A DNA stretch of 64,000 bases. Source: Nitrososphaerota archaeon. GTDB lineage: Archaea > Thermoproteota > Nitrososphaeria > Nitrososphaerales > Nitrosopumilaceae. Made by a program: the position numbers and the translations under genes. The stretch spans positions 186,001 through 250,000 of the forward strand of contig JAGWFT010000002.1 in NCBI GenBank assembly GCA_028867755.1, in the 5' to 3' direction. Position 1 is the stretch's first letter, and each line of letters starts with the position of its first letter. The notes under the pieces were generated by a model. It was not told the DNA's origin. It ran no database searches and saw only the letters and a list, made by a program, of their open reading frames with translations. Shown here in pieces: positions 1-64,000 of this stretch.

Positions 1-135
1 AATTTAACATTAACTTTGGCATCAAACATTGCTAAAAGATCAAAAAAGGCAGCAAAGCTATTAGAAATATTACAAAATGGCTCAAAACAGCATGTTACCA
101 GTACACAACTCAGGCAAGGGCATGCTAAAGTCTAA
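1..135 (+). CDS. C-terminal end of unidentified protein (partial)
   Basis: Frame 1 is open from the window edge and stops with TAA at 133-135, giving 44 residues of a protein whose start lies outside the window. The piece is Lys/Gln-rich with an amphipathic stretch around AAKLLEILQNG. I do not recognise the family. It ends 41 bp before the peptide:N-glycanase-like gene on the same strand, so the two could be co-transcribed. An open frame of 44 codons could also be chance, hence the modest confidence. Confidence 0.45.
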   Translation, partial: NLTLTLASNIAKRSKKAAKLLEILQNGSKQHVTSTQLRQGHAKV

Positions 136-176
136 GTTACAAAAGCATTATCTTTCTGTTTTGATAATAAAAAACA

Positions 177-926
177 ATGCAGTCAAACTGCTCTAGTCTT
201 GATTTTGGTGCTATCAAGAACTCTTTTCTGTTTTACAAGACCGTAACAAGCCAGTACAAAAACCCTCAAGTATTAAGGTCTGTCAGGGAATTGATACCTA
301 AAGATGTACTGGAGGCAGACTTGGTTCCATCACTTTTGAAGTGGTTCAAGGGTTTTATGACCTGGACTCCAAACCAAATTGTCTGCGACAAATGTAACAC
401 AGGAGACAAGATGCAAGTTACGATACAAACAGGAAATACTTGGATGATACGCAAAACAGAGGTTCATACTTGCAGTAAGTGTGGAACAGAGAAGATAATT
501 CCAAGATACAATGACGTGTTGAAAATTGCCAAGACAAGATATGGAAGATGCGGTGAATGGTCCATACTTTTTGGCGCCATCCTAAATTCATTATCTATTG
601 AATCTAGAATTGCATATGATTACCTTGATCACTGCTGGAATGAGATACTTGTTGATGGCAAGTGGTTTCATGCAGATTCTACGTTTGAATATCCATATTC
701 GTTTGATAATCCTCACTATTACGAACGAAACTGGAAGAAACAGTACGTCTATGTCATTGCATTCTCGCCAGACAAGATAGAAGACGTTACAGGCAGATAC
801 ACAGAACAATGGGACACAGTTTTGTTACGAAGAAAGAGCTTGGGCCAGTCTGGAAGTGTCAATGTAAGCTCCATTGACGACCTTCAGAATTTTTACACTA
901 CTATACAATCACTTTATAGCAATTAG
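177..926 (+). CDS. Peptide:N-glycanase (PNGase/NGLY1)-like transglutaminase-fold protein
   Basis: 249 aa, ATG start. The core matches the eukaryotic cytoplasmic peptide:N-glycanase family, which removes N-glycans from misfolded glycoproteins. A zinc site is visible as CDKC (C70, C73) and CSKC (C99, C102). It is followed by IPRYN and the RCGEW nucleophile motif (C125), then DYLDHCWNE (H152) and HADS (D167), completing a Cys-His-Asp triad in the family's order and spacing. A later YVIAFSPDKIEDVTGRY segment also matches the eukaryotic enzymes. There is no signal peptide or membrane span, so it should be cytosolic. The first 60 residues are not recognisable; the PUB and PAW domains of animal NGLY1 are absent. 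Its stop overlaps the stop of the convergent MFS gene by 4 nt. The substrate is inference: it could be a deglycosylase, amidase or protease. Confidence 0.8.
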   Translation: MQSNCSSLDFGAIKNSFLFYKTVTSQYKNPQVLRSVRELIPKDVLEADLVPSLLKWFKGFMTWTPNQIVCDKCNTGDKMQVTIQTGNTWMIRKTEVHTCSKCGTEKIIPRYNDVLKIAKTRYGRCGEWSILFGAILNSLSIESRIAYDYLDHCWNEILVDGKWFHADSTFEYPYSFDNPHYYERNWKKQYVYVIAFSPDKIEDVTGRYTEQWDTVLLRRKSLGQSGSVNVSSIDDLQNFYTTIQSLYSN

Positions 927-1960
927 GACTTTTGTGATGTATCAACTGATCTTTGTTTTCCAGGCTTTAGGAAAAATGCACAAGTTATGATTGCTCCGGA
1001 ACACAACTCAATTGCAGTGAAACTATAAAACGGCAACGCATAACTTATTGTGAAAAGTATTGCCCCTATGATTGTTCCAGCAGACGCTGACACATTTCTT
1101 AATACGTCATATACAGCAAATAGTGCTGGTCTTTTCTCTCTTGGTGTCAGCTCAATTTGAAGAGCCTCATGTGTTGGGCCATAATTTACGCCTGTTGCAA
1201 TCATTGCAAGCAATATTGCAAGTATCCACCAAAATGAATGCTCTAGTATAAGAAATATCGAGAGCGGGGCTGTCGTGATGACAGACAGCAATAGTATCTT
1301 TCTCTTGTCAAACCTGTCTGAAACAATTCCAAGTGGTGTTCTAACTAGATTTGCAAACAAGATCTGCATGCTCAGTATTATTCCCCACTGGAAGCTGTCA
1401 AGCTTTGCAATGGTGATGCCATAAAATATCAGGTAAGGGCCCATTATCGAATTTGCTACAATAACTAGTATGTAAGCTGAAAGCAATGGAATCAGTGCTT
1501 TTGGTAGCGTAACAAGATTGGACCAGAAATTCTTTGAATGGTAAAATACCGATTCAAAAGACTCTGGATTTTTTCTATTGTGTAACAGTGATTGTTCTGG
1601 TTTCACATGTAACGGTTTTAGCTCGTTTTCACGCAAGAACTTGACTAGCAATATGGTAGAAATTGGTGATATCATAAGTGCTATTATTGCTCCAAGCCTG
1701 AATCCGTCTACTGCTCCCATTGTGTAAACTAGGTATCCGCCCACAAGGGGTGCAAAGATGGAGGGTATGGTGGTAAGTGTTTGGTAAAGTGAGAGCTGAG
1801 CAGTCCTATTTTTTTGTACTGTGGCATCAGCTACTAGTTGTCGCCAAGCAGTAGAACTGATTCCCCCTATTGCTCCAATCAATATTGGAATTGAAAGCAC
1901 GGCCCAGCTGTTTGATAGGTAATAACCAAAAAGTATGGCAGGTCCTATCCATGATGTCAT
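923..1960 (-). CDS. MFS transporter, 5' end without a usable start codon
   Basis: 345 aa from the first ATG, with about ten hydrophobic helices typical of the major facilitator superfamily; RTPLGIVSDRFDKRK is the mid-protein copy of the MFS loop motif. The reading frame stays open upstream to a stop at 2204-2206. That extension encodes two more helices and the first MFS loop (GGVITGRHNLKK), so ATG 1960 would remove TM1, TM2 and motif A. In the extension I find no in-frame ATG, GTG or TTG. Either the gene starts at a non-standard codon, or its start was lost by a small frameshift near 2190 or a promoter-proximal rearrangement. The 17-nt tRNA-Met copy sits just upstream (2275-2291). Substrate unknown. 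Treat as possibly non-functional. Confidence 0.75.
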   Translation of the reverse strand: MTSWIGPAILFGYYLSNSWAVLSIPILIGAIGGISSTAWRQLVADATVQKNRTAQLSLYQTLTTIPSIFAPLVGGYLVYTMGAVDGFRLGAIIALMISPISTILLVKFLRENELKPLHVKPEQSLLHNRKNPESFESVFYHSKNFWSNLVTLPKALIPLLSAYILVIVANSIMGPYLIFYGITIAKLDSFQWGIILSMQILFANLVRTPLGIVSDRFDKRKILLLSVITTAPLSIFLILEHSFWWILAILLAMIATGVNYGPTHEALQIELTPREKRPALFAVYDVLRNVSASAGTIIGAILFTISYALPFYSFTAIELCSGAIITCAFFLKPGKQRSVDTSQKS

Positions 1961-2274
1961 GATTGCAATCTTTTTGAGATTGTGCCTTCCAGTAATGACT
2001 CCGCCTGCAATAGTTGATGGTATTCCAATGAGTGTTGCAAATGTAGCAATTATTCCATACTGGAGGACTGTTCCACCAAGTGAGGTAAAGTAGATTGGTA
2101 GAAATGATAGTGCAATGTTGCCTATGCTTCCAATTGAAGTGGCAATAACCAGTACTGCAATGTTTCCCCTTGGAATGATCTCTTTCGTATTATTACATCT
2201 GCACTAAATTCTTCTTTAATCTGTTGGGTTGTAATTTTTTGTAAATGAAATTGTTATGTGTCAAAAAAAGGTGT

Positions 2275-2291
2275 ATACCGGGGGTGGGTTT
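2275..2291 (-). repeat. 17-nt copy of the tRNA-Met 3' end (candidate attachment site)
   Basis: These 17 bases are identical to 5828-5844, which are the last bases of the T arm and the acceptor 3' strand of the tRNA-Met gene, in the same orientation. The rest of a tRNA is absent here. An intact tRNA on one side and a fragment of its 3' end on the other is the usual footprint of site-specific integration into a tRNA gene. No integrase gene is visible between them. Confidence 0.7.
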
Positions 2292-2414
2292 AGCTAAATT
2301 AATTTAATACCCTAACAAATTACTGCCTTAATTTCTTATTTTTAGACGTGCGTTACCTATCTTAAACTACCTCTAGATTTAATGGACATCCTGCTATTAA
2401 ATCAAAATATGAAA
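2292..2414. other. Short intergenic stretch at the island edge
   Basis: This AT-rich stretch lies between the tRNA-Met fragment and the end of the Met-rich protein gene. I see no gene or strong secondary structure in it. Confidence 0.4.
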
Positions 2415-2759
2415 TTACCTTTGCCACATCATGCCATGATAGGTGAAGTTGTTACTCATCATCCATGGACCCATGTACTGATTCTGAAAGTTAGGATTAC
2501 TCATCATACTATACATGAAATCTTTGTTTTGAAACATGTAGTTATACATCTGCTGTCTTAGTTGAGGATCTTGCATCATATATCCCATGTACTGACCTGC
2601 AAACTGTGGATTTCTACCCATCATTTGATTGAAAATTGAAGGGTTTTGGTACATCATTGTATATGGGTTGTAGGTGTTCAGGAAAACTGCGTAACCAATT
2701 CCAATGCCCGCAACAAATACTCCAACTGTAATGCCGATCCAAACGTATCGATTGATCAT
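2415..2759 (-). CDS. Methionine-rich membrane-anchored protein
   Basis: 114 aa, ATG start. An N-terminal membrane helix (WIGITVGVFVAGIGIGYAVF, residues 7-26) is followed by a domain facing outward, extremely rich in Met, Tyr, Asn and Gln: 17 methionines in the last 85 residues, many as MM pairs (TMMY, NQMMG, YMM, SMM, WMM, GMMW). Clusters of Met with few Cys or His are typical of extracytoplasmic Cu(I)-binding proteins in bacteria; no family is claimed here. It lies in the same island as a cupredoxin, supporting a metal role by inference. A TATA-like stretch lies about 25-30 nt upstream and a perfect palindrome at 2849-2866. Confidence 0.7.
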   Translation of the reverse strand: MINRYVWIGITVGVFVAGIGIGYAVFLNTYNPYTMMYQNPSIFNQMMGRNPQFAGQYMGYMMQDPQLRQQMYNYMFQNKDFMYSMMSNPNFQNQYMGPWMMSNNFTYHGMMWQR

Positions 2760-2848
2760 GAATATAATATGATGATTTTAGATATTATACCAATGACAAA
2801 ATTATCATTACTGAGAATCATCATTTTACTCAGTTATTCCTAAGCAAA

Positions 2849-2866
2849 ATTATCAGATCTGATAAT
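2849..2866. promoter_or_regulatory. Perfect 18-bp palindrome upstream of the Met-rich gene
   Basis: ATTATCAGATCTGATAAT is a perfect inverted repeat without spacer, 90 bp upstream of the Met-rich protein start and 42 bp upstream of a decayed zinc-finger frame on the other strand. Its size and symmetry suit a dimeric regulator such as the winged-helix protein encoded at 4482. The regulator assignment is a guess. Confidence 0.45.
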
Positions 2867-2907
2867 CGGATTTTCTCGTTAAATAGGATCAACGGCTTAT
2901 TCTATCC

Positions 2908-2997
2908 ATGTTCGAAAAACATTGCCAAGTTTGCGGTATTGGTGTAAAGAAAGAGACAACACTAAAGTGATTTAACAAATATTTTTGCACTAGGTGA
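2908..2997 (+). pseudogene. Remnant of a TRASH-like metal-binding mini-protein
   Basis: ATG at 2908 opens a frame MFEKHCQVCGIGVKKETTLK that meets TGA at 2968-2970. The same frame continues as FNKYFCTR to a second TGA. CxxCG followed by F(x)KYFC is the pattern of short archaeal TRASH domains, which bind metal and often sit beside copper genes. The first TGA stands where an Arg codon CGA would fit (LK-R-FNKYFC). The C-terminal histidine or cysteine part is missing. I read it as a decayed copy of a 50-60 aa protein. Confidence 0.5.
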
Positions 2998-3283
2998 TGC
3001 CTGATGGTGCTTGTTCCACATAAAACAAGACATCTGAAGTTGAGAGGAGATTTGAGTTTGGGATGCCAAATGGTGTAGCAATCTCAAGACAATTGTTTGT
3101 CACCGTACATGTAGGAAGGCTAGCTTGAGAACTGTATGCTGCTAGATCATTTTCCAAAGTAGGATCATTTCATGTAACAATAATTGCAATCATGGAACTT
3201 CCACTTGTTGCAAATACCGTAGGAATGGTCAAAGATGAAGATAAAATCGATAGAACTATTACACTAACGAAAATATTTTTCGT
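2990..3283 (-). pseudogene. Remnant of a secreted protease N-terminus (S8/S53-like)
   Basis: On the minus strand a signal-peptide-like stretch (IFVSVIVLSILSSSL..PTVFAT) is followed by SMIAIIVT, a TGA at 3170-3172, then NDPTLENDLAAYSSQ and LPTCTVTNNC. The pattern of an IAIV segment, DPTxxxDLAAF/Y and LPxC resembles the start of the catalytic domain of secreted subtilisin/sedolisin-type proteases common in thaumarchaea. No start codon precedes it and the frame ends at 2990, before any catalytic region. It is a decayed fragment; family assignment is tentative. Confidence 0.4.
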
Positions 3284-3370
3284 TCAACCTATATTATCGC
3301 ATCACTTCTTTCCTATTAGGTTCTTCTTATCTGTGATTTGCATGCATTATGAATAATCATATAAATTATT

Positions 3371-3856
3371 TCAATATGGAGGAGGTTGCACTATAAGCTG
3401 GCCCCTCATGGTAGGATAGTGAAATGTACAATAGTAAGTAAATACACCAGTAGTATTTGCATCCAATGTCATGGTTGTATTCTCACCTGGATGTACAACA
3501 ACATTGATGTTGTACGGCTTGTCAAAGATAGTAAATGAATGATTATCTCCGCCAGGTTGTTCAATGTTAAAAAAGTGGATCACCATTTTATCGCCTTTGA
3601 AGACTGCCATAACGGGCATACTGTAAATATCCTTGGGCATTCCCATTTGGGTCTCATTGAAACCAGGGATCTCACTATCAGACAGCCAAAATTCTCTCTT
3701 TTCTCCAGTGTAATGTTGAATGTTGCTTGTTTGCAGTGTGTTCTGGTTTGTTGCCTGTGATGTGGTGGTGATGGACATTGTTACAGCGATTAAGGCAATA
3801 GTAATTGCAGCAATAGCTATGCCAAGTGTTATTATTGTAGTACTGGAGGACAACAA
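3371..3856 (-). CDS. Membrane-anchored plastocyanin-like blue copper protein
   Basis: 161 aa from a TTG. A hydrophobic N-terminal segment (about residues 8-30) anchors or exports it; the rest is a cupredoxin domain. Type-1 copper ligands are visible in the usual order: H106 (DNHSFTI), C143 (YYCTF), H146 (CTFHYP) and M150 (YPTMRG). Ammonia-oxidising archaea use many such proteins as electron carriers instead of c-type cytochromes, so periplasmic electron transfer is the likely role; the partner is unknown. It is transcribed divergently from the small membrane gene at 3952. The shared upstream region has inverted octamers flanking it. Neighbours include a Met-rich protein and a His-rich membrane protein. 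Confidence 0.85.
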   Translation of the reverse strand: MLSSSTTIITLGIAIAAITIALIAVTMSITTTSQATNQNTLQTSNIQHYTGEKREFWLSDSEIPGFNETQMGMPKDIYSMPVMAVFKGDKMVIHFFNIEQPGGDNHSFTIFDKPYNINVVVHPGENTTMTLDANTTGVFTYYCTFHYPTMRGQLIVQPPPY

Positions 3857-3865
3857 AAATTCTAG

Positions 3866-3920
3866 TTACCTACCTATTTTTAATGATAATCACCATTCTC
3901 ACCAATAGAAATGGTAGGTA
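3866..3920. promoter_or_regulatory. Divergent promoter region bounded by inverted octamers
   Basis: TACCTACC at 3866-3873 and its exact reverse complement GGTAGGTA at 3913-3920 lie 39 bp apart between the divergent cupredoxin gene and the gene at 3952. An AT-rich core lies between them. Such symmetric half-sites in a shared promoter suggest one regulator acting on both genes. This is seen in sequence only; no binding protein is identified. Confidence 0.45.
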
Positions 3921-3951
3921 GCATATTATGCATTATAAAGAACTGATTGTC

Positions 3952-4167
3952 ATGAATAAAAAAATCCTTTTAGGCATTGCGGTTGGAGTTGTCATTATCG
4001 CTGCAACGCTAGGAGTAAAATCAATCATGGGAGAGAAAATAGCACTACCTGGCGAAGAACACACCGAAAATGCATTAAACTTACAAGAAAACAATCAATC
4101 ACAGATCAAATCACTAACTACAAGTAACGAGTCAAGTTCTTCCGAGTCAACAGAATCTGGTCCATGA
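3952..4167 (+). CDS. Small membrane-anchored protein, unknown function
   Basis: 71 aa starting MNKKILLG, with one N-terminal helix (about residues 4-24) and an outward tail ending in a Ser/Glu-rich stretch (NESSSSESTESGP). An ATG 24 nt upstream (3928) would add eight polar residues; I prefer 3952 because it gives a standard signal-anchor start. No family recognised. It is divergent from the cupredoxin gene and 40 bp before the gene at 4208, possibly in one unit with it. Confidence 0.5.
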   Translation: MNKKILLGIAVGVVIIAATLGVKSIMGEKIALPGEEHTENALNLQENNQSQIKSLTTSNESSSSESTESGP

Positions 4168-4207
4168 GAAAGTATCTATTGATCCAAATACGATAGGTTG
4201 AGTAGAC

Positions 4208-4477
4208 ATGGCAGAATTATCAATTACCAATTATGTACTTCTTGCGGCACATCTCATAGTTGGATTTTTACTTGTCTTCTTTGCTGCCAAAGCGTTCAAG
4301 AGAACAAAATATCTTCCTATGGCACTTCTAGTCATAGGATTCACACTTTTGGTTCTTGGAGAAACTGTCATGGAATATGCATTTTCATTTGCTGGCGAGA
4401 GCTTGCAAAAAATAATAGAAGAAGGGTTTGAGATAGCTGGATTTATCGTACTTATCATAGCAGTCAAGAAAAGCTGA
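4208..4477 (+). CDS. Three-helix membrane protein paired with a winged-helix regulator
   Basis: 89 aa, ATG start, three hydrophobic helices (about residues 8-27, 36-55 and 70-86) with a short charged loop KAFKRTK between the first two. Its length and helix pattern recall small archaeal membrane proteins that are encoded directly before ArsR-type winged-helix proteins. The next gene starts 4 bp after its stop and is such a regulator, so the two are almost certainly co-expressed. Function unknown; a membrane partner or sensor for the regulator is inference. Confidence 0.6.
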   Translation: MAELSITNYVLLAAHLIVGFLLVFFAAKAFKRTKYLPMALLVIGFTLLVLGETVMEYAFSFAGESLQKIIEEGFEIAGFIVLIIAVKKS

Positions 4478-4481
4478 AAAA

Positions 4482-4823
4482 ATGACAAACGATGATGAGA
4501 TCCTAGGCATATTGGGAGATGAATATAGTAGAAAGATACTTGCAATACTGGCAAAAAATGAGCTCAATGCCCAAGAAATATCAGCAAAACTTGGTATTCC
4601 CGCTTCGACAACCTATAGAAAGATCAAGAGCTTGGAAAGTCTAGGCCTCATAAAGAAGACTAAGGTTGTTCGTACGCTTGAGGGTCTTGACGAAAGTTAC
4701 TACAAGAGTTTGGTCTCAGGTATAGATGTAAAGTTCAGAGATGGCGAGATGTCGTGCAAACTTGAAAAGTTTGCCATGGATGAAAAGATACAAAGGCTTT
4801 GGGAAAAATTCTCAGAAAAATGA
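4482..4823 (+). CDS. ArsR-like winged-helix transcriptional regulator
   Basis: 113 aa, ATG start. Residues 1-60 form a winged helix: DEYSRKILAILAKNELNAQE, then the recognition helix region PASTTYRKIKSLESLGLIKK. The C-terminal half (residues 61-113) is charged and has one Cys (C89); no obvious metal-binding cluster is visible. It is translationally close-coupled to the preceding membrane protein. Candidate targets are the palindrome at 2849-2866 and the inverted octamers at 3866-3920, but nothing in the sequence proves this. Confidence 0.75.
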   Translation: MTNDDEILGILGDEYSRKILAILAKNELNAQEISAKLGIPASTTYRKIKSLESLGLIKKTKVVRTLEGLDESYYKSLVSGIDVKFRDGEMSCKLEKFAMDEKIQRLWEKFSEK

Positions 4824-4933
4824 ATTGATTTTATTGTAATGCTGTGTTATAGATTTAATAAAATATCTGCTATCATTCTCGTTGATGAAAATGGTAGAAC
4901 CGATTTTATTCCAATCTGCATATTAATTATTCG

Positions 4934-5170
4934 ATGAAAACATCTTCATATGTACTAATGACGCTTGTCATACTTGCCACAAGTGCACCGACACTAGCTC
5001 TTGCACAATATGAAAACGAAGGAGGAGATCAGGGAAACACTGTGATGATCCTGGCAATCTTTAGTTTGACATTATACGTAACCATATCCGCAATACTTGG
5101 CGTAGTTGGATATTCAATTTGGAAAGTATGCAGGATAAGAAGAAAAGCTGCAAAAATGAGAGCGACGTAA
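4934..5170 (+). CDS. Small secreted/membrane protein with signal peptide and one helix
   Basis: 78 aa, ATG start. A signal peptide ending in PTLALAQ (cleavage near residue 24) is followed by an acidic linker, a membrane helix (about residues 37-60) and a basic cytosolic tail VCRIRRKAAKMR. Topology would be outside-in with the tail in the cytoplasm. No family recognised. The next gene starts 5 bp after the stop, so the two are likely subunits of one membrane unit. Confidence 0.55.
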   Translation: MKTSSYVLMTLVILATSAPTLALAQYENEGGDQGNTVMILAIFSLTLYVTISAILGVVGYSIWKVCRIRRKAAKMRAT

Positions 5171-5175
5171 TCTTT

Positions 5176-5712
5176 ATGCATAATTTTTCTATCCATTCAT
5201 ACTTGAAAATATCAATAATGATAGTTCTTGCATTTGTTCCCACTCTAGCCTATGCTGATGATGACAATGGATTTAGTACGGCTGCCACTCTTGGCTGGTT
5301 AGCAATTGGCTGTGGAATGGCAGCAAATCTCTCACTTATCATATTCAAAATGATAAAGAAGATGCCTATCATGAAATTAGTAGGCGGTTCTAGTACTTCA
5401 CAAAGTTTGACATCCATGTACCAACCTGTATTGAATTTCCACATCCTGTTAAATTCAGTGGGATTCTTTGCTGGTTTATCGCATGGATTTATGCTCATAC
5501 GAGGACTGGACTACATATCACTCTCATTGGTCATAGTCATGACCGTATCAATGATTAGTGGCATAATACTCAAATTCGCATCTGATAAAAATTTAAAATT
5601 CTTCAGCAGACTAGTTCATGGTCAAGCCATTCTTGCTGCATTACTAGTGACACTTGTTGTTTTACATGTAATTACTAGATGGCATCATGGAATTATCATG
5701 CATTTCATATGA
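5176..5712 (+). CDS. Four-helix histidine-rich membrane protein, possible heme b protein
   Basis: 178 aa from ATG 5176; a longer frame from 5119 would overlap the previous gene by 52 nt and lose the signal peptide position, so I reject it. A signal-like segment ending PTLAYAD is followed by about four helices. Two histidine pairs lie within helices: HILLNSVGFFAGLSH (14 apart) and HGQAILAALLVTLVVLH (16 apart), with HH near the C-terminus. Spaced histidine pairs on two helices are how ferric-reductase-like and cytochrome b proteins hold heme, so heme b binding is plausible by inference. Sequence family not recognised. Confidence 0.6.
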   Translation: MHNFSIHSYLKISIMIVLAFVPTLAYADDDNGFSTAATLGWLAIGCGMAANLSLIIFKMIKKMPIMKLVGGSSTSQSLTSMYQPVLNFHILLNSVGFFAGLSHGFMLIRGLDYISLSLVIVMTVSMISGIILKFASDKNLKFFSRLVHGQAILAALLVTLVVLHVITRWHHGIIMHFI

Positions 5713-5827
5713 GGTATATGACATATTCTTACAGGTCTGAATCCCAATCTTAACTATGATAATGACACGTAAAAACATCAGTTTGAAACCTTTGATGAGT
5801 GTTACAATATTAGTTTAATACCAAAAC
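5713..5827. other. Intergenic stretch between heme-like gene and tRNA-Met
   Basis: AT-rich, no reading frame of interest. RTGATGA-like words around 5754-5805 resemble box C motifs but no convincing C/D box set was found. Confidence 0.35.
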
Positions 5828-5828
5828 A

Positions 5829-5923
5829 TACCGGGGGTGGGTTTCGAACCCACGACCTCCAGATTATGAGTATTACCCTTTTTGTGGAGACTGGCACTCT
5901 AGGCCAGGCTGAGCTACCCCGGC
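5829..5923 (-). tRNA. tRNA-Met (CAT), elongator type, with a non-canonical intron
   Basis: Read on the minus strand from 5923, the acceptor GCCGGGG pairs with CCCCGGT. The D stem GCTC/GAGT, variable loop AGGTC and T arm GTGGG-TTCGAAA-CCCAC are all clear. The anticodon loop is CTCATAA (anticodon CAT). The anticodon stem closes only if about 19 nt (around 5868-5886) are removed between CCAG and ACTCATAATCTGG. That places the intron at position 30/31, upstream of the anticodon rather than at the usual 37/38. The mature tRNA is 76 nt. CCA is not encoded. Sequence around the loop fits elongator rather than initiator tRNA. Its 3' 16-17 nt recur at 2275-2291. Confidence 0.88.
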
Positions 5924-6140
5924 ATAGATTACGCCTAATTTCAACTGCAATTAAATGTAGCTTGTAGAAAATGTTCGGAAAAATTTCGAAAACTAATTTC
6001 TTTTGATCCAAAAATATGTGCAGTCTAAAATTAATTAGACTGCTTTTGTACAAATGTGGAGTGGCAGTTGATGAATATTCAGTGTAAGACAAAGTATGAC
6101 ATGAAATGCCTAATTTGTAAAAAACTTGAAAAAGACCTTT

Positions 6141-7718
6141 TTAGGCTTGAGCAATATCTCTCCAATTGGTCTCGACTTTTGTGACCCATTGGAATTTCTT
6201 TTGCAATGCACTTGTGTAGAGTTTTTCCCACTCTAGTCCAACCGCATCAGACCACGCCTTGACTACTCTTGGGTCAATATAGTTGCGTAAAGACGTGCCC
6301 AGGTTGTAATCTCGTGTTTTTTCGGTAAGCTCTATGGTTAGTTTCAATTTTTCTTCTCGTTGTTTTTGTTTTTCTGCCTGCTTTTCTGTCTTGGTAGGAG
6401 TTTCCTCGAGTTTTTTTAGTGCATCTCTTTTCTTTTGTAGTGCATCTTCGAAGCTCTTGGGAATTGTTCTTTTGTGGTTGCAGGTTATTGCCGCCTCTAG
6501 GTTTGCAAGTTTTGCATGGTAAATTTTGATGTTTTCTGACTTGGAATCTATCTTGCCTACCTTTTTTAGATAACTTTTCACCACATTTGTTGCCAAGTAT
6601 GTCCTGAAGACCTTGGCAGTAAGATCTTTTACCACACCACTCAAAAACTCATTTACATGTCTTGATGTAATGTCATCAAATATGAGATCGTCTGATTTTT
6701 TCTTTTCAGTGAATTTTTTCAAATTTTCATAAAATACCTTGTCCTGCTCTGTTACAGGAAGTGGCCTTTGCCATCTCACACTGTCTTTTCCAAGAAAGTC
6801 AAATTCTATTATGTTTGGTTTTAGCTTGATGTGTTCCACGCGGAGCGTTGTTGCACCTACAGTGTCTGCCTCATCAGGATCCTTTTCGTCTCCTACTCTC
6901 ATTGCAGTCTTGTAAATTAGATAACTTACTGTGGCCACCTGTCTCACCTTTTCGTCCTTGTCTGACATTTTTTTGACTATGGCATCAAGCACTTTACTTA
7001 TGTGCTCTGAGAGCTTGGTTGCCTTTTCATATTTCATCTTGTCACGACCTTGCTTTAGGTCAGAGGTGTCAGAAAGCCAAACATACTTTCTTTTCTCTGT
7101 AAGCCTATCTTCCCAGCTTGCAAGCCACATAAAGTCAGACTCGTGAATTATCTGCCACCACTTTCCTGGAGGAACCTTGGCATCTTCTCCAAGGTTTAGT
7201 GTAACGTCTTTTTCGGTGACTCGAGGCTTCCATCTGCCCCTTAGTGGATGGTCGCCACGTCCTATGAATAAGCCTGGCGGTTCTGCCATCCAGTTGGCAA
7301 CCTCTACTTCTTTTCCATCCATCATTGCCTTTCCGTATACTCCCTTCATCTTTTCTTTGATCTCTTTTCTTGTAGTGGCAATCTTCTTTTTCTCTTCTTT
7401 TGTTACCGTAAGCTTGGCATCATTTTCTTTATCAACAACCTTGAAAGAGTCTGAAAAATCAATATCGGAAAATGCAGTCTTCTTGTACTTGTCTGGCAGC
7501 ATCGTGACAAAATCAGAAAGAAAGTTTTTCTGAAAAACAGAATCTTTCACATAAGGCGTGTCTTTTTTCTTTGCCCACTGGTAGGCCATCTCTTCTGCAT
7601 CCAAGCTTAGGGGGACCTTCTCACCCTTGATCCTAATCGTTATCCCCTTTGACTCAAACGGGGGAGGGAATGCAATGCCGTTATGTTGTAATGTCTTCCA
7701 CTTCATTTTTAATATCAC
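6141..7718 (-). CDS. topIB: DNA topoisomerase IB (eukaryotic type)
   Basis: 525 aa; a second in-frame ATG at 7706 (MKWKTLQHNG) is an equally good start. It relaxes supercoiled DNA through a 3'-phosphotyrosyl intermediate. The N-terminal half matches the eukaryotic DNA-binding domain (GIAFPPPF, WMAEPPGLFIGRGDHPLRGRW). The catalytic core has KYVWLSDTSDLK, the Arg of YKTAMRVGDEKD, and the C-terminal LGTSLRNYIDPRV carrying the catalytic Tyr (Y480). A charged coiled-coil linker (about residues 415-470) joins them. Possession of topoisomerase IB is an established thaumarchaeal hallmark among archaea. It is a single-gene unit; the downstream 218 bp contain the tRNA-Met. Confidence 0.95.
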   Translation of the reverse strand: MILKMKWKTLQHNGIAFPPPFESKGITIRIKGEKVPLSLDAEEMAYQWAKKKDTPYVKDSVFQKNFLSDFVTMLPDKYKKTAFSDIDFSDSFKVVDKENDAKLTVTKEEKKKIATTRKEIKEKMKGVYGKAMMDGKEVEVANWMAEPPGLFIGRGDHPLRGRWKPRVTEKDVTLNLGEDAKVPPGKWWQIIHESDFMWLASWEDRLTEKRKYVWLSDTSDLKQGRDKMKYEKATKLSEHISKVLDAIVKKMSDKDEKVRQVATVSYLIYKTAMRVGDEKDPDEADTVGATTLRVEHIKLKPNIIEFDFLGKDSVRWQRPLPVTEQDKVFYENLKKFTEKKKSDDLIFDDITSRHVNEFLSGVVKDLTAKVFRTYLATNVVKSYLKKVGKIDSKSENIKIYHAKLANLEAAITCNHKRTIPKSFEDALQKKRDALKKLEETPTKTEKQAEKQKQREEKLKLTIELTEKTRDYNLGTSLRNYIDPRVVKAWSDAVGLEWEKLYTSALQKKFQWVTKVETNWRDIAQA

Positions 7719-7863
7719 CGTATTTTTTACCTAAATCTGTTGACTTTGACAAAAATTGACTCTCTGACTTATATCAATCTATTCAAAAATAATGTAAAAA
7801 ATTCATACATTTTTTCAATGATTGTACCAACAATGATGAAAATACTTTATCCACAGAAAAAAT

Positions 7864-8697
7864 CTAGCTAAAAAGTTCCTTTTTTATATAATTTTCAAAC
7901 TCAATGTCTGTCTTACTCTTCTTTGCCTCAAGGAACATTATTGCGTCATTGCCAACTGGGTACCTAGGTAATGGGTTCTCAGAGCTTATTGCATTGATTA
8001 TGGCTCTTGCCACATCTTGGGCAGGAGTTCCCATCTCAGACATCATGACAAGGCCTTGCATTACTTTTTCTGTAATATCTTTGTAAATGGAATCTGGCTT
8101 GGTTACTTTTTTTAACGATGCAAAAAGGTTAGTCTTGACAACGCCGGGCTCTATTATTACGGTCTTGATGTTAAATGGTGCAAGCTCGTATCTCATGGAC
8201 TCACTAAGACCCTCGAGTGCAAACTTTGAACTGATATAGGCAGGAGTTACAGGAAATCCAATCCTTCCAGCAACTGAGCTGACATTTACTATGATTCCAG
8301 ATTTTTGCATGCGCATTGTTGGCAATACTTCTTGGATTGTCCTTGCTACTCCAAAGAAATTTGTCTCAAACTGGGCTCTCATATCTTTTATTGATAAATC
8401 CTCAAGGCAGCCAACCAGGAAATATCCAGCATTGTTTACAAGTACATCTATCCTTTTTTTGTCCTGAACTATCTTGCCTACTGCATTCTTGATGGTATCT
8501 TCCTTATCCACATCAAGTTCTAAGACTTCGATCTTTAAGTTTTCTTTTTTTGCAATCTCTAAAATCTTGCCGTTCTTTTTTGTGTCGCGCATCGTGGCAT
8601 ATGTATAACATCCATTTCTTGCCAGTGCAAGTGCAGTCTCAAAACCTATGCCGCTTGAGCTCCCAGTTACAATTGCAACTTTATCCATAATTATCAT
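7864..8697 (-). CDS. Short-chain dehydrogenase/reductase
   Basis: 277 aa; the fourth residue is a second Met (8688) and a likely start (MDKVAIVTG). Classical SDR features: nucleotide-binding TGSSSGIG (residues 11-18), NNAG (88-91), catalytic Ser in NVSS (140/141) and YxxxK (Y154, K158). It oxidises or reduces an unknown alcohol/carbonyl with NAD(P)(H). The Arg in TMRD after the second strand suggests NADP preference, by analogy. It stands alone between topoisomerase IB and the helicase gene. Confidence 0.88.
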   Translation of the reverse strand: MIIMDKVAIVTGSSSGIGFETALALARNGCYTYATMRDTKKNGKILEIAKKENLKIEVLELDVDKEDTIKNAVGKIVQDKKRIDVLVNNAGYFLVGCLEDLSIKDMRAQFETNFFGVARTIQEVLPTMRMQKSGIIVNVSSVAGRIGFPVTPAYISSKFALEGLSESMRYELAPFNIKTVIIEPGVVKTNLFASLKKVTKPDSIYKDITEKVMQGLVMMSEMGTPAQDVARAIINAISSENPLPRYPVGNDAIMFLEAKKSKTDIEFENYIKKELFS

Positions 8698-8753
8698 TCT
8701 AAAACCATGTTAATAATTTCTGCCATTTTATGATATCATCACAATAACATCGA

Positions 8754-11264
8754 CTAGACTAGAGGCCTGTCTCCCTCTGAAGGCTCTGAGATCTCTGTTA
8801 CTTCACCGTCCTTGATTCTCTGGAGTATCTCAGCAGATGCGCCCTTGTGAAGATATTCATTGTTGTTGCCACATCTGTACGAGAAGGTACACCGAGGGCA
8901 TCCTGACTCATTTTTGCACGGACACTCTTTTACTATATGCAGGCTGCGGTCAAACGCTTTTTCAAGCCTGTCATACAAGACCTTGCTTGCACCATTGCCG
9001 CCAATTGCAGAGTCGTATACAAAAATTAATCCTGATGTGCCAAGCGAGATTCCGCCAAGGTCTTGTGATACGCCGCCTGTTATCATGTTGCTGCCCTCTA
9101 TGACAACATGCTCAGTTGCATGGTATCCGCTTGCCTCTGTATGCTCTGCATTCTCAGCTTTGCCTATCTCAACTTGCGGTCTTGGTGCCTTGAAGACCAG
9201 ACCCTTTGTGACAAAATCATACTCTAGTGGATTTTCAAGGGTTACCTTTTGTCCCTGCGTTATCTCTTGGCCTAGCTCGATGTTGACATAGCCATATACG
9301 CGCTTTTGTATGTGTAGCTTGCAAAACGCCACCTCAATTCCGTTTGCCTGCCTTTTCTCAAAGATTGTATCAATTGTCGGCCACTCTTCTGTCAATGCCT
9401 TTGTATAGTATGGATAATTTTTTGGAAGAACTTCTAGTTTTGCAGACATGTTTCTAGGATAGCCAAGCTCCTTTACTCGATACCTTGTTCCGGCAAGAAA
9501 ATAAACAGCTGATGGATGCAGCTCTTCTAGTGCAATAGGCAGAACCCTGTCCCCTACTTTGATTCCGTTCAAGAAAATGTCAATTGACTTGCCAATTCCT
9601 CTAATGCTATAGTCTTCTAGGAGATTTTTAATTTGATCAAAGTTTGGAACATACCTATTTTCAACCAGAACGAGATTTCCAACATCAAGGTGTCTTTGAA
9701 TCACGCTCTTGTGCTCTTGCAGCTCATGTTTTGCAATTGGCTTGTCGCATGCCATTGCAAGTACCTGAAACTCTTCAACAAAGGGATTTTTTGGGTCTAT
9801 GTAGATTTGTTCTGTGTCCTCAAAGTAATCCCCTGGGTGATTCTTGTAGTATTGCGATATTGGATCGTTTCCAAGAACCAAGAAAGCAAAACCGTCCTGC
9901 CCTTTTCTTGCGGCCCTGCCAATTCTTTGAACCAGTCGATTCACCGGAATGGTAGAAGATATCACACCATCCACATCTCCAACATCGATTCCAAGCTCAA
10001 GTGTAGGGGTTGCAGATACGGCAAGCAGCTTGTCATTTTTGAACATATTCTCAACTGACCGTCTATAGTTTGCCATCAGCCCTGCCCTGTGAACTTTGAT
10101 GTCTATCTTTTGGCGTCTTGCCTGAAGCGCCAAGAGCTCCGAGTTTAGGTGAGAGTTGTTAAAGACAAGTGTCTTGTGTCTCTTTGACGAGAGTCTCTTT
10201 AGTATGTCGATCATCAAGCCACGTTGGGTGACAAGAGAAGGAAACAGCATGCAAAACTCTATTCTCCCTTTCTTTCCAGAGCCTGTAACCTGTCCCATCT
10301 TGACTCCAAACAAGTCTTGGCAGAATGAGAGCGCATTTTCAAGTGTGGCAGAAGATGCCACAAACTGAACCTTGGGACAGACTCGTTTTAGTCTCTTGAT
10401 GATATAGTGTACATTAGAGCCAAAGATTCCTGAATATACATGGGCCTCATCAACTGCCAAGAACTTGACAGTATTTAGCAATGCAGCAAATCTTGTCCTG
10501 TGCCATAGGTGATAATGCAGCACATCAAAGTTTGTTATTATAATTTCAGGAGGACTGTCAAGAATCTTTCTTCGCTCTACATCTTTAGTATCTCCATCAA
10601 AAACAGCAATTCCGATATTTAGCTTGTCTGCAATGTCCTTTATCTTTGGGTACTGGTCACGTGATAACGACTTGGTCGGATAAACAAAGAGCGCCTGTGT
10701 GATGCGTTGTGGTGTCTTTGAATCCACTATTTTTTGCATTATTGGTATCACAAAGGCCTCTGTCTTGCCAGATGCAGTTGGGGCAGTTATGACAATGTTT
10801 TTTCCAAATATGATGTCATGGATTGCATCTTCCTGAAATTTGTAAAACTTGGAAATGCCTTTTGATTTTAACACCTCAATAATCCTTTCATCTAGTCCCG
10901 AGTCATCAACTGTAGAGCCCATCTCTGGGTCTGGCTCTTCAATTGACTTGAAATGTGACACGTAATGTTTTTTTGAAAATAATATTGATTTTGTCAGCTC
11001 GTCTATCTTGGTTTTTCCAATCATCTTTTTTATCTCCGATTCGCTTTGCAGAAGACCTTCTTTTTCTAGTGCACTCTGGGATTCTTTCTTGGTTGGAATC
11101 TGCCCCGAGTCAAACCTTACAAGAAAGTCAAGATATGCCTCATCTACGTTTCTTGTATCGTCTATTACGTCCTCAATCTTGCACTGTGCACAGCTGAACA
11201 GAATTTTTTGGTTAAATGTCTTTTGTACCTCTATCTTTGATTTACACTTGGGACACGAATGCAC
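8754..11264 (-). CDS. DEAH-box superfamily 2 helicase, Hrq1/MrfA-like
   Basis: 836 aa with GTG start. Domains in order: N-terminal zinc ribbon (C4, C7, C25, C28); RecA-like helicase core with APTASGKT (161-168), DEAH (272-275) and SSAT (304-307); second core domain with LGIDVGDVDGVI and QRIGRAARKGQ; and a C-terminal domain with a four-cysteine cluster CPCKNESGCPRC..YRCG. That layout, with a C-terminal cysteine cluster, is that of Hrq1 (RecQ4-like) and bacterial MrfA helicases, which act in DNA crosslink and mitomycin repair. The extra N-terminal zinc ribbon is not part of the core family. A TATA-like AAATTAAATC about 25 nt upstream suggests a leaderless transcript. It is divergent from the epimerase gene. 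Confidence 0.85.
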   Translation of the reverse strand: MHSCPKCKSKIEVQKTFNQKILFSCAQCKIEDVIDDTRNVDEAYLDFLVRFDSGQIPTKKESQSALEKEGLLQSESEIKKMIGKTKIDELTKSILFSKKHYVSHFKSIEEPDPEMGSTVDDSGLDERIIEVLKSKGISKFYKFQEDAIHDIIFGKNIVITAPTASGKTEAFVIPIMQKIVDSKTPQRITQALFVYPTKSLSRDQYPKIKDIADKLNIGIAVFDGDTKDVERRKILDSPPEIIITNFDVLHYHLWHRTRFAALLNTVKFLAVDEAHVYSGIFGSNVHYIIKRLKRVCPKVQFVASSATLENALSFCQDLFGVKMGQVTGSGKKGRIEFCMLFPSLVTQRGLMIDILKRLSSKRHKTLVFNNSHLNSELLALQARRQKIDIKVHRAGLMANYRRSVENMFKNDKLLAVSATPTLELGIDVGDVDGVISSTIPVNRLVQRIGRAARKGQDGFAFLVLGNDPISQYYKNHPGDYFEDTEQIYIDPKNPFVEEFQVLAMACDKPIAKHELQEHKSVIQRHLDVGNLVLVENRYVPNFDQIKNLLEDYSIRGIGKSIDIFLNGIKVGDRVLPIALEELHPSAVYFLAGTRYRVKELGYPRNMSAKLEVLPKNYPYYTKALTEEWPTIDTIFEKRQANGIEVAFCKLHIQKRVYGYVNIELGQEITQGQKVTLENPLEYDFVTKGLVFKAPRPQVEIGKAENAEHTEASGYHATEHVVIEGSNMITGGVSQDLGGISLGTSGLIFVYDSAIGGNGASKVLYDRLEKAFDRSLHIVKECPCKNESGCPRCTFSYRCGNNNEYLHKGASAEILQRIKDGEVTEISEPSEGDRPLV

Positions 11265-11360
11265 TAGGTCACGGAAAGATCTTGTCTGATTTAATTTTTG
11301 GTTGCAGGTAAAATTCTACCTCAAGTCAAACCTTTAAGCAAGAAAACTCTAGCAGAATCG
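11265..11360. promoter_or_regulatory. Divergent promoter for helicase and epimerase genes
   Basis: On the plus strand CTTTAAG (11330-11336) lies about 27 nt before TTG 11361, and on the minus strand TTAAAT (about 11286-11291) lies about 24 nt before GTG 11264. Both spacings fit leaderless archaeal transcription. This decides the epimerase start at 11361 rather than the upstream TTG at 11298. Confidence 0.55.
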
Positions 11361-12251
11361 TTGGCAGTACTTGTAACAGGTGCCACGGGATTTGTCGGAA
11401 CAAGGCTGGTTGACAGGCTGGTAAGAAGAGGAGATTTGGTAACTGCTCTTGTTCGCGTAGGCAAGGTTGCAAATCCACAAACAAAGGTGGTTACAGGAGA
11501 TCTGACTTATCCAGACTTTGATTTTCCAGACGACTCGTATGATACTGTGTACCATCTTGCAGCTGCGTGGCCTGGCGAGAAAGACAAGAAGGTGCAAAGA
11601 AAGGTAAACTATGACGGAACGGTCAACCTGTTTAGCAAGATAAAGGACAAGATCAAGTTTTTTGTGTATATTTCAGGACTGGGTGCTTTTGGGGACCCAA
11701 AAGGAAATCCAATAGATGAGACCTCAAGTGTAAACCCCAATACAGACTATGCCAAGATTAGGCTGGAAGCACAAAAGTATCTTGAAGACAGTTGCAAAGA
11801 AAATGGAATTCCATTTACTGTTGCATATCTTGGCGATGTGTACGGAGACGGGGGCTGGTTCAAATCCATGATGATTGAGAGACTAAAGAAGGGCTCGTTT
11901 AAAATTCCAGGCTCTGGAAAATATTACCGAAGTTTTGTCCACGTCGAAGATGCAGTATCTGCACTTGTATCAATCGTAGAAAAAAATCAGGTAAATCAAT
12001 CATTTGTAGTAACAGACTCTAGTCCAGCCATGTTTTCAGATTTTGCAAGTTTTGTCTGCTCAAAACTTGGAGTAAAAATACCTGGAACAGTTCCGACATT
12101 TCTTGCAAAAACAGTTCTTGGCTCTGACTTTGTAACACTGCTTACAACATCAGTCAAGGCGTCCAACTCCAAGATATCTCAGATATGCAATTTTGCGTAC
12201 CCTTCATATCAAGAGGGAATAAGTGCAGTTATTTCAGAAATGAAATCATGA
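11361..12251 (+). CDS. NAD-dependent epimerase/dehydratase (extended SDR)
   Basis: 296 aa from TTG 11361. An upstream TTG at 11298 would add 21 residues before the Rossmann fold and overlap the promoter, so I prefer 11361. N-terminal LVTGATGFVG binds NAD(P). D..LTYP, VYHLAAAW and VYISGLGAFGD follow, with a Tyr in TDYAKIRLEAQK as the catalytic YxxxK. This is the family of nucleotide-sugar epimerases and related reductases; substrate not deducible. It is followed 34 bp later by a methyltransferase on the same strand, possibly sharing a quinone or lipid task. Confidence 0.85.
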   Translation: MAVLVTGATGFVGTRLVDRLVRRGDLVTALVRVGKVANPQTKVVTGDLTYPDFDFPDDSYDTVYHLAAAWPGEKDKKVQRKVNYDGTVNLFSKIKDKIKFFVYISGLGAFGDPKGNPIDETSSVNPNTDYAKIRLEAQKYLEDSCKENGIPFTVAYLGDVYGDGGWFKSMMIERLKKGSFKIPGSGKYYRSFVHVEDAVSALVSIVEKNQVNQSFVVTDSSPAMFSDFASFVCSKLGVKIPGTVPTFLAKTVLGSDFVTLLTTSVKASNSKISQICNFAYPSYQEGISAVISEMKS

Positions 12252-12285
12252 TTAGAATATAATATGTGGCCCTTCTTAGGTCCGT

Positions 12286-12975
12286 GTGGGCCTTGGAAGC
12301 AGTTGGGGGCAGGTACTTGATGTTCTGGAACAAATAATTCCAGTCTATGACAGGGTCAACTCGTTTATCTCTCTTGGAAAAGATCTAGAGTTTCGAGAGC
12401 GTGGAATACGCGGTAGAGTAAACAAGGGTGACATAGTACTTGATGCAGGTTCTGGGTTTGGCAACATGTCAAAGACTGCCATGAATCTTTGCGAAAATGA
12501 TCTCAAAATAACACTGTATGATCCACTCAGACCAATGTTACAGAACACAGGCAGGTTGTTTGCAAAAACACCAGACCTGACATGTGGCGTGTTTGAACAC
12601 ATTCCATTTAGGGACGAAAACTTTGATGCAGTAATTTGCGGATACTCGTTACGTGACGCAATAAGCCTGCGTATTGCAATATCTGAGATACATCGAGTCC
12701 TAAAAAAGGGAGGAAGATTTGTGATTGTTGATCTAGGCAAGCCAGACAACCCGGTGATAAGGCTAGGTGTATCATTTTATCTACGAGTTGTTTTGCCTGT
12801 GATTGCACTATCGGCAGGTGGAAGACTGGGACTGAAATTTGCAGCACTGTACCACACATACAAACTGTGGCCACAAAATAAAAAACTAGAATTCCTACTT
12901 TTAGAAAAATTTGCAAGAGTTGAATTTGATACTGGGATGATGGGTGGTGCTGTCATAGTTGCCGCTTACAAGTAG
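12286..12975 (+). CDS. Class I SAM methyltransferase, UbiE/MenG-like
   Basis: 229 aa with GTG start; an upstream in-frame stop at 12277 limits the choice, and a TATA-like AATATAATA about 25 nt upstream supports it. N-terminal PVYDRVNSFISLG is the characteristic opening of UbiE/MenG/COQ5 quinone C-methyltransferases. VLDAGSGFGNMS is the SAM-binding motif I, followed by a UbiE-like GYSLRDA and an RVLKKGGRFVIVDLGKP segment. Thaumarchaea use menaquinone-type quinones, so methylation of a demethyl-quinone is plausible. It follows the epimerase gene and precedes tatA. Confidence 0.8.
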   Translation: MGLGSSWGQVLDVLEQIIPVYDRVNSFISLGKDLEFRERGIRGRVNKGDIVLDAGSGFGNMSKTAMNLCENDLKITLYDPLRPMLQNTGRLFAKTPDLTCGVFEHIPFRDENFDAVICGYSLRDAISLRIAISEIHRVLKKGGRFVIVDLGKPDNPVIRLGVSFYLRVVLPVIALSAGGRLGLKFAALYHTYKLWPQNKKLEFLLLEKFARVEFDTGMMGGAVIVAAYK

Positions 12976-13014
12976 TCTAAAGCTTTAATTCTGGAAAGCA
13001 CTCAAATCATTTCC

Positions 13015-13371
13015 GTGACAGATTTCTCCCTTACTATAATGGGAAATGACTGGATAATGATAGCATTTGTAGCACTAGTTATGCTGCTTGGAACAAAACG
13101 CATGCCAGAGGCGTCACGAAAAATTGGAAAGATAATGGGGCAATTTAACAAAACAAAAAACATTGTACAAGATGAGATTCAAAAGGCAAAGGGAGACTTT
13201 AGTGTGCCAATACAAGGCCCCGCGGCTTCTGAGAGGCAAAAACTTGAGGTCATGGCAAAAACTCTTGGAATAGATTATGTCAACAAGACCGATGACGATC
13301 TGAGAAATTTGATATCATCAAAGCTTGGGGGGCAAAAGACTAATCAAGGATCTGAACAACCAACGAAATAA
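13015..13371 (+). CDS. tatA: Twin-arginine translocase subunit TatA/TatE family
   Basis: 118 aa, GTG start. One N-terminal membrane helix (WIMIAFVALVMLLG) followed by the TatA-type amphipathic segment TKRMPEASRKIGKIMGQF and a longer polar tail. The family's FG hinge is represented by LG-TKRMPE. The tail carries a small charged domain (residues 75-105) that is longer than in bacterial TatA. It would form the pore for folded secreted proteins with twin-arginine signals. No tatC is seen in the window. Confidence 0.85.
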   Translation: MTDFSLTIMGNDWIMIAFVALVMLLGTKRMPEASRKIGKIMGQFNKTKNIVQDEIQKAKGDFSVPIQGPAASERQKLEVMAKTLGIDYVNKTDDDLRNLISSKLGGQKTNQGSEQPTK

Positions 13372-13426
13372 GACACTGCCAGTCTCAACAAATTTAAATA
13401 CATTCCAATGAGAAATATCGATAAGT

Positions 13427-14674
13427 TTGACCAAGATAGATCCCTGGCAGAATGCACTCAAGCAACTAGCATCAGCTTCAAAAATTTTAAAGCTTGATCC
13501 AGGTATACACGAGATGCTTGCGTCACCAAAAAAAGTTCTGACTGTTTCTCTTCCAGTAAAGATGGATGATGGAAGAATACGAGTTTTCACAGGATTTCGA
13601 TCACAACATAATGATTTTAGAGGCCCGTTCAAGGGAGGAATAAGATATCACCCAGATGTAACAATAGAAGAAGTAAAAGCACTCTCAATGTGGATGACCT
13701 GGAAGTGTTCTATAGTTGATGTTCCTTTTGGCGGTGGAAAGGGAGGAATCATCTGTGATCCTAAAAGACTTTCTGCTGGAGAGAAGGAGAGACTTACAAG
13801 AAGATATGCATATGCTATTTCTGAAATAATTGGACCTGGCAAGGATGTGCCAGCTCCTGATGTTTATACAACAGGAAAAGAGATGGCACAGATAATGGAT
13901 GTCTACAGTGTACTGCATGGACAGGGAGAGCCAGCTGTTATCACAGGCAAACCAATCCCAATAGGCGGCTCTCAGGCAAGAAATGTTGCAACAGGTCTTG
14001 GGGTATCATACTGTGTAAGAGAAGCTGCCAAGAAACTGGGCTTGAGATTAAAGGGCGCCAAAGTCGTAATACAAGGGTATGGCAATGCTGGAACTTTTGC
14101 GGCAGAATACATCGAGAAGATGGGCGCAAAGATAATCGCAGTAAGCGATTCAAAGGGTTCTATCATAAATACAAAGGGTTTGGATACAAAGAAAGTACTA
14201 GACTACAAGAACAAGGCAGGAAGCGTAGTTGGATATCCGGGAAGCAAAAAGATCTCAACAGAGCAGCTTCTTACCACACCGTGTGATGTATTGGTGCCAG
14301 CAGCTCTTGAGAACCAGATTACTCCACAGATTGCAAAAAATGTTGATTGTAAGCTAATTGCAGAGGCAGCAAATGGACCGACAACTCCAGAAGCTGATGA
14401 GGTTTTGTACAAGAATAAGATAATGGTAATCCCAGATATATTGGCAAACTCTGGCGGTGTATGCATTTCATATCTAGAATGGGTGCAGAACCTGCAGAGA
14501 TACTATTGGTCATTTGATGAGGTAGCAGGCAAGATGGAGCACCACATTGTAAAGGGATTCAATGACACGTACGCATTATCCAAAAAGCACAATGTCGACA
14601 TGAGAAAGGCAAGCATGGTACTTGCAGTAGGCAGAGTCTTAGATGCATACGACGCAAGAGGCCTCTGGCCGTAA
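13427..14674 (+). CDS. gdhA: Glutamate dehydrogenase (Glu/Leu/Phe/Val dehydrogenase family)
   Basis: 415 aa with TTG start; TTTAAATAC about 30 nt upstream serves as TATA box. It interconverts glutamate and 2-oxoglutarate plus ammonia with NAD(P)H. Visible are the substrate lysine K93 (MTWKCSIV), the catalytic K105 in PFGGGKGGI, and the Rossmann motif GYGNAGTFAA. Length fits the hexameric archaeal enzyme. In an ammonia oxidiser it is a central entry point for ammonia assimilation. It is a single-gene unit. Confidence 0.93.
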   Translation: MTKIDPWQNALKQLASASKILKLDPGIHEMLASPKKVLTVSLPVKMDDGRIRVFTGFRSQHNDFRGPFKGGIRYHPDVTIEEVKALSMWMTWKCSIVDVPFGGGKGGIICDPKRLSAGEKERLTRRYAYAISEIIGPGKDVPAPDVYTTGKEMAQIMDVYSVLHGQGEPAVITGKPIPIGGSQARNVATGLGVSYCVREAAKKLGLRLKGAKVVIQGYGNAGTFAAEYIEKMGAKIIAVSDSKGSIINTKGLDTKKVLDYKNKAGSVVGYPGSKKISTEQLLTTPCDVLVPAALENQITPQIAKNVDCKLIAEAANGPTTPEADEVLYKNKIMVIPDILANSGGVCISYLEWVQNLQRYYWSFDEVAGKMEHHIVKGFNDTYALSKKHNVDMRKASMVLAVGRVLDAYDARGLWP

Positions 14675-14800
14675 AAAAATTCAAAACCATCACAAGATAC
14701 GCACACATTCCACACGTACATATCATAATGACATTAATTGTTGTTTAATTGCACGAGTGGTAATCTTTACCTTACTTGGTATGGTATTTTTATCCTACTA

Positions 14801-14817
14801 GGTAGTAAATTACTACC
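14801..14817. promoter_or_regulatory. Palindromic operator next to the pirin TATA box
   Basis: GGTAGTAAATTACTACC is an inverted repeat of two 8-bp arms around one base, directly before the TATA-like ATTTAAAT (14820-14827) of the pirin gene. A related 17-mer (13 of 17 positions identical) overlaps the TATA box of the neighbouring hxlR-type gene. This makes the HxlR-family protein the likely binder of both. Confidence 0.6.
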
Positions 14818-14850
14818 AGATTTAAATGTGCGGCTGCCTATTGTGTATAC

Positions 14851-15576
14851 ATGATAGAAACAATCAAGGCAAATGAACACCACAAAAGTGAGATGGATTG
14901 GCTGTCAACCTATTACCATTTCTCGTTTGCAGATTACTTTGACCCAAAGAAGATGAACTACGGGCCACTTCGTGTCTTCAACGATGACACCATACAACCC
15001 TCATCAGGATTTGATTTTCATCCGCACAGGGATATGGAGATCATAACATACGTAATTGACGGCAAACTTGAACATCATGACAACCATGGCAACCAAGGTG
15101 TAATTGGGCCAGGAGAGATTCAGGTGATGACAGCAGGTTCTGGCATACTGCATTCAGAACACAACAATTCAAAAGAAAAACCACTGCATCTTTTGCAAAT
15201 GTGGGTTATTCCAGACAAAAAAGGACTAGAACCATCATGGCAACAAAAGGAGTACTCTAAAGAACAAAGGTTCAACAAGCTATTGCAAGTTGTAACCCCG
15301 CTTGATTCAAGCACAAATGGTGCATTAACAATACATCAAAATGCGTCATTTTATGTCTCAAGCCTAACACCAGGAGCTGAAGTTATGCATGAGATACAAC
15401 CTGGAAGAAAAGTTTATGTGTTTGTCATAGATGGACAAGTTCAGATAAATGGTATCCCTATGCAGACAAGAGATGTTGCAAAAGCAGAAGATGAGCGCAA
15501 ACTATCAATCAGATCAAAAAACCAAGCTGAGTTGATATTGATTGACTTGCCAGAAAAATATGCAGTAAAAAACTAG
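14851..15576 (+). CDS. Pirin family protein (cupin, quercetinase-like)
   Basis: 241 aa, ATG start. Bicupin fold; the N-terminal domain has the metal ligands H57 and H59 (FHPHRDME), H101 and E103 (GILHSEH). Members bind Fe or Ni; some act as quercetin 2,3-dioxygenases, others as redox sensors, and the true substrate here is unknown. It is convergent with an HxlR regulator, overlapping it by 4 nt at the stops. Both genes carry a related palindrome at their promoters, so expression is probably under that regulator's control. Confidence 0.88.
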   Translation: MIETIKANEHHKSEMDWLSTYYHFSFADYFDPKKMNYGPLRVFNDDTIQPSSGFDFHPHRDMEIITYVIDGKLEHHDNHGNQGVIGPGEIQVMTAGSGILHSEHNNSKEKPLHLLQMWVIPDKKGLEPSWQQKEYSKEQRFNKLLQVVTPLDSSTNGALTIHQNASFYVSSLTPGAEVMHEIQPGRKVYVFVIDGQVQINGIPMQTRDVAKAEDERKLSIRSKNQAELILIDLPEKYAVKN

Positions 15577-15911
15577 TCTTTTTTTTGTTTTGGCTTCCAT
15601 TTGTTTGCCCATTGACCCAACTCTTCAAGGACATCTTCCAGTTCTCTTGCTTGTTTTGTCAGACTGTATTCTACTCTCACAGGTATCTCTTGGTAAATTT
15701 TTTTAATCACAAGGCCATGCCCTTCCAACTCTGTTAGTCTGTCTGATAACACTGTACTGCTTATCCCGGAAACAAGTCTCTTTAATTCATTGAAGCGTAT
15801 GGTGCCATTTGTGCTTAGATTTCTTAGTATTACTAAAGACCATGTTCTACCAAGCACATGCCAAATATCAGAAACGTCACACTGTACCATTTTTTTATTT
15901 ATTGAATCCAA
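15573..15911 (-). CDS. HxlR family winged-helix regulator
   Basis: 112 aa from TTG 15911; a later ATG at 15890 is possible. A conserved N-terminal cysteine (C11) precedes DIWHVLGRTWSLVILRNL, then the helix-turn-helix FNELKRLVSGISSTVLSDRL and the wing. In characterised HxlR relatives this cysteine senses aldehydes or disulfide stress. Its own promoter is covered by a 17-bp palindrome related to the one at the pirin promoter, indicating autoregulation plus control of pirin. Confidence 0.88.
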   Translation of the reverse strand: MDSINKKMVQCDVSDIWHVLGRTWSLVILRNLSTNGTIRFNELKRLVSGISSTVLSDRLTELEGHGLVIKKIYQEIPVRVEYSLTKQARELEDVLEELGQWANKWKPKQKKD

Positions 15912-15933
15912 CTGTGGTATGTTTTGCCTACCT

Positions 15934-15950
15934 GGTATTAAATACTTACC
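15934..15950. promoter_or_regulatory. Operator over the hxlR-type promoter
   Basis: GGTATTAAATACTTACC matches the pirin operator at 13 of 17 positions. Read on the minus strand it contains TATTTAAT about 27 nt before the TTG start of the regulator. Bound protein would therefore cover the TATA box, consistent with autorepression. Confidence 0.55.
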
Positions 15951-16010
15951 ATATTTTTAGAAATTTAATCTTGATTTTGTACTGACACTCACGTAGAGTT
16001 TCCAATTAAT

Positions 16011-16814
16011 TTATCTGAGGCTTTCTTTGTCGCCATATGATTTTTGGCTTGTCTTGAATACCTTGATGTGATCATAGACTCCAAATGCGAACAATATGTA
16101 TGACCAGAGAAACAAAATATCTATCGGATCTCCCGTGTACACCGAGTTATCAAGTGACAAATACTGAAATCCTGTATCAGCTATTACCTCTACGATGACT
16201 CCAACCAGCATTAAGGACCAAAGAAAGTTCACCTTTCCTCCAAAAAATAACATCACTCCAATAAGAGCTGGCACTAGTACAATTGCGTCTGCAACTGGAT
16301 ACGCTGCGCCTAAATCTATGGACAGCTGATCTTCGCCTGAATTATTGTCAAGTGTCATGTACGTGTTTGGCACAAGCACTGCCACTGCAACCAATGAGGA
16401 AACTATTATCATCTTTCTGGTTATGCCGCCTTTGACAGGTTTTATGTATAATATTGCAAAGATAAAATATGCAGGATATCCTGCCATGTAAAAAACGTCA
16501 GCAAGTGAAGGAAATGGTTTCTGGTGATAGAAAAGCTCCAGTATCGTCCATACAGTTTCTGCGATGAACCACATTGCTGAAAATACAGTAAAAGAGATCC
16601 AAGCTTTTCCATGGCTTCCAGTAATGCCATGTCTTTTTGCAGATATTATGGACAAAACAACTACGGCGCCTGATATTGGCTCAAAGATCCAGTTAGTAAA
16701 GACAATTGCAGTCTCTTTTCCTATAAATTCTGAGACAAGTATTGCAATTCCAGTTGAAACTAGCATGAATAACATGAACCTCTGCTCCCTCAACTTCTGT
16801 ATGGGTGTCATCAA
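16011..16814 (-). CDS. Eight-helix membrane protein of unknown function
   Basis: 267 aa; the second Met (16811) is an equally good start. About eight membrane helices alternate with short loops. Notable residues in or near helices are W, E and H (MWFIAETVWTILELFYH, VEVIADTGFQYL). The C-terminal tail is charged and cytosolic. This resembles the membrane-sensor halves of multidomain signalling proteins, but no output domain is attached and I do not recognise the family. It lies 5 bp after the gene at 16820-17128, so both are probably one transcript. Confidence 0.6.
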   Translation of the reverse strand: MMTPIQKLREQRFMLFMLVSTGIAILVSEFIGKETAIVFTNWIFEPISGAVVVLSIISAKRHGITGSHGKAWISFTVFSAMWFIAETVWTILELFYHQKPFPSLADVFYMAGYPAYFIFAILYIKPVKGGITRKMIIVSSLVAVAVLVPNTYMTLDNNSGEDQLSIDLGAAYPVADAIVLVPALIGVMLFFGGKVNFLWSLMLVGVIVEVIADTGFQYLSLDNSVYTGDPIDILFLWSYILFAFGVYDHIKVFKTSQKSYGDKESLR

Positions 16815-16819
16815 AACTT

Positions 16820-17128
16820 TCAGACACTAATTCTTGCAATAAATGTGTCTATTCCTTTCTGAGTTTCAAACTCTTCGAGTTGCTTTTTTATTGATTCAAT
16901 TATGGTGGTCGCACAATTACCATAAAGATCTTGTAATGTTTTTTTCAAGTATTCTGGATGTTCATAACAATCAGGAAGATAACATTTGTATTCTTTGCCT
17001 AGTCTTCCTATTACTTCATCATGTGCAGGCTTGCCTATCTTGAAAAGCACAGTCTCTATAGCCAAAGTTACTAGAGCTTTTCGCACATTATAGTCACTTG
17101 AACTCATTCTACCATAACCCCAATCCAT
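16820..17128 (-). CDS. Small soluble protein of unknown function
   Basis: 102 aa, ATG start; a second Met at residue 8 is an alternative. It is predicted mostly helical and soluble, with an IETVLFKIG segment and three cysteines (CYLPDC and GNCA). I do not recognise a family with certainty. Its stop is 5 bp before the eight-helix membrane gene, suggesting a cytosolic partner for that protein. Confidence 0.55.
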   Translation of the reverse strand: MDWGYGRMSSSDYNVRKALVTLAIETVLFKIGKPAHDEVIGRLGKEYKCYLPDCYEHPEYLKKTLQDLYGNCATTIIESIKKQLEEFETQKGIDTFIARISV

Positions 17129-17286
17129 TCTCCTTTTTATGCTACTTAACTATTTTTAATTCCATTTCTTGGAATTGGCTAAAATATCTCGTTTTTTGAA
17201 TTAATATAAAATAAATTTAATTTTTCAAGTATGTATTATGAAAAAACTTGATAGTGGTGTTGGAAAATAAAAATTAAGATCTGAAT

Positions 17287-17634
17287 TTAAGATGTGCTAA
17301 ACGAGTGACCGCAAGAGCATGACTTGGTCACGTTTGGATTGTTTATCTTAAATCCAGCACCCATTAGGCTCTCAATGTAGTCAATATTTGCACCTTTTAG
17401 ATATTCAGCGCTGTAACTGTCAACAATCATCTTTACGCCATTTTCTTCGATCAAAAGATCATCTTCTTCGGCCTTTTTCTCAAAGCCCATTCCGTAAGAC
17501 AATCCAGAGCATCCTCCACCCTGTACGTAAACTCTCAGAAATTCTGGCTTTTCTGCTTCCTCTTTCATGAAGGCAGATACCTTTTCTGCAGCCTTTGGCG
17601 TGATTGTAACGAGTTTTGCTGCCTGTGTATTGCT
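17287..17634 (-). CDS. Iron-sulfur cluster assembly accessory protein (IscA/ErpA/HesB)
   Basis: 115 aa from the ATG at 17634 (MSNTQAAKL); an upstream start adds only four residues. The three conserved cluster-binding cysteines are present: one in GGGCSGLSYG and two in SCSCGHSF near the C-terminus. A-type carriers pass Fe-S clusters to client enzymes. It stands alone upstream of the HP/HB genes. The enoyl-CoA hydratase and radical-SAM enzymes elsewhere in the window are not obvious partners. Confidence 0.92.
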   Translation of the reverse strand, partial: SNTQAAKLVTITPKAAEKVSAFMKEEAEKPEFLRVYVQGGGCSGLSYGMGFEKKAEEDDLLIEENGVKMIVDSYSAEYLKGANIDYIESLMGAGFKINNPNVTKSCSCGHSFSTS

Positions 17635-17719
17635 CATAAGACACATTCATGCTCTAAATTATAATAATCTTTTCATACCGGGCATATTCGGAATTAAATG
17701 GCAAGAACGAGAGTATTTT

Positions 17720-18481
17720 CTATTTCTTTGACTTGTTTACAAATGCAGTCATTCTCTCAGTCCTGTCTGGGTGTGTAAAGCACAGTCCCCATGTGTATAA
17801 TTCCAGTGCAAGACCTGTGTCAATGTCGGCATTTCTACCCTTGTTTATTGCAATTTTTGACATTCTTACTGCCATTGGAGAGTTCTGTGCAATCATTTTT
17901 GCGACATTTGTTGTCTCCTCCATCAGTTTTCCAATCTCTACAACTTTGTTTACAAGGCCCATCTCTTTTGCCTCATCTGACTTTACCATTCTACCAGTAT
18001 AGATCAAATCCTTCGCCTGCGATATTCCGATAATTCTCTGCAGCCTTTGTGTACCGCCCCATCCAGGACAGACACCAATCGTTACCTCTGGCTGGCCCAT
18101 CCTTGCAGTATCGGCAGCTATTCTGATGTCACATGCAAGTGCAAGTTCACATCCGCCACCAAGTGCAAATCCATTTACTGCTGCAATAGTTGGCCTGCTA
18201 CAATTTTCTACTGTATATGTAAGTAGATGGCCAAGCTTTGCATAAGTTTCTGCCTCGATTGGAGTAATTGTTGACATGTATGCAATGTCTGCACCTGCAG
18301 AAAATGCCTTGTCGCCCTCACCTGTAAGAACTACCACCTTTACTGAATCATCTGTCTCTATTTCCTTGAATACCTTGATGATGTCATTTGCAACATCCAT
18401 GTTCATGGCATTGAGCTTGTCTGGTCTGTTTATCTTGATAGTACAAATTCCATCTGATTTTGAGACGATGACAAGAGACAT
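17720..18481 (-). CDS. Enoyl-CoA hydratase family: 3-hydroxypropionyl-CoA dehydratase/crotonyl-CoA hydratase
   Basis: 253 aa, ATG start. Crotonase fold with the oxyanion-hole segment AFSAGADI and the two catalytic glutamates E112 ([11 protein letters not shown]) and E132 ([19 protein letters not shown]). In Nitrosopumilus maritimus the equivalent gene directly follows the ADP-forming 3-hydroxypropionyl-CoA synthetase. There one enzyme serves both the 3-hydroxypropionyl-CoA dehydration and crotonyl-CoA hydration steps of the HP/HB cycle. The same gene order occurs here with a 25-bp gap. The assignment rests on family and synteny. Confidence 0.85.
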
Positions 18482-18506
18482 GTTGGGACTCCAAACTATG
18501 AGGAAA

Positions 18507-20630
18507 TTAAACCTTGTCTGGTTTATGTTTTCCCCACTGGTGCAGGGCTGAAGCTGCTGCTACCCAGTTTCTAATATCATCATACACTGGGACACTATGT
18601 TTCTCAATTAGTGCTGATACCTTTTGTGTGTAGGGACCGCCGTTTCCCCCCACAAGCAATGGTTTCTTTCCTTGCTTTGAAAATTCTCCGAGGTAGTCAA
18701 TTATTGTCTCTTCTAGCGGGTCGTCTTGGAAGACAAACCACGGCATTACAATATCGATATTAGGATCGTCCATGAACTTTTGAATTGCATATCTGTAATC
18801 ATCTGCATTTGCACCGCCTGTGACATCAGCAGGGTTGCCGTTTCCAATTACATATGTTGGAGGATAGTGTTCTTTCATCTCTTTTAGTGTGGCCTCTGTT
18901 ACCTTGCCAAGCTCTAGTCCAAATTTTTCAAACTGGTCGATTGCACCAATCATTGGGCCTGCTCCGTTACTTACCAGTGCAACACTTGGACCTTTTGCCG
19001 CAGGTTGCCAAGCCAATCCCTTTACTGCAGATGCAAGTTCTTGGTAGCTGTCTACTGATACGATTCCTGCTTGCTTGAATGCACCCATGATAATTGCGTT
19101 AGAACCGCCAAGTGAACCTGTGTGTGATGCTGCCTGCTTTGCTCCAAGTGTAGTTCTTCCGCTCTTCCATATTATGATGGGCTTTTTCTTTTCTTTCATC
19201 ACACGCTTTGCAGTCTCGATGAATTTGCGGCCATCGCCAAATCCTTCAACATATAGTGCAATTACCTTTGTTTGAGGATCATTTGCCAGGTACCATATCA
19301 TGTCAGCTTCGTCTACATCTGACCTGTTTCCATAGCTGACCATTTTAGAAAGTCCAAATGAATCTGCAGTCTCAAGGAAACTGATTCCCATTGTTCCGCT
19401 CTGTGATAGCAGTGCTACTGGGCCTTGTTTTGCACGTACCATTCTTGCCTGTCCCTGGAATGCACAATCAAGTCTGTTTGCTGCATTGAACATGCCTATG
19501 CAGTTTGGACCAATTATTCTGATTTTATTTTGCTCTGAGAGTCTCTTTATCTCAGCTTCAAATCCTGCTCGCTCTCCTCCAAGTTCCTTTCCTCCACCTG
19601 ATACGATGACAACATTGTGAATTCCTTTCTTTGCACATGTTTGAAGAACTGGTGGAGTAATAGACAGATCAACACATACGACAACAAGGTCTACTGGTTC
19701 TTGTATTGATTCAAGATCTGGATAACACTTGAGTCCTAGGATCTCTTCTGCTTTTGGATTAATTGGATATACCTTGCCTTTGTAATCGTGCTTTGCAATG
19801 CTATCAAGAACAGAGTTACCAACCTTTCCAGGTGTGGCAGAAGCTCCAACAAGTGCAACTGATTGTGGAGTGAAAAATGCCTCCATGAATTCAATGTTGG
19901 GCTGGTCTTTGGAAATTGCATTCTTTTTTACCTCTTTTCTTAGAATTATCTTTGCATCAACAACATAGTATGACTTTGGATACACCACAATTGGATTGAA
20001 ATCAACACTGTCAAAATAGTCTGCATTGTCTACTCCTACTTTTCCAATCTGTACTAGTGCCTTTGCAAGCATGTTCAGGTCTACTGGCTTGCTGCCTCTA
20101 TACCCCTGGAGTATCTTGGAGCCCTTTAATTCTGCAAGCATTGATTTTGCATCATCAATGCTAATTGGGAGCATTCTAAATGCAACATCTTTGAATATTT
20201 CAGTCAAGATTCCCCCAAGTCCTACCATTATGACAGGACCAAACTGTGGGTCGTTTTGTAATCCTACAATAAGTTCTATTCCTTGCGGAACCATTTTTTC
20301 AAGCAGGATTCCTTTTAGCTCTACACCTTTCTTCTTGGATAGTCTTGAATACATGTCAGTAAATGCTTTTTTGACCTCTTTTTCATTTTGTAGCCCAACC
20401 TTTACTCCACCGACATCAGTCTTGTGAAGAATCTGTGGCGACACTACTTTCATGACAAGTGGGTATCCAATCTTTTTAGCTGCACGGGTTGCCTCCTTTG
20501 CGTTTTTTACTAGTGCATATCCTGGAACTTTGATTCCATATTTTTTCAAAACTGATTTTGAGAGCTCTTCTGTGATTACCTTATGATCTGTTGATATTGT
20601 CTGTTCAAAAATTTTTGTAACCGTACTCAA
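18507..20630 (-). CDS. ADP-forming acyl-CoA synthetase, probable 3-hydroxypropionyl-CoA synthetase
   Basis: 707 aa from TTG 20630, which has AGGAG eight bases upstream; the GTG three codons earlier overlaps that Shine-Dalgarno sequence. Domain order is an ATP-grasp domain first (residues 1-225; [21 protein letters not shown]), then a CoA-binding Rossmann domain ([14 protein letters not shown]) and a ligase domain with the phosphohistidine segment SHTGSLGG. It activates an acid with ATP and CoA, releasing ADP. Using the ADP-forming enzyme is the energy-saving feature of the thaumarchaeal HP/HB cycle, and the downstream hydratase supports 3-hydroxypropionate as substrate. 4-hydroxybutyrate is the alternative. 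Confidence 0.87.
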
Positions 20631-20717
20631 AGCGAACACTCCTTTTTATCTGCACAGAACATGGTCTGAATTCTAGTTTGAAGCATAATAACGAGATCCG
20701 AGTCTTGATGTCATTAT

Positions 20718-20733
20718 ATTAAACTTTTGTCAA
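20718..20733. repeat. 16-bp direct repeat, copy 1
   Basis: ATTAAACTTTTGTCAA here and at 21264-21279 flank the DUF1801 gene in the same orientation. On the minus strand the copy includes a TTTAATATAA TATA-like box that could drive the acyl-CoA synthetase operon. It may be a shared promoter element or the scar of an insertion. Confidence 0.45.
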
Positions 20734-20749
20734 TGTGTGGGAAATAGTT

Positions 20750-21109
20750 TTAACTCAAATTCTCCTTTAGTCTATATTTTACAATTTTCTTTACTACATC
20801 AAATGGAATCTCCTTATCTATCGGAAATTGGACAGACCCTTTTGCTTGCTTATATGGAGATAACTCTTTTTTGAAAGCAATGATTGCTGATGGAGTGGGA
20901 TAAAACCCAATATGATTCTTGAATGCTGCGAAATGCACCAAGTTGCCATTGAGCTTGAATGTAGGTATTCCATAATTTATCGTCTCTTCAGCTTTAGGTG
21001 CAGATTCACTGATTACATATCTTAGTTTTTTTAAAATATCTTGGACATTTTTTGGAAACGTAGCGATATATTCGTCCATGGTTTTAAATTGTTTTCTGGG
21101 CGTGGTCAT
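20750..21109 (-). CDS. DUF1801 (YdhG-like) family protein
   Basis: 119 aa, ATG start. DUF1801 pattern: MDEYIATFPKNVQDILKKLR, then EETINYGIPTFKLNG, HIGFYPTP and KGSVQFPIDKEIP. Members have a frataxin-like fold and have been linked to iron binding, but the biochemical role is not settled. It is a monocistronic gene flanked by a 16-bp direct repeat on both sides, which may mark recent gain. Confidence 0.8.
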   Translation of the reverse strand: MTTPRKQFKTMDEYIATFPKNVQDILKKLRYVISESAPKAEETINYGIPTFKLNGNLVHFAAFKNHIGFYPTPSAIIAFKKELSPYKQAKGSVQFPIDKEIPFDVVKKIVKYRLKENLS

Positions 21110-21401
21110 GTTATTCTTTTTATAAATTAAAATTTATAAATACGATGTTTTTGTAACGGGAAGAATTCTATACAACTGCTGTATCATTGTTTTTCCTAGT
21201 GATATTACAGCAAGGATGAAGACAATTGAGAATTTAATTGAGTTTAAGAGTGTGTAATACGTCATTAAACTTTTGTCAAAATGAGGAAAAAATATATCTT
21301 AAACCAAAAAGATCCTGTCTTGTCATATCACCATGATTTTTCATTTGCAACACCTAAAGGTAACCCCACAACAAAGGTAAATTTGTGTACAGAGAATTTT
21401 A
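21110..21401. other. Intergenic stretch between DUF1801 and hydrolase genes
   Basis: AT-rich with a palindromic ATAAATTAAAATTTATAAAT-type stretch just upstream of the DUF1801 start, likely its promoter, and the second copy of the 16-bp repeat (21264-21279). No reading frame of interest. Confidence 0.4.
21264..21279. repeat. 16-bp direct repeat, copy 2
   Basis: Identical to 20718-20733; the two copies bracket the DUF1801 gene 546 bp apart. Flanking bases are partly conserved too (GTCATTA before it, GG and A-rich run after). Confidence 0.45.
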
Positions 21402-22760
21402 TTATCTTATCTGAATTATTCCATTATTAATCAAATACTGTATTGCTTTAATAAATTCACTATCAGATACCTGTCCATCTGCCCACCATTTAGCAGTACT
21501 CTTAACCCATTGTGGAATTTGCTGTGATGTAGAGTTAGTTGCCGTAGCTTGAGGAATCTGAATTATTCCTTTTTGAATAAGATATTGAATTCCTTTCGCA
21601 AAATCAGAATCCCCAACAGACCCCTCTGCCCACCATTTGGCATTGTTCTTAACCCAGGAAGGCATGGTTATACTTGTCTGTGCTGTAGTAAGGGAGGTAG
21701 AGTTTTTCTGTTCAAGAACCGTGTTATTGTTCTGTTCTATGATTGTTTGGTTTTGGTTCTGATCTTGAAGTGTGGAGATAGATGCTAGCCAATCTACTGT
21801 ATCACTTACGGCTTGATTTTCAAAGCCTTGAAAATCATGTACATTACCACTTGTTGCAGTAGTGTAGATCTTCAAGTCTGCCTTTGGACTAGATGTAGCA
21901 TTACCATAGTACCACTGATCCCACTTTAGAAGATTATCATTTTGGTGAACCAGCACTAGGACTGGAACAGACACAGAATGCATTGTTTTAACTGAATCCA
22001 GATTACTGTCAGGTCCAATCCAACTGAGCCATGTTCTAGCAGAGAAAGGAGTGGGTGAAGGTGTGGAAGGTCCTGGTGGAAATATTGAACCAGTATAGAC
22101 GATTTGGTCACCCGAACCCTTGGCAACCAGATCAGTCGCTTGATTTGTGATTTTATTGTATTGTTGCGTACCAAGAGCGTGCGGGGCCGAATGTTTGAAA
22201 ACCGACGCAGCAGCATACAACCCTATTGCCACAATAGATGGGTCTCTGGTTTGAGCTTGGTAGTAGATAACCTCATGAGCACCATCGCTGTGTCCTGCAA
22301 GGAAGATGCTATTGTACCCTTGCTCTTTCATGAATTTCACTGCAGATGCAATATCCTTTACAGAATCTTCGAATACAGAAGTTGGGAAGTTATGAGATCG
22401 TGTCATATCAAGCGAGAGAACAGTAAAGCCTTTCGAAGACAAAAGGTTTGGAATGGAGTTGAAAAACGGCTCATTGATGTTGCCCTGAAAACCCCCATGA
22501 ATCAGAATTATGCCGATCTTCGTGGTTCCAGATGATGGAGTATTTAGCAGACCAGTCATCTGGACTCCGTCTCCACGTGGAAAATTTACTTGCTGGGAAG
22601 AAACACTGATAGCTGCAGAGGACTTTACTAAAGGGTAAGGCGACAGAAAAAGTAAAGATATGACTAGAATTGTCTGGACTGTACGATTTAGTTGTAGCCT
22701 CACTTTGACTCTGTTCAATCTGGGCATGTGAATTATTTTATCTTTCCGTGGATAGAACAC
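21402..22760 (-). CDS. Secreted alpha/beta hydrolase with two C-terminal WW-type repeats
   Basis: 452 aa from GTG 22760; ATG 22727 is an alternative start (MPRLNRVKVR). A signal helix (about residues 28-50) is followed by an alpha/beta hydrolase domain: HGG (88-90), nucleophile S158 in GHSDGA, and H308 in NVHDF as probable catalytic histidine. After a Gln/Asn/Thr-rich linker there are two 38-residue repeats (366-403 and 415-452), each with PxWVK..AKWWA(E/D)G..SDxxFxxxIQYLI..GIIQI. The same repeat type ends the protein at 53375-54001. Likely an exported esterase or peptidase-like enzyme with a recurrent domain; substrate unknown. Confidence 0.75.
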   Translation of the reverse strand: MFYPRKDKIIHMPRLNRVKVRLQLNRTVQTILVISLLFLSPYPLVKSSAAISVSSQQVNFPRGDGVQMTGLLNTPSSGTTKIGIILIHGGFQGNINEPFFNSIPNLLSSKGFTVLSLDMTRSHNFPTSVFEDSVKDIASAVKFMKEQGYNSIFLAGHSDGAHEVIYYQAQTRDPSIVAIGLYAAASVFKHSAPHALGTQQYNKITNQATDLVAKGSGDQIVYTGSIFPPGPSTPSPTPFSARTWLSWIGPDSNLDSVKTMHSVSVPVLVLVHQNDNLLKWDQWYYGNATSSPKADLKIYTTATSGNVHDFQGFENQAVSDTVDWLASISTLQDQNQNQTIIEQNNNTVLEQKNSTSLTTAQTSITMPSWVKNNAKWWAEGSVGDSDFAKGIQYLIQKGIIQIPQATATNSTSQQIPQWVKSTAKWWADGQVSDSEFIKAIQYLINNGIIQIR

Positions 22761-22836
22761 AATGTAATGGGAAAGTATGAGATCTATACAATGTTGGATT
22801 TATAACAAGAGAGTTTAATATGGAATTAAAATTTTA

Positions 22837-23523
22837 TTAAAGCTTAAACTCTGACTTGAAATTTTGGTAAAATGCTTGCATGTTGTTTTGTACGGCATCA
22901 ATGTTTTCAGGAATGCCCTTGAGTATGTCTTCAGGCTTGATGTATGGTACTGTACTTAGCTCTTCTTTTGATTTATCGAGCCACAACTGTATTGTAGATT
23001 GGTCTACCTCAAGATGAAACTGTATCCCTACTGCGCTTCCAATCTTTATTGCTTGATTCTGGTAATCTTTCGAGTGTGCAAGCCTGATCGCATTTTTGGG
23101 CAGAGAAAACGTATCTCCGTGCCAATGAAATACAGTGGCAGGACTTGATATTCCCTGAAACAGTCTTGACTCTGTATGCTCAAACTTGATATCATGGTAG
23201 AACCCAATCTCTTTTCTCTTGCCTTGGTAGACCGTGGCGCCAAACGCCTTGGCAATAAGCTGCGATCCAAGGCATATTCCTAGAACCGGTATATCCTTTT
23301 TGACCGAGTCTTGGATCAAAGCCAACTCTTCTTTCAGGTAAGGGAGGTCATCGTTTGCACTCTCAGGGGCACCAAGTATTACTATAACACGCGGGTTAAT
23401 GGACGGAATTTTTTCTTTCTTGGCAAGAACTGTTGTGATTCCAAAACCGTCTTTTTCAAACAACCTGCCAAGTGTGGCAATCCCTTCATTTCTTGTATTT
23501 TGTATTACCAGTACATCTGACAC
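22837..23523 (-). CDS. Class I glutamine amidotransferase-like protein
   Basis: 228 aa, ATG start. GATase-1 triad visible: nucleophile C84 in GICLGSQ, H170 and E172 in QFHLE. No synthetase domain is attached. Stand-alone members of this GuaA-like group act on glutamine or on gamma-glutamyl compounds with partner enzymes. The C-terminal 50 residues are family-variable. It is divergent from the Toprim/DnaG operon with a 49-bp gap. The acceptor substrate cannot be read from sequence. Confidence 0.8.
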   Translation of the reverse strand: MSDVLVIQNTRNEGIATLGRLFEKDGFGITTVLAKKEKIPSINPRVIVILGAPESANDDLPYLKEELALIQDSVKKDIPVLGICLGSQLIAKAFGATVYQGKRKEIGFYHDIKFEHTESRLFQGISSPATVFHWHGDTFSLPKNAIRLAHSKDYQNQAIKIGSAVGIQFHLEVDQSTIQLWLDKSKEELSTVPYIKPEDILKGIPENIDAVQNNMQAFYQNFKSEFKL

Positions 23524-23572
23524 GAATAAATTTTTGAAAATTGCTTAATATGTTTTAGTTCCAAGTGGTATT

Positions 23573-23983
23573 ATGGACATAGACGAGTCAGAAATATCCG
23601 ATATACGGGATTTTATCGAGTCTCTTAACTCAAAAAAAGACAGCATCGTAGTAGTGGAGGGAAAAAGAGACGAGGATGCTTTGAAGAAACTTGGGTTTTC
23701 TGGTAACGTCTGCCAGTTTCATAACTTCAAGGGACTGGTAAAATTTGTAGACTCGATGCCTTGGTCCAAGACTTTGATCATATTGCTTGACTTGGACAGG
23801 AAAGGGTCGTATCTTACCAAAAGAATAATCACTCATCTTGCACATCGCATGACAGTTGATCTATCTTTTAGGCGCAAGCTTGTCGTAATAACAAAAGGCA
23901 AGGTACGTCATATCGAGGATCTGTCTTTGTACTCTGAGGCATTCAATAAGCACTTATATCTGCCCTTTGGGAACCTTAAGTGA
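23573..23983 (+). CDS. Small stand-alone Toprim-domain protein
   Basis: 136 aa, ATG start. One Toprim domain: E29 in VVVEGKRDE and the DxD motif (D73, D75) in ILLDLDRKG, with a basic C-terminus. Such small Toprim proteins resemble RNase M5 and OLD/primase nucleotidyl transfer domains. It lies 22 bp upstream of dnaG on the same strand, so both Toprim proteins are probably translated from one mRNA. An RNA-processing or primase-accessory role is inference. Confidence 0.78.
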   Translation: MDIDESEISDIRDFIESLNSKKDSIVVVEGKRDEDALKKLGFSGNVCQFHNFKGLVKFVDSMPWSKTLIILLDLDRKGSYLTKRIITHLAHRMTVDLSFRRKLVVITKGKVRHIEDLSLYSEAFNKHLYLPFGNLK

Positions 23984-24005
23984 TAAAAATTAAGAGGTTA
24001 ATGAA

Positions 24006-25151
24006 TTGCCATATAGTGGAATTGTCAAGTATCACGTTAAGCTCAGCTTTGACGTCGATGGACTCGTTGAAAAAGCAGATATCATAGGAGCAATTTTTGG
24101 CCAAACAGAAGGACTGCTAGGGCCAGAGATGAATCTAAACGAACTCCAGAAGGTGTCAAAGGTAGGACGAATAGAGGTCAACACTACGAGTACGACTAAT
24201 CAAACAAAAGGAGATGCCTTGATTCCTATGAGTACTGATATCAACACTGCTGCACTTATTGCAGCTGCAATAGAAAGTATTGATAAAGTAGGTCCATTCC
24301 AGGCGCACTTTAAACTCGAAGCAATAGAAGATGTTCGCTCTGCAAAAAAGAAAGAGATTGTTGACAGGGCAAAACAGATTGTCCAGAAATGGTCAACAAA
24401 GACAATTAGCGAAGGAGAGGAGATGCTAAAGGATGTTCAAGAGGTAACATCATCTGGAAAACTTGTTACATTTGGAAAAGAAAAACTTGCATGCGGTTCT
24501 GGTGTCTTTGACGCACCATGGGTGATTCTAGTAGAAGGAAGAGCAGATGTGATAAATCTATTACGAGCAGGCTTTGATAACGCACTTGCAATAGAGGGAG
24601 CAAGAATTGACGAGTCTATCAAGTCACTTTGCGAATCAAAGCAAAAAGTTGTAGCATTTCTTGACGGTGACAGAGCAGGAGGCTTTATACTAAAAGAATT
24701 AAAATCACTTGTAAATGTTGATGTGGTGCACCGCGCGCCAGAGGGTGTAGAAGTAGAAGAACTTACTCCAATACAGATTGCTGAGATCCTAAAGGATACG
24801 GCAGAAGAGATGAAAAAAGAGACTGCCAAACCAAAACTCCAGGATCCAAAAGACGAGCCAATTGCAAATATTGTGAAAAAAGTATATGCTGATCTTAACG
24901 AGTCACTTGAGGCAGTAGCGCTAGATGAGGGACTCAATAGTGTATTCAAGGTGCCTGTAAGCGAGATAGTATCAAAACTTTCTCCAGGTTCTGGAATAAA
25001 GTACCTTGTGTTAGACGGTATCATAACACAGAGACTCGTTGACTCGGCAAAACAAGCAGGAATAGAGTGTATCGTAGGACACAGGAGTGCCAACCTTAAA
25101 TCAGCAGATGGGTTGACACTGAAAACATTTACAGAGCTTGGTATTGCATAA
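24006..25151 (+). CDS. dnaG: Archaeal DnaG-like primase (Toprim)
   Basis: 381 aa with TTG start preceded by GAGG about 7-8 nt upstream. The central Toprim domain shows E177 (ILVEGRAD) and D220/D222 (FLDGDRAGG). The N-terminal KYHVKLSFDVDGLVEKADIIG region is the archaeal DnaG signature, and the C-terminal domain completes the usual length. Archaeal DnaG is best known as a component of the exosome and has weak primase activity in vitro. It is followed 5 bp later by the riboflavin kinase gene. Confidence 0.93.
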   Translation: MPYSGIVKYHVKLSFDVDGLVEKADIIGAIFGQTEGLLGPEMNLNELQKVSKVGRIEVNTTSTTNQTKGDALIPMSTDINTAALIAAAIESIDKVGPFQAHFKLEAIEDVRSAKKKEIVDRAKQIVQKWSTKTISEGEEMLKDVQEVTSSGKLVTFGKEKLACGSGVFDAPWVILVEGRADVINLLRAGFDNALAIEGARIDESIKSLCESKQKVVAFLDGDRAGGFILKELKSLVNVDVVHRAPEGVEVEELTPIQIAEILKDTAEEMKKETAKPKLQDPKDEPIANIVKKVYADLNESLEAVALDEGLNSVFKVPVSEIVSKLSPGSGIKYLVLDGIITQRLVDSAKQAGIECIVGHRSANLKSADGLTLKTFTELGIA

Positions 25152-25156
25152 AATCA

Positions 25157-25852
25157 ATGCCGGAACTTAAACTACAACACATACTAACACTTGCAGAATT
25201 ATTCGCCAAGGGTGCTCGTTACAATTTCATTCCAATAACAACCTCGTCTCTTGGAAAAAGCATCCACAAGTCTCAGCAAGCTGCATCAAAACATCTCTTG
25301 GAACTGGAATCAGATGGATATATTGAGAGGTTAAGGACTGGACCCAAAGTATCAGTCAGGATTACGACCAAGGGACATGCAGAAATGTCAAAAATTTTTT
25401 CTGCACTAAAATCAAGTCTTGAAACCTTTCCATCATATGTAGAGTTCAAAGGTGTAATAATTTCCGGGATGGGAGAGGGGGCGTACTATATGTCAATGAA
25501 AGGATATACAAAACAATTCAAGTCAAAGCTTGGATACATTCCATTTCCTGGAACACTAAACGTAAAACTAAAAGACCGTGAGTTTATCGAAGCAAAACGA
25601 TCACTTGATGTACATCCTGCAATAATGGTAAACGGTTTTTCTGATGGCAAGCGAACCTATGGCTGGGTCAAGTGCTATCCTGCAAAGGTTAACAATATTG
25701 TGGATGCTGCACTGATTTTGCTTGAAAGAACACACCACGATGATTCCATAATAGAGCTCATCTCAAAAGAGAACATCAAAAAATCGATAAAACTTTCAAC
25801 AGGTTCTCAGGTTACGATTCGGGTAAATGTAAAACCCAAAACTATACAGTGA
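25157..25852 (+). CDS. ribK: CTP-dependent riboflavin kinase with N-terminal winged helix
   Basis: 231 aa, ATG start. Residues 1-95 are a winged-helix domain (SQQAASKHLLELESDGYIERL). Residues 96-231 are the archaeal CTP-dependent riboflavin kinase with GMGEGAYYMSM and PGTLNVKL, making FMN from riboflavin and CTP. The HTH-kinase fusion is known in archaea and suggests the enzyme may also bind DNA in response to flavin. It lies in the dnaG operon and converges with the FAD synthase gene 13 bp downstream. Confidence 0.9.
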   Translation: MPELKLQHILTLAELFAKGARYNFIPITTSSLGKSIHKSQQAASKHLLELESDGYIERLRTGPKVSVRITTKGHAEMSKIFSALKSSLETFPSYVEFKGVIISGMGEGAYYMSMKGYTKQFKSKLGYIPFPGTLNVKLKDREFIEAKRSLDVHPAIMVNGFSDGKRTYGWVKCYPAKVNNIVDAALILLERTHHDDSIIELISKENIKKSIKLSTGSQVTIRVNVKPKTIQ

Positions 25853-25865
25853 TTATACATCAAAC

Positions 25866-26492
25866 TCAGAGACCATAGATAGATTTTCCGTAATCGCTTT
25901 CTATCTTTGAGCTCTTAATGTCAGGTATTGGTGACTGGAGCCTTGCAATTGATACCTCAACTCCTATCTTTTTGCATCCATCTATGATGAATTTCTCTTG
26001 GTGTATCTGGTCATATCCCAGTGCTATGATGTCAGGTCTTACTTTTTCCACAGTCCTGAATATGTCTCCTTCGCGGCCAACTACTGCATAGTCTACTGTT
26101 GATAATGAGCTGACAAGATCCCTTCGCAATTCCATGTTGTGCAGAGGCATTCGTTTTTTCATCTTTTGTGCTGTGGTATCAGTTGCAACCACCACAACTA
26201 GGACATTACCAAGAGCTCTTGCACCCCTTAGTGTGTGTATGTGTCCTGGATGTATGATGTCAAAGACGCCTCCTGCAAGCACAACCCTAATCGAGCCTCG
26301 TCCAAGATCGGTAAGTGTCCTGTCTTTTTCAATAAAGCCATTTTTTTCAAGAGAGTCTAGTCTGCTTGAGATATAGTCATTGCTGACAGATAGTTTCTTT
26401 CTAATTGTCTCTAGAGGATCTTCTCCTGAAAGTGACGAGACATAGCACGCTGAAATTAATTCCTTGTCAAATGCGTCCAAGTGTACCATCAA
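25866..26492 (-). CDS. ribL: Archaeal FAD synthase (RibL-type nucleotidyltransferase) with N-terminal helical/HTH domain
   Basis: 208 aa, ATG start. The nucleotidyltransferase domain begins AGGVFDIIHPGHIHTL with the HxGH motif at 81-84 and ends with the substrate-facing GYDQIHQEKF. It adenylates FMN to FAD. The first 68 residues form an extra winged-helix-like domain (VSNDYISSRLDSLEKNGFIEK), not needed for catalysis. The gene faces ribK tail to tail, placing both flavin steps together. Confidence is lower on substrate than on family. Confidence 0.85.
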   Translation of the reverse strand: MMVHLDAFDKELISACYVSSLSGEDPLETIRKKLSVSNDYISSRLDSLEKNGFIEKDRTLTDLGRGSIRVVLAGGVFDIIHPGHIHTLRGARALGNVLVVVVATDTTAQKMKKRMPLHNMELRRDLVSSLSTVDYAVVGREGDIFRTVEKVRPDIIALGYDQIHQEKFIIDGCKKIGVEVSIARLQSPIPDIKSSKIESDYGKSIYGL

Positions 26493-26518
26493 GGATCCAG
26501 TTTTACCACTTCATTAAT

Positions 26519-27556
26519 CTATGTCCATGGGTCTATGCCCTTGGACAGGCGCAGTGCATCAATCAACCCCTCTGCATACCCAATGCTAAGTATTGCAAGC
26601 TCTTCTTTTCCTTCACTTTGAAATTTTTCAGCATCATCGATATACAGCTGCGCATTTTCTATGACAGGCTGTAAGTTTCTGTCATCTTTGAACATCTTGA
26701 TTACCTCGTCTAGTGCCCTTCTTGCCTTTGGAACATATTTTGTAATCATCTGATCTGATATTTTTTGAATCTTTGATGAATTGTCAAATGGCTCGTCAAG
26801 ACATTTGGCAAACGCCTTGAGCGCATCTGTTTCTGTAAAATGCATCCTTCCTGGAATGATTATTGTATGCGGAGGTTTTCCAAAATCAATCTTGGCAAGA
26901 CTTGATAGTTTTCCAGCTGTTATGTTCTGAGATTTTGAACCAATTCTTGAAGCTATTATGGCATACATTGAATCATCTATGACACTTCGCTTTTGTTCTT
27001 TTTCTGCAAACAAGAGGCTCGAGATTGCATCTTTTGGATCTAAAAAGAAATTTTCAATGCTACTGTATTCAAGTATCAAAATACTGTGTGCACCCTTTAT
27101 GAGATTCTCGTAGATAGTATAGTATACGGTACTCCAAGACTGCTGCTCTCTCATTACCGTTACAGGGCGTCCAATCTTGTAATACTGCAGCCCACACTCG
27201 CCAACAAGGGATGGGATTGCAGATGCTGCATGCACGGTCTTGGTTCTTATCTTTTCAAGCTCTGCTCTTGTTCGAAGCTCGATATGGGTGGTCGCAATGT
27301 AAGGATCACCATATGCAAGAAGGACGACTGTCTTTTTCTTGGCCTCGGCAAGAATTGTCTTTCCGTCCTCCACTAGCCACCGTGGAGCAACCCGAAACCT
27401 GTTTTTGACAAGTTTTTTTATTTTAGACTGGTCACTTTTTGGTATAGGGCTAGTAAAGTTCTCAAAGAATACCACATCAGCTTTTTTTAAAATCTTAATA
27501 GTATCAGGACTTGTCCCATCGATTCCAGATATTCCAAGACCAATAAACCACAGCAT
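26519..27556 (-). CDS. dphB: Diphthine synthase (DphB/Dph5) fused to DUF357
   Basis: 345 aa, ATG start. N-terminal MLWFIGLGISGIDGTS and VLLAYGDPYIATTH are the SAM-dependent methylase core that methylates the modified histidine of elongation factor 2. The family is normally about 260-270 aa. Here about 75 residues follow (KYVPKARRALDEVI..AQLYIDDAEKF..ALAILS-like GYAEGLIDALRL), matching the DUF357 helical bundle that is usually a separate small archaeal protein. It is upstream of and partly in line with the RibL gene, 26 bp apart. Confidence 0.88.
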   Translation of the reverse strand: MLWFIGLGISGIDGTSPDTIKILKKADVVFFENFTSPIPKSDQSKIKKLVKNRFRVAPRWLVEDGKTILAEAKKKTVVLLAYGDPYIATTHIELRTRAELEKIRTKTVHAASAIPSLVGECGLQYYKIGRPVTVMREQQSWSTVYYTIYENLIKGAHSILILEYSSIENFFLDPKDAISSLLFAEKEQKRSVIDDSMYAIIASRIGSKSQNITAGKLSSLAKIDFGKPPHTIIIPGRMHFTETDALKAFAKCLDEPFDNSSKIQKISDQMITKYVPKARRALDEVIKMFKDDRNLQPVIENAQLYIDDAEKFQSEGKEELAILSIGYAEGLIDALRLSKGIDPWT

Positions 27557-27598
27557 AGCAAGAATCTTTTCGTTGTATATTTTGATGTTCGTTTTGTG

Positions 27599-28735
27599 TT
27601 ACTTGCCAGAATCCTTTTGGTTTACGTGCAATCTCTTTAGGTGATACAGCATTTGCTTGAAGACCTCGATGCTTCGAAGATATTCATCTGTTGATACACG
27701 CTCATCAACTGTATGTGATGCATGGGGGTCACCTGGGCCATATGTTACAACTGGAATGTTCAACGAGTTTCCAATGATGTTCATGTCGCCTGTCCCAGTC
27801 TTTCTTATGAGCTGAGGCCTTGACTTTTCAACATCTAGTATTCCAAGTGTTAGTGCCCTAACAAGCGGAGAATTATGCGGCGCCTCAAATGGCTCTGTCT
27901 CGTCTAGAACAGAATAAAACGCATTGACTCCTTGTTTTTTGGCAACCTCTTGGACTGTTGTTGCAATTTTTTCTCCAACCATTTTGCAGTTCATGTCTAC
28001 TGGAATTCTGATATCCATGATAGCATCGCACTCTACTGCAGTTACGTTGTGGCTTGTTCCTCCCTTTATCTCAGTGATCACAGCAGTAAGCATCATACTT
28101 TTTGCTTTGCCATTTTGGTCTCCTTCCAGGGCTTGCTTGATTGCAGAGGTAAAGACATAAGATTCCTCGATTGCATTTTTTGCAAGCCATGGAGCACTGG
28201 CATGTGCACTATCCCCTACATTGATTTTGAGGTTGATGGCAATTCTTCCCTTGTATGCAATGGTGATGTTTCTAATGCTGCTAGGCTCGCCAAAAATTGC
28301 ATAATCGATATCAAGTTTTTGTTTTACTAAGCTCTTAATTCCAGTTGCATTTCCTTCCTCATCTACTACGGCAGCAAAGACTACAGTTCCGTTATCGTTG
28401 TGCGCCGAAGCAGCTGCTAGAAGCATGGCCATTAGTGGTGCCTTTGCATCAGAAGCTCCCCTTCCGTATATGTGACCGTTATCATTTCTAACCTTTATCT
28501 TTCCTGGCACTGTATCCATGTGGCCGCAAAGAAGTATCTTCGGAGAGCCAGAGCCCTTTGTTGCAATAAGGTTTCCTACATCGTCAATGCGAATGTTCTC
28601 AAAGCCCAAGTCATCGCACTTGTCTGCTAGAAATTCGGCAAGCGGCTTTTCAGAAAGTGATGGTGTGTAAAGCCTTAGAGCCTGCTCTAGCATCTTTACT
28701 GAAAATCTTGGTGTGATGGTAATTGAAGAGTCCAA
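27599..28735 (-). CDS. lysK: [LysW]-lysine/ornithine hydrolase (M20 family)
   Basis: 378 aa, ATG start. M20 metallopeptidase: CGHMDTV and GRGASDAKAP carry the first zinc ligands, VVDEEGNATG the catalytic Glu, and HASHTVDE the C-terminal His. It releases lysine (or ornithine) from the C-terminus of the carrier LysW in the last pathway step. It sits at the downstream end of the lys operon, 3 bp after lysX, which fits the pathway role. Confidence 0.9.
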   Translation of the reverse strand: MDSSITITPRFSVKMLEQALRLYTPSLSEKPLAEFLADKCDDLGFENIRIDDVGNLIATKGSGSPKILLCGHMDTVPGKIKVRNDNGHIYGRGASDAKAPLMAMLLAAASAHNDNGTVVFAAVVDEEGNATGIKSLVKQKLDIDYAIFGEPSSIRNITIAYKGRIAINLKINVGDSAHASAPWLAKNAIEESYVFTSAIKQALEGDQNGKAKSMMLTAVITEIKGGTSHNVTAVECDAIMDIRIPVDMNCKMVGEKIATTVQEVAKKQGVNAFYSVLDETEPFEAPHNSPLVRALTLGILDVEKSRPQLIRKTGTGDMNIIGNSLNIPVVTYGPGDPHASHTVDERVSTDEYLRSIEVFKQMLYHLKRLHVNQKDSGK

Positions 28736-28738
28736 TTC

Positions 28739-29587
28739 TTATTTTCTCGATTGTGTTGCGTAGTCTATCATCAAGGCTGGTATATCTACGCCAGTAACCC
28801 TTACGGTATTTTTGTATTCCGTTGTGTTGTTAACCTCGTGAACTACCAGGCCATTTTCCTTGCTTTCCATTAGATCAACGCCTACTATCTGCCCTTGTAC
28901 AGCATTTTTTGCCTTTATGCAAATGTCTTCGAGTTCCTTTGTCACTTTCATGGGCTCTGCCTTGCCGCCTAGCGCCATGTTTGTCTTCCACTGTCCCTCA
29001 CCAGAATAGCGGTATATTGCAGCAACAACCTTGTCGCCTATCATTATTGCTCTAATGTCGCGGGGAGGTCTGTTGACAAATTCTTCGAGATAATACACTT
29101 GATAAATTGGATACATTGATTCCCGTGTCTCCATTATTCCTTGTGCAGAATCACGGTCATTTAGCAGTGCTATCATCCTTCCCCAGCTTCCAACAGTTGG
29201 TTTTAGAACCATCGGGTATCCCCTTTTTTCTAAAAGTTCTAGTGCAGCTTCTTCAGAGAATGCGACTGCACTAAATGGAGTTGGGATACCGTTCTTTACT
29301 AATAACATGTGGGTGAAGAGCTTGTTTCCAGCAAATATGCTGGTGTTAAGTCCATTGATGACATTGACTCCTTTTCCTTCAAGTGCTGCTGTAGAATGAA
29401 GACTGCGATAATAGCTTACACATCTTTGTATGGCAGTACCATACTCTTCTTTGCTTTTGTCCAAATTGATGAATAAACTCTTGCAATCAACCATCTTTGC
29501 TTCGACGCCCTTTTTCCTTGCGGCATCGAACAGAGCTTTTTCTTCCCACCTGATGGTATCGTAGAGTATCGATAGAACCGAGCTCAC
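28739..29587 (-). CDS. lysX: LysX-type ATP-grasp ligase (2-aminoadipate--LysW ligase)
   Basis: 282 aa; GTG start overlaps the lysW stop (GTGA), indicating translational coupling. ATP-grasp fold: PMVLKPTVGSWGRM binds nucleotide, RPPRDIRAIMIGD and HEVNNTTEYKN complete it. The C-terminal TGVDIPALMIDYA resembles the lysine-specific LysX more than the second copy in this cluster (34558-35415). It joins the amino group of 2-aminoadipate to the terminal glutamate of LysW. Its partner LysW here ends in Gln, which is odd. Confidence 0.87.
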   Translation of the reverse strand: MSSVLSILYDTIRWEEKALFDAARKKGVEAKMVDCKSLFINLDKSKEEYGTAIQRCVSYYRSLHSTAALEGKGVNVINGLNTSIFAGNKLFTHMLLVKNGIPTPFSAVAFSEEAALELLEKRGYPMVLKPTVGSWGRMIALLNDRDSAQGIMETRESMYPIYQVYYLEEFVNRPPRDIRAIMIGDKVVAAIYRYSGEGQWKTNMALGGKAEPMKVTKELEDICIKAKNAVQGQIVGVDLMESKENGLVVHEVNNTTEYKNTVRVTGVDIPALMIDYATQSRK

Positions 29588-29748
29588 TGGCCCCAGTCCT
29601 CACCAACAGTTTGTGCTGGTTTTAACTCAAAGCCTGAGGATCCTTTGGATAACTCAAAACTTGCACCACAGTCTGGGCAAGTCACAATCTCTCCCTCCAT
29701 CGAATCTTTTGGGGGGTTGATATTGGCATCACATTCTGGACATTTCAT
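29584..29748 (-). CDS. lysW: LysW-type amino-group carrier protein, Gln at C-terminus
   Basis: 54 aa, too short for routine ORF calling. MKCPEC and TCPDCG form a zinc ribbon (C3, C6, C24, C27), followed by an acidic tail. LysW normally ends EDWGE, and the substrate is attached to the side chain of the last Glu. This copy reads EDWGQ followed by TGA that overlaps the lysX start. The second LysW at 35416 has the normal EDWGE. The gene begins 1 bp before the end of the homocitrate synthase frame. Confidence 0.88.
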   Translation of the reverse strand: MKCPECDANINPPKDSMEGEIVTCPDCGASFELSKGSSGFELKPAQTVGEDWGQ

Positions 29749-29749
29749 A

Positions 29750-30940
29750 TTATTTACCTGTCTTTACCTTAACTTTGGTGTCATTAATTATCTTTCTTTC
29801 AAGCCTGTCATCAAGCGGTATCTCAAGCAGGTCTCCCATCCTTAGGTCCTTGAGGCCTGCTGCCACCTTCTTTGCGTGTTCTTCATCTTGGTCAAGACCT
29901 AAAAGCGACATGAGATATGCTGCACCATTCTTGCCTGCAAGCTCGCCAAATACTATTTTTCTCCTGTTGCCCACTACCTTTGGTTCAATTGGTTCGTATG
30001 CTGCGGGATTTCGAAGAATTGCAGCCAAGTGAGTTCCTGCCTTGTGTTTGTATGCGGTTGCACCAACAACTGGCTTGGAGTCATATGGTACAATTCCTGT
30101 ATATTGCTCAATTAGTCTTGAGAGGTCCATGAGCATATCAAGCCTGAAATTATTTGGAGATTTGTAAAGATAGGTAAGTGTTACAGCTGTTTCTGCAAGT
30201 GCTGGTATCCCGGTCCTTTCGCCAATACCGTCGATGGTTGTATGTATCTGGTCGGCTCCTGCATCACATCCTGCAAGTGCGTTTGCTAGTGCTAGTCCCA
30301 TGTCATTGTGGCAGTGCACGTCAAGTGGAGTCTTGATTTTCTCGCGAACTGTCTTTACAAGATTGTACATGCCGTTAGGTCTCATTATTCCAACAGTATC
30401 AGGTATGCTGATTCTGTCAACACCTGCATCTGAGATCTCTTTGCAAACCTTGAGGAGAAACTCTGGATCAGCCCTGCTTCCGTCTTCCACTGTAAATCGC
30501 ATCTTAAACCCATGTGACTTGGCATACTCGACTGTCTCGACTGCCCTTTGCAATGCCTCTTCTCTTGTAATTCTAAGCTTGTCTTTCATGTGTATGTCTG
30601 AGATTCCAAGATATGTTGCCATCCACGTGGCATCACACTCTAGTGCAATATCTACATCTTCTTTGAGGGCACGCACGTGAGCTACAATGTCTGCCTTGAG
30701 TCCTTGCTTGATTATTGTCTTGGTGGCCTCTTTGTGATCTGGCGATATTACAGGTGAAATCTCAATTTGGTCAACTCCAAAATAATCAAGCATCCATGCA
30801 ATCTGGATTCTTTGTTTGTTAGAAAACGTAACCCCTGGGTGCTGCTCTCCTTCTCGCAGTGTACTATCCAAGATATGGATCTTCTTTGGTTTTTGTCCAA
30901 TCTCGTTATACTTGTATGCGTAATAATTCGGATCGTCCAT
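29750..30940 (-). CDS. lysS: Homocitrate synthase
   Basis: 396 aa, ATG start. LeuA-type TIM barrel: ILDSTLREGEQHPG with metal/substrate residues, LDVHCHNDMGLALANA with the metal histidines, and GERTGIPALAE. It condenses 2-oxoglutarate with acetyl-CoA, the first step of lysine formation via aminoadipate. The placement directly before lysW and the HxHND motif support homocitrate rather than isopropylmalate synthase. The aconitase and dehydrogenase for the next steps are not in this window. Confidence 0.87.
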   Translation of the reverse strand: MDDPNYYAYKYNEIGQKPKKIHILDSTLREGEQHPGVTFSNKQRIQIAWMLDYFGVDQIEISPVISPDHKEATKTIIKQGLKADIVAHVRALKEDVDIALECDATWMATYLGISDIHMKDKLRITREEALQRAVETVEYAKSHGFKMRFTVEDGSRADPEFLLKVCKEISDAGVDRISIPDTVGIMRPNGMYNLVKTVREKIKTPLDVHCHNDMGLALANALAGCDAGADQIHTTIDGIGERTGIPALAETAVTLTYLYKSPNNFRLDMLMDLSRLIEQYTGIVPYDSKPVVGATAYKHKAGTHLAAILRNPAAYEPIEPKVVGNRRKIVFGELAGKNGAAYLMSLLGLDQDEEHAKKVAAGLKDLRMGDLLEIPLDDRLERKIINDTKVKVKTGK

Positions 30941-31056
30941 TACTGAATCAGTATCAAAATTTTGGAAATATAAACATATTCGTACAGGTTTCGGCTATTT
31001 TTGTAGCTTTTCCGACGGTTTTCGTGAAATGCAGAAAATTAAAGCCGAACTTCGTT
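30941..31056. other. Intergenic stretch between lysS and lysM
   Basis: AT-rich, no gene. It should contain the promoter for the lysS-lysW-lysX-lysK set; a TTTTGTAGC/TTTGGAAATATAAAC stretch is TATA-like. Confidence 0.35.
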
Positions 31057-31476
31057 TTATGATACAGTTCTTAGTATGATGACAGTGTTTGTGTCAAAAA
31101 CACCGGGTACCTTGCGTAGTGCATCTATGCATGCGTTAATCTCTGTGATGTTGGGAGCTCTGATAACTGTTGCAATGTCATACTGACCTGTTATCTCGTA
31201 AACTGTATGGACTCCTTGGAGTTTTGATAGTCTTGCTGAAACCTTTGATGTGTCTGTTGAGGAATCAACAGATATCAAAATTATTGCACTAGTTGAATTA
31301 CTGTCTCCAGTCTCGATCGTAAATTTTTTTATTGTACCACCGTCGGTTAGGTTTTTTACTCTGCGCCTTACTGCAGACTCTGACAGTCCAAGCTTTTGGC
31401 CTATTTCTACAAAAGATTGTCTTGAATCTTTTTTTAGCATCTCAATTATTGTTTCGTCTGTCTTGTCTCTAGACAT
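31057..31476 (-). CDS. lysM: Lrp/AsnC family regulator of lysine genes
   Basis: 139 aa, ATG start. N-terminal HTH (DETIIEMLKKDSRQSFVEIGQKLGLSESAVRRRVKNL is the typical Lrp region) and C-terminal RAM ligand-binding domain (GVHTVYEITGQYDIA). In Sulfolobus LysM binds the lys promoter and responds to lysine. It overlaps the end of lysJ by 8 nt and lies inside the lys cluster, supporting the same role. Confidence 0.87.
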   Translation of the reverse strand: MSRDKTDETIIEMLKKDSRQSFVEIGQKLGLSESAVRRRVKNLTDGGTIKKFTIETGDSNSTSAIILISVDSSTDTSKVSARLSKLQGVHTVYEITGQYDIATVIRAPNITEINACIDALRKVPGVFDTNTVIILRTVS

Positions 31477-32644
31477 TTCTTCTTTGTACCTCTTTTGTTA
31501 GTATTATATCTAGAGTTTCTAAAGTTTTGTTTATGTCAGACTCTGAAATGACAAGAGGAGGCAACAGTCTCAGTATGTTCTTTCCGGAATAGAGAAGAAG
31601 CAGGTTGTTTGCAATTCCGTCAAACAAGATATCTTTTACCTCAAACTTCATCTCAACTCCAATCATCAATCCCTTGCCACGAATCTCGCGAACTATCTTG
31701 TGTTTTTCTTTTAGTCTTTCCAGTCCCTCTCGGAAGAGCTTACCCATCTTGGCTGCGTTTTCGACCAGTCCATCTTCTGTCAGGGCCTGAATCGTAGCAA
31801 TTCCACCAGCACATGAAAGCGGGTTACCGCCAAAAGTTGATGACTGTTCTCCCTTTCCAATACATGCAAGAATCTCTGGCTTGACCAGAGTTGCACCCAT
31901 GGGCACTCCTCCTGCAATTCCCTTTGCAAGACACATCATATCTGGTGCTGTATCCCAGTGCTGGCTTGCCCACATTTTGCCAGTCCTTCCAAGACCTGCC
32001 TGGATCTCATCGAAGATCAAAACTGTTCCGTTCTCATTGCACAACTTTCTTACCTCTTGCAGAAAACCTTCTGGTGCCACATGGATTCCACTCTCTCCTT
32101 GAATTGGCTCTAGTATGACAAGTGCAGTATCAGGAGTCATTGCAGACTTGAGAGCCTCGATATCACCAAATGGAGTAAAGGAGACATTGCTTAGAAGAGG
32201 CTCAAAGGCCTTGCGATATTTTGGATTAAATGTAAGTGAGAGTGAACCAAATGACTTGCCGTGGTAAGAGCCGTTCATTGCAATCATTCCCTTCTTTCCT
32301 GTGAACTTACGTGCAAATTTTATTGCAGCTTCTACTGCCTCTGTGCCGCTGTTGTTTAGATATACCTGACCAAGACCAGGTAGTGAAATTTTAGCAAGTT
32401 TTTCAAGAAACTCTTCTCGGGTCTTGTTGTAAAGCGAACTGTGGACAGTGATTATTTTGTCAAGCTGTGACTTTAGTGCCTTTACTACACGCGGATTGCA
32501 GTGACCAACAAGGGCAACACCGTATCCTCCCATGCAATCGATGTACTCTTTTCCGTTAAGGTCCCAGACATGGGCCCCAAGTCCTCGCTCTATTGTTACA
32601 GGAAATCTTTGGTAAATATTTCCCATGAATTGGTCTTCTGTCAT
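31469..32644 (-). CDS. lysJ: [LysW]-aminoadipate semialdehyde/ornithine transaminase
   Basis: 391 aa from ATG 32644, which overlaps the lysZ stop (ATGA); a longer frame would start inside lysZ. Class III aminotransferase with SGTEAVEAAIKFAR, ILEPIQGESG, FDEIQAGLGRTG and the PLP lysine K241 (CLAKGIAGG). It transaminates the LysW-bound semialdehyde with glutamate. It probably serves lysine and ornithine branches alike, since only one copy is present while lysX and lysW are duplicated. Confidence 0.92.
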   Translation of the reverse strand: MTEDQFMGNIYQRFPVTIERGLGAHVWDLNGKEYIDCMGGYGVALVGHCNPRVVKALKSQLDKIITVHSSLYNKTREEFLEKLAKISLPGLGQVYLNNSGTEAVEAAIKFARKFTGKKGMIAMNGSYHGKSFGSLSLTFNPKYRKAFEPLLSNVSFTPFGDIEALKSAMTPDTALVILEPIQGESGIHVAPEGFLQEVRKLCNENGTVLIFDEIQAGLGRTGKMWASQHWDTAPDMMCLAKGIAGGVPMGATLVKPEILACIGKGEQSSTFGGNPLSCAGGIATIQALTEDGLVENAAKMGKLFREGLERLKEKHKIVREIRGKGLMIGVEMKFEVKDILFDGIANNLLLLYSGKNILRLLPPLVISESDINKTLETLDIILTKEVQRRNV

Positions 32645-33441
32645 TTTGATATCACCGTACAATTGTCGTTAGCTATGGCTCGTGATATTGGGTTTTCCCT
32701 CTGGCCGCTTGCAACTAGTGCCTGTTTTACACCCATCTCGATTGCTTCTGTAGCAGCTAGTATTTTCTTTTCCATGCCAAATCCTATCTTTGGAAGAATT
32801 GCCTTGGCCTCGTCAAGTGATAGTTTTGTCACTAGCTTGTCATCCATCAAAAGGCCGTCCACGTTAGTGAGAAACAAAATCTTGTCTGACTGCATCTTGC
32901 CTGCTACATAGGCAGCAGCTCTGTCACCATCTACATTTAGAAAATCAAATTCTTCACTTGTGGCAATAGGTGAGATTACCGGGACGTATCCTTGGTCTAA
33001 GATTACTTTTATGAGGTCAGTGTTTATCTCGCGTATCTTCCCTGTATATCCGCCGTCAATTGCCATCTTTCTTCCTTTTTCATTGATTACAATTAGTTTC
33101 TTTTTTCTCTCTGCCTGGATTATCTTGCCATCAATACCTGAAAGACCAACTGCATTGATTCCATTTTTCTGTAGCATTCCTACAATCATCTTGTTTATCT
33201 TGCCTGACATTACCATGGTGAAAATTTCTGCAGTCTCCTTGTCAGTGTACCTACTCTTGATGCCGCCAGGTGAAACTATGAATTTTTGTTCTTTTCCAAG
33301 AGCTTCTGAGATCCTCGTTACTTCTTTTCCTCCACCATGTACCAAAATTACTTTTTCTTGCTCTGAGACTTTTTTCAAGTCTGATATGGTAGAAGGATGA
33401 AGACCGTCTACAACACTTCCTCCTATCTTGATTGTGATCAT
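32641..33441 (-). CDS. lysZ: [LysW]-aminoadipate/glutamate kinase
   Basis: 266 aa, ATG start. Amino-acid kinase fold: MITIKIGGSVVD, VILVHGGGKEVT and LFLTNVDGLLMDD. It phosphorylates the gamma- or delta-carboxyl of the substrate bound to LysW. Four bp after lysY and overlapping lysJ, it is in the middle of the operon. Shares the fold of N-acetylglutamate kinase, from which it is separated by context. Confidence 0.9.
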   Translation of the reverse strand: MITIKIGGSVVDGLHPSTISDLKKVSEQEKVILVHGGGKEVTRISEALGKEQKFIVSPGGIKSRYTDKETAEIFTMVMSGKINKMIVGMLQKNGINAVGLSGIDGKIIQAERKKKLIVINEKGRKMAIDGGYTGKIREINTDLIKVILDQGYVPVISPIATSEEFDFLNVDGDRAAAYVAGKMQSDKILFLTNVDGLLMDDKLVTKLSLDEAKAILPKIGFGMEKKILAATEAIEMGVKQALVASGQRENPISRAIANDNCTVISK

Positions 33442-33445
33442 CTTT

Positions 33446-34498
33446 TCACACAGGAGTTAGCGGGGAATATGCAAGGCCGTCCATCTCGTTGAACCCTGAC
33501 ATCACGTTCATGTTTTGTATGGCTGAGCCTGCTGCACCCTTCATTAGGTTGTCTGATGCTGATAATACCACTAACCTGTTGTTGTCTTCGTCAATATCAA
33601 ACCCAACATCACAAAAGTTCGAGCCTACCACGAACTTTGGATCTGGGAACTTGTAGAATCCTTTCTTGTCACGAATTAGTCTGATGAACTTTTCATTTTG
33701 ATATTGTTCACGATATATCTTCCACAAATCCATTTCTGTTACTGGCTGCGTAAGAAATGTGTGGTTTGTGCACAAGATTCCTCTTACAATGTCTACTGCA
33801 TGTGGACTCATTGATATTTTGATCTTCTTTCCAGCTGCCTGGCTTAGCTCTTGCTCTATCTCTCCTGTATGTCTGTGCTTTGCTGGCTTGTATGGTCTGA
33901 CAACACCTGACCTCATTGCATGATGGGTCCCTGCCTCAGAGCCTGCTCCAGCTCCTGAAGAGCCTATCTTGGAATCTACAATAATGTGTTCAGTGTCTAT
34001 GATTCCTTTCTTTACCAGTGGGTATAGCGCAAGAATTGATGTTACTGCCATGCATCCAGGGCATGATACAAGCTGTGCCTTTTTGATCTCTTCTCTGTGA
34101 AGTTCTGGAACTCCAAATACTGATTTTGGTAGATAGTCTGGATGTGGATGCTGCCAGCCGTACCACTTGTCATAGTCTGGTGCATTGTGCAATCTATAGT
34201 CTGCACTCAAATCAATTACTTTCATTCCCCTGTCGTACAACTCTTTTACAATATCTACCGCTGTTCCATGTGGTACAGATGTAAAGACCAAGTCGCACTT
34301 GTCTGATAACTTGTCATAATTTAGTTCCGAAAAAGTTAGATCAGTAAATCCTTTGAGGCTTGGCTGAATTCTGGAGATATATTCTCCAACATGTTGTCTT
34401 GAAGTTACTGCTGCAATCTCAACTTTGGGATGGCTGACAAGCAGTCTGAGTATTTCTCCTCCAACATATCCTGATGCCCCGATTACTCCTATTCTCAT
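33446..34498 (-). CDS. lysY: [LysW]-aminoadipyl-phosphate reductase
   Basis: 350 aa, ATG start. ArgC-like: GVIGASGYVGGEILRLL binds NADPH; catalytic Cys in SCPGCMAVTS (C149), and the C-terminal part has HRHTGEIEQEL and VDIVRGILCTNH. It reduces the acyl phosphate to the LysW-bound semialdehyde. It is the first of the lysY-lysZ-lysJ-lysM run, 59 bp after the second ligase gene. Confidence 0.91.
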   Translation of the reverse strand: MRIGVIGASGYVGGEILRLLVSHPKVEIAAVTSRQHVGEYISRIQPSLKGFTDLTFSELNYDKLSDKCDLVFTSVPHGTAVDIVKELYDRGMKVIDLSADYRLHNAPDYDKWYGWQHPHPDYLPKSVFGVPELHREEIKKAQLVSCPGCMAVTSILALYPLVKKGIIDTEHIIVDSKIGSSGAGAGSEAGTHHAMRSGVVRPYKPAKHRHTGEIEQELSQAAGKKIKISMSPHAVDIVRGILCTNHTFLTQPVTEMDLWKIYREQYQNEKFIRLIRDKKGFYKFPDPKFVVGSNFCDVGFDIDEDNNRLVVLSASDNLMKGAAGSAIQNMNVMSGFNEMDGLAYSPLTPV

Positions 34499-34557
34499 AA
34501 GTGATCTCCTAGCATAACATAGTATAATTTAAACTCTAAAATTTTCTAAATTTCTTT

Positions 34558-35415
34558 TTATCTAACTGCTGAGCTAACTGCATACTCAATCATCTCTTTT
34601 GGAATATTGCGTTTGGCAACCTTTGCCAATCCCTTAAACTCTACAGTATTGTTGACCTCGTGAACTACAAATCCTCTTTTTTCATCTTCCATGATGTCAA
34701 TTCCAAGAATTCCTCCTCCAACTGCTTTTGATGCTTTCATGCAAATATCTTCTAGGTCCTTTGTTATCTCGCATGGCACAGGCTCTCCACCGAGCGCGAT
34801 ATTTGTCTTAAATCCTCCAGACGAGGTCCTGTACATCGCAGCTATGACTTGGTCTCCTACTGCGATTGCCCGGATGTCTCTTGGAGGCCTCTTTATTGCC
34901 TCTTGGAGATAAAATATCCTGTCAAGCGGGCCATCGGTTAGCTCCCTTACTTCGATAATTGCGTCTGCTGTCTCTCTGTCCTTTAGTAGTATCACTCCCC
35001 TTCCCCAGCTTCCTATGATTGGCTTGATAACAAGTGGGTATCCTTGTTTTTCAAGCGTCTCAACTGCCGACTCGGACGAGAACGAAAAATAGGTCTTTGG
35101 TGTGGGAACGTTGTGTTTCTTTAGGAGAAGCGATGTTAACATTTTGTTTCCGCAGTTGTTTGCAACCTCAAACTTGTTGAAGACTGGGATATCGAGAAAT
35201 TCTAGACATGCTGTAATGTGCAGACCACGAAAATAGCTGACACATCTTTCAAGTACCACATCACCAAAATCAAAATCATTTTTCTTGCTTTCAGTACTGA
35301 TGTTAGTTATCTTTGCATCGATCATCTTTGTATCATGTCCAAGCTCTATTGCTTTTTCCTCGAGCATTTTCTCTTCTAGTCTTACTCTATCAAACACGAT
35401 ACGGAGTTTGGGCAT
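34558..35415 (-). CDS. Second LysX-family ligase (ArgX or LysX)
   Basis: 285 aa, ATG start. ATP-grasp with PLVIKPIIGSWGRG, RPPRDIRAIAVGD and HEVNNTVEFKG. It differs from the copy at 28739 in the substrate region after EVNN: here VEFKGLAKVAKRNIPKEM instead of TEYKNTVRVTGVDIP. That fits glutamate-specific ArgX for the arginine branch, but the sequence alone is not decisive. It begins one base before the end of its own LysW gene, which has the normal EDWGE terminus, and argG follows upstream. Confidence 0.8.
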   Translation of the reverse strand: MPKLRIVFDRVRLEEKMLEEKAIELGHDTKMIDAKITNISTESKKNDFDFGDVVLERCVSYFRGLHITACLEFLDIPVFNKFEVANNCGNKMLTSLLLKKHNVPTPKTYFSFSSESAVETLEKQGYPLVIKPIIGSWGRGVILLKDRETADAIIEVRELTDGPLDRIFYLQEAIKRPPRDIRAIAVGDQVIAAMYRTSSGGFKTNIALGGEPVPCEITKDLEDICMKASKAVGGGILGIDIMEDEKRGFVVHEVNNTVEFKGLAKVAKRNIPKEMIEYAVSSAVR

Positions 35416-35583
35416 TTACTCTCCCCAATCTTCGCCGACTTTTTCAGCATGTTTTAGTTCGCATACTGCGCCGTTCTTTGAAGCAATCTCAAAATCTGCC
35501 CCGCAATCAGGACAAGATATTATCTCTCCAACACTTGCGTCACCTGGAATTTTTAAATTTGCATCACATTCTGGACAATTCAT
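35416..35583 (-). CDS. lysW: LysW-type amino-group carrier protein (normal EDWGE end)
   Basis: 55 aa, too short for routine ORF calling. MNCPEC and SCPDCG make the zinc ribbon, then an acidic stretch ends in GEDWGE, with the terminal Glu that holds the substrate. It lies between argG and the second LysX-type ligase, so it is likely the carrier for arginine (glutamate) or both branches. Compared with the copy at 29584 it has the normal last residue. Confidence 0.88.
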   Translation of the reverse strand: MNCPECDANLKIPGDASVGEIISCPDCGADFEIASKNGAVCELKHAEKVGEDWGE

Positions 35584-35594
35584 TCTTTAATTTT

Positions 35595-36782
35595 TCACCC
35601 CTTTTTTAGTAATTTATTAGCTTCTGTTGATTGCAGCCCCCACAATTCTACAAATCCTTTTGCAAGGGTCTGGTCGAAAGTGGAACCTGAACCATATGTT
35701 GCTAAGTCATGACTATACAATGAATAATCTGATTTTCTTCCAACCACTCTAAGACTTCCTTTGAACATTTTGAGCTTTACAGTTCCGCTAACTCTTTTCT
35801 GTGACATATTGATAAACATATCTAAATCTGTTTTCAGAGGATCTTGCCAGAGCCCGGAATATGCGAGCCATGCCCATTCCGAGTCAACCATTGCTTTGAA
35901 TTTTAATTCGTGTTTTGTAAGAACCATTTTTTCTAGATCGGTATGTGCCTCAATAAGACAGAGAGCTGCTGGCGTCTCGTATACCTCTCGAGATTTTATT
36001 CCAACCACTCTGTCCTCTATGTGATCTACTATTCCAACACCTGCCGCTCCGGCCTTTTTGTTGACGTATTGGATTAACTCCATTGGTTTTAGATTCCTGC
36101 CGTCTACTGCCACCGGTATTCCCTGCCTGAACTTTATCTCCAAGTACTGTGGCCTGTCTGGCAAGTTTTTTGTCTTGACCCAGATGAAAGCGTCTTCTGG
36201 TGGCTCTGCAAATGCATCTTCAAGATCACCTCCCTCTATTGCTCTTCCCCAAAGGTTTTGGTCTATGCTAAACCTCTTTGCTGCAGTATCAATCTGTATT
36301 CCATGCTTTTTTGCAAATTTTAATTCAATATCGCGAGTAAGGTTGAGGTCCCTGATGGGGGCAATGATTGGCAAAGTAGAGCCTGATCGCATGGTGACAT
36401 CAAATCGCACCTGATCATTTCCTTTTCCAGTACAGCCATGAGCCAATGCCTCCGCGTTCTCTTTTTTTGCAATCTCTACTACCTTTTGAGCAATTAATGG
36501 TCTTGCAAGAGCCGTTGCAAGACAATATTTTTTTTGGTATAGTGCATTTGCCTTGATTGAAGGTATTATGAAATCCTCTACAAACTCGCTTCTTGCATCA
36601 ACGTTGTAATGCCTTACCACTCCAAGTTTTTTTGCCTTGGCTGTAATTTTTTTCAGATCGTCGCCCTGACCAACATCAACTGTAATAGTGACTACATCTA
36701 GTCCGTGTTTTTCTTGAAGATATTTTACGACAACAGATGTGTCAAGTCCGCCAGAGAAAGCTAAAACTGCCTTTCCTTTCAT
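35595..36782 (-). CDS. argG: Argininosuccinate synthase
   Basis: 395 aa, ATG start. Family N-terminus KAVLAFSGGLDTSVVVKYL (PP-loop ATP pyrophosphatase), with AHGCTGKGNDQVRF and EGGDLEDAFAEPP further on. It joins citrulline and aspartate to argininosuccinate. Its position at the head of the cluster, next to a LysW carrier and ligase, supports use of LysW for arginine formation too. Confidence 0.95.
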   Translation of the reverse strand: MKGKAVLAFSGGLDTSVVVKYLQEKHGLDVVTITVDVGQGDDLKKITAKAKKLGVVRHYNVDARSEFVEDFIIPSIKANALYQKKYCLATALARPLIAQKVVEIAKKENAEALAHGCTGKGNDQVRFDVTMRSGSTLPIIAPIRDLNLTRDIELKFAKKHGIQIDTAAKRFSIDQNLWGRAIEGGDLEDAFAEPPEDAFIWVKTKNLPDRPQYLEIKFRQGIPVAVDGRNLKPMELIQYVNKKAGAAGVGIVDHIEDRVVGIKSREVYETPAALCLIEAHTDLEKMVLTKHELKFKAMVDSEWAWLAYSGLWQDPLKTDLDMFINMSQKRVSGTVKLKMFKGSLRVVGRKSDYSLYSHDLATYGSGSTFDQTLAKGFVELWGLQSTEANKLLKKG

Positions 36783-37024
36783 TGAGGTTTTCTGTGATCA
36801 GATTTTAGCATTTATCTTTTATGGTATGCAATCTGATCCGTTCTGTCCTGTCAAAAAACTTGAAAAATTATTTTTTCATCAATGAGAGAAAGCAACTTAG
36901 TCCAAGCTAAAATTCGATTACTATTTAACCGCAATATTATAACGCTGTTATATGAAAATTATTCCCCTTTCGGGCATATATTACGATATGTCGTACAGCA
37001 ACAGTCAAAGAAGAGGGTAGTCAA
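36783..37024. promoter_or_regulatory. Promoter/operator region between argG and the ABC operon
   Basis: Two inverted repeats lie here: TATAAC-GCT-GTTATA at 36938-36952 and TACGA-TATG-TCGTA at 36982-36995. CATAT...ATATG overlaps the second. They lie within 90 bp of the ABC ATPase start at 37025, which has GAGGG about 8 nt upstream. The first repeat overlaps a TATA-like stretch. They are candidate operators for the embedded winged-helix protein of this operon. Confidence 0.5.
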
Positions 37025-37801
37025 ATGACAAAACTCCAGGCAAAAAACATTGTAAAACATTTTGATCACAACGGTAACTCAGTTCTTGCACTTGATGGAA
37101 TAACTCTTGATGTGCAAGAAGGGGACTTTGTCTGCATTGTGGGACCATCAGGATGTGGCAAGTCTACATTTCTAAATATTGTTGCAGGTCTTGAAAAACC
37201 AGACTCTGGAGATGTATTGCTTAATGGAAATTCTATCTCCACTCCAGGACCTGACAGGACGATGGTCTTTCAAGAAGGTGCGCTCTTTCCATGGCTCAAG
37301 GTTATTGATAACGTAGAGTTTGGACTCAAGATGGCAGGAATTCCAAAGGATGAACGCAGACAAATATCGCAAAGATATCTTGACATGATGCAACTAACCA
37401 AGTTTGCAGACTCGTATACATATCAGCTATCGACTGGAATGAAACAAAGAGTTGCAATAGCAAGAGCACTTGCTATGGATCCGGAAATTTTGTTGATGGA
37501 TGAACCATTTGCAGCTCTTGACTCTCAGACAAGAGATCTCTTACTTGTAGAACTGCAACTCATATGGGAGAGGACAAAAAAGACAATCATCTTTGTAACA
37601 CACAACATCTCTGAATCTGTCATACTGGGAAACCGCGTAGTAGTTTTCAAAAACAGGCCTTCTAAGATAAAAAAAGAGATAGTTATCGATTATAGAAGAC
37701 CACGACTAATGGAGGATGAGAATCTCCAGAAATATTATCATCAGATTGTAGAAGAGCTCAAGAGCGAAGTGATTGCGCAAATAAAGGATGAGAACCAATG
37801 A
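37025..37801 (+). CDS. ABC transporter ATP-binding protein, nitrate/sulfonate/taurine type
   Basis: 258 aa, ATG start with GAGGG upstream. Walker A GPSGCGKST (40-48), signature STGMKQRVAI (a variant of LSGGM), Walker B LLMDEP and D-loop FAALDSQT are visible. The subfamily is that of SsuB/TauB/NrtC-like importers. It overlaps the permease start by 4 nt (ATGA), so the two are translationally coupled. With the permease and the binding protein at 39730 it forms a complete importer. Confidence 0.9.
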   Translation: MTKLQAKNIVKHFDHNGNSVLALDGITLDVQEGDFVCIVGPSGCGKSTFLNIVAGLEKPDSGDVLLNGNSISTPGPDRTMVFQEGALFPWLKVIDNVEFGLKMAGIPKDERRQISQRYLDMMQLTKFADSYTYQLSTGMKQRVAIARALAMDPEILLMDEPFAALDSQTRDLLLVELQLIWERTKKTIIFVTHNISESVILGNRVVVFKNRPSKIKKEIVIDYRRPRLMEDENLQKYYHQIVEELKSEVIAQIKDENQ

Positions 37802-38598
37802 ACGAGAAAGTAATCTCTGAGAAAAACTCGCAAGGCCTTCACGACGCAGCAAACGCTGCTTTACTATTGGCAATCTTTGTTGGTGTGTGGCAAGTGGTAT
37901 TCATGCTTGGAATATGGCCTCAGATATCCTTGCCATCTCCTGTCATGGTTGCAGAGTCGTTTGTCAAAATAATCTCAAACTTTTCTCTACCCGAAGGAAT
38001 TGGTATAACGCTGGGAAGACTTGTGTCCGCATTTGCAATCTCCATAGTTCTTGGGACACTCATAGGACTTGCAATGATCCGATTCAGGGGGTTTGGCAAG
38101 ACTCTTAATTCATTTTCTGCAGGTCTGCTATCATTTCCAAGCATCGCGTGGGTTCCGTTTTCAATTCTCTTGATAGGATTCAATGAGTTTGGCATACTGT
38201 TTGTAGTAATAATGAGCTCAATCTTTTCTGTGATGATCTCAACTTATAGCAGCATCAGAAATATTCCGCCGATATACCTTGATGCTGCAAAAAACATGGG
38301 TGCAAAAGGATTTGCCCTGTTCAGATATGTTACGTTGCCTGCAGCAACCCCGTCATTGATAATTGGGTTAAGACAAGGATGGTCATTTGCATGGCATGCA
38401 ATAATTGGAGCCGAAATACTCATGTCAATTGTAGGCCTAGGACACATACTTTCAGTTGGAAGAGAATTTTTGGATATGGGCGAGGTCATTGCCAGCATGA
38501 TTACAATATTTGCAATAGGATTGATAGTTGACAGATTTTTGCTCAACAAGATAGAGGAAAAGATACGAAGAAAGTGGGGACTTGATCACCATCGCTAA
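37798..38598 (+). CDS. ABC transporter permease, nitrate/sulfonate/taurine type
   Basis: 266 aa, ATG start overlapping the ATPase stop. Six or so membrane helices. The cytosolic EAA-type loop DAAKNMGAKGFALFRYVTLPAATP contacts the ATPase. It forms a homodimeric pore with the ATP-binding protein. Substrate specificity sits with the binding protein at 39730. Confidence 0.88.
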   Translation: MNEKVISEKNSQGLHDAANAALLLAIFVGVWQVVFMLGIWPQISLPSPVMVAESFVKIISNFSLPEGIGITLGRLVSAFAISIVLGTLIGLAMIRFRGFGKTLNSFSAGLLSFPSIAWVPFSILLIGFNEFGILFVVIMSSIFSVMISTYSSIRNIPPIYLDAAKNMGAKGFALFRYVTLPAATPSLIIGLRQGWSFAWHAIIGAEILMSIVGLGHILSVGREFLDMGEVIASMITIFAIGLIVDRFLLNKIEEKIRRKWGLDHHR

Positions 38599-38622
38599 AT
38601 GAAAAGATCTGTGTGAACTAAG

Positions 38623-39609
38623 TTGCTAGATGATCTTGTAAAAAATAGAGTAGATGCAAAAAAACCTCGAAAAGAAGGACTGACATATGTAGTTGATAGG
38701 CTTGAAAGCTACAACAAGGAAAACTGGGAGTTGCTTTCATCGTTTGTAGATGTAGTAAAGATAAACGGAGCACTGCCGCTTTTGGCATCAGAACAGAGTC
38801 TTATCAAGAAAATAAAATTCTACCATGATCTTGGAATTCTTGTCTCGACAGGACATATTAGTACGGAATATTCAATTGCTCAGAACTCATTTGAAAGATA
38901 CGCCAAAGAAGCTGCAAAGCTAGAGTTTGATGTGATAGAAATTGGCGAGAACATTGTAGACTTGAGTGCGGAAAGAAAAAAGAAAATTAATGAAACAATA
39001 TTGTCGCTAGAACTAGAATCGCAGTGGAAAGTGGGAAAGCGCGATCCAAGACATCAGCTTACAGTAGAAGATACGTTATCCAAAGTGGAAGAACTGGTAA
39101 GTTTAGGTTCAAAAAAAGTAATAGTAGAGGCAAATCAGGGGTTTGGAGTTGGAATTTACGATGAGAATGGCAACGTGAAATGGGGATCTGTTGCGACTCT
39201 TACCAACAAGTATCCTCCAAACACGTTCATCTTTGAGGCGCCTCTTGAAACACAACAGTTTGCACTGATAGCAGAATTTGGAGAACGTGTTAATCTCTCT
39301 GAGGTATACGTAGATTCCATAATATCGGTAGAATCAGAACGACGTGGAATCCTGTCAAAATCTGCCTTTACTACAGTGAACCTAAGAGAAGAACCAGAGG
39401 GTGGACCTGCTGCAAAATTTATCTACTATATCATAAAGACAAAGTTTCCAATCGAGCAAAGTGACTTGATGAACTTGAGTTATCTTCCAAGAAGAACTGT
39501 ACAAAGCGCTATTGAAGATCTAAAAAATCAGGGTCTAATAATAGAAAGAACCAGTCTCAACGATGCAAGAAAAAGAGTTTACTATCCTATCAAGTCTGAA
39601 TGGCTGTAG
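38623..39609 (+). CDS. ComA-like phosphosulfolactate synthase domain fused to a winged helix
   Basis: 328 aa with TTG start. Residues 1-250 follow the ComA family (phosphosulfolactate synthase, first step of coenzyme M): GLTYVVDRL, VDVVKINGA, IKFYHDLGI, LEFDVIEIGEN, VGKRDPRHQLTVEDTL, KKVIVEANQGFGVGIYDENG, FIFEAPLETQQFALI and ESERRG. Differences from methanogen ComA include VKINGALP where VKFGWGTS is usual, and STGHISTEY where PGGTLFEY is usual, so the active site may be altered. Residues 260-328 form a MarR-like winged helix (PIEQSDLMNLSYLPRRTVQSAIEDLKNQGLI). It lies inside a sulfonate-type ABC operon. I infer either a sulfonate-linked enzyme or a ligand-sensing regulator. Confidence 0.8.
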   Translation: MLDDLVKNRVDAKKPRKEGLTYVVDRLESYNKENWELLSSFVDVVKINGALPLLASEQSLIKKIKFYHDLGILVSTGHISTEYSIAQNSFERYAKEAAKLEFDVIEIGENIVDLSAERKKKINETILSLELESQWKVGKRDPRHQLTVEDTLSKVEELVSLGSKKVIVEANQGFGVGIYDENGNVKWGSVATLTNKYPPNTFIFEAPLETQQFALIAEFGERVNLSEVYVDSIISVESERRGILSKSAFTTVNLREEPEGGPAAKFIYYIIKTKFPIEQSDLMNLSYLPRRTVQSAIEDLKNQGLIIERTSLNDARKRVYYPIKSEWL

Positions 39610-39653
39610 AAAAAACAATCTGAAGAACAAAAATGACAAATAAAATTAATTGT

Positions 39654-39686
39654 ATAATTTGCACATTATAATCATAATTTGCATAT
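39654..39686 (+). promoter_or_regulatory. Tandem ATAATTTGCA repeats upstream of the binding protein
   Basis: ATAATTTGCACAT (39654-39666) and ATAATTTGCATAT (39674-39686) are direct repeats 20 bp apart, i.e. two helical turns, within the 120-bp gap before the substrate-binding gene. Same-face spacing suits a DNA-binding protein such as the ComA-HTH fusion encoded immediately upstream. Confidence 0.5.
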
Positions 39687-39729
39687 TTGAATTCGGTTAT
39701 ATTAGAACAAATTCAAGCACGCGTGTAAG

Positions 39730-40800
39730 ATGAACGTAATAGCAAAATTTGGAATTGCAGGTGTAATAATAGCAGTAGTAATTGCCCTAAGTTTTATCTC
39801 AATTTCTGGCAATACACAAACACATGTAGTATCAGAATCTTCATCTGACACTCTACGCATTGGATATTTCCCAAACATAAGCCATGCACAAGCAGTAATA
39901 GGGCTTGGAAATGGTGATTATCAAAAGGAACTTGGAAATATTCAAGTAGAAACACAGGTGTTCAATGCAGGACCTGCTGCTATCGAAGCACTCTTTGCAA
40001 ATAGAATTGATGTTGCATATGTAGGACCAAACCCTGCAATTAATGGATATATCAAATCAGACGGTCAAGGACTGCGAGTTATTGCTGGTGCCGCAAGTGG
40101 AGGCACAGTTTTTGTTGTACGAAATGATGATGGCATAAACTCAGTAAATGATTTGGGTGGAAAAAAATTTGCTTCTCCTCAACTTGGAAATACACAAGAT
40201 GTAGCACTTAGGTCATTTTTACTCAAAAATGGATACAAAACTTCTGATAATGGTGGAACTGTTCAAGTAATCCCTGCTGCAAATCCTGATATCTTTACTA
40301 TGATGTTAAAGAAAGACATTGACGGTGCATGGGTTCCAGAACCATGGGGGACTAAACTGGAAAAAGAAGCAAACGGAAAGATTCTAGTTGATGAGAGAGA
40401 CTTGTGGCCAAATGGCAAGTTTGCTACTGCTTTGATAGTGGTAAGAACTGACTATTTGCAAAACCATCCTGATATAATCAAGAAATTGTTAGAGGCTCAC
40501 GTCAATGAGACTAATTGGATAAACAACAACAAGGATAAAGCAATATCAGTTTTCAACGATCAACTAGAAAAATTGACAGGCAAACAGCTTCCATCAGACG
40601 AGCTTGAAGAAGCCTTCTCAAGAATGGACTTGACGTATGATCCAATGCAAGATTCACTTTACAAATCAGCAGATGCCGCATTTAACTTGGGATTCTTGGG
40701 TGATACAAAGCCTGATCTAAGCAACATATTTGACCTTAATCTTCTCAATCAAGTGTTAGGCGAAAATAACTTACCTGCAATATCTCAAATATCTGGTTAG
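39730..40800 (+). CDS. ABC transporter substrate-binding protein, SsuA/NrtA-like
   Basis: 356 aa, ATG start. An N-terminal membrane anchor (about residues 6-26, no lipobox Cys) is followed by a periplasmic-binding fold of the sulfonate/nitrate/taurine type: LRIGYFPNISHAQAVIGLG, IDVAYVGPNPAINGYI, LGGKKFASPQLGNTQDVALR and DGAWVPEPWGTKL. It delivers the solute to the importer encoded at 37025-38598. Nitrate, taurine and sulfonate binding proteins share the fold, and the ComA-like neighbour argues for an organosulfonate; that is inference. Confidence 0.87.
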   Translation: MNVIAKFGIAGVIIAVVIALSFISISGNTQTHVVSESSSDTLRIGYFPNISHAQAVIGLGNGDYQKELGNIQVETQVFNAGPAAIEALFANRIDVAYVGPNPAINGYIKSDGQGLRVIAGAASGGTVFVVRNDDGINSVNDLGGKKFASPQLGNTQDVALRSFLLKNGYKTSDNGGTVQVIPAANPDIFTMMLKKDIDGAWVPEPWGTKLEKEANGKILVDERDLWPNGKFATALIVVRTDYLQNHPDIIKKLLEAHVNETNWINNNKDKAISVFNDQLEKLTGKQLPSDELEEAFSRMDLTYDPMQDSLYKSADAAFNLGFLGDTKPDLSNIFDLNLLNQVLGENNLPAISQISG

Positions 40801-41549
40801 AGTTTTTTCAGTACTTCAAGCGCTCCCCTGAAATCATTTGGAGAACTCAAAAGCACATCGCCTGCAATTCTATGAACTTGTTTTACAAATCCTACCATGT
40901 CCTTACTGTATCCCGACCAGTCAAGGTTGAGCATCTGTGCAGATTTTTGGTTGAGCTCTGATGCTAACAACACACATGGTATTATCCTAAATCCTTGTGG
41001 CTTTAGCTTGTCAACTATGTTTGTTACCTGATCAACAGAGCTTATGACCTGTGTGACAAACCCCTTTGGCCGTGCTTCAACTTTTTTGTGGATCTTGTCA
41101 AAATTGGGATTTGATGAAATTGAGAGATAAAGGTCAATTTTTTCTCCAAAGCCCTGCTCGTTGAATTGTTTTACAACTTCGCTTGGAACAAGTCTAGAGT
41201 CCTTGGGGCCAGTAGGCGGCGGGTCGCCTTTGACTACTAGCACCCCATTCAAGTTCAAAAGTATCGCATCACAAATGGTTTGCGTAATTGATGTGTGGTT
41301 CCTGTCCCGCACTCGTACGCTTGCAGAAATCTTGATCTTGTCATTAGAGTTTTTAATGAAGAAACCCGCAGTTATTGGAGATATTCTTGGGATGCCAAGA
41401 ACAGAATCTGTAACATGTATGCCATCGCAGACCTTTCCCACCTCTTCAGATTTTGACTTGAATTTATCAACAGATTCCTGTAATTCACTGTGAGAAAGTA
41501 TTTTGCCCTGTATTACCTTTGGAGGGTTTAACTCATAAATTATCGTCAT
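40797..41549 (-). CDS. metF: Methylenetetrahydrofolate reductase family protein
   Basis: 250 aa, ATG start. The TIM-barrel family is recognised from YELNPP, HVTDSVLGIPRISPI, VLVVKGDPPP and the C-terminal LLASELNQKSAQ. It would supply methyl-folate (or methyl-tetrahydromethanopterin-like) groups to methionine synthase. It is divergent from the two-gene methionine synthase, 92 bp away, which supports the pathway assignment. It ends overlapping the stop of the substrate-binding gene by 4 nt. Shorter than bacterial MetF, so the exact cofactor is uncertain. Confidence 0.8.
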   Translation of the reverse strand: MTIIYELNPPKVIQGKILSHSELQESVDKFKSKSEEVGKVCDGIHVTDSVLGIPRISPITAGFFIKNSNDKIKISASVRVRDRNHTSITQTICDAILLNLNGVLVVKGDPPPTGPKDSRLVPSEVVKQFNEQGFGEKIDLYLSISSNPNFDKIHKKVEARPKGFVTQVISSVDQVTNIVDKLKPQGFRIIPCVLLASELNQKSAQMLNLDWSGYSKDMVGFVKQVHRIAGDVLLSSPNDFRGALEVLKKL

Positions 41550-41647
41550 AAAAGAGTGTCACGGCTACTTGATTATAACCTTTGAAGGTATTGATACATG
41601 ACAAAATAAAAGAAAATTAATACATTGAAAACCAGCATCACTTGTTG

Positions 41648-42607
41648 TTGACAAAAACTCCTCTTGCTGAACTGATGAAACAAAAGGTAGTGCTCTTTGA
41701 CGGAGCGATGGGAACTGAGATTCAAAAATTAAATCCGCAAGCAGAAGACTTTCCAGACGGAAAGGATGGCTTTAACGATGGCCTGTCTTTTACAAGACCT
41801 GAATGGATAAAAAATATCCACAGAAATTATCTCAAGGCAGGAGCTGATTGCATAGAGACCAATACGTTTGGCTCAAACAAGCTCAAGCTAGAAGAATATG
41901 GCTATGGCGATAAAACATTAGAGTTTAATAAAAAAATTGCAGAACTTGCAGTTGAAATTACAAAAGAATTTTCTGATAAACCAAGATATGTAGTTGGTTC
42001 AATGGGACCAACAGGATATTTGCCAAGCTCAAACGATCCATCTCTTGGACAAATACCTCTTGAGAAAATTAGGGAGGCGTTTGAGATTCAGGCAGAGGGT
42101 TTGATATTGGGAGGTGTAGATGCATTGTTAATTGAGACAAGCCAGGACATTTTGGAAGTAAAGCTTGCAATAGAGGCATGTCATAGTGCAATAAAAAAGA
42201 CAGGAAAGAAAATTCCAATCGTTGCAAATGTAACCCTTGACAAGTATGGCAAGATGCTGCTTGGGACAAATATCCAAGCGGCATATACCACTGTGTCAGA
42301 CATGGGTGTAGATGCATTTGGACTTAATTGTTCTACTGGACCTGTTGAGATGACACCTAGCGTACAGTGGCTCAACGAACAAGATGAGCTACCATTGCTT
42401 GTTGTCCCAAATGCAGGAATGCCTGAGAACCAGGGAGGACGGGCGGTCTACAAGATGGCGCCTGAAGAGATGGCCAAAGTAATGCGTGATTTTCTCTCTC
42501 AGTATAACAAAGTACGAATTATAGGTGGTTGCTGCGGTACTGGCGTAGACCATATAGCATTTCTAAGAAAAATAATTGATGAAAAGCAATCAGAAAATAA
42601 GCGCTAG
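41648..42607 (+). CDS. Methionine synthase subunit: homocysteine S-methyltransferase domain
   Basis: 319 aa from the third of three consecutive TTG codons (41642, 41645, 41648). It corresponds to the N-terminal module of MetH: VLFDGAMGTEIQK, the zinc-site motif FGLNCSTGP, and GGCCGTG near the end. The neighbouring gene encodes all other MetH modules, so this and the next gene form a split methionine synthase. It binds homocysteine through zinc-coordinated cysteines. Confidence 0.88.
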   Translation: MTKTPLAELMKQKVVLFDGAMGTEIQKLNPQAEDFPDGKDGFNDGLSFTRPEWIKNIHRNYLKAGADCIETNTFGSNKLKLEEYGYGDKTLEFNKKIAELAVEITKEFSDKPRYVVGSMGPTGYLPSSNDPSLGQIPLEKIREAFEIQAEGLILGGVDALLIETSQDILEVKLAIEACHSAIKKTGKKIPIVANVTLDKYGKMLLGTNIQAAYTTVSDMGVDAFGLNCSTGPVEMTPSVQWLNEQDELPLLVVPNAGMPENQGGRAVYKMAPEEMAKVMRDFLSQYNKVRIIGGCCGTGVDHIAFLRKIIDEKQSENKR

Positions 42608-42623
42608 GTTTTAGAAAAAGCAG

Positions 42624-45140
42624 TTGAGAGTCATTATGTTGAAAGATCCTCGAGTAAGTTCTGCATTAAAAGCGGTAGACCTTAGGCAAAACCCCCCTCC
42701 TTTGATTATAGGTGAGAGGCTCAATGCACAAGGATCAAAGAAGGCAAAAGAGTGTGTACTAAACGACAATTTTGAGGAACTATCAAAGATTGCAAGAGAT
42801 CAAGTGGAAGATGGGGCGCACTGTCTTGATGTATGTGTTGCCACGACAGAGCGTTCAGACGAACTTGAGTTTATGAAAAAACTTGTAAAGTTGCTAAGCC
42901 TTGAAATTGATGCTCCACTTGTAATAGACTCGACTGAGGCCAAAGTCATTGCATCTGCACTAGAACAAATTCCTGGTAAACCAATCATAAATTCAATTAA
43001 TCTGGAAGGAGATGGTAGCAGATTTCATTCGCTTGCTCCTTTGATGGTAAAGTACGGAGTTCCTGCAATTGCTATGTGTATAGGACCAAAAGGAATGGCA
43101 AAAACTCCACAGGAAAAACTTGAAACTGCAGAACTTCTTCTTGAAACAGGAAAAAGTTATGGGCTGCAAGAGCAGCACTTTATCTTTGATGTTCTAACTT
43201 TTACATTAGCGACAGGTGAGGCAGAATTTCTTGATGCTGGAAAAAATACTCTAGAAGGAATCAGTCTAGTAAAGAAAAGATTTCCAAATTCGTTTACAAC
43301 GCTTGGGTTAAGCAACGTGAGCTTTGGTCTTGCTCCAAGGGCAAGAAAGATACTAAATGCTGTATTTTTGTATCATGCTGTAAAAGCAGGTCTTGACACA
43401 GTCATAATAAACCCAAAAGATGTCATTCCATATCCAGAAATTGATGAGAAGGAAAGACATGTTGCAGAAGATCTGATATTCAACAAGCATCCAAACGCTC
43501 TTGCAGAGTTTATCGCATATTTTGAGGCAACCAAATCAACTGCTCAGCTTGCTGCAAAGAAAGTCGAGGTTGATCCATCATGGCCTGCTGGAAAACGCTC
43601 TAACTTTAGGATAGTCAATAGAATTCGAGACGGGATAGAAAGAGACGTTGTAAGTGCAATATCTGAAAAGATTTCAGGACAACATGACATCTTAGAAAAA
43701 GAAGGCATGATAACCATTGATGCACCAAAAGAGGTTACACATTCTGCTGCAATCCAGACATTAAATGATGATCTACTGCCTGCAATGAAGGAGGTAGGTG
43801 ACAAGTTTGGAGCAGGAGAGCTCATACTGCCATTTGTTCTAAAATCTGCGGAATGCATGAAGGCTGCAGTTGCAGAACTTGAGAAATATTTGCTGAAGGA
43901 GAAAGGTAGCACAAAAGGAAAACTTGTTCTGGGTACAGTTTATGGTGATGTTCATGATATTGGAAAGAATCTAGTCAAAACAATTTTTGAAAACAATGGA
44001 TACACTGTCTATGATCTGGGAAAACAGGTTCCAATGCAAAAGTTTCTTGAAAAAATTGAAGAAGTAAAGGCAGATGCAATTGGATTGTCTGCACTCTTGG
44101 TTTCAACATCAAAGCAGATGCAATTCTTCGTAGAACATGCAAGAAAAAACAATATGCATATTCCAGTATTGTGTGGAGGAGCTGCAATAAACAGTAATTA
44201 TATCAACAGAATTGCAAAAGATGGTGGCATATACGAACCAGGAGTATTTTACTGCAAAACCATGTTTGATGGCCTTAAGACAATGGATAGTCTTGTGTCT
44301 GCAGAAAAACAAAAGTTTGTGCAGCAATGGCAGGAAAGAATTTCGAAATGGACAGAGACCGTAATTGAAAGACATGAAGGACAGGTAACAGAACGCAGCG
44401 AGATAAAGCCTGTTACTCCGCCAACTCCACCTCATACCAATAAGACAATAAGGCTTGAGCCAAAAGACATTGACCTAAATGAGGTATGGGAGTTTTTGGA
44501 CAAGAAATCACTTTTTGTACTTTCTTGGGGACTACGTGGAAAATCTGCCAAAGAATCAGAAGCTGAACATGAAATACTTTTTGAAGAGTGGAAGAAAAAA
44601 GTTCTTGCAGAAAAATTGTTTGAACCACAATCTGTATATGGATACTTTGTATGTCATGGAAAAGATGGAAAGCTAACTGTAGACCATCCAAGTGGGGGAA
44701 AACTTGTGTTTGAGTTTCCGCGCTCGTCTAGGTCCAAGCATCTCTGCCTGGCTGACTATTTTGGTCAAGACGACATAGTTGCTTTTCAAGCAGTGACTGT
44801 GGGAAACAAAGTCTCTGAGATAATTGAAAAATGGAACAAGGAAGACAAGTACACTGATGCCTATTACTTGCATGGGCTTGCAGTTGAAACAGCAGAAGCC
44901 ATGGCAGCATGGATAAACCAAAAAATAAAAGATGAGCTAAAAATTGATGGAAAACGTGGATTGAGATACAGTTGGGGGTATCCCAGTTGTCCAGACGTAT
45001 CACAACACTATATTGTCTGGAAACTACTGGAACCAGAAAAGTCTGGCATGACACTTACAGAATCAGGACAAATAGTTCCAGAACAATCGACTGCGGCTAT
45101 AGTTGTACACCACCCAGAAGCAGAATATTTCGCACTTTGA
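42624..45140 (+). CDS. metH: Methionine synthase subunit: pterin, cobalamin and activation domains
   Basis: 838 aa from TTG 42624; ATG 42636 is an alternative. Domain order: pterin-binding barrel (IGERLNAQGSKKAKE, SINLEGDG), helical cap, B12-binding domain with GDVHDIGKN (axial-ligand H444), and the reactivation domain ending YSWGYPSCPDVSQHYIVWKLLEP. It transfers methyl groups via cobalamin to homocysteine held by the preceding subunit. A reactivation domain lets SAM rescue oxidised cobalamin. Thaumarchaea make their own cobalamin, consistent with a B12-dependent enzyme. Confidence 0.9.
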   Translation: MRVIMLKDPRVSSALKAVDLRQNPPPLIIGERLNAQGSKKAKECVLNDNFEELSKIARDQVEDGAHCLDVCVATTERSDELEFMKKLVKLLSLEIDAPLVIDSTEAKVIASALEQIPGKPIINSINLEGDGSRFHSLAPLMVKYGVPAIAMCIGPKGMAKTPQEKLETAELLLETGKSYGLQEQHFIFDVLTFTLATGEAEFLDAGKNTLEGISLVKKRFPNSFTTLGLSNVSFGLAPRARKILNAVFLYHAVKAGLDTVIINPKDVIPYPEIDEKERHVAEDLIFNKHPNALAEFIAYFEATKSTAQLAAKKVEVDPSWPAGKRSNFRIVNRIRDGIERDVVSAISEKISGQHDILEKEGMITIDAPKEVTHSAAIQTLNDDLLPAMKEVGDKFGAGELILPFVLKSAECMKAAVAELEKYLLKEKGSTKGKLVLGTVYGDVHDIGKNLVKTIFENNGYTVYDLGKQVPMQKFLEKIEEVKADAIGLSALLVSTSKQMQFFVEHARKNNMHIPVLCGGAAINSNYINRIAKDGGIYEPGVFYCKTMFDGLKTMDSLVSAEKQKFVQQWQERISKWTETVIERHEGQVTERSEIKPVTPPTPPHTNKTIRLEPKDIDLNEVWEFLDKKSLFVLSWGLRGKSAKESEAEHEILFEEWKKKVLAEKLFEPQSVYGYFVCHGKDGKLTVDHPSGGKLVFEFPRSSRSKHLCLADYFGQDDIVAFQAVTVGNKVSEIIEKWNKEDKYTDAYYLHGLAVETAEAMAAWINQKIKDELKIDGKRGLRYSWGYPSCPDVSQHYIVWKLLEPEKSGMTLTESGQIVPEQSTAAIVVHHPEAEYFAL

Positions 45141-45173
45141 TCACAACAGAAAATAATAAACCTGAACATTAGC

Positions 45174-45740
45174 ATGGTATTGGAATTACAAAAAATCAAG
45201 AGTGCTCTGTCAAGTCAACTATATCCAGATGTACACGGAAACAAGAAAACCAAACTCTCTGCCGTATTGATAATAATTTATGGTCCAGAGCCACATGTAA
45301 TCATGACTGAGAGGCCAAAAACCATGGACCATCATGCAGGGGAAATATCGTTTCCTGGAGGGAGGTGGCAAAGCGATGACGCAGACCTATTGGTTACTGC
45401 TCTGAGGGAAACTGGAGAAGAGATGGGCGTAGGAATCTCAAGGAGTCAGGTTATAGGGCAACTCAAACCTGTTACAACACTGAATTCAGGCTTTACAATT
45501 GCTCCATTTGTTACAATTCAGGAAAAAATTCCATCGGTAAAACCCAACTCTGAAATTGAATCTGTCTTGCAAATTCCATTGATTCCACTTTTGAAAACTA
45601 TGGACCAAGACAAAGATCCGGCGCACAACTCTATACAAGAGATGTACACTTTCAAATTTCAAAACCATCTGATATGGGGAGCATCTGCAAGGATGTTAAA
45701 TCAGATTGCTAGCAATTTGTCTGTAAACGGTTTACTGTGA
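45174..45740 (+). CDS. Nudix hydrolase, CoA-pyrophosphatase-like
   Basis: 188 aa, ATG start. The Nudix box runs from GGRWQSDDADLLVTALRE to TGEEMGV. The preceding HAGEISFPGG and the family length suit the CoA pyrophosphatase (NudL-like) group. Such enzymes hydrolyse CoA derivatives or other nucleoside diphosphates. It follows the methionine synthase gene by 33 bp and may be transcribed with it. Confidence 0.82.
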   Translation: MVLELQKIKSALSSQLYPDVHGNKKTKLSAVLIIIYGPEPHVIMTERPKTMDHHAGEISFPGGRWQSDDADLLVTALRETGEEMGVGISRSQVIGQLKPVTTLNSGFTIAPFVTIQEKIPSVKPNSEIESVLQIPLIPLLKTMDQDKDPAHNSIQEMYTFKFQNHLIWGASARMLNQIASNLSVNGLL

Positions 45741-45788
45741 GCATTTTTCGAGATTCATTTAAAAAGAGGTCCAGATTTTCAAACTTTC

Positions 45789-45947
45789 ATGGCGGCACGC
45801 AAGTCAACTCCAAGGAAGATCCGATTGATGAGTAAAATAAAACAAAATGCAGCAGTTCCGGCTTGGATAATAGTGAAAACAAAACGAAAGGTAAGGACAA
45901 ATCCGAAGAGGAGACAGTGGCGCAAAACAGACGTGAGAGTGGGTTAG
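45789..45947 (+). CDS. rpl39e: Ribosomal protein L39e
   Basis: 52 aa, strongly basic, too short for routine ORF calling. MAARKSTPRKIRLMSKIK, PAWIIVKTKRK and NPKRRQWRKTDVRVG match the L39e family, which lines the exit tunnel in archaeal and eukaryotic ribosomes. A TATA-like CATTTAAAAAG lies about 25 nt upstream. The next gene, L31e, begins immediately after its stop. Confidence 0.95.
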   Translation: MAARKSTPRKIRLMSKIKQNAAVPAWIIVKTKRKVRTNPKRRQWRKTDVRVG

Positions 45948-46490
45948 TTGTCAGAGGAATCATTAGAGAGAATTTATACCATTAATTTAGGAAAAGTGCT
46001 GCTTTCTCCAAGCAACCAGAGAGCAAAACGAGCGATAAACATGATACGATCATTTGCTGTAAAGCACATGAAATCCGAAAGTGTAAAAATTGAAGAAGAG
46101 GTTAGCCACTTGGTGTGGGAGCGCGGAATCCGACATCCTCCAAGAAAGATCCGAGTCAAGCTCTCAAAAGATGACGATGGAGCTATCATAGTTTCAAAAT
46201 ATCAAGAAGAGAAAAAGTCAGGCGAAGAAAAACCAAAGAAAGATGAAAAGAAAACTGAAGAGAAGAAAATAGTAGAAGAAAAACCAAAAGAAAAGAAAGA
46301 GGAGAAAAAAGTATCAGAAGAAAAACCAAAGAAAGATGAAAAGAAAACTGAAGAAAAAATAGTAGAAGAAAAGAAGATAGAGGAAAAGCCAAAAAAAGAG
46401 GAAGAGAAGAAAGCAGTAGAAAAACCAAAGGTAAAGAAAGAAGAAAAGAAATCTTCAGAAACTAAATCTGAAAAGAAATCAAAAGAGTAA
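45948..46490 (+). CDS. rpl31e: Ribosomal protein L31e with a long Lys/Glu-rich tail
   Basis: 180 aa with TTG start directly abutting the L39e stop. Residues 1-85 are standard L31e (ESLERIYTINLGKVLLSP, RAKRAINMIRSFAVKHM, VWERGIRHPPRKIRV). The remaining 95 residues are an almost pure Lys/Glu/Val/Pro run, with the element EEKPKKDEKKTEEK present twice. L31e is normally 80-100 aa. The tail is probably unstructured and near the tunnel exit, where such extensions can interact with RNA or factors; this is inference. Confidence 0.92.
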   Translation: MSEESLERIYTINLGKVLLSPSNQRAKRAINMIRSFAVKHMKSESVKIEEEVSHLVWERGIRHPPRKIRVKLSKDDDGAIIVSKYQEEKKSGEEKPKKDEKKTEEKKIVEEKPKEKKEEKKVSEEKPKKDEKKTEEKIVEEKKIEEKPKKEEEKKAVEKPKVKKEEKKSSETKSEKKSKE

Positions 46491-46493
46491 ATT

Positions 46494-47447
46494 TTATTCT
46501 ATTTGGTCTAATTCCAAGTCAATTTTTATGCTGGCATCTGGCTCGCTCCAATCAAGAACATTCTCCTTTGGAATCATTCCAAGAGGATCGTACTTGTCAA
46601 AACGTGTTTCGCCATCTATTGAAGTCAGCAAAACAACCTTTGATCTTTCTCCATTTGCAACAGACAAGCTGACTCGCGTGCTGTCATTGCTAAATATGCC
46701 GCTGACTGTACTCACCATAGAATTCAAAACACCTATTGGAACTTTGTTACCGCCTACTACATAGAGCAATGCACTCTTGATGCTATTTGGTGGTGCATCC
46801 TCGTAAAGCATCTTAATCGAATCTCTAAGTGATGTTTCAACATCTGGTATGTCTTTGCTTGTTGACAAGATGTTTGTTTTAGAAGGCAAGGATGAATTTT
46901 TCAGAGTGGACACAACATGCATCAAAGCACTGTTTGTGATAACATGACAGGCATCAGGAGTAAGATCTGGATTACTGTCAAGTAATGCATCGTTATCAAT
47001 GATTATTGTACAATCTGAATTTGCTTTCAGTCTCTTCAATGAAACTCCTGAGAAGAAAATTCTATCCTTTTCGAACTTGAATGGCATTATTCCAAATGAA
47101 AGTATGCTCTTTCCTAGTTCTTTGCCAATCTGGGATACCACCGGGGCTAAAGCAGCGCCAGACTTGCCTGCTAGGTTAGCTACAATCATGATTGTAGAAT
47201 AGGATTCTAGTCTTTCAGCAATAGAGTTTCTAACGCCAAGTGAGATGCCTCTGATGAGATATGCTGATGGATTGAGAATAGGACTTGTGTTTATCAAGAT
47301 CTTGGATGACTCGTGGTTTAGGTCCTTTGGGTCATGGCTTATTAGAAGACAATCGCATCCAAGTTCTTCCTTTATACTTGTAGCAATTCTGGAACCAGCT
47401 CCACCTAATCCAACAACTAAGATTGAATCTTGCATCTGAAATTCCAT
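46494..47447 (-). CDS. FtsZ/tubulin-like protein with degenerate GTP-binding loop
   Basis: 317 aa; second Met (47435) is a likely start. The N-terminal ILVVGLGGAGSRI is the first FtsZ glycine loop. Where FtsZ has GGGTGTG, this protein has NLAGKSGAALAPV, losing the signature needed for GTP hydrolysis. DxxDxLN-like and acidic synergy residues are not evident. Divergent thaumarchaeal FtsZ copies are known and division is carried by Cdv proteins, so another cytoskeletal or regulatory role is likely. Converges with L31e with a 3-bp gap. Confidence 0.75.
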   Translation of the reverse strand: MEFQMQDSILVVGLGGAGSRIATSIKEELGCDCLLISHDPKDLNHESSKILINTSPILNPSAYLIRGISLGVRNSIAERLESYSTIMIVANLAGKSGAALAPVVSQIGKELGKSILSFGIMPFKFEKDRIFFSGVSLKRLKANSDCTIIIDNDALLDSNPDLTPDACHVITNSALMHVVSTLKNSSLPSKTNILSTSKDIPDVETSLRDSIKMLYEDAPPNSIKSALLYVVGGNKVPIGVLNSMVSTVSGIFSNDSTRVSLSVANGERSKVVLLTSIDGETRFDKYDPLGMIPKENVLDWSEPDASIKIDLELDQIE

Positions 47448-47521
47448 GACTCTTTCTTGCTTACAAAAATGATTAAAAAACTTTGTTGCTTAGTTTTGAT
47501 CCAAAGTTCGATCTAAAAAAT

Positions 47522-48790
47522 TTAGCTCGCAATCTGGCCATAAAGTGCATGTTTTGTGGCCCTTGTTATCTTAATTTGGACTCTCTGGCCCATCTTGACT
47601 TTGTCTTCTATTATTACTGGTTTGTATGCGTAGTTACGGCCCTTTGTGGTATTATCTGAGATCTCATCAAACAAAACCTCGCCTTTCCAGCCAACCCACT
47701 CTTGATTTCTCTCTTGAGCTATCCTGCTTACCATATCAAAAACTGTCTTGCTTCTCTGCATTATCTCAGAAACATCTATCTGGTCCATTGAGGCTGCTTT
47801 TGTTCCAAGTCTTGCGCTATATCTTGAGAGGTTGATGATATCAGGCCTAGTCTCTTCTATTAGGTCAACTGTCTGTTCAAAGTCATCCTCTGTCTCAGTT
47901 GGAAATCCTACAATTATATCAGTAGAAACTGTAAATCTACCGAATTTCTTTCTAAAAAGTTCGTTTGATTTTCTAAATACCTCTTCAGTGTGTCCACGTT
48001 TCATATCCTTGAGTACTTTGTTGCTGCCGCTTTGGACAGGAATGTGGATAAACTTGAAGACTTTGGGGCTTTCAAATGATTCTAGGAGACCTTCACGTAT
48101 TCTTGGCATGTACATTGGGTTCATCATTCCTACACGAATCATGAAATTATGCTCTATCTGTGATACGGCGTTGACTAGATTTGGAAGATCTGTTCCAATG
48201 TCAAAGCCATAACAGCCATTATCAGTAGATGTCAACCACACTTCCTTGCATCCATCCTCAACCTCATATCTTACCTGCCTCACAATGTCTCCCATCCTGA
48301 AGCTTTGGATCTCTCCTTTTGCTATCTTTGTCTGACAAAAAGTACACTCGCTCATGCACCCGCTAGCTATCTCAACTATCCCAATAGCGGAATTTAGGCG
48401 GACCTTTGGTAGTCCTATCTTTGTAATGTCAGAGTCTTCAAGTTCAATTCTTTTTTGACCTCTGAGTGTGGAATCAATTATCGCTAGAGTTTTTCCAAGC
48501 GAGTTTGGTCCAAGTAGACTTGCCTTTGGACTAAACTTTTCTACAGTTGTTGTCTCTGCCTTGGGAAGACAGCCAGCAACAACCAGTGGTTTGCTTCTCA
48601 ATCGTTTTATTCTGTGTACCATCTTGTCTGCGGTTGCATCCTTGACTGAACATGTTACAATAACATTGAGATCTGCATCTGATGGATTTTCTGCCAGTGT
48701 GTGACCGCCATTTACTACAAGCCCGCTGATCATTTCAGAGTCTGCAAAGCTTGCAGAACATCCGTAAGCCTCAACCCAAATCTTTGCCAT
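47522..48790 (-). CDS. tRNA methylthiotransferase, MiaB/CDKAL1-like
   Basis: 422 aa, ATG start. UPF0004 domain with cysteines C11, C47 and C74 for the auxiliary cluster. The radical-SAM motif CMSECTFC (C145, C149, C152) follows, with GGE-like and HIPVQSGSNKVL motifs. A TRAM-like C-terminus ends in QRVQIKITRATKHALYG. It adds a methylthio group to t6A37 of tRNA, the archaeal/eukaryotic CDKAL1 role. It abuts the fumarase-type gene by one base. Confidence 0.9.
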   Translation of the reverse strand: MAKIWVEAYGCSASFADSEMISGLVVNGGHTLAENPSDADLNVIVTCSVKDATADKMVHRIKRLRSKPLVVAGCLPKAETTTVEKFSPKASLLGPNSLGKTLAIIDSTLRGQKRIELEDSDITKIGLPKVRLNSAIGIVEIASGCMSECTFCQTKIAKGEIQSFRMGDIVRQVRYEVEDGCKEVWLTSTDNGCYGFDIGTDLPNLVNAVSQIEHNFMIRVGMMNPMYMPRIREGLLESFESPKVFKFIHIPVQSGSNKVLKDMKRGHTEEVFRKSNELFRKKFGRFTVSTDIIVGFPTETEDDFEQTVDLIEETRPDIINLSRYSARLGTKAASMDQIDVSEIMQRSKTVFDMVSRIAQERNQEWVGWKGEVLFDEISDNTTKGRNYAYKPVIIEDKVKMGQRVQIKITRATKHALYGQIAS

Positions 48791-48791
48791 G

Positions 48792-50159
48792 CTATCCTAA
48801 TAATGAGTTGACTTCTTTTTCACTCATCAGTCCTTTTGATACTACAAGATGTCGTATGGTCTTTCCAGTCTTCAGAGACTCTTTGTACAAGTCTGCTGAA
48901 ACTAGATAACCAAGCTTTGGTGCAAGTAAGGTGACTATCACAGGACTGTTCTCAATATACTGACGAAGTTTCTGTTTGTTTGCACTAAGCCCTGCAACCA
49001 GATTGCGTGAAAATATTGGTGTAAAGTTCTTGAGCATGTCTGTTGATTCTAGCACTGCCTTTAACATTACAGGAAGCATCACATTGAGTTCAAACTGGCC
49101 TGATTGTACTGCAAGAGCAACTGTTGTGTCATTGCCTATTATGTTAAAGCATATCATGTTCATACATTCTGCAAGTGATGGGTTGACTTTACCTGGCATG
49201 ATAGAAGAGCCAGCATGAACAGCGGGAATTCCTATCTCAGATAGGCCAGCAACAGGACCAGAGGCCATCAATCTGATATCATTTGAAAATCTTCCAAGTT
49301 CAAGCGCTAGGTTTCTCAAAGTGGATGATACGTATGCTACTGCAAACCTGCTCTGCAAACCATATTGCATATCGGACTGTGGTTTAAGAGGAAGTTTTGA
49401 AACCTTTGCAAGCTCTGATATCGCAATAACTCTGTATCCCTTTGGTGTATTTACGCCTGTACCAACAGCAGTTCCGCCTAATGCTACATGTTCTAATTCT
49501 TTTTGTGCAACAAAAATTGCATCGCGTGCTTTTGAAATGGAAGTTGCATATGCAGCAAACTCTCCTCCTAGGGTGACAGGAAGAGCGTCCATCAGATGTG
49601 TTCTACCTATTTTTTGATAACTAGAAAACTCTTTTGCTTTTTTTGTTATAGTCTTTATCAATTCATCAAGTACTGGGATAACCTGTTTTATGTTGAAAAG
49701 TATTGCCACATGCATGGCGGTTGGAAATGTATCATTGCTTGACTGTGACATGTTTACATGATCATTTGGATGCAAGACCTTGTCACTTCCTTTCTTTTCT
49801 CCAAGAATCTCTAAAGCTATATTTGAGATCACCTCGTTTGTATTCATGTTAAATGCAGTACCAGCTCCAGAGTTGATTGGTTCTACGACAAATTGATTAA
49901 GAAATTTTCCTGCCAATATTTTGTCACAGGCCTTTACTATTCCATTGCCGCGTTTTGCATCAATTGCTTTTGTCTTTATGTTGGCAACAGCAGCTGATCG
50001 TTTTATCATAACAAATGCCATTATCAAATTGATGTGGGGTCTAAGACCAGTCACATGGTACTGGTTGATTGCTCTTGATGTAAAAGCACCATAGTATACA
50101 TCATCTGGAATCTTTACCTCTCCTAGAGAATCTCGTTCTATTCTGTATTCCACACACAA
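48792..50159 (-). CDS. Class II fumarase/aspartase family lyase
   Basis: 455 aa; the GTG at 50153 (MEYRIERDSLGE) is an equally good start. Signature SSNDTFPTAMHVA, GRTHLMDALPVTLG and the C-terminal loop GSSIMPGKVNPSLAE. The PGKVNP form favours fumarase (aspartases usually have PAKVNP); N-terminal details resemble either. It interconverts fumarate and malate, or fumarate and aspartate. Product uncertain between these two. It stands upstream of the methylthiotransferase with a one-base gap. Confidence 0.85.
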   Translation of the reverse strand: MCVEYRIERDSLGEVKIPDDVYYGAFTSRAINQYHVTGLRPHINLIMAFVMIKRSAAVANIKTKAIDAKRGNGIVKACDKILAGKFLNQFVVEPINSGAGTAFNMNTNEVISNIALEILGEKKGSDKVLHPNDHVNMSQSSNDTFPTAMHVAILFNIKQVIPVLDELIKTITKKAKEFSSYQKIGRTHLMDALPVTLGGEFAAYATSISKARDAIFVAQKELEHVALGGTAVGTGVNTPKGYRVIAISELAKVSKLPLKPQSDMQYGLQSRFAVAYVSSTLRNLALELGRFSNDIRLMASGPVAGLSEIGIPAVHAGSSIMPGKVNPSLAECMNMICFNIIGNDTTVALAVQSGQFELNVMLPVMLKAVLESTDMLKNFTPIFSRNLVAGLSANKQKLRQYIENSPVIVTLLAPKLGYLVSADLYKESLKTGKTIRHLVVSKGLMSEKEVNSLLG

Positions 50160-50261
50160 CCTACCATAAAATTCCTAATATTCATTCGCATTTAAAAAAT
50201 TACAAAAACATCTCAAGTAGCAACCAAAAGTTCTACTTATTTTGGTGTTAAAACCCAATAG

Positions 50262-50280
50262 GTTAATATACTTATAAAAA
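50262..50280 (+). promoter_or_regulatory. Strong AT-rich promoter of the NirK gene
   Basis: GTTAATATACTTATAAAAA lies 10-28 bp before the ATG at 50290. TTAATATA is at the right distance for a TATA box of a leaderless mRNA. An unusually strong box matches the high expression of NirK reported in ammonia-oxidising archaea. Confidence 0.55.
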
Positions 50281-50289
50281 AGATTCGAG

Positions 50290-51594
50290 ATGATGAATAA
50301 ACGATACAGTATACTGTCTATTGTTGCAGTAGCAGCAGTAACAGGAATTCTGTTCGGTAGCACATATTCAAACACTCAGATAGTAGCTGGTAACGCATTA
50401 GGCGTATCACCAGAGACAATTGACAAAGTCACACCACAGACAATTGATTCTGTCACTGCAAAAGATGTACAGAGCGTCGGTGGTCTGGTATTCAATATGG
50501 TCGGAGCGGACGCAATTCCACTAGATCAAGTTGCAACTGAAAAAGCAAATGGTCGAACCGTTCATGAGGTTACCTTGACCGCACAAAGCGTCGATCTGCC
50601 AATTCCTGGCGGAAAGATGTATCACGCAATGACTTTTAATGGCCAAGTTCCTGGTCCAACAATTAGAGTAACACAAGGCGATGTAATCGAAGTTACACTA
50701 AATGTACCATCAACTGAGCTAACAGGTCACAGCCTTGATATGCACGCTTCTAGAATCTCCGCAGTGCCAAACTTTGGTCCTGTGATGCCAGGCAAGTCAA
50801 ATACATATGCATTCATTGCAAACACTCCAGGTGCCTTCAAGTATCACTGTGAAGGTGTAGGTGTTATCGGTATGGACCAACACGTTCTTTCCGGCATGTA
50901 CGGAATGGCAATCGTTGATCCACTCAATGGATATCACAAACTCCTAATCCAGAGAACTGCGACACAAAACGGCCAAGTTGTACTAAACAATACGTTAGTT
51001 AGCCCAGCCGCATACGAGTTTACTTTGCAATTCAACCAACTCTACATCGATGACAATGGATCCTATAACCAGGATGCAATGTTCAAACACCAAACAACTT
51101 GGACTGTTGTGAACGGCAAACCATTTGGTTATGATCCAGTAGTAACAAAGGTGTGGAAAGGTGCTGGTGGTCAAAATGAAGCTGCCCCGTTAATTCTACC
51201 AGTTGGTCAACACATACGATACTTCGTAGTGAACCAAGGTAACATGCCATTATTCTTCCACATTGTGGGCGGACAAATGGATAGAGTTACACAAGGCAAC
51301 ATGGTACAAGCAATGGGCACTCAGACATGGAACATTGGTGGCTCACAAGATGCAATCATTGATGTAGTCTATGACGAACCAGGAGCGTATGTAGTAGTCA
51401 ATCATGACTACGCTGCAATATTCTCTGGCGCAGCTGCAGTCCAGCTAGCTCAAGCAAGTCCAGCTCCAAATCCATCGGATGCTGTACCTCCGGTTTCGAG
51501 TGTATCTGGAACAAGCATGCCACAGCAAACATTTGTTCACTGTGAATGTACAAACGATCGTGCTGCCCAACTAGGAAACATGACTGGACAGTAA
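50290..51594 (+). CDS. nirK: Copper nitrite reductase (archaeal NirK)
   Basis: 434 aa, ATG start. A signal segment (residues 6-30) is followed by two cupredoxin domains. Type-1 copper ligands: H147, C187, H198, M203. Type-2 ligands: H152, H186, H324. Asp150 lies in SLDMH at the place of the catalytic Asp. Where canonical NirK has the second catalytic His (HVVFNG), this copy has WTVVNG (W271) by my motif alignment. The C-terminus carries an extra FVHCECTND metal-binding-like tail. It reduces nitrite to NO, an intermediate of archaeal ammonia oxidation. Monocistronic with a T-rich terminator downstream. Confidence 0.9.
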   Translation: MMNKRYSILSIVAVAAVTGILFGSTYSNTQIVAGNALGVSPETIDKVTPQTIDSVTAKDVQSVGGLVFNMVGADAIPLDQVATEKANGRTVHEVTLTAQSVDLPIPGGKMYHAMTFNGQVPGPTIRVTQGDVIEVTLNVPSTELTGHSLDMHASRISAVPNFGPVMPGKSNTYAFIANTPGAFKYHCEGVGVIGMDQHVLSGMYGMAIVDPLNGYHKLLIQRTATQNGQVVLNNTLVSPAAYEFTLQFNQLYIDDNGSYNQDAMFKHQTTWTVVNGKPFGYDPVVTKVWKGAGGQNEAAPLILPVGQHIRYFVVNQGNMPLFFHIVGGQMDRVTQGNMVQAMGTQTWNIGGSQDAIIDVVYDEPGAYVVVNHDYAAIFSGAAAVQLAQASPAPNPSDAVPPVSSVSGTSMPQQTFVHCECTNDRAAQLGNMTGQ

Positions 51595-51609
51595 GTCCAT
51601 TAACCCAAC

Positions 51610-51622
51610 TTTTTCCTTTTTT
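51610..51622 (+). terminator. T-rich terminator after nirK
   Basis: TTTTTCCTTTTTT follows the nirK stop by 15 bp. Runs of T on the coding strand are the usual archaeal termination signal. Confidence 0.5.
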
Positions 51623-51672
51623 ATTATAATCCCACACAATGATTATATTCTGTACCTGTCGGTCTTTCTTGC

Positions 51673-52605
51673 ATGAGTATGAATCAGACAGTTCTAATCT
51701 GTGATCAGGTTGATAAAATATTAAATGAGATCTTGCAAAAAAATGGTCTCAAGATTACTTACGAGCCAGAGATTACTCCTGAACAAATCAAGGAGAAGAT
51801 TGGCAATTATGAAATTGTGATAGTGCGAAGCAGGACCAAACTAACAAAGGATCTGATAGAACAAGCGTCCAAATGTAAAATAATTGCGCGAGTGGGAGTA
51901 GGTCTTGACAACATTGATGTTGACGCTGCAAAGACAAAGAACATTCGAGTAATTAATGCAGTGGAAGGCGCGATGAATGCTGTGGCAGAACTTGTCCTAG
52001 GATTGATGCTCTCTCTTGCAAGAGAGATACCAAGGGCGGACAGAGAGATACGAAATGGCAAGTGGCTAAAAAAGGAATTGATGGGCAGTGAACTTTCTGG
52101 AAAATATCTTGGAATAGTTGGACTAGGCAACATTGGAAAAAAACTTGCAAGACATGCAAAGGCTCTGAATATGAATATCATAGGATTTGATGTTATGCCT
52201 ATACCGGACGAATTCTCAAGGGAAGTGGGACTGATCAAGGCAGACTTGGACACTTTATTATCAAGTGCAGATTTCATATCATTTCATGTTCCATTTACTC
52301 CGGAGACATATCATCTTGTAAATGCACAAAGACTGTCAAAGATGAAAAAAACAACACACATCATTAACACATCAAGAGGAGAGATAATCAATGAAGAAGA
52401 TCTTTACAGTGCATTAAAGGAAGGAAAGATTGCAGGAGCAGCCTTGGATGTATTTGAAAAAGAGCCTGCAACAGGAAACAAACTTGCCACTCTTCCAAAT
52501 GTAATCTGCACTCCTCACATAGGAGCCCAGACAAGAGAAGCTCAGGCTTTAGCTGCAAATGTTATAGCAGAAAAGATAATAATGATTCTTCGTGGCGTAA
52601 TCTAG
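51673..52605 (+). CDS. serA: D-3-phosphoglycerate dehydrogenase, short form
   Basis: 310 aa, ATG start. D-isomer 2-hydroxyacid dehydrogenase: GLGNIGKKLARHAKAL binds NAD, and the catalytic Arg, Glu and His are in NTSRGEIINEEDL and CTPHIGAQT. There is no ACT domain, so no serine-feedback site. It makes 3-phosphohydroxypyruvate for serine synthesis. The family also contains glycerate and other dehydrogenases. The next gene starts 2 bp after the stop. Confidence 0.85.
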   Translation: MSMNQTVLICDQVDKILNEILQKNGLKITYEPEITPEQIKEKIGNYEIVIVRSRTKLTKDLIEQASKCKIIARVGVGLDNIDVDAAKTKNIRVINAVEGAMNAVAELVLGLMLSLAREIPRADREIRNGKWLKKELMGSELSGKYLGIVGLGNIGKKLARHAKALNMNIIGFDVMPIPDEFSREVGLIKADLDTLLSSADFISFHVPFTPETYHLVNAQRLSKMKKTTHIINTSRGEIINEEDLYSALKEGKIAGAALDVFEKEPATGNKLATLPNVICTPHIGAQTREAQALAANVIAEKIIMILRGVI

Positions 52606-52607
52606 AC

Positions 52608-53372
52608 TTGGTACGCCTAGCGCTTGCAGTGCCTGTATTATTTCTGGTATGCTTTTCATTAGTTCCAGTCTTTGCAGATGTGAATACCTTTCCAGTTATT
52701 TTTGGTAGTACATATCAGGTAAATTACAACGCAAATGGAGTCAAGATACAAAGCATTGAGCCAAATCCGAAATATGATGAACTTACCGTGTCAGTTCAGG
52801 TTTCAAGCCCAAACGCATCTCTTGATCTCACAATACCTCGTGCGCTACTTGATTCAAAACAAAACAATAACGACATTCCGTTTATTGCAGTAATTGACGG
52901 GACACTGGAAAATATTGAAGAAAAAAATCCAACTGGCTCCACAAGAACAATCTCCATACAACTCACTCCTGACAATAAGCAAATTGAGATAATTGGTACA
53001 TATCTTGTTACACCTAAACAAAACAATGGCGGTACTACAGTACCATCTAACCCTTCATTACAAACTACTACAACAGAGTCAGACCAAACCGAAAATACCA
53101 CCCATGTACCAACTACGGCACCAACTCAGGTGCCTCCATCTACGACACAATACGTTCCTCCAACAACTCAAACAAACATAACGCAAGAAAATATGGGAAA
53201 CCAAACAAACACAGGACAAAATATTGTTTTCAAGATACCGTATCTTCCTAACATGACAATAAGTCTTAGTCCAATTGATTATGCTGTAATTGGAGCTATA
53301 TTGCTTGTTGTAATAATTGTAATTACAAGTGCTGCAAGAAAAAGGCCAAATAAAATTACAAAGAAACAATAA
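52608..53372 (+). CDS. Secreted protein with Thr/Pro/Gln-rich linker and C-terminal anchor
   Basis: 254 aa with TTG start. A signal peptide (cleavage near residue 24, FADVNTF) is followed by a folded domain (residues 30-125), a Thr/Pro/Gln/Asn-rich stalk (130-200) and a C-terminal membrane helix with basic end (AARKRPNKITKKQ). Topology resembles a cell-surface protein on a stalk anchored in the membrane. No family recognised. It follows serA closely but serves another purpose. Confidence 0.6.
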   Translation: MVRLALAVPVLFLVCFSLVPVFADVNTFPVIFGSTYQVNYNANGVKIQSIEPNPKYDELTVSVQVSSPNASLDLTIPRALLDSKQNNNDIPFIAVIDGTLENIEEKNPTGSTRTISIQLTPDNKQIEIIGTYLVTPKQNNGGTTVPSNPSLQTTTTESDQTENTTHVPTTAPTQVPPSTTQYVPPTTQTNITQENMGNQTNTGQNIVFKIPYLPNMTISLSPIDYAVIGAILLVVIIVITSAARKRPNKITKKQ

Positions 53373-53374
53373 GC

Positions 53375-54001
53375 CTAGATCTTCATTATGTTAGATTCTA
53401 AAAGATATTCTACTGCATGACCAAAATCATAATCTGAGATAGAACCGTTTGACCACCAGAGTGCATCATTTTTGAACCATGATGGGATAACCGTCATATT
53501 TTGCTCGTGATAGTTGTTTGTCTTGATAATTCCTGAATTGACAAGATAGGAAATATTCTCTCCAAATAATTTACTGGATGTCTGATTTTGGGCCCAAGAA
53601 CCTGCGACTGCCTTGAACTGTGGAGGGATTGCAATATTTTCTGTATCTACAATCTGAAAACTTGTGGTTACACTGGCTCCAGCGTATTGAACTTTGATAA
53701 AATATGTGCCAGGAAGAAAAGTAGTTCTATAAAATGGGACTGGTGCAGTGATATTTGAGACAGGCTTTGTAATTATCATGTCGATTGGAGATGATGACTG
53801 GTTTGATTGGTCCACTATCTCCAAAATTGCAGTACCTCCAGTAACATTTGAAACTATAACTGAAAAAGAAAGACTGTCGCCATATTGGTAAGTTGGCTTG
53901 CTTGTGACTATTGAAATCTGTGGTGATGCATATGACGTACTAACTAACCCCAGAAATGCTATTGATGCTATGAAGATCGATACAGCCATAAACTTCTTCA
54001 T
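53375..54001 (-). CDS. Secreted protein with C-terminal WW-type repeats
   Basis: 208 aa, ATG start. After a signal peptide (AFLGLVSTSYA) comes a beta-sandwich-like domain (residues 25-120). Two repeats of the type seen in the hydrolase at 21402 follow: a weak one (IPPQFKAVAGSWAQ..ISYLVNSGIIKT) and a clear one (IPSWFKNDALWWSNG..AVEYLLESNIMKI). The shared C-terminal module may anchor or organise surface proteins in these archaea; that is inference. Confidence 0.65.
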   Translation of the reverse strand: MKKFMAVSIFIASIAFLGLVSTSYASPQISIVTSKPTYQYGDSLSFSVIVSNVTGGTAILEIVDQSNQSSSPIDMIITKPVSNITAPVPFYRTTFLPGTYFIKVQYAGASVTTSFQIVDTENIAIPPQFKAVAGSWAQNQTSSKLFGENISYLVNSGIIKTNNYHEQNMTVIPSWFKNDALWWSNGSISDYDFGHAVEYLLESNIMKI

Positions 54002-54152
54002 ATAATCCGCAGCAATCTAATTTCATAATAGGGTTTTGGATTTTTCTAATGTTATCGCATTAGCTATGACTGTATGTACAGTCAAGTGTTGAACGCCAGA
54101 GAACTTTATTACTTAACAGAATATTAAGGGGTAATTTGGTAGTGCGAAGTAT

Positions 54153-54611
54153 ATGCTCAGTCATCAAGAACAAATCTGGCTGAAAATGTGGAAAGAAAAC
54201 TCTCCTGAGCTTAGAGCAAAAGCTGTAGAATGGAGAAAGCAGCACGCCCTGGAAAGAATTGAAAGACCAAGCAGGCTGCAAAAGGCAAGACAACTTGGAT
54301 ACAAGGCAAAGCAGGGAATTGTGGTAGTAAGAATGCGCGTGGGACGAGGTAACATGCGCAAAAAGAGACCTGTTGCTGGAAGAAGACCAAAACATCTTGG
54401 TGTATTGAGAATAAAACCAGCTCTTAGTATGCAGAGAGTTGCAGAACGCAGAGTTTTGGAAAGATTTCCTAACATGAAACTTCTCGGTTCGTATTATCTT
54501 TACCAAGATGGTGTCTATTTGTGGTACGAGATCATATTGGCAGATCCATCTCATAGACGAATATCTGCAGATAAGGAAATGCGCGGCAAAATTGCTGGCT
54601 TGAAGAATTGA
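54153..54611 (+). CDS. rpl15e: Ribosomal protein L15e
   Basis: 152 aa from ATG 54153. The basic family pattern ARQLGYKAKQGIVVVRMRVGRG, RKKRPVAGRRPKHLGV, AERRVLERFPNMKLLGSYYLYQDG and WYEIILADPSHRRI is clear and unique to archaeal/eukaryotic L15e. Its stop overlaps the start of the next gene (secreted protein) by 4 nt. Confidence 0.95.
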   Translation: MLSHQEQIWLKMWKENSPELRAKAVEWRKQHALERIERPSRLQKARQLGYKAKQGIVVVRMRVGRGNMRKKRPVAGRRPKHLGVLRIKPALSMQRVAERRVLERFPNMKLLGSYYLYQDGVYLWYEIILADPSHRRISADKEMRGKIAGLKN

Positions 54612-55117
54612 AGATATTTCTTTTCTTAACTTTTGTACTTGTTTTGAGTTTGTCATCGGCGTTATTTTCAACTGAGGCTTTTGGCCAAGCAGTGAGTTTA
54701 AAAAACTTTAACCATCCTGGAATAAAATGGGGTTGGCCCATCAAGGCAGAACAATATGTATTTACGGTGAACACAACCTCGAACTATGATATGCAAAATG
54801 TAACATTTAACAAAGATGCCAAGACACTGACGTTTCTTGGCAACAGTTCTCATACTGGCAACATTGCAGAAATAGAGATACCGACTAACCTTATTGGAGG
54901 AAACTATACTGTTTATCAAGATGGCAATCAAGTCTCGCCTATCATACTGAAGAATGCAAATCTCACTACAGTGATCTTAAAGTTTAACGACACTGGAAAT
55001 GTAAAGACTGACGTAATAGGCACGACATATCTTCCAGAGTTTGCAGATATTGCCCCAATTGTCATGGTAGTTTCTTTTGGAATTTTGTTTCTGACTACGA
55101 AATACCGTAAAATCTAG
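54608..55117 (+). CDS. Secreted protein with PEF-type C-terminal sorting/anchor signal
   Basis: 169 aa with TTG start overlapping the L15e stop. Signal peptide (STEAFG) followed by a beta-rich domain. The C-terminus is LPEFADIAPIVMVVSFGILFLTTKYRKI-like: a PEF motif, membrane helix and basic end. This resembles the PEFG-CTERM signal that archaeosortase-type enzymes cleave in thaumarchaea. Here PEFA replaces PEFG. No sortase is seen in the window. Confidence 0.7.
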   Translation: MKIFLFLTFVLVLSLSSALFSTEAFGQAVSLKNFNHPGIKWGWPIKAEQYVFTVNTTSNYDMQNVTFNKDAKTLTFLGNSSHTGNIAEIEIPTNLIGGNYTVYQDGNQVSPIILKNANLTTVILKFNDTGNVKTDVIGTTYLPEFADIAPIVMVVSFGILFLTTKYRKI

Positions 55118-55806
55118 TAATATCCATTCATGTAGTCTTCCCACATATTTGAACGCGTGGCAAACTTGTTGATCTGGTAAAATATTCCGCCGACTATTCC
55201 TGCTTGATAGCACGCATACAAGTAAACTTGAGAGTGTGTAGGGTCGTTATGTGTCAGGCTTAGGGCAATAATTGTGAAAAAAATGTATGTTCCAACAAAA
55301 GTGAAAACCCTACTTAGAAAGCCATCCATACCTACTATTCTCTTGGTCGCAGCTGCCATCATCGTAATGCTTGATACTATGAGAAACGTTAATCCGCCAT
55401 TTGCCTGGACGAATTCATTTGTCCATTGTAATACCCCTTCTTTCCAAATGGAGTCTTGTGGAGGATGAACTCCCCCATGGAGTGCAAATGAAACTGATGT
55501 GAATATTGAACCCATCATAAAGATGAACAAAAATATCTTGATTATTCCTCTCCTTGTAGGACTTCGAGGTGCTGTAGGTGACATTACTCGTTCTGCCATC
55601 TTGATTCCATAAAGTAGACCAATAAGAAAAGATGGAATGAACATCAAATCGATAATTATTGGAGCCTGTCTGATGGCTTTGTCAATGTCAGCTCCAAATA
55701 CTGTGGAGATTAGTATTGAAAGAGTGGCTGCTCCAACAAACATGCCAATATCTATCCAGCTTCTTTTGTGTCGAAGCTCAAATAAGTCAGGTCCCCATTC
55801 GTCCAA
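55114..55806 (-). CDS. Six-helix membrane protein, unknown
   Basis: 230 aa, ATG start. About six helices with loops carrying conserved-looking HGGVHPP and THNDPTHSQ. No family recognised. It overlaps the preceding secreted-protein gene by 4 nt at the stops and lies alone on the minus strand. Confidence 0.55.
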   Translation of the reverse strand: MDEWGPDLFELRHKRSWIDIGMFVGAATLSILISTVFGADIDKAIRQAPIIIDLMFIPSFLIGLLYGIKMAERVMSPTAPRSPTRRGIIKIFLFIFMMGSIFTSVSFALHGGVHPPQDSIWKEGVLQWTNEFVQANGGLTFLIVSSITMMAAATKRIVGMDGFLSRVFTFVGTYIFFTIIALSLTHNDPTHSQVYLYACYQAGIVGGIFYQINKFATRSNMWEDYMNGYY

Positions 55807-55912
55807 ATCTGAGATTTGCTTTATGAAAGTGCATTAAAGAAAGAAATCCAAATGATTTTGCCTATTTTATCAACTCCTTTTACTTTTTATTGGAATTGTA
55901 TTATGCAGTAGC

Positions 55913-56125
55913 ATGCAAATAGGAACGCCAATGATGGGTGTAGGAATAATTATTCTTGCGTTTGGTGTACTTTTCTTTTTGCAAGGAAACTCGATTGTTG
56001 GTCCCCACTCATCTTTCATGTACTCTAATCCTAAATGGATTGTAAATGGCGAGTTGATATCTTCTGTGGGTGTTGGGATTATTGGACTGGGAATTGGAAT
56101 TAGCTTACGACGCCCAAGGTCATAG
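55913..56125 (+). CDS. Two-helix small membrane protein
   Basis: 70 aa, ATG start, with two hydrophobic helices (about residues 7-24 and 50-65) separated by a short polar loop. No family recognised. It overlaps the end of a convergent Lrp-type gene by 26 bp. Confidence 0.45.
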   Translation: MQIGTPMMGVGIIILAFGVLFFLQGNSIVGPHSSFMYSNPKWIVNGELISSVGVGIIGLGIGISLRRPRS

Positions 56126-56330
56126 TTGACCTAACTTTTTCCATCTTTCTGATCTTCTTTGTGATTAGGTTATCCAGTTGGGTATCAGTGCTTGCTTCTG
56201 CTTCTACCACGATATCATAGTCTCCATAGACAACTCTTGCGTCCTTGACCTTGTCCATATGCTTTATCTTCTCTACTATCTCGCCTTCTGCGCCAAGTTC
56301 GCAGCCAATCAAAATGTATGCTTTTTCCAT
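56100..56330 (-). CDS. Stand-alone Lrp/AsnC ligand-binding (RAM) domain
   Basis: 76 aa, ATG start. AYILIGCELGAEGEIVEKIKHMDKVKDARVVYGDYDIVVEAEA is the RAM (regulation of amino-acid metabolism) ligand domain without a helix-turn-helix. Such single-domain proteins bind amino acids or modulate full-length Lrp regulators by mixed oligomers. No partner is obvious in the neighbourhood; lysM carries a full-length relative. Confidence 0.8.
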   Translation of the reverse strand: MEKAYILIGCELGAEGEIVEKIKHMDKVKDARVVYGDYDIVVEAEASTDTQLDNLITKKIRKMEKVRSTMTLGVVS

Positions 56331-56486
56331 AGTAGATATCCAATATCATCTTCTTTAAATCCTTCTTGGGCTTTCATGTATTTTTATTCTTGTCAGCCTT
56401 CAGAAATCTAATTTATTTGCTAGATTTTATAGTAGGATAAGGAATTAGTTCTAGAGTTTTTAAATGCCCTGTATCTAACAAACCTT

Positions 56487-56753
56487 ATGGGACTTTTTGG
56501 TAAGACAAAACAAAAAGACAAGAATGTAGAAAAACTAAGCGCCTTATTTGACAAGTTCGACTATCCGCATCTTGAAAAACTGTGTGCCGACGTGATAAAA
56601 ATATCTCCAAGACCACCTGGCGGTGAACATTTGGAGAGAATACAGTATCTAGAGTTTGTCTGGGAACAATACAAGAAAGGGACAGTCAATTTTCAGCAAA
56701 TCGAGGATTTTGCAGTAAGTCAAGAAATAATTCCAAAAGATTTCTTTGAGTAA
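56487..56753 (+). CDS. Conserved small cytosolic protein, unknown
   Basis: 88 aa, ATG start, helical, with EHLERIQYLEFVWEQYKKG in the middle and two cysteine-free ends. No family recognised. It is monocistronic, ending 7 bp before the convergent NHLRC2-like gene. Confidence 0.5.
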   Translation: MGLFGKTKQKDKNVEKLSALFDKFDYPHLEKLCADVIKISPRPPGGEHLERIQYLEFVWEQYKKGTVNFQQIEDFAVSQEIIPKDFFE

Positions 56754-56760
56754 ATTTTTA

Positions 56761-58221
56761 TCAAGTGGATATTTCTAGAGTCTTGAGAACATTTGTTTTA
56801 AGATCATAGACTCGTATTAGGTGATTGTTGGTGTCTGAAATGTATATCTTGTCTTGATAAATCTCCACATCGCTTGGTTCATAGAGTTCAAGTGAATCAC
56901 AATTTGGATCATCAAGCCTGCAAATTCCAGACATACCCTGCTTTCCAATCAGTGTTGACATCTTTTCGTTTTTCAAATCTATGACTCTTAATGCAGAGTT
57001 GTAAGTGTCTGCAACAAAAATTTGATTTGATATGACGCATAATCCTAGAGGATGTTGTAAGAGTGCCTCGTCAAGGTGACCATCTTTGTATCCAAAGGCA
57101 AAAAGCCCTTGCCCTACAATCGTTCTAACATAGCCAGACTGTAGATCTATCTCGCGAATTGATGAGGTTTCACTGTCTGCAAAGTATAAACTGTTATCAC
57201 GTATTGAAAGACCGCTTGGCTGAGCAAGTTGCGCCTGCATTCTATTCCCATCTATGATGTTCTCATGACCATTTCCAGCAAAAGGTAGAACCATACCTGT
57301 CTTGATGTCATACGTCCATATCTGATGGTTTCCTGCCATTGCAATGAAAATGAGATTGTCTCTTACAGCAACATCCCACGGTGAAGAAAGCGATGTCTCT
57401 TTTCCTTTTCCTCCACTTGATACCCATGATCCTTGTTTTCCTGTACCTGCAACAGTTACTACATTTCTTGCAATCAGGTCTATCTTTCGTATGGCGTGGT
57501 TTTCAGTATCGGCAACAAAGATGAGGTCATCTTTCCAAACTACTCCCTGTGGCCTAAAAAATGAGGTTTTTACAAAACTTCCATCGACCAGTCCTGTCTT
57601 TCCGTTTCCTACGATATGCTCAATTTTACCTGTCATGTCGGTTATTATGATTCTGTTGTGATTTGAATCAGAAATTGCTATCTTGTTATTTGATATTGAT
57701 ATCTTGCCTGGGTAGGAAAGAACTGCCTTGTCTTGTGAAATGTGGTGGGTAATTTTGATTGGCTCTTTGGCAAGACCTCCATTTTTGCCATATTTTTCTA
57801 GCAGAACATCGATGGTATCCTCTATCACTTCTTTTTGGCCCTCACCAGATTGCTTGTAGACTACAATACCGTTTGGATCAATAATTACAATTGTAGGCCA
57901 GCCGCTCACGTCATATTTTTGCCAGATTGTCATTTGTTTATCGACTAAAACAGGATGTGATATTTCATAACGCTTCACGGCCTGTTCTATGTTCTTCCTA
58001 TCCTGCTCGTTGAAGAATTTTGCAGAATGGACTCCTATGAATACAACCGGCCTTTTCTCATATTTTCTTTCAAGCTGGGAAAGAATTGGTAATGTATGCA
58101 TGCAATTTATACAACAATACGTCCAAAAGTCTAAAACCACCACATGTCCTCTGAGTTTTTCAAGTGAGAGGGGCTCGGTTGAATTAATCCAGTCAAAACC
58201 TAATGGAAATTCTGGAGCCAT
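56761..58221 (-). CDS. Thioredoxin-fold plus NHL beta-propeller protein (NHLRC2-like)
   Basis: 486 aa from ATG 58221 (MAPEFPLGFDWINS); a longer start adds ten residues. The N-terminal 150 residues are a thioredoxin-like domain with WTYCCINCMH (CxxC active site within CCINC). The rest is an NHL propeller with repeated ISDSNHNRI, VADTENHAIRKID, FADSETSSIREIDL, VADTYNSALRVIDL and ISDTNNHLIRVYDL blades. This two-part order is that of human NHLRC2, and several related bacterial proteins. No signal peptide, so cytosolic. Redox partner unknown. Confidence 0.87.
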   Translation of the reverse strand: MAPEFPLGFDWINSTEPLSLEKLRGHVVVLDFWTYCCINCMHTLPILSQLERKYEKRPVVFIGVHSAKFFNEQDRKNIEQAVKRYEISHPVLVDKQMTIWQKYDVSGWPTIVIIDPNGIVVYKQSGEGQKEVIEDTIDVLLEKYGKNGGLAKEPIKITHHISQDKAVLSYPGKISISNNKIAISDSNHNRIIITDMTGKIEHIVGNGKTGLVDGSFVKTSFFRPQGVVWKDDLIFVADTENHAIRKIDLIARNVVTVAGTGKQGSWVSSGGKGKETSLSSPWDVAVRDNLIFIAMAGNHQIWTYDIKTGMVLPFAGNGHENIIDGNRMQAQLAQPSGLSIRDNSLYFADSETSSIREIDLQSGYVRTIVGQGLFAFGYKDGHLDEALLQHPLGLCVISNQIFVADTYNSALRVIDLKNEKMSTLIGKQGMSGICRLDDPNCDSLELYEPSDVEIYQDKIYISDTNNHLIRVYDLKTNVLKTLEIST

Positions 58222-58301
58222 TGTGACTCTGGTATAAAACTTGTCGAACACATTTGAATGATAGATACATGATAATAAAAATTCTTACTAGTAATTTTTA
58301 T

Positions 58302-58370
58302 CTAATCTTTAGGTACTGAGAAATAAAATGTGGTTCCTTCTCCTTCTTCACTTTCAAACCGGATCTACCA
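58302..58370 (-). pseudogene. C-terminal fragment of a histidine kinase
   Basis: On the minus strand IRFESEEGEGTTFYFSVPKD ends at a TAG (58302-58304). This is the last turn of the HATPase domain, including the G2-type box. An in-frame TAG just upstream cuts it off, so only the tail of a sensor kinase remains. It lies in the 230-bp gap before the MscS gene. Confidence 0.5.
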
Positions 58371-58482
58371 GGATGTAAGTGATTGATGGAATTAGTCGAC
58401 AAAACACCTAATTCTCAATATAAGAAACAATGTTAAATTGGAGCATGTCCTAGGTTTTCAACTTTTTCACAAACCTTTTTGA

Positions 58483-59337
58483 TCATGTTCTATTTTTTGT
58501 TATGATAAATTTTCCTCCAAGTATCATTTGATTTGAAAATATTGTTTCTTTTTTCTTATCATCACTAAGAATTGTTGAAAAGTTAGAAGTAGTTTTAATT
58601 ACAGTGCCAGAATATTTGTCAGATGAATTTGTTAATTCAATATGATCACCTTCTGCAAAAGGCAACTGCTGGTTAGAGGGAACCTCTTTTGTTATTCTAA
58701 TATTACCTTGAATTATAGCACTGTTTGGAACAACGTATTCCGCACCTTGCTCAGTCATTACTTTTGTGTACATCATGGTTATTTCTTCGATTTTTCCTCG
58801 AACATTGTCGTTTACTATGACTACAGAATCGCCTATCTTGGCAGGAAATGTAGTAAGCATCAATCCGCCTGAAAAAATATTTCCTATTATTGTTGAGGTG
58901 CCGATTCCGAATACAATGGCTGTCACACCTCCACCAACAAGAATCTCCTGTGGGTCGACATCCCATTGATACAATATTGATATGCATGTGATTAAAGCAA
59001 TGAATACAATTACAAAAAATGAAAGCCCTGAAGAAATTCGTGGGTGAATTTTATTTGAAAATTTATGCAAAATACGTCGTGTAATTATGATGATTACAAG
59101 TGAGATAGTAATTGTGATTACACTACCTACTATTTGAATATGAGAGTGTTTTAAGCCAATTATTGGTCCAGCGAAGATCTCAAAGATATACAGAGTGGAC
59201 CATGATCCAATTACTATGATGAATGTTTTTATTGCAAGGCTTGAGAGTTCTTTTCGTAAGGTAGATTGTTGTTTAGAATTGAATAATATTTTTTCATCTT
59301 TACCATAATTTCTCATAGTCTTTACATCTTCTAACAC
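58483..59337 (-). CDS. Mechanosensitive ion channel, MscS family
   Basis: 284 aa, ATG start. Three or so helices, then the pore helix region with GGGVTAIVFGIGTSTIIGNIFSGGLML and the cytosolic MscS beta domain (KIGDSVVIVNDNVRGKIEEITMMYTKV, YVVPNSAIIQGNI). It opens under membrane tension to release solutes. The gene overlaps the next small membrane gene by 7 bp. Confidence 0.88.
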   Translation of the reverse strand: MLEDVKTMRNYGKDEKILFNSKQQSTLRKELSSLAIKTFIIVIGSWSTLYIFEIFAGPIIGLKHSHIQIVGSVITITISLVIIIITRRILHKFSNKIHPRISSGLSFFVIVFIALITCISILYQWDVDPQEILVGGGVTAIVFGIGTSTIIGNIFSGGLMLTTFPAKIGDSVVIVNDNVRGKIEEITMMYTKVMTEQGAEYVVPNSAIIQGNIRITKEVPSNQQLPFAEGDHIELTNSSDKYSGTVIKTTSNFSTILSDDKKKETIFSNQMILGGKFIITKNRT

Positions 59338-59516
59338 GTTCTAATAGATAAAAATTTGGAATAAATCCAAGTACACACTGCAAATCCCCCGCATACAATA
59401 ACAATGGTCATCAAACTCTGTTTTAGTCCACTATCTTGTTCTATACTGGATTGCTCCAACATGTCAATGATATGATTACGTAGAACAATTGCATCAACTA
59501 CGTGTCTTTGTTCCAT
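59331..59516 (-). CDS. Small membrane protein upstream of MscS
   Basis: 61 aa, ATG start, one helix (about residues 32-52). It overlaps the MscS start by 7 bp, suggesting co-translation. No family recognised; it might be an accessory or just a leader-like peptide. Confidence 0.45.
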   Translation of the reverse strand: MEQRHVVDAIVLRNHIIDMLEQSSIEQDSGLKQSLMTIVIVCGGFAVCTWIYSKFLSIRTC

Positions 59517-59554
59517 ATTTAGAGTTCCAAGTATACTGTCATCTTTTTTAAGAC

Positions 59555-59980
59555 ATGGATGATCACTTGTGTATGGTAGGATTATTTAGCAAAGAAAAAG
59601 CATTTTGTACTGTTTGCAAGAAGGAACTATCCCACAAGCACAAGCCAAAGAAAAGCTGGAATGTAACAGGTTCGCTGTGTGGCAATTGCCATGTAGATTT
59701 GATGAAAGAACATTTTGAAGACGACAATGACAACAAGTGTGTTCTTTGTGGTGCAACACCTGGTTCATTTAATTTATGGAAATCAAAAAAAGAATGGGGA
59801 GTACAAGGGTGGCTATGTAAGCCTTGTTTTGATCAAAAAGAAAAACAAGATGATGAATTGAAAAAATTTTGTTGCCTATGCGGTGCAAAGGTTGGTTTTA
59901 TCAGCTATGCACCAAAAAAAGAGTGGAATCTAAAAGGACAGGTATGTAAAAACTGCTGGAACTCTAGAACAAAAAATTAG
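59555..59980 (+). CDS. Three-fold zinc-ribbon repeat protein
   Basis: 141 aa; ATG 59573 (MVGLFSKEK) is a possible shorter start. Three copies of CxxC-n-K(S/E)W(N/G)(V/L)xG-xxCxxC are visible: C18/C21/C42/C45, C62/C65/C88/C91 and C106/C109/C131/C134. Each would bind one zinc ion. The repeated core, about 35-45 residues long, looks like a duplicated zinc-ribbon; I do not recognise a named family. It is alone on the plus strand between MscS and TruD. Confidence 0.7.
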   Translation: MDDHLCMVGLFSKEKAFCTVCKKELSHKHKPKKSWNVTGSLCGNCHVDLMKEHFEDDNDNKCVLCGATPGSFNLWKSKKEWGVQGWLCKPCFDQKEKQDDELKKFCCLCGAKVGFISYAPKKEWNLKGQVCKNCWNSRTKN

Positions 59981-59997
59981 TTTGTAATTCTGATATG

Positions 59998-61197
59998 TTA
60001 GAAACCTGCTGCAATAGGATCCGATGGTTTCATTACCTCTCGCAATAAAATGGTTGCGTATGAGCCTCTTGAAAGTGTGAAACTCACATGTGGTTGGCTT
60101 GTTACAAAATCTTTGCAGATGATAACTGCATGTCTGAATCCGCCTTCTCCACTTATCTCCTGCATCTCTTTTACAAAAAAATCCTTTGAGCTTATCTGTT
60201 CTTCTTGAAGGATTTTTGATATCTGATAGTCAAACCTGTTTCTCTTTGAATATGAATAGCCAACAAGTGGTATGGCTAGATTTTGATCTGGGTCATTTTG
60301 ATATCTACCAAGATTGTCATCCTTGTCATAGCACACGTCATCTGCTTGTGGTTGAAATAGATTCTCTCCCATTTCATATGCCATGCTGATAACACGATTA
60401 AAAATAAATGATTGATATGCCTCAACAAAAAACCTTCTCAGCGATATGGGTATAATGCGTAATGCCTTTAGAGCATCACCATGCTCTATCATTTCCTTTA
60501 GGACGACTCTCTCAATGTCCATCTGGGGGGGAACATCATTGAAGACCTTTGAATAGTTTGTTCTGTCCTTGAGAAGTTCTCTAATTTTGTTGTTTTCAGG
60601 AAGGTCATATTCTGAGGTATACCCAAGCATGATTTCAATAACTTGGTCAAAATTTCTCTGTATCATTGCCTTTCCTATTAGGTGAGATACTGCCCTCTTG
60701 CTCCCAAATCTTTGGTAGCCGTAAAAGTTTAGAACCTTGTCATACTGGTCAAAGCCTGAAATCTTTGAAAAATCAGCATCCTCTATTTTGATCTTAAAGC
60801 GATTTCCAACCATATCCTTCTTTGTAAGTGGTTTTTGTACAAAACCTATTCTTTCAAGCGTATACCTGTTTGTTGTTATGTTTTCATGTGTATGTGATGT
60901 AGACATGTCGCAAACAAATTGTTCAGTTATAGCATTTGCATCCTTTAACCCAAGAGCTTTTAATCGCAGGCCATATTTTTTTAATATGTCTGAGAGAGCA
61001 TGGTTTGTATCAATTCCAGATTTTTTTAATCTAAAGACAGCATAATTTCCAGATTTTGAAATTTTGTCAAGTGTTTTCTCTCGCAAGACCTCTGACACAA
61101 AGAATTGATCCTGTGTTGTTCGTATCCTTCCTCCAGTACCCTGAGTCTTGGTGCTATAGATAGAAATTCCAATTATGTTATCTAATTTTGGAACCAC
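59998..61197 (-). CDS. truD: tRNA pseudouridine synthase TruD
   Basis: 399 aa, ATG start. TruD-type: FFVSEVLREKTL, LKALGLKDANAIT (active D86) and GYQRFGSKRAVSHLIGKAM. It makes pseudouridine at U13 of tRNA in archaea. It ends 17 bp from the convergent zinc-ribbon gene and starts 3 bp after the propeller gene. Confidence 0.93.
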   Translation of the reverse strand: MVPKLDNIIGISIYSTKTQGTGGRIRTTQDQFFVSEVLREKTLDKISKSGNYAVFRLKKSGIDTNHALSDILKKYGLRLKALGLKDANAITEQFVCDMSTSHTHENITTNRYTLERIGFVQKPLTKKDMVGNRFKIKIEDADFSKISGFDQYDKVLNFYGYQRFGSKRAVSHLIGKAMIQRNFDQVIEIMLGYTSEYDLPENNKIRELLKDRTNYSKVFNDVPPQMDIERVVLKEMIEHGDALKALRIIPISLRRFFVEAYQSFIFNRVISMAYEMGENLFQPQADDVCYDKDDNLGRYQNDPDQNLAIPLVGYSYSKRNRFDYQISKILQEEQISSKDFFVKEMQEISGEGGFRHAVIICKDFVTSQPHVSFTLSRGSYATILLREVMKPSDPIAAGF

Positions 61198-61200
61198 TTC

Positions 61201-62751
61201 TTACTGTATAGTGACTGTAACAAATTGTGACATTGTTACATCTTGGTATCTTGCAGCAATTACTACCTTGTAGGTCCCTGAAAGAGCAAAGTTGTCAGCC
61301 AAAAGATTTACTGATACTATTTTTTGTTTGTCAAGTGTAATTGTCTTATCACTTGTTGTAACATTAAGGTCTTGCTCGCCTGCAGTCTGCTGTGTCAATA
61401 TCTGAACTTTATCGCTTAGTTGTCCACTTGGGATAAGTGTTACATTCACAGTTGAATTCTGGCCTCTATGCAGTGTAATATCTGAAGATGATACATTTAG
61501 GGCAAGTGGTAGTGGAATAGTTGTATCAAGTACACCAATGTTATTTTCAACCCATTCTGGAAACCATACTTTGTTATTTGCAACTGTAAATTCTAGTACT
61601 TGAGCTACTCCACAGTCTGTTTGGTTGCCACAGTCTGACCAGTTGGGGTTCTTTGATGGTACCAGATATTCTACAAGGGATTCTTTTGTGGGATCAAATA
61701 CTGCCAACGAATTTGCCACCTGTTCGTTGAACCAGAGTTTTCCTTGATTGTCAAATTGATTCCAATATGGCCTTGTAATTGGAGTCTTGATTAATCCTGA
61801 AACATTACCATATGTTGAGAGTTGGGGTAGTGGAGTAATGTATTTTGTAAATTGCTGGGAATGTGGATCGAAGCTGACAAACATACTACTTGCAGTATCC
61901 GTGACCCATACTCTGCCATCTGCCCCAATCGAGAGTCCATTTGGTGCCTGAATTCCAGAAGGAAGTGTATAGTTTGAGTACTGTGATGTTTGAGGATCAT
62001 ATCTTACAAGATCGCCACCTAGTTGGTAGTTCCATATTGTATACCAAATCTTGTTTGAAGAATCGACTCTTATATCGCTTGTAAAGTTAAAGTTTCCAGG
62101 AGAAAGAATATTTGTTGCTTGCAGGTTAGATCCTGTTTGGTCTGTACTGAAGATAGCAACTTTTCTTCCCGTAAAGTCATTTACTATGATATCAGAACCA
62201 TCAGCCCTTAGCATCTGGGGAAATGACTCTGATTGACCTTGGGTCCTTGGAAATATGAAACTTGAATAATTCTTTGCTTGAGTATTGAATTCCCAAATCA
62301 AGTTATGCTGTGAATCGCTAAACCAAATATTTCCATTAGGTGCATAGTAAATTCCCCACATCATTGATTTCTCTCCCTTTTGCCATAATGGGTTGTCAAA
62401 TTCGTGAAATGAACTAGTGGCAGGAACATATTCTGCGATATTTCCTGTATTGGACTCAGTAAACCAGACATTGCCAGATGGATCAGTGGTAACAGCAAGA
62501 GGCTGTGTACACAGAGTTGGGATCTTGTACTCGCTAATGTATTTGGTTGATCCTGTCATGTTATCGCTTTGGCAAAAAGTTGTTCGCTTGTCAGGAGGAT
62601 AATTGTCTTCTGGAGTTCCGGTCAAAACAACTGGTGGGGCAGTCTGTTGTGGGTTACCATGAAAGTAGCCTGCCCCCACTACAGCAATAGTTGAGAGTAT
62701 GAAAACTGACATAAATGCAATAGCTAAAAGCTTTTTTAGGTTCTTCTTCAC
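61201..62751 (-). CDS. Secreted beta-propeller, streptogramin-lyase-like (Vgb)
   Basis: 516 aa with GTG start. Signal/anchor segment (LLAIAFMSVFILSTIAVVGAG) then a series of six to seven blades with repeated VWFTESNTGNIAEY, IWFSDSQHNLIWEF, VWVTDTASSMFVSF, LWFNEQVANSLAVF and VWFPEWVENNIGVL. The family is the Vgb/NHL-type propeller, of which only some members cleave streptogramins. The C-terminal 110 residues add an Ig-like domain. A binding protein on the cell surface is as likely as an enzyme. A hairpin-forming palindrome overlaps its promoter (62778-62798). Confidence 0.78.
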   Translation of the reverse strand: MKKNLKKLLAIAFMSVFILSTIAVVGAGYFHGNPQQTAPPVVLTGTPEDNYPPDKRTTFCQSDNMTGSTKYISEYKIPTLCTQPLAVTTDPSGNVWFTESNTGNIAEYVPATSSFHEFDNPLWQKGEKSMMWGIYYAPNGNIWFSDSQHNLIWEFNTQAKNYSSFIFPRTQGQSESFPQMLRADGSDIIVNDFTGRKVAIFSTDQTGSNLQATNILSPGNFNFTSDIRVDSSNKIWYTIWNYQLGGDLVRYDPQTSQYSNYTLPSGIQAPNGLSIGADGRVWVTDTASSMFVSFDPHSQQFTKYITPLPQLSTYGNVSGLIKTPITRPYWNQFDNQGKLWFNEQVANSLAVFDPTKESLVEYLVPSKNPNWSDCGNQTDCGVAQVLEFTVANNKVWFPEWVENNIGVLDTTIPLPLALNVSSSDITLHRGQNSTVNVTLIPSGQLSDKVQILTQQTAGEQDLNVTTSDKTITLDKQKIVSVNLLADNFALSGTYKVVIAARYQDVTMSQFVTVTIQ

Positions 62752-62777
62752 TGAAAAAGAGGCAGTTTTTACCTCGT

Positions 62778-62798
62778 TATATCTTATACGAAGATATA
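62778..62798. promoter_or_regulatory. 8+8 inverted repeat at the propeller promoter
   Basis: TATATCTT-ATACG-AAGATATA is a perfect inverted repeat 27-47 bp upstream of the propeller start, covering its TATA-like region on the minus strand. It could be an operator. AT-richness makes chance symmetry more likely, so confidence is moderate. Confidence 0.4.
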
Positions 62799-62885
62799 GT
62801 TTCTATGAAAGAAGACTGATACTTTGTAGAACAATTCTGAATCTCATTCTATAAGATAGATATTAAACATAAGAGGGAGTACTTT

Positions 62886-63116
62886 GTGTCAAGTGAAGAT
62901 GATCTAGAAAGGCTAAAGCTCTTGAATGTAGTGATGAGTAGAGGAATTCATGCACTATCGCGGGATGATCTTGAGCGCCTTCACTATCTTGTAGAACAAA
63001 AAGACTACAGTCATGACAAAAAAGCACAAAAGTCAAAGAAAAAACTTCTCAAAAAAATTGCAATTGCAATTTATGATCAAGATGAAAAATATGGCAATTC
63101 ATTTAAAATAAGCTAG
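62886..63116 (+). CDS. Small charged helical protein, unknown
   Basis: 76 aa with GTG start. Highly charged with two predicted helices (SEDDLERLKLLNVVMSRG and DDLERLHYLVEQ) and a Lys-rich end. It precedes the DedA-like gene by 15 bp, likely in the same unit. No family recognised. Confidence 0.5.
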   Translation: MSSEDDLERLKLLNVVMSRGIHALSRDDLERLHYLVEQKDYSHDKKAQKSKKKLLKKIAIAIYDQDEKYGNSFKIS

Positions 63117-63131
63117 AAGGAAAGTCAGGCG

Positions 63132-63626
63132 ATGCTAGGCGACTTTATACATGCAATATTCAGTGACGCGTTGTTCATAAAATATGGTCTTCTGGGGCTT
63201 TTTTTCAATGGCATGTTTTCTTCGTTTATTCCAATTCCGACAGAGATCACAACCTCTACACTGCTTTTGGGAGGTGCAAACCCAGTTGATGTCTTTTTGG
63301 TTCTAACAGTTGGTTCTATAATTGGGGGCTACATTGCTTACTATCTTGGGTATAACGGAAGGCTGATTGGGAAATTCCGAAAATCTACTCCAAAATATGA
63401 ACAAAAAAGTGTGAACATAATGACAAAGTATGGTTGGAGCACAGTAATTTTCTTTTCTCCTTGGATTCCAATACTTGGAGATATTGTATCTATCATAGCT
63501 GGGACCAAAAAATACAACATAATAAAATATTCTATTGCCATGACAACTGGTAAGATAGTAAAATCTGTTGCAATAGTATTTTTCAGCATACACTTTCTGC
63601 ACTTGTTATTTCACATTATACATTAG
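63132..63626 (+). CDS. DedA/VTT-type membrane protein (YqaA-like)
   Basis: 164 aa, ATG start. Membrane helices with the DedA signature region FSSFIPIPTEITTSTLLLGG, GSIIGGYIAYYLGYNGR, then the C-terminal FFSPWIPILGDIVSIIAGT. The family has lipid scramblase/undecaprenyl carrier roles in bacteria. It is monocistronic with the 76-aa gene or shared with it. Confidence 0.8.
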   Translation: MLGDFIHAIFSDALFIKYGLLGLFFNGMFSSFIPIPTEITTSTLLLGGANPVDVFLVLTVGSIIGGYIAYYLGYNGRLIGKFRKSTPKYEQKSVNIMTKYGWSTVIFFSPWIPILGDIVSIIAGTKKYNIIKYSIAMTTGKIVKSVAIVFFSIHFLHLLFHIIH

Positions 63627-63664
63627 GTCAAAGGTATATTACTTGTATATTAGAACCAAATCCT

Positions 63665-64000
63665 ATGAAAGCAGTTTTACCAATTAACTATGATCTGGAA
63701 TTTGAGCCAGACTTTAACAAATTCAAGTTTAGAGGAAAAGAGAAAATTCTCATAAAAGTATCAAAACCAACACGACAGATAGTATTACATGCGGCAGAAC
63801 TTGAGATCAACGACTGCACTATACTCTGGAACGAAAAAAAGCTAAGGGCCAAGGTAAGACTTGATGAAAAAAATGAAGAACTAATTCTAAGCTTACCCAA
63901 AAAGATATCTGGCAAAGTAACACTTTTGATTAATTTTGTAGGGACACTAAACGACAAGCTGGTCGGTTTTTACAGGAGCAAATATGAGTACAAGGGAAAA
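63665..64000 (+). CDS. M1 family aminopeptidase (partial, N-terminal part)
   Basis: 112 codons from ATG 63665 to the window end. MKAVLPINYDLEFEPDFNKFKFRGKEKILI and KKISGKVTLLINFVGTLNDKL-type text is the N-terminal beta domain of M1 aminopeptidases, similar to the tricorn-interacting F2/F3 factors. The zinc site (HExxH) lies beyond the window. It continues past 64000. Confidence 0.75.
   Translation, partial: MKAVLPINYDLEFEPDFNKFKFRGKEKILIKVSKPTRQIVLHAAELEINDCTILWNEKKLRAKVRLDEKNEELILSLPKKISGKVTLLINFVGTLNDKLVGFYRSKYEYKGK

Follow-up and report, generated by a model that had tools for sequence, protein, structure and literature searches.

The window analysed in this study is a stretch of 64,000 nt on a 272-kb contig of a soil ammonia-oxidising archaeon of the genus Nitrosotalea (G000, genome of 1.64 Mb). 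Its neighbours within the genus are Candidatus Nitrosotalea, ammonia-oxidising archaea of acid soil. Between an MFS transporter gene and a tRNA-Met gene lies a small island, bordered by a repeated 17-bp core and by two modules, termed A and P'. The following features were assigned:

923..2199, minus: left flank, MFS transporter, adjoining tRNA-Met in the empty site of G018
2275..2291, minus: distal 17-bp core, then the original downstream sequence of the tRNA, ACACCTTTTTTT (repeat search; G018 alignment)
2292..2322, minus: A arm, CAAAATGNGTGGGTATTRAACWAATTTRACC-type, directly before the distal core (nhmmer 46.6 bits versus 8.5 for the best reversed-DNA match; sole copy in the genome)
2415..2759, minus: Met/Gln-rich membrane-anchored small protein, 114 aa (several species have homologues)
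~2990..3310, minus: decayed frame (homologue in G019:C254)
3371..3856, minus: cupredoxin-domain protein, 161 aa (PF13473, E=7.5e-8; PF00127, E=8.2e-5)
3928..4167, plus: small membrane-anchored protein, 79 aa (ORF; related proteins occur in other cargo clusters)
4208..4477, plus: DUF7521 membrane protein, 89 aa (PF24365, E=7.9e-8)
4482..4823, plus: winged-HTH regulator, TrmB/ArsR-like, 113 aa (Pfam)
4934..5170, plus: small secreted or membrane protein, 78 aa (ORF; many species have it conserved next to the same neighbour)
5179..5712, plus: membrane protein weakly like DUF4405, a cytochrome b-type membrane family (PF14358, E=0.008, below cut-off; longest ORF 5119-5712)
5783..5822, minus: P' module, forming the start end of the unit and lying 5 bp inward of the tRNA-side junction (nhmmer 36.3 bits; sole copy in this genome)
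5828..5844, minus: 17-bp core AAACCCACCCCCGGTAT within the tRNA, the tRNA-side attachment site (repeat search; G018 empty site)
5828..5924, minus: tRNA, elongator Met-type, CAT, intron-containing, its 3' end being the attachment target, attB (Rfam; G035 orthologue)
6141..7718, minus: right flank, conserved gene adjoining tRNA-Met in nearly all relatives

The 17-mer ATACCGGGGGTGGGTTT is present at 2275-2291 and 5828-5844, with both copies on one strand, and corresponds, within the tRNA, to the acceptor and the 3' half of the T arm. Only these two matches were found in the window with up to 2 mismatches allowed (mean in shuffles 0.01). Both are exact, and the whole 1.64-Mb genome contains no third exact copy; a genome-wide search with up to 3 mismatches gave one further match, which carries 3. 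The tRNA (5829-5923, minus strand) scores 47.2 bits with the Rfam tRNA model. Because it contains an intron, ARAGORN did not resolve its anticodon, and the orthologue in G035 was assigned as tRNA-Met(CAT). From its sequence, we take the right-flank gene to be DNA topoisomerase IB. In the MFS flank gene, the frame runs on upstream of the first called ATG without an obvious start codon (window 1961-2200). A weak match to the Rfam family Bacilli-1 inside the island (3461-3539) is far under the gathering score and was disregarded.

In G018, the site is empty: the MFS flank and the tRNA flank are adjacent and share just the 17 bp. Window positions 89-2291 align with 6670-8878 of the G018 locus (L037) and positions 5828-6047 with 8862-9083, so that the overlap is 17 bp exactly. 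Therefore, a site-specific event placed 3,553 bp into the 3' end of tRNA-Met, and this comparison fixes the exact ends of the insertion. The sequence past the distal core resembles the sequence that follows the tRNA in many relatives (ACACYTTTTT...), and the tRNA of the island genome is followed by GTTTTGG.... A tRNA end restored by the element, with the old end displaced by 3,553 bp, is the outcome expected from site-specific integration. In every sampled relative with the tRNA context, the cargo genes are absent from this place. Fragments of tRNA 3' ends are commonplace near tRNA genes, and the two 17-mers might be coincidental or reflect a duplicated tRNA fragment without link to an insertion; however, the overlap of exactly 17 bp at the empty site leaves this explanation practically no weight.

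An earlier note on this DNA had claimed a tRNA-Met gene, an identical 17-mer in the same orientation that matches T arm plus acceptor, and an arrangement as of attL and attR after integration into the tRNA. All three are borne out, and the synteny comparison that it had suggested led to the empty site in G018. The two observations that it had named as contrary to its reading, the same genes at this place in relatives without the tRNA fragment and many further copies of the fragment, were not made in the sampled relatives and in this genome, respectively. Two marks of a tRNA-integrated genomic island are thus present, the displaced direct repeat of the tRNA 3' end and the empty site in a relative. 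The third, an integrase gene inside, is lacking, since no PF00589 gene was found at the locus; the same note had already remarked on this, and the only two PF00589 genes of the genome are located on C24.

Of the cargo that it had described, the cupredoxin and the regulator were recovered by Pfam, a decayed frame lies at about 2990-3310, and the Met-rich protein matches no Pfam family. In G035, a homologue of the Met/Gln-rich protein lies 34 bp from a degenerate A module. The homologue of the decayed frame in G019 (65% aa identity over 113 residues) is interrupted by stops as well. A copper/redox role of the cargo is likely, judging from the cupredoxin and the Met-rich composition. The same genome harbors a second copy of the DUF7521 and HTH gene pair (G000:C24:130583-131201, 77% nt identity), which has no end modules (L002, L070). 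Clusters similar to the cargo sit at other places in many congeners, and the homologues often lack modules (most of L057-L066); the cargo is therefore not tied to the type of unit bounded by P' and A. At 4-fold sites, identity of the cargo is 47-71% versus 43-48% for the topoisomerase gene in the same genome pairs (G014, G004, G002 and G009; small counts per single gene), and the close relative G021 displays no cargo excess. Cargo similarity is hence decoupled from species distance. Between species, the cargo genes (cupredoxin, DUF7521, HTH and others) resemble one another more closely than core genes do, so they were acquired horizontally.

Each island end carries a conserved module of ~40 bp: P' is at 5783-5822 and A with the core at 2275-2322, both pointing the same way. 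In 1.4 Mb of DNA, much of it chosen around such copies, the A profile detected 42 copies above 17 bits, with a best score of 8.5 in reversed DNA. P' copies were counted by a pattern scan of 25 genomes, with one in G000. A-type sites were found in 14 of 26 sampled genomes of the genus and in 2 of 135 other family members. The exact 17-mer is present in two or three copies in 13 of 37 genus genomes; its non-tRNA copies have att-like contexts and are mostly located behind the conserved arm, which precedes the core in most of them. Integrase-bearing elements at tRNA-Met possess a related arm (27 bits on the A profile). When whole genomes were scanned by pattern (22 and 25 genomes), at least eight pairs of P' and A at most 6 kb apart had the same direction, versus one pair with opposite directions, and about 0.3 pairs would be expected within 6 kb if both were independent (a rough estimate from the pattern scans). 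Profile counts gave 23 pairs in the same and 3 in opposite orientation, those 3 all on one contig, in a set of loci that was picked around modules and counts arrays repeatedly.

The sequence GTGGGT...ACCCAY, with GGTAT after a further 4-5 nt, is common to A, P' and the T arm of the tRNA, and the junctions lie just outside this stem. This common architecture would suit recombination of single-strand hairpins, similar to integron attC sites or IS200/IS605, with the DNA hairpin of the tRNA T arm mimicking the GTGGGT...ACCCAC site of a unit. However, compensatory changes in the stem are not in excess (5 versus 5.9 expected in 41 A sites, 2 versus 1.9 in 39 P' sites), and none of six integrases tested reaches an integron-integrase cut-off, which makes a hairpin mechanism very improbable. 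Membership in the integrons was rejected on the same two grounds: there is no attC-type structure, as indicated by the lack of compensatory changes, and no integron integrase at cut-off. The two PF00589 proteins of this genome have no match to the integron-integrase models TIGR02249 and NF011946 and score 56-69 on the XerA/integron model NF040815 (cut-off 220); related integrases reach at most 51 on TIGR02249 (cut-off 265).

Genome-wide scans revealed units with P' and A in several Nitrosotalea genomes, which span about 1-6 kb and tightly enclose whole genes. The island shares their organization, with P' and A plus core in one orientation and 1-6 kb apart (window 5822 to 2275). Cargo of other units includes a cation-type P-type ATPase (G011:C47), a heavy-metal-type P-type ATPase with YHS domain (G018:C47), FmdE-TauE-USP-CBS (G035 and G011), MNT/HEPN (G026) and a ChrB-like protein with others (G019). 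Gene direction inside the units varies relative to P'-to-A, being with, against or mixed, and a role of A and P' as promoter or terminator was rejected on this basis. The FmdE-TauE-USP-CBS units of G011 (C77) and G035 are 90% identical, with homology only from inside P' to the core end, in differing contexts. The G035 unit is part of an insertion of ~3.57 kb that is absent from G003, G006 and G014 and runs some tens of bases past the modules. Between G019:C272 and G031:C13, the outer sequences are 96% identical up to P' and A, and the enclosed cargo is unrelated. At G032:C24, one P'-type site precedes a flank that in G011:C47 follows the A of the ATPase unit, whose other end is P'; the upstream flank gave no match between these two loci. 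G035 and G032 have the purD side and P' in common, but not the cargo. Read as sequence comparisons, these cases demonstrate that the cargo of other units was swapped or inserted at the module ends.

In G035, an array of two paralogous gene pairs, each a small plus a secreted gene, adjoins a tyrosine integrase (L126 3964-10397; G035:1022963-1029396). Each pair closes with an A module, ~2.06 kb apart. The array was set aside as proof of tandem cassettes, as tandem duplication explains it too. Likewise, the Kdp pair of G011 (at tRNA-Met) and G027 (between two A modules) was not used as evidence for unit ends, given that homology stops short of the module.

A further dispersed intergenic repeat, GGGGAACTAAACTAAGTGAACAAAACCCCTCAAGGGCC, resembles A and P' and often lies beside them (L181 2347-2405 and 4597-4636; L185 4517-4610). 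A and P' are part of a wider set of intergenic repeats, some of them degenerate, and their role could be something other than recombination. With many such related repeats in intergenic regions, and with a two-unit paralogous array that tandem duplication can account for, A and P' might be dispersed repeats of a REP/MITE-like or regulatory kind, the cargo being moved by homologous recombination and the tRNA-Met insertion being a chance event via the 17-bp identity. However, exact junctions at the core end, the fixed P'-to-A polarity and the repeated use of one tRNA end fit better with site-specific recombination, and 17 bp is short for homologous recombination. We therefore regard this alternative as unlikely.

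In four species of the genus, the tRNA-Met end is occupied by integrase elements, and in other species by islands without an integrase. In G019 and G031, identical PF00589 integrases are encoded 44 bp downstream of tRNA-Met; at the same site, G021 has a fragment 99% identical to this integrase, G029 a different PF00589 integrase and G004 a persisting integrase fragment. Integrase-less islands with copies of the core on both sides comprise one of 5.7 kb in G011 with KdpABC and an Lrp-type regulator, bracketed by a 28-bp repeat, and one of 2.4 kb in G006 with a 19-bp repeat and MNT/HEPN-like genes, assigned by similarity to the Pfam-confirmed pair of G026. Probably, G014 has another such island at tRNA-Met, of 9.9 kb, with a core that is short of one base. 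MNT/HEPN toxin-antitoxin-like pairs adjoin the attachment core in three genomes (L045 3888-4876; L130 near core 6216; L131 6978-7967) and perhaps act as stabilisers. Apart from the identical integrase at tRNA-Met, G019 and G031 share a 96% identical tRNA-Glu region, with core genes differing far more (L040, L056; L173, L271). This points to whole elements having been transferred recently, their slots between P' and A filled with different cargo. In G019, two attachment copies with one direction (C261:27150 and 79460) lie between the contig start and the usual tRNA-Met neighbours, which suggests that islands accreted serially at this spot.

Occupation of the same tRNA-Met site by integrase-bearing elements in relatives, the integrase fragment kept in G004 and the decayed frame in the island would also be in line with a decayed remnant, i.e., a CIME by decay: internal deletion would have stripped a full, integrase-bearing element in tRNA-Met of its integrase and core genes and left the cargo between intact att ends, so that no cassette system is needed. 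However, a Pfam search of the island ORFs found no relic of replication, integrase or conjugation genes, and intact operons are closely enclosed by further units of 1-6 kb that lack an integrase and have the same pair of ends. Moreover, one and the same unit lies in unlike surroundings in two genomes and stops exactly at the modules, a pattern that random deletions, happening independently, would not produce. Decay is a rather unlikely explanation. The two-ended structure, conserved in many genomes, favours a recurrent integrase-less mobile unit over one-off decay.

We thus consider it probable that the island is an integrase-less, CIME-like or cassette-like cargo unit, one of a family with the order P', genes, A plus core, that is mobilised in trans by a tyrosine recombinase. 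In this model, the island would have arrived as a circle with an attachment site composed of A arm, 17-bp core and P' module. A tyrosine recombinase from elsewhere, either a resident XerA-like integrase or one of a passing integrase element, would have recombined the core of the circle with that of the tRNA; the incoming core would have rebuilt the tRNA 3' end and pushed the original end 3.5 kb away. After removal of the island, the restored junction would read tRNA-core-ACACCTTTTT. For units of the family, tRNA-Met and other resident sites would be the places where genes for metals, ions and stress are exchanged. The circle, the trans-acting enzyme and a present-day mobility of the island are inferred. 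Candidates for action in trans in this genome are the integrases G000:C24:993220 and 603195, both XerA-like and 38% identical to the integrase beside the G035 array. A single genus-wide recombinase tied to every unit was rejected, as none co-occurs with all units; G011 and G036, which have units or A sites, gave no PF00589 match in drafts that are 85% and 78% complete. A viral carrier was likewise rejected, since the exact core was not found in IMG/VR contigs.

By its ends, the island belongs to a previously unremarked set of small, probably mobile gene packets in Nitrosotalea, which would move metal, ion and stress genes with no insertion enzyme of their own. It is tempting to speculate, though we hold it with less than even confidence, that they form a cassette system, in which compact units with a start module and an end site are captured or swapped at resident sites by a trans-acting recombinase; the resident sites might then, equally tentatively, be P'-type sites that stand alone, slots inside integrative elements and the end of tRNA-Met. 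If true, this would be a system functionally like integrons, with other sites and another enzyme, which trades acid, metal and ion genes (Kdp, Mg/Ca and Cu P-type ATPases). Kdp was reported in just two of four Nitrosotalea genomes (PMC5767755). For the patchy metal, potassium and stress genes of acid-soil ammonia oxidisers, the vehicle is so far not known. Defined attachment modules would constitute such a vehicle and predict the moving genes, their landing places and the junction DNA. If one recombinase serves all units, this would be an archaeal integron-like gene capture, which integrase-keyed surveys can miss.

Several known systems resemble the island. CIMEs are cis-mobilizable elements, integrase-less islands that keep attL and attR (PMC5704250), and the island has this anatomy, with both att sites kept and integration and transfer genes absent. 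As in CIMEs, two att sites flank the cargo at the 3' end of a tRNA gene, and relatives carry integrase elements at this site; unlike CIMEs, the units described here have conserved two-module ends at many non-tRNA places and enclose intact small operons. Integrated mobile elements of thaumarchaea (Krupovic 2019) also have short att sites (median length 17 bp), use tRNA genes (39 of 68; PMC6563490), including the 3' ends of intron-containing ones, and carry metabolic cargo such as multicopper oxidases. However, that catalogue sought elements via integrases, signature genes or ORFan-rich loci, whereas the island has no such signature gene and is just 3.5 kb long. In Islander-type tRNA-targeted islands (PMC4383910), a regenerated tRNA and a displaced 3' fragment mark the endpoints, as they do here, but the present island has no internal integrase gene. 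Integron cassettes and archaeal CALINs (PMC9668308) are compact units as well. A short recombination site closes each of them, some stand in tandem, and an integrase is not nearby. The Nitrosotalea units differ from them in the lack of covarying attC folding, in free gene direction and in a second, distinct start module. In summary, it is the genus-wide, two-ended unit structure that sets the island apart from CIMEs and from the thaumarchaeal norm.

Follow-up and report, generated by a model that had tools for sequence, protein, structure and literature searches.

Several transcription regulators are built from an enzyme fold joined to a DNA-binding domain. Archaeal RbkR carries a riboflavin kinase domain fused to a helix-turn-helix, and ThiN-domain repressors follow the same plan; RbkR has been listed as 'bifunctional as gene regulator and enzyme' (PMC8305020). 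The MocR/TauR regulators couple an aminotransferase-fold sensor to a GntR helix-turn-helix and some of them control taurine metabolism (PMC5320631). Sulfonate (e.g. taurine) transporter genes have already been noted in ammonia-oxidising archaea (AOA), and taurine gave Nitrososphaera viennensis no growth benefit (PMC4129164). A search of the open-access literature found no description of an AOA regulator of sulfur source, or of a ComA domain acting as a sensor.

Here we analyse a protein, ComA-wHTH, encoded within an importer locus of an AOA genome. It shares its barrel and most core residues with the enzymes Methanocaldococcus jannaschii ComA (1QWG; 29% identity) and Bacillus subtilis YitD (1U83; 24%), but its mouth residues are replaced, a winged helix is added, coenzyme M partners are missing and an importer adjoins it. 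It resembles RbkR and the ThiN repressors in architecture, and differs in having another enzyme fold, a C-terminal helix-turn-helix and, as proposed below, another ligand and regulon. The MocR/TauR proteins are bacterial and PLP-dependent, with an unrelated fold and helix-turn-helix. The importer has the three-part architecture of SsuABC/TauABC, with a binding protein (SBP) above the SsuA-family cut-off; unlike those systems it carries the ComA-wHTH gene inside, and its substrate is assigned to the SsuA-family level only. We regard ComA-wHTH as probably a one-component transcription regulator rather than a phosphosulfolactate synthase.

Gene organization of the importer locus

The window, the whole 64,000-nucleotide stretch analysed, comes from a genome of 1.64 Mb whose nearest named relatives are the Nitrosopumilaceae MAGs JOPF002 and JOPF033. 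The features of the locus are as follows.

36939..36951, no strand assigned: palindrome ATAACGCTGTTAT, putative operator 5' of the ATPase gene; single forward hit genome-wide
37025..37801, + strand: ATPase of ABC importer, SsuB/TauB type (PF00005, ABC_tran, 3.7e-32)
37798..38598, + strand: permease of ABC importer, SsuC/TauC type (PF00528, BPD_transp_1, 5.7e-17)
38623..39609, + strand: ComA-wHTH fusion, 328 aa, TTG start, candidate transcription regulator (PF02679, 3.1e-58)
38656..39354, + strand: ComA (phosphosulfolactate synthase) barrel with altered catalytic mouth, residues 12-244 (PF02679, 3.1e-58)
39385..39606, + strand: MarR-like winged helix, residues 255-328 (AlphaFold2 model and profile)
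39651..39702, + strand: TGC-repeat array (candidate operator) and TATA box of the SBP promoter (motif search, positional repeats)
39730..40800, + strand: SBP, SsuA/TauA-like, NMT1 type (NMT1_2, 3.3e-32; TIGR01728)

Reading frames, strand and protein families all agree with the preliminary description, in which ATPase, permease, ComA-helix-turn-helix and binding protein run on one strand. The start of the permease gene overlaps the stop of the ATPase gene, 24 bases separate the permease and ComA-wHTH genes, and a gap of 120 bases holding the SBP's own promoter lies between the latter and the SBP gene. The SsuABC/TauABC-type trio is thus complete, with an SBP that scores 230 bits against the SsuA_fam (TIGR01728) cut-off of 163.5 and has TauA as its closest solved structure (6ssy, 1.5e-11). 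At equivalog level the importer is not assigned to taurine or alkanesulfonate: every equivalog model stays under its cut-off, including the taurine, nitrate and SaoA models for the ATPase and the SaoP and SsuC models for the permease. No desulfonating enzyme was identified beside the importer. Luciferase-like monooxygenases, considered as SsuD candidates, were set aside as uninformative because fusion-less AOA also carry them.

The association with import genes extends to other genomes. At 24 of 33 fusion loci, sampled as one genome per species, SsuABC-type genes lie within 6 kb (22 loci in AOA and two in family f7), and at 12 loci the closest of them is an SBP gene, which lies on the other strand and has an intergenic region in common with the fusion gene. 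At the other nine loci, some of them at contig ends, SsuABC genes are lacking from the vicinity. Gene order differs between loci, so the pairing of ComA-wHTH with the importer survives rearrangement.

The ComA barrel and its winged helix

The AlphaFold2 model of ComA-wHTH consists of a barrel and a winged helix (mean pLDDT 85.8, pTM 0.71) and superposes on M. jannaschii ComA (1QWG) with a TM score of 0.87 by target length; the length of 328 residues is kept in most AOA relatives. Such a highly significant family match and fold would suit an ordinary phosphosulfolactate synthase, serving coenzyme M or sulfolactate synthesis and carrying an incidental C-terminal extension. Against this, the protein reaches 150.2 bits with the equivalog model TIGR03849, whose cut-off is 280 bits, its site is altered, and a search for the rest of the coenzyme M pathway in 15 genomes found neither ComB (PF04029) nor ComC (PF02615) in any of them, with positive controls. 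We therefore consider an ordinary synthase very improbable.

The nature of the alterations was assessed by comparing 59 AOA-clade proteins with 21 enzyme-like relatives from M. jannaschii, B. subtilis, Thermoplasmata, f7 and f43 archaea and one Eubacteriales bin; among the Thermoplasmata and f7 members, several are themselves fusions. Seventeen of 81 conserved positions are lost in the AOA clade. In M. jannaschii numbering, G75, G107, E133, R170, S172 and N227 are invariant among the enzyme-like members and are replaced or deleted in the clade: G75S in 95% of the 59 proteins, G107N in 93%, E133K in 100%, R170N in 98% and N227E in 98%, with S172 deleted in 100%. Residues D40, K43, E103, K137 (93%), E168, E205, Q211, Q212, N224 and R240 are kept. 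In these alignments the key substitutions are re-fixed and not random, the signature of a pocket that is re-specialised rather than decayed. From their location at the ends of barrel strands, these positions look like part of the active site, which would make this a changed ligand site under selection.

These comparisons bear on the possibility that ComA-wHTH is at once enzyme and regulator, in the manner of RbkR, with a barrel that still catalyses a reaction of sulfite or phosphoenolpyruvate (PEP), perhaps with altered specificity, and a winged helix that reports the flux. Retention of K43, E103, K137, E168, E205, Q211 and Q212 would fit such a protein, as would the relatives in Thermoplasmata and f7 that combine a full site with the same winged helix. 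We judge it unlikely for the AOA clade, in which the six enzyme-invariant mouth positions are replaced and the downstream ComB and ComC were not found.

The last ~74 residues match the MarR/SlyA-family structure 4mnu in a profile search (1.2e-5), and MarR_2 matches weakly in 19 of 19 members tested (best 6.5e-7; 8e-4 for the protein in the window). Recognition-helix residues L, R, R, T and Q are invariant from Thermoplasmata through AOA. An enzyme-derived domain is thus fused to a DNA-binding domain, as in other one-component regulators with enzyme domains. Both protein features of the preliminary description held up: the MarR-like winged helix following ComA is recovered by profile, MarR_2 and model, and the altered active-site neighbourhood (VKINGALP, STGHIS) is present, most of the underlying substitutions being common to the whole AOA clade.

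Distribution and origin of the fusion

Genes of the ComA family occur in 28 of 200 genomes of the class. Three genomes of the window's genus, including the host, have one and most others do not. In a quick tree, in which long branches were flagged, the AOA fusions group as a single clade (SH-aLRT 100, stem 1.03), and the protein in the window falls inside the Nitrososphaeraceae radiation; this nesting makes horizontal transfer of the fusion into the genus likely. Solo paralogues have neighbours with no function in common.

Fusions with an intact site and the same winged helix are found in Thermoplasmata and in groundwater thaumarchaea of family f7 (JACPSZ010000007.1, JACPBJ010000016.1). In f7, the fusion gene and an SBP-ATPase-permease operon are arranged divergently. 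Among the Thermoplasmata fusions no consistent neighbouring partner was found; an ACT-domain gene is divergent from the fusion in four genomes. A bolder and less probable reading is that a family of ComA-derived sensors spans Thermoplasmata and Nitrososphaeria, in which intact-site members may be at once enzymes and regulators that sense sulfite and PEP directly, and the AOA branch may have become a pure sensor with a new sulfur ligand and its own TGCRY-array operator.

A TGC-repeat array at the SBP promoter

The array upstream of the SBP gene ends in TGCATATTTGAATTCGGTTATAT (39680-39702); its core TGCATATTTGAATTCGGTTATA lies at 39680-39701, and a second TGC is at 39660. Across fusion loci the motif takes the form TGCRYVTTTGA-N6-TTATAT with upstream TGC repeats, 5' of SBP or ATPase genes, and the start codon is usually 20-35 bases downstream, so that these promoters likely give leaderless transcripts. 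The motif takes in the TATA region, and could be accounted for by basal-factor preference. The 24 unique sites have recurrent TGC at -29, -20, -9 and 0; the offsets -29, -20 and -9 played no part in finding the sites.

The motif is specific. Its looser form TGCRNNTTTGANNNNNNTTATA matches the host genome once, at 39680-39701 in the SBP promoter, and the reversed control has no match; a scan of the window allowing up to two mismatches found no match to the core besides 39680. Over 14 genomes, TGCRNNTTTGANNNNNNTTATA gives 20 matches in eight, every one of them at a fusion locus or within the adjoining sulfur-gene cluster, and the reversed pattern again gives none. The refined motif is present in 9 of 28 fusion-bearing genomes and 5 of 172 others (p = 7e-6, a value that overstates independence because the genomes are related). 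The exact motif is absent from the remaining 19 fusion-bearing genomes, with loose variants at best in Nitrosocosmicus, and the f7 fusions have a different operator at the shared promoter.

Two sister genomes, G185 and G087, carry the motif at further genes: 5' of a second SBP gene, of a PstS-like gene followed by a SufU gene and, in G087, of a rhodanese gene. A stand-alone, 73-residue copy of the winged helix lies under the same motif in both. The same cluster also holds a YeiH-type gene.

A natural control is provided by G040, a complete genome in one contig that belongs to the same genus and has no ComA family match. Its syntenic locus contains argG, ATPase (93% identity), permease (81%) and SBP (74%) genes, followed by metF and methionine-synthase genes, with 5 bases between the permease and SBP genes. 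Neither a ComA-wHTH gene nor a TGCRY array was found at this locus, and the upstream palindrome is present. Since both are missing from the operon, gene and array appear, on the basis of this one genome, to behave as a single module of ~1.1 kb, and one that the importer does not need.

The array might instead be bound by another factor, such as a TFB paralogue or an unrelated regulator, with ComA-wHTH regulating elsewhere or being an enzyme. The fixed spacing between core and TATA box could come from a basal-factor preference, and a second sulfur/Fe-S operator is already at the locus. This explanation sits poorly with the presence or absence of gene and array as a pair at a single position between the permease and SBP genes, and with the fusion-less matches, since the four examined of the five are all inside ORFs and not at promoters. 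We give it a low probability, slightly below that of a combined enzyme and regulator.

A putative second operator upstream of the ATPase gene

The palindrome at 36939 belongs, from its genomic distribution, to a wider sulfur/Fe-S circuit. The same element as ATAACGCTGTTAT precedes the ATPase gene in G185, G087 and G040, the last of which lacks the fusion. In many Nitrososphaeraceae, whether or not they carry the fusion, it is located at sufB. It accompanies sulfite reductase, APS/PAPS reductase-ATP sulfurylase and DsrE2 genes in f7, and DsrE2 and an HTH_3 gene in f6 genomes. Since genomes without the fusion have it too, its regulator is probably not ComA-wHTH; the location of the element at the f6 HTH_3 gene makes the HTH_3 protein a candidate. 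The circuit provides an independent link between the importer and sulfur metabolism.

The palindrome ATAACGNCGTTAT was first taken as the operator of ComA-wHTH because 12 of 13 f7 sites lie at sulfur-assimilation genes and the promoter between ComA and SBP genes. It was rejected by a control in fusion-less genomes, where ATAACGNCGTTAT occurs at sufB, at the f6 DsrE2/HTH_3 genes and at the G040 ATPase gene. Of the two stretches proposed earlier as control regions, 36938-36995 and 39654-39686, both do hold non-random elements (ATAACGCTGTTAT and the TGC-repeat array with TGCATATTTGAATTCGGTTATAT, respectively); they are not equivalent, as the operator in the first also exists without the fusion and is probably another regulator's.

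Proposed mechanism and significance

We favour a regulatory role for ComA-wHTH because of its linkage to the importer, its fixed substitutions, the lack of ComB and ComC in 15 genomes, its winged helix, the specificity of the motif, the joint absence of gene and motif in G040 and the stand-alone winged-helix copy under the same motif in the two sister genomes. Linkage to putative targets and a specific promoter motif are both present, as read from sequence. The re-specialised barrel would bind a small ligand of sulfur metabolism, such as a sulfonate, sulfite or a PEP-like anion, and the winged helix would bind arrays of TGCRY half-sites just 5' of the SBP TATA box and, in relatives, also at the ATPase gene and further sulfur genes. 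In archaea, a site upstream of the TATA box favours activation, and the position of the array suggests this mode here. Array binding would adjust the import of an organosulfonate sulfur source. From the anatomy of the locus, general sulfur status may act through the palindrome on the ATPase-permease-regulator operon, and ComA-wHTH, in response to its ligand, may use the array to set how strongly the SBP gene is expressed.

The preliminary description had offered two roles for the protein. An enzyme fold reused as a sensor controlling organosulfur uptake is supported by the linkage, the conserved re-specialised pocket, the winged helix and the co-occurring promoter motif. The other role, in which an enzyme would link import to sulfolactate metabolism, is disfavoured, since every AOA-clade member has changed catalytic signatures and the search turned up neither ComB nor ComC.

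To label the protein automatically as 'phosphosulfolactate synthase' would be to ascribe to these archaea, in error, one of the steps that make coenzyme M. The family appears to show a barrel enzyme caught in stages, first with an intact site and a winged helix, then with a re-specialised site and a winged helix, and the case offers a paired operator, a natural control genome without both, and in the array a short, exact DNA target. ComA-wHTH is likely to be a new kind of sulfur-sensing gene switch in some ammonia-oxidising archaea.

Genes under the TGCRY motif

The TGCRY motif, which tends to occur together with the ComA-wHTH gene, also precedes small genes (73 aa) that encode just the winged helix of ComA-wHTH, and it stands upstream of a conserved cysteine-rich 55-aa ORF (MPDESCRKCG...).

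Loci with these ORFs under the TGCRY motif
L063:1137-1358, + strand, stand-alone 73-aa winged helix
L065 near 9306, - strand, stand-alone 73-aa winged helix
L063 near 6644, + strand, cysteine-rich 55-aa ORF
L064 near 10686, + strand, cysteine-rich 55-aa ORF

The stand-alone winged helix could be a competitor or helper of ComA-wHTH; no such copy was found in the host genome. Within the window the SBP gene and metF directly adjoin at 40797, whereas the metF-SBP interval of the sister genome G087 (L064:3754-9565) holds rhodanese, YeiH-type, second SBP, HTH, and PstS-like genes.

A probable second enzyme-wHTH fusion

Every AOA genome checked encodes a protein that ends in a related winged helix and shows motifs resembling those of NAD kinases (GGDRG, NDVA, and SAYSMSAGGP). 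This protein would be a second enzyme-wHTH fusion, and these motifs suggest that its enzyme part is an NAD kinase.

G000:C24:1101696-1101884 (L256; also L246, L247, L248, L257, and L261), NAD-kinase-like protein with winged helix

The palindrome circuit

In many Nitrososphaeraceae, sufB has the palindrome ATAACGNYGTTAT ∼10–20 bases upstream (L175-L182, L267-L270, and L275), in genomes both with and without a ComA-wHTH gene. The palindrome also sits at the own promoter of an HTH_3 gene (130–134 aa), which in genome G150 adjoins a PLP-dependent synthase gene.

L266:1077-1466, - strand, HTH_3 gene, palindrome at own promoter
L273:279-680, + strand, HTH_3 gene, palindrome at own promoter

The HTH_3 protein is a candidate regulator of the palindrome circuit. 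Across three genomes of the groundwater family f7 (L032, L208-L214, and L222-L231), 12 of the 13 palindrome sites lie at promoters of genes for sulfite reductase, for APS/PAPS reductase-ATP sulfurylase, and for DsrE2, or at the ComA|SBP promoter, an apparent sulfur-assimilation regulon.
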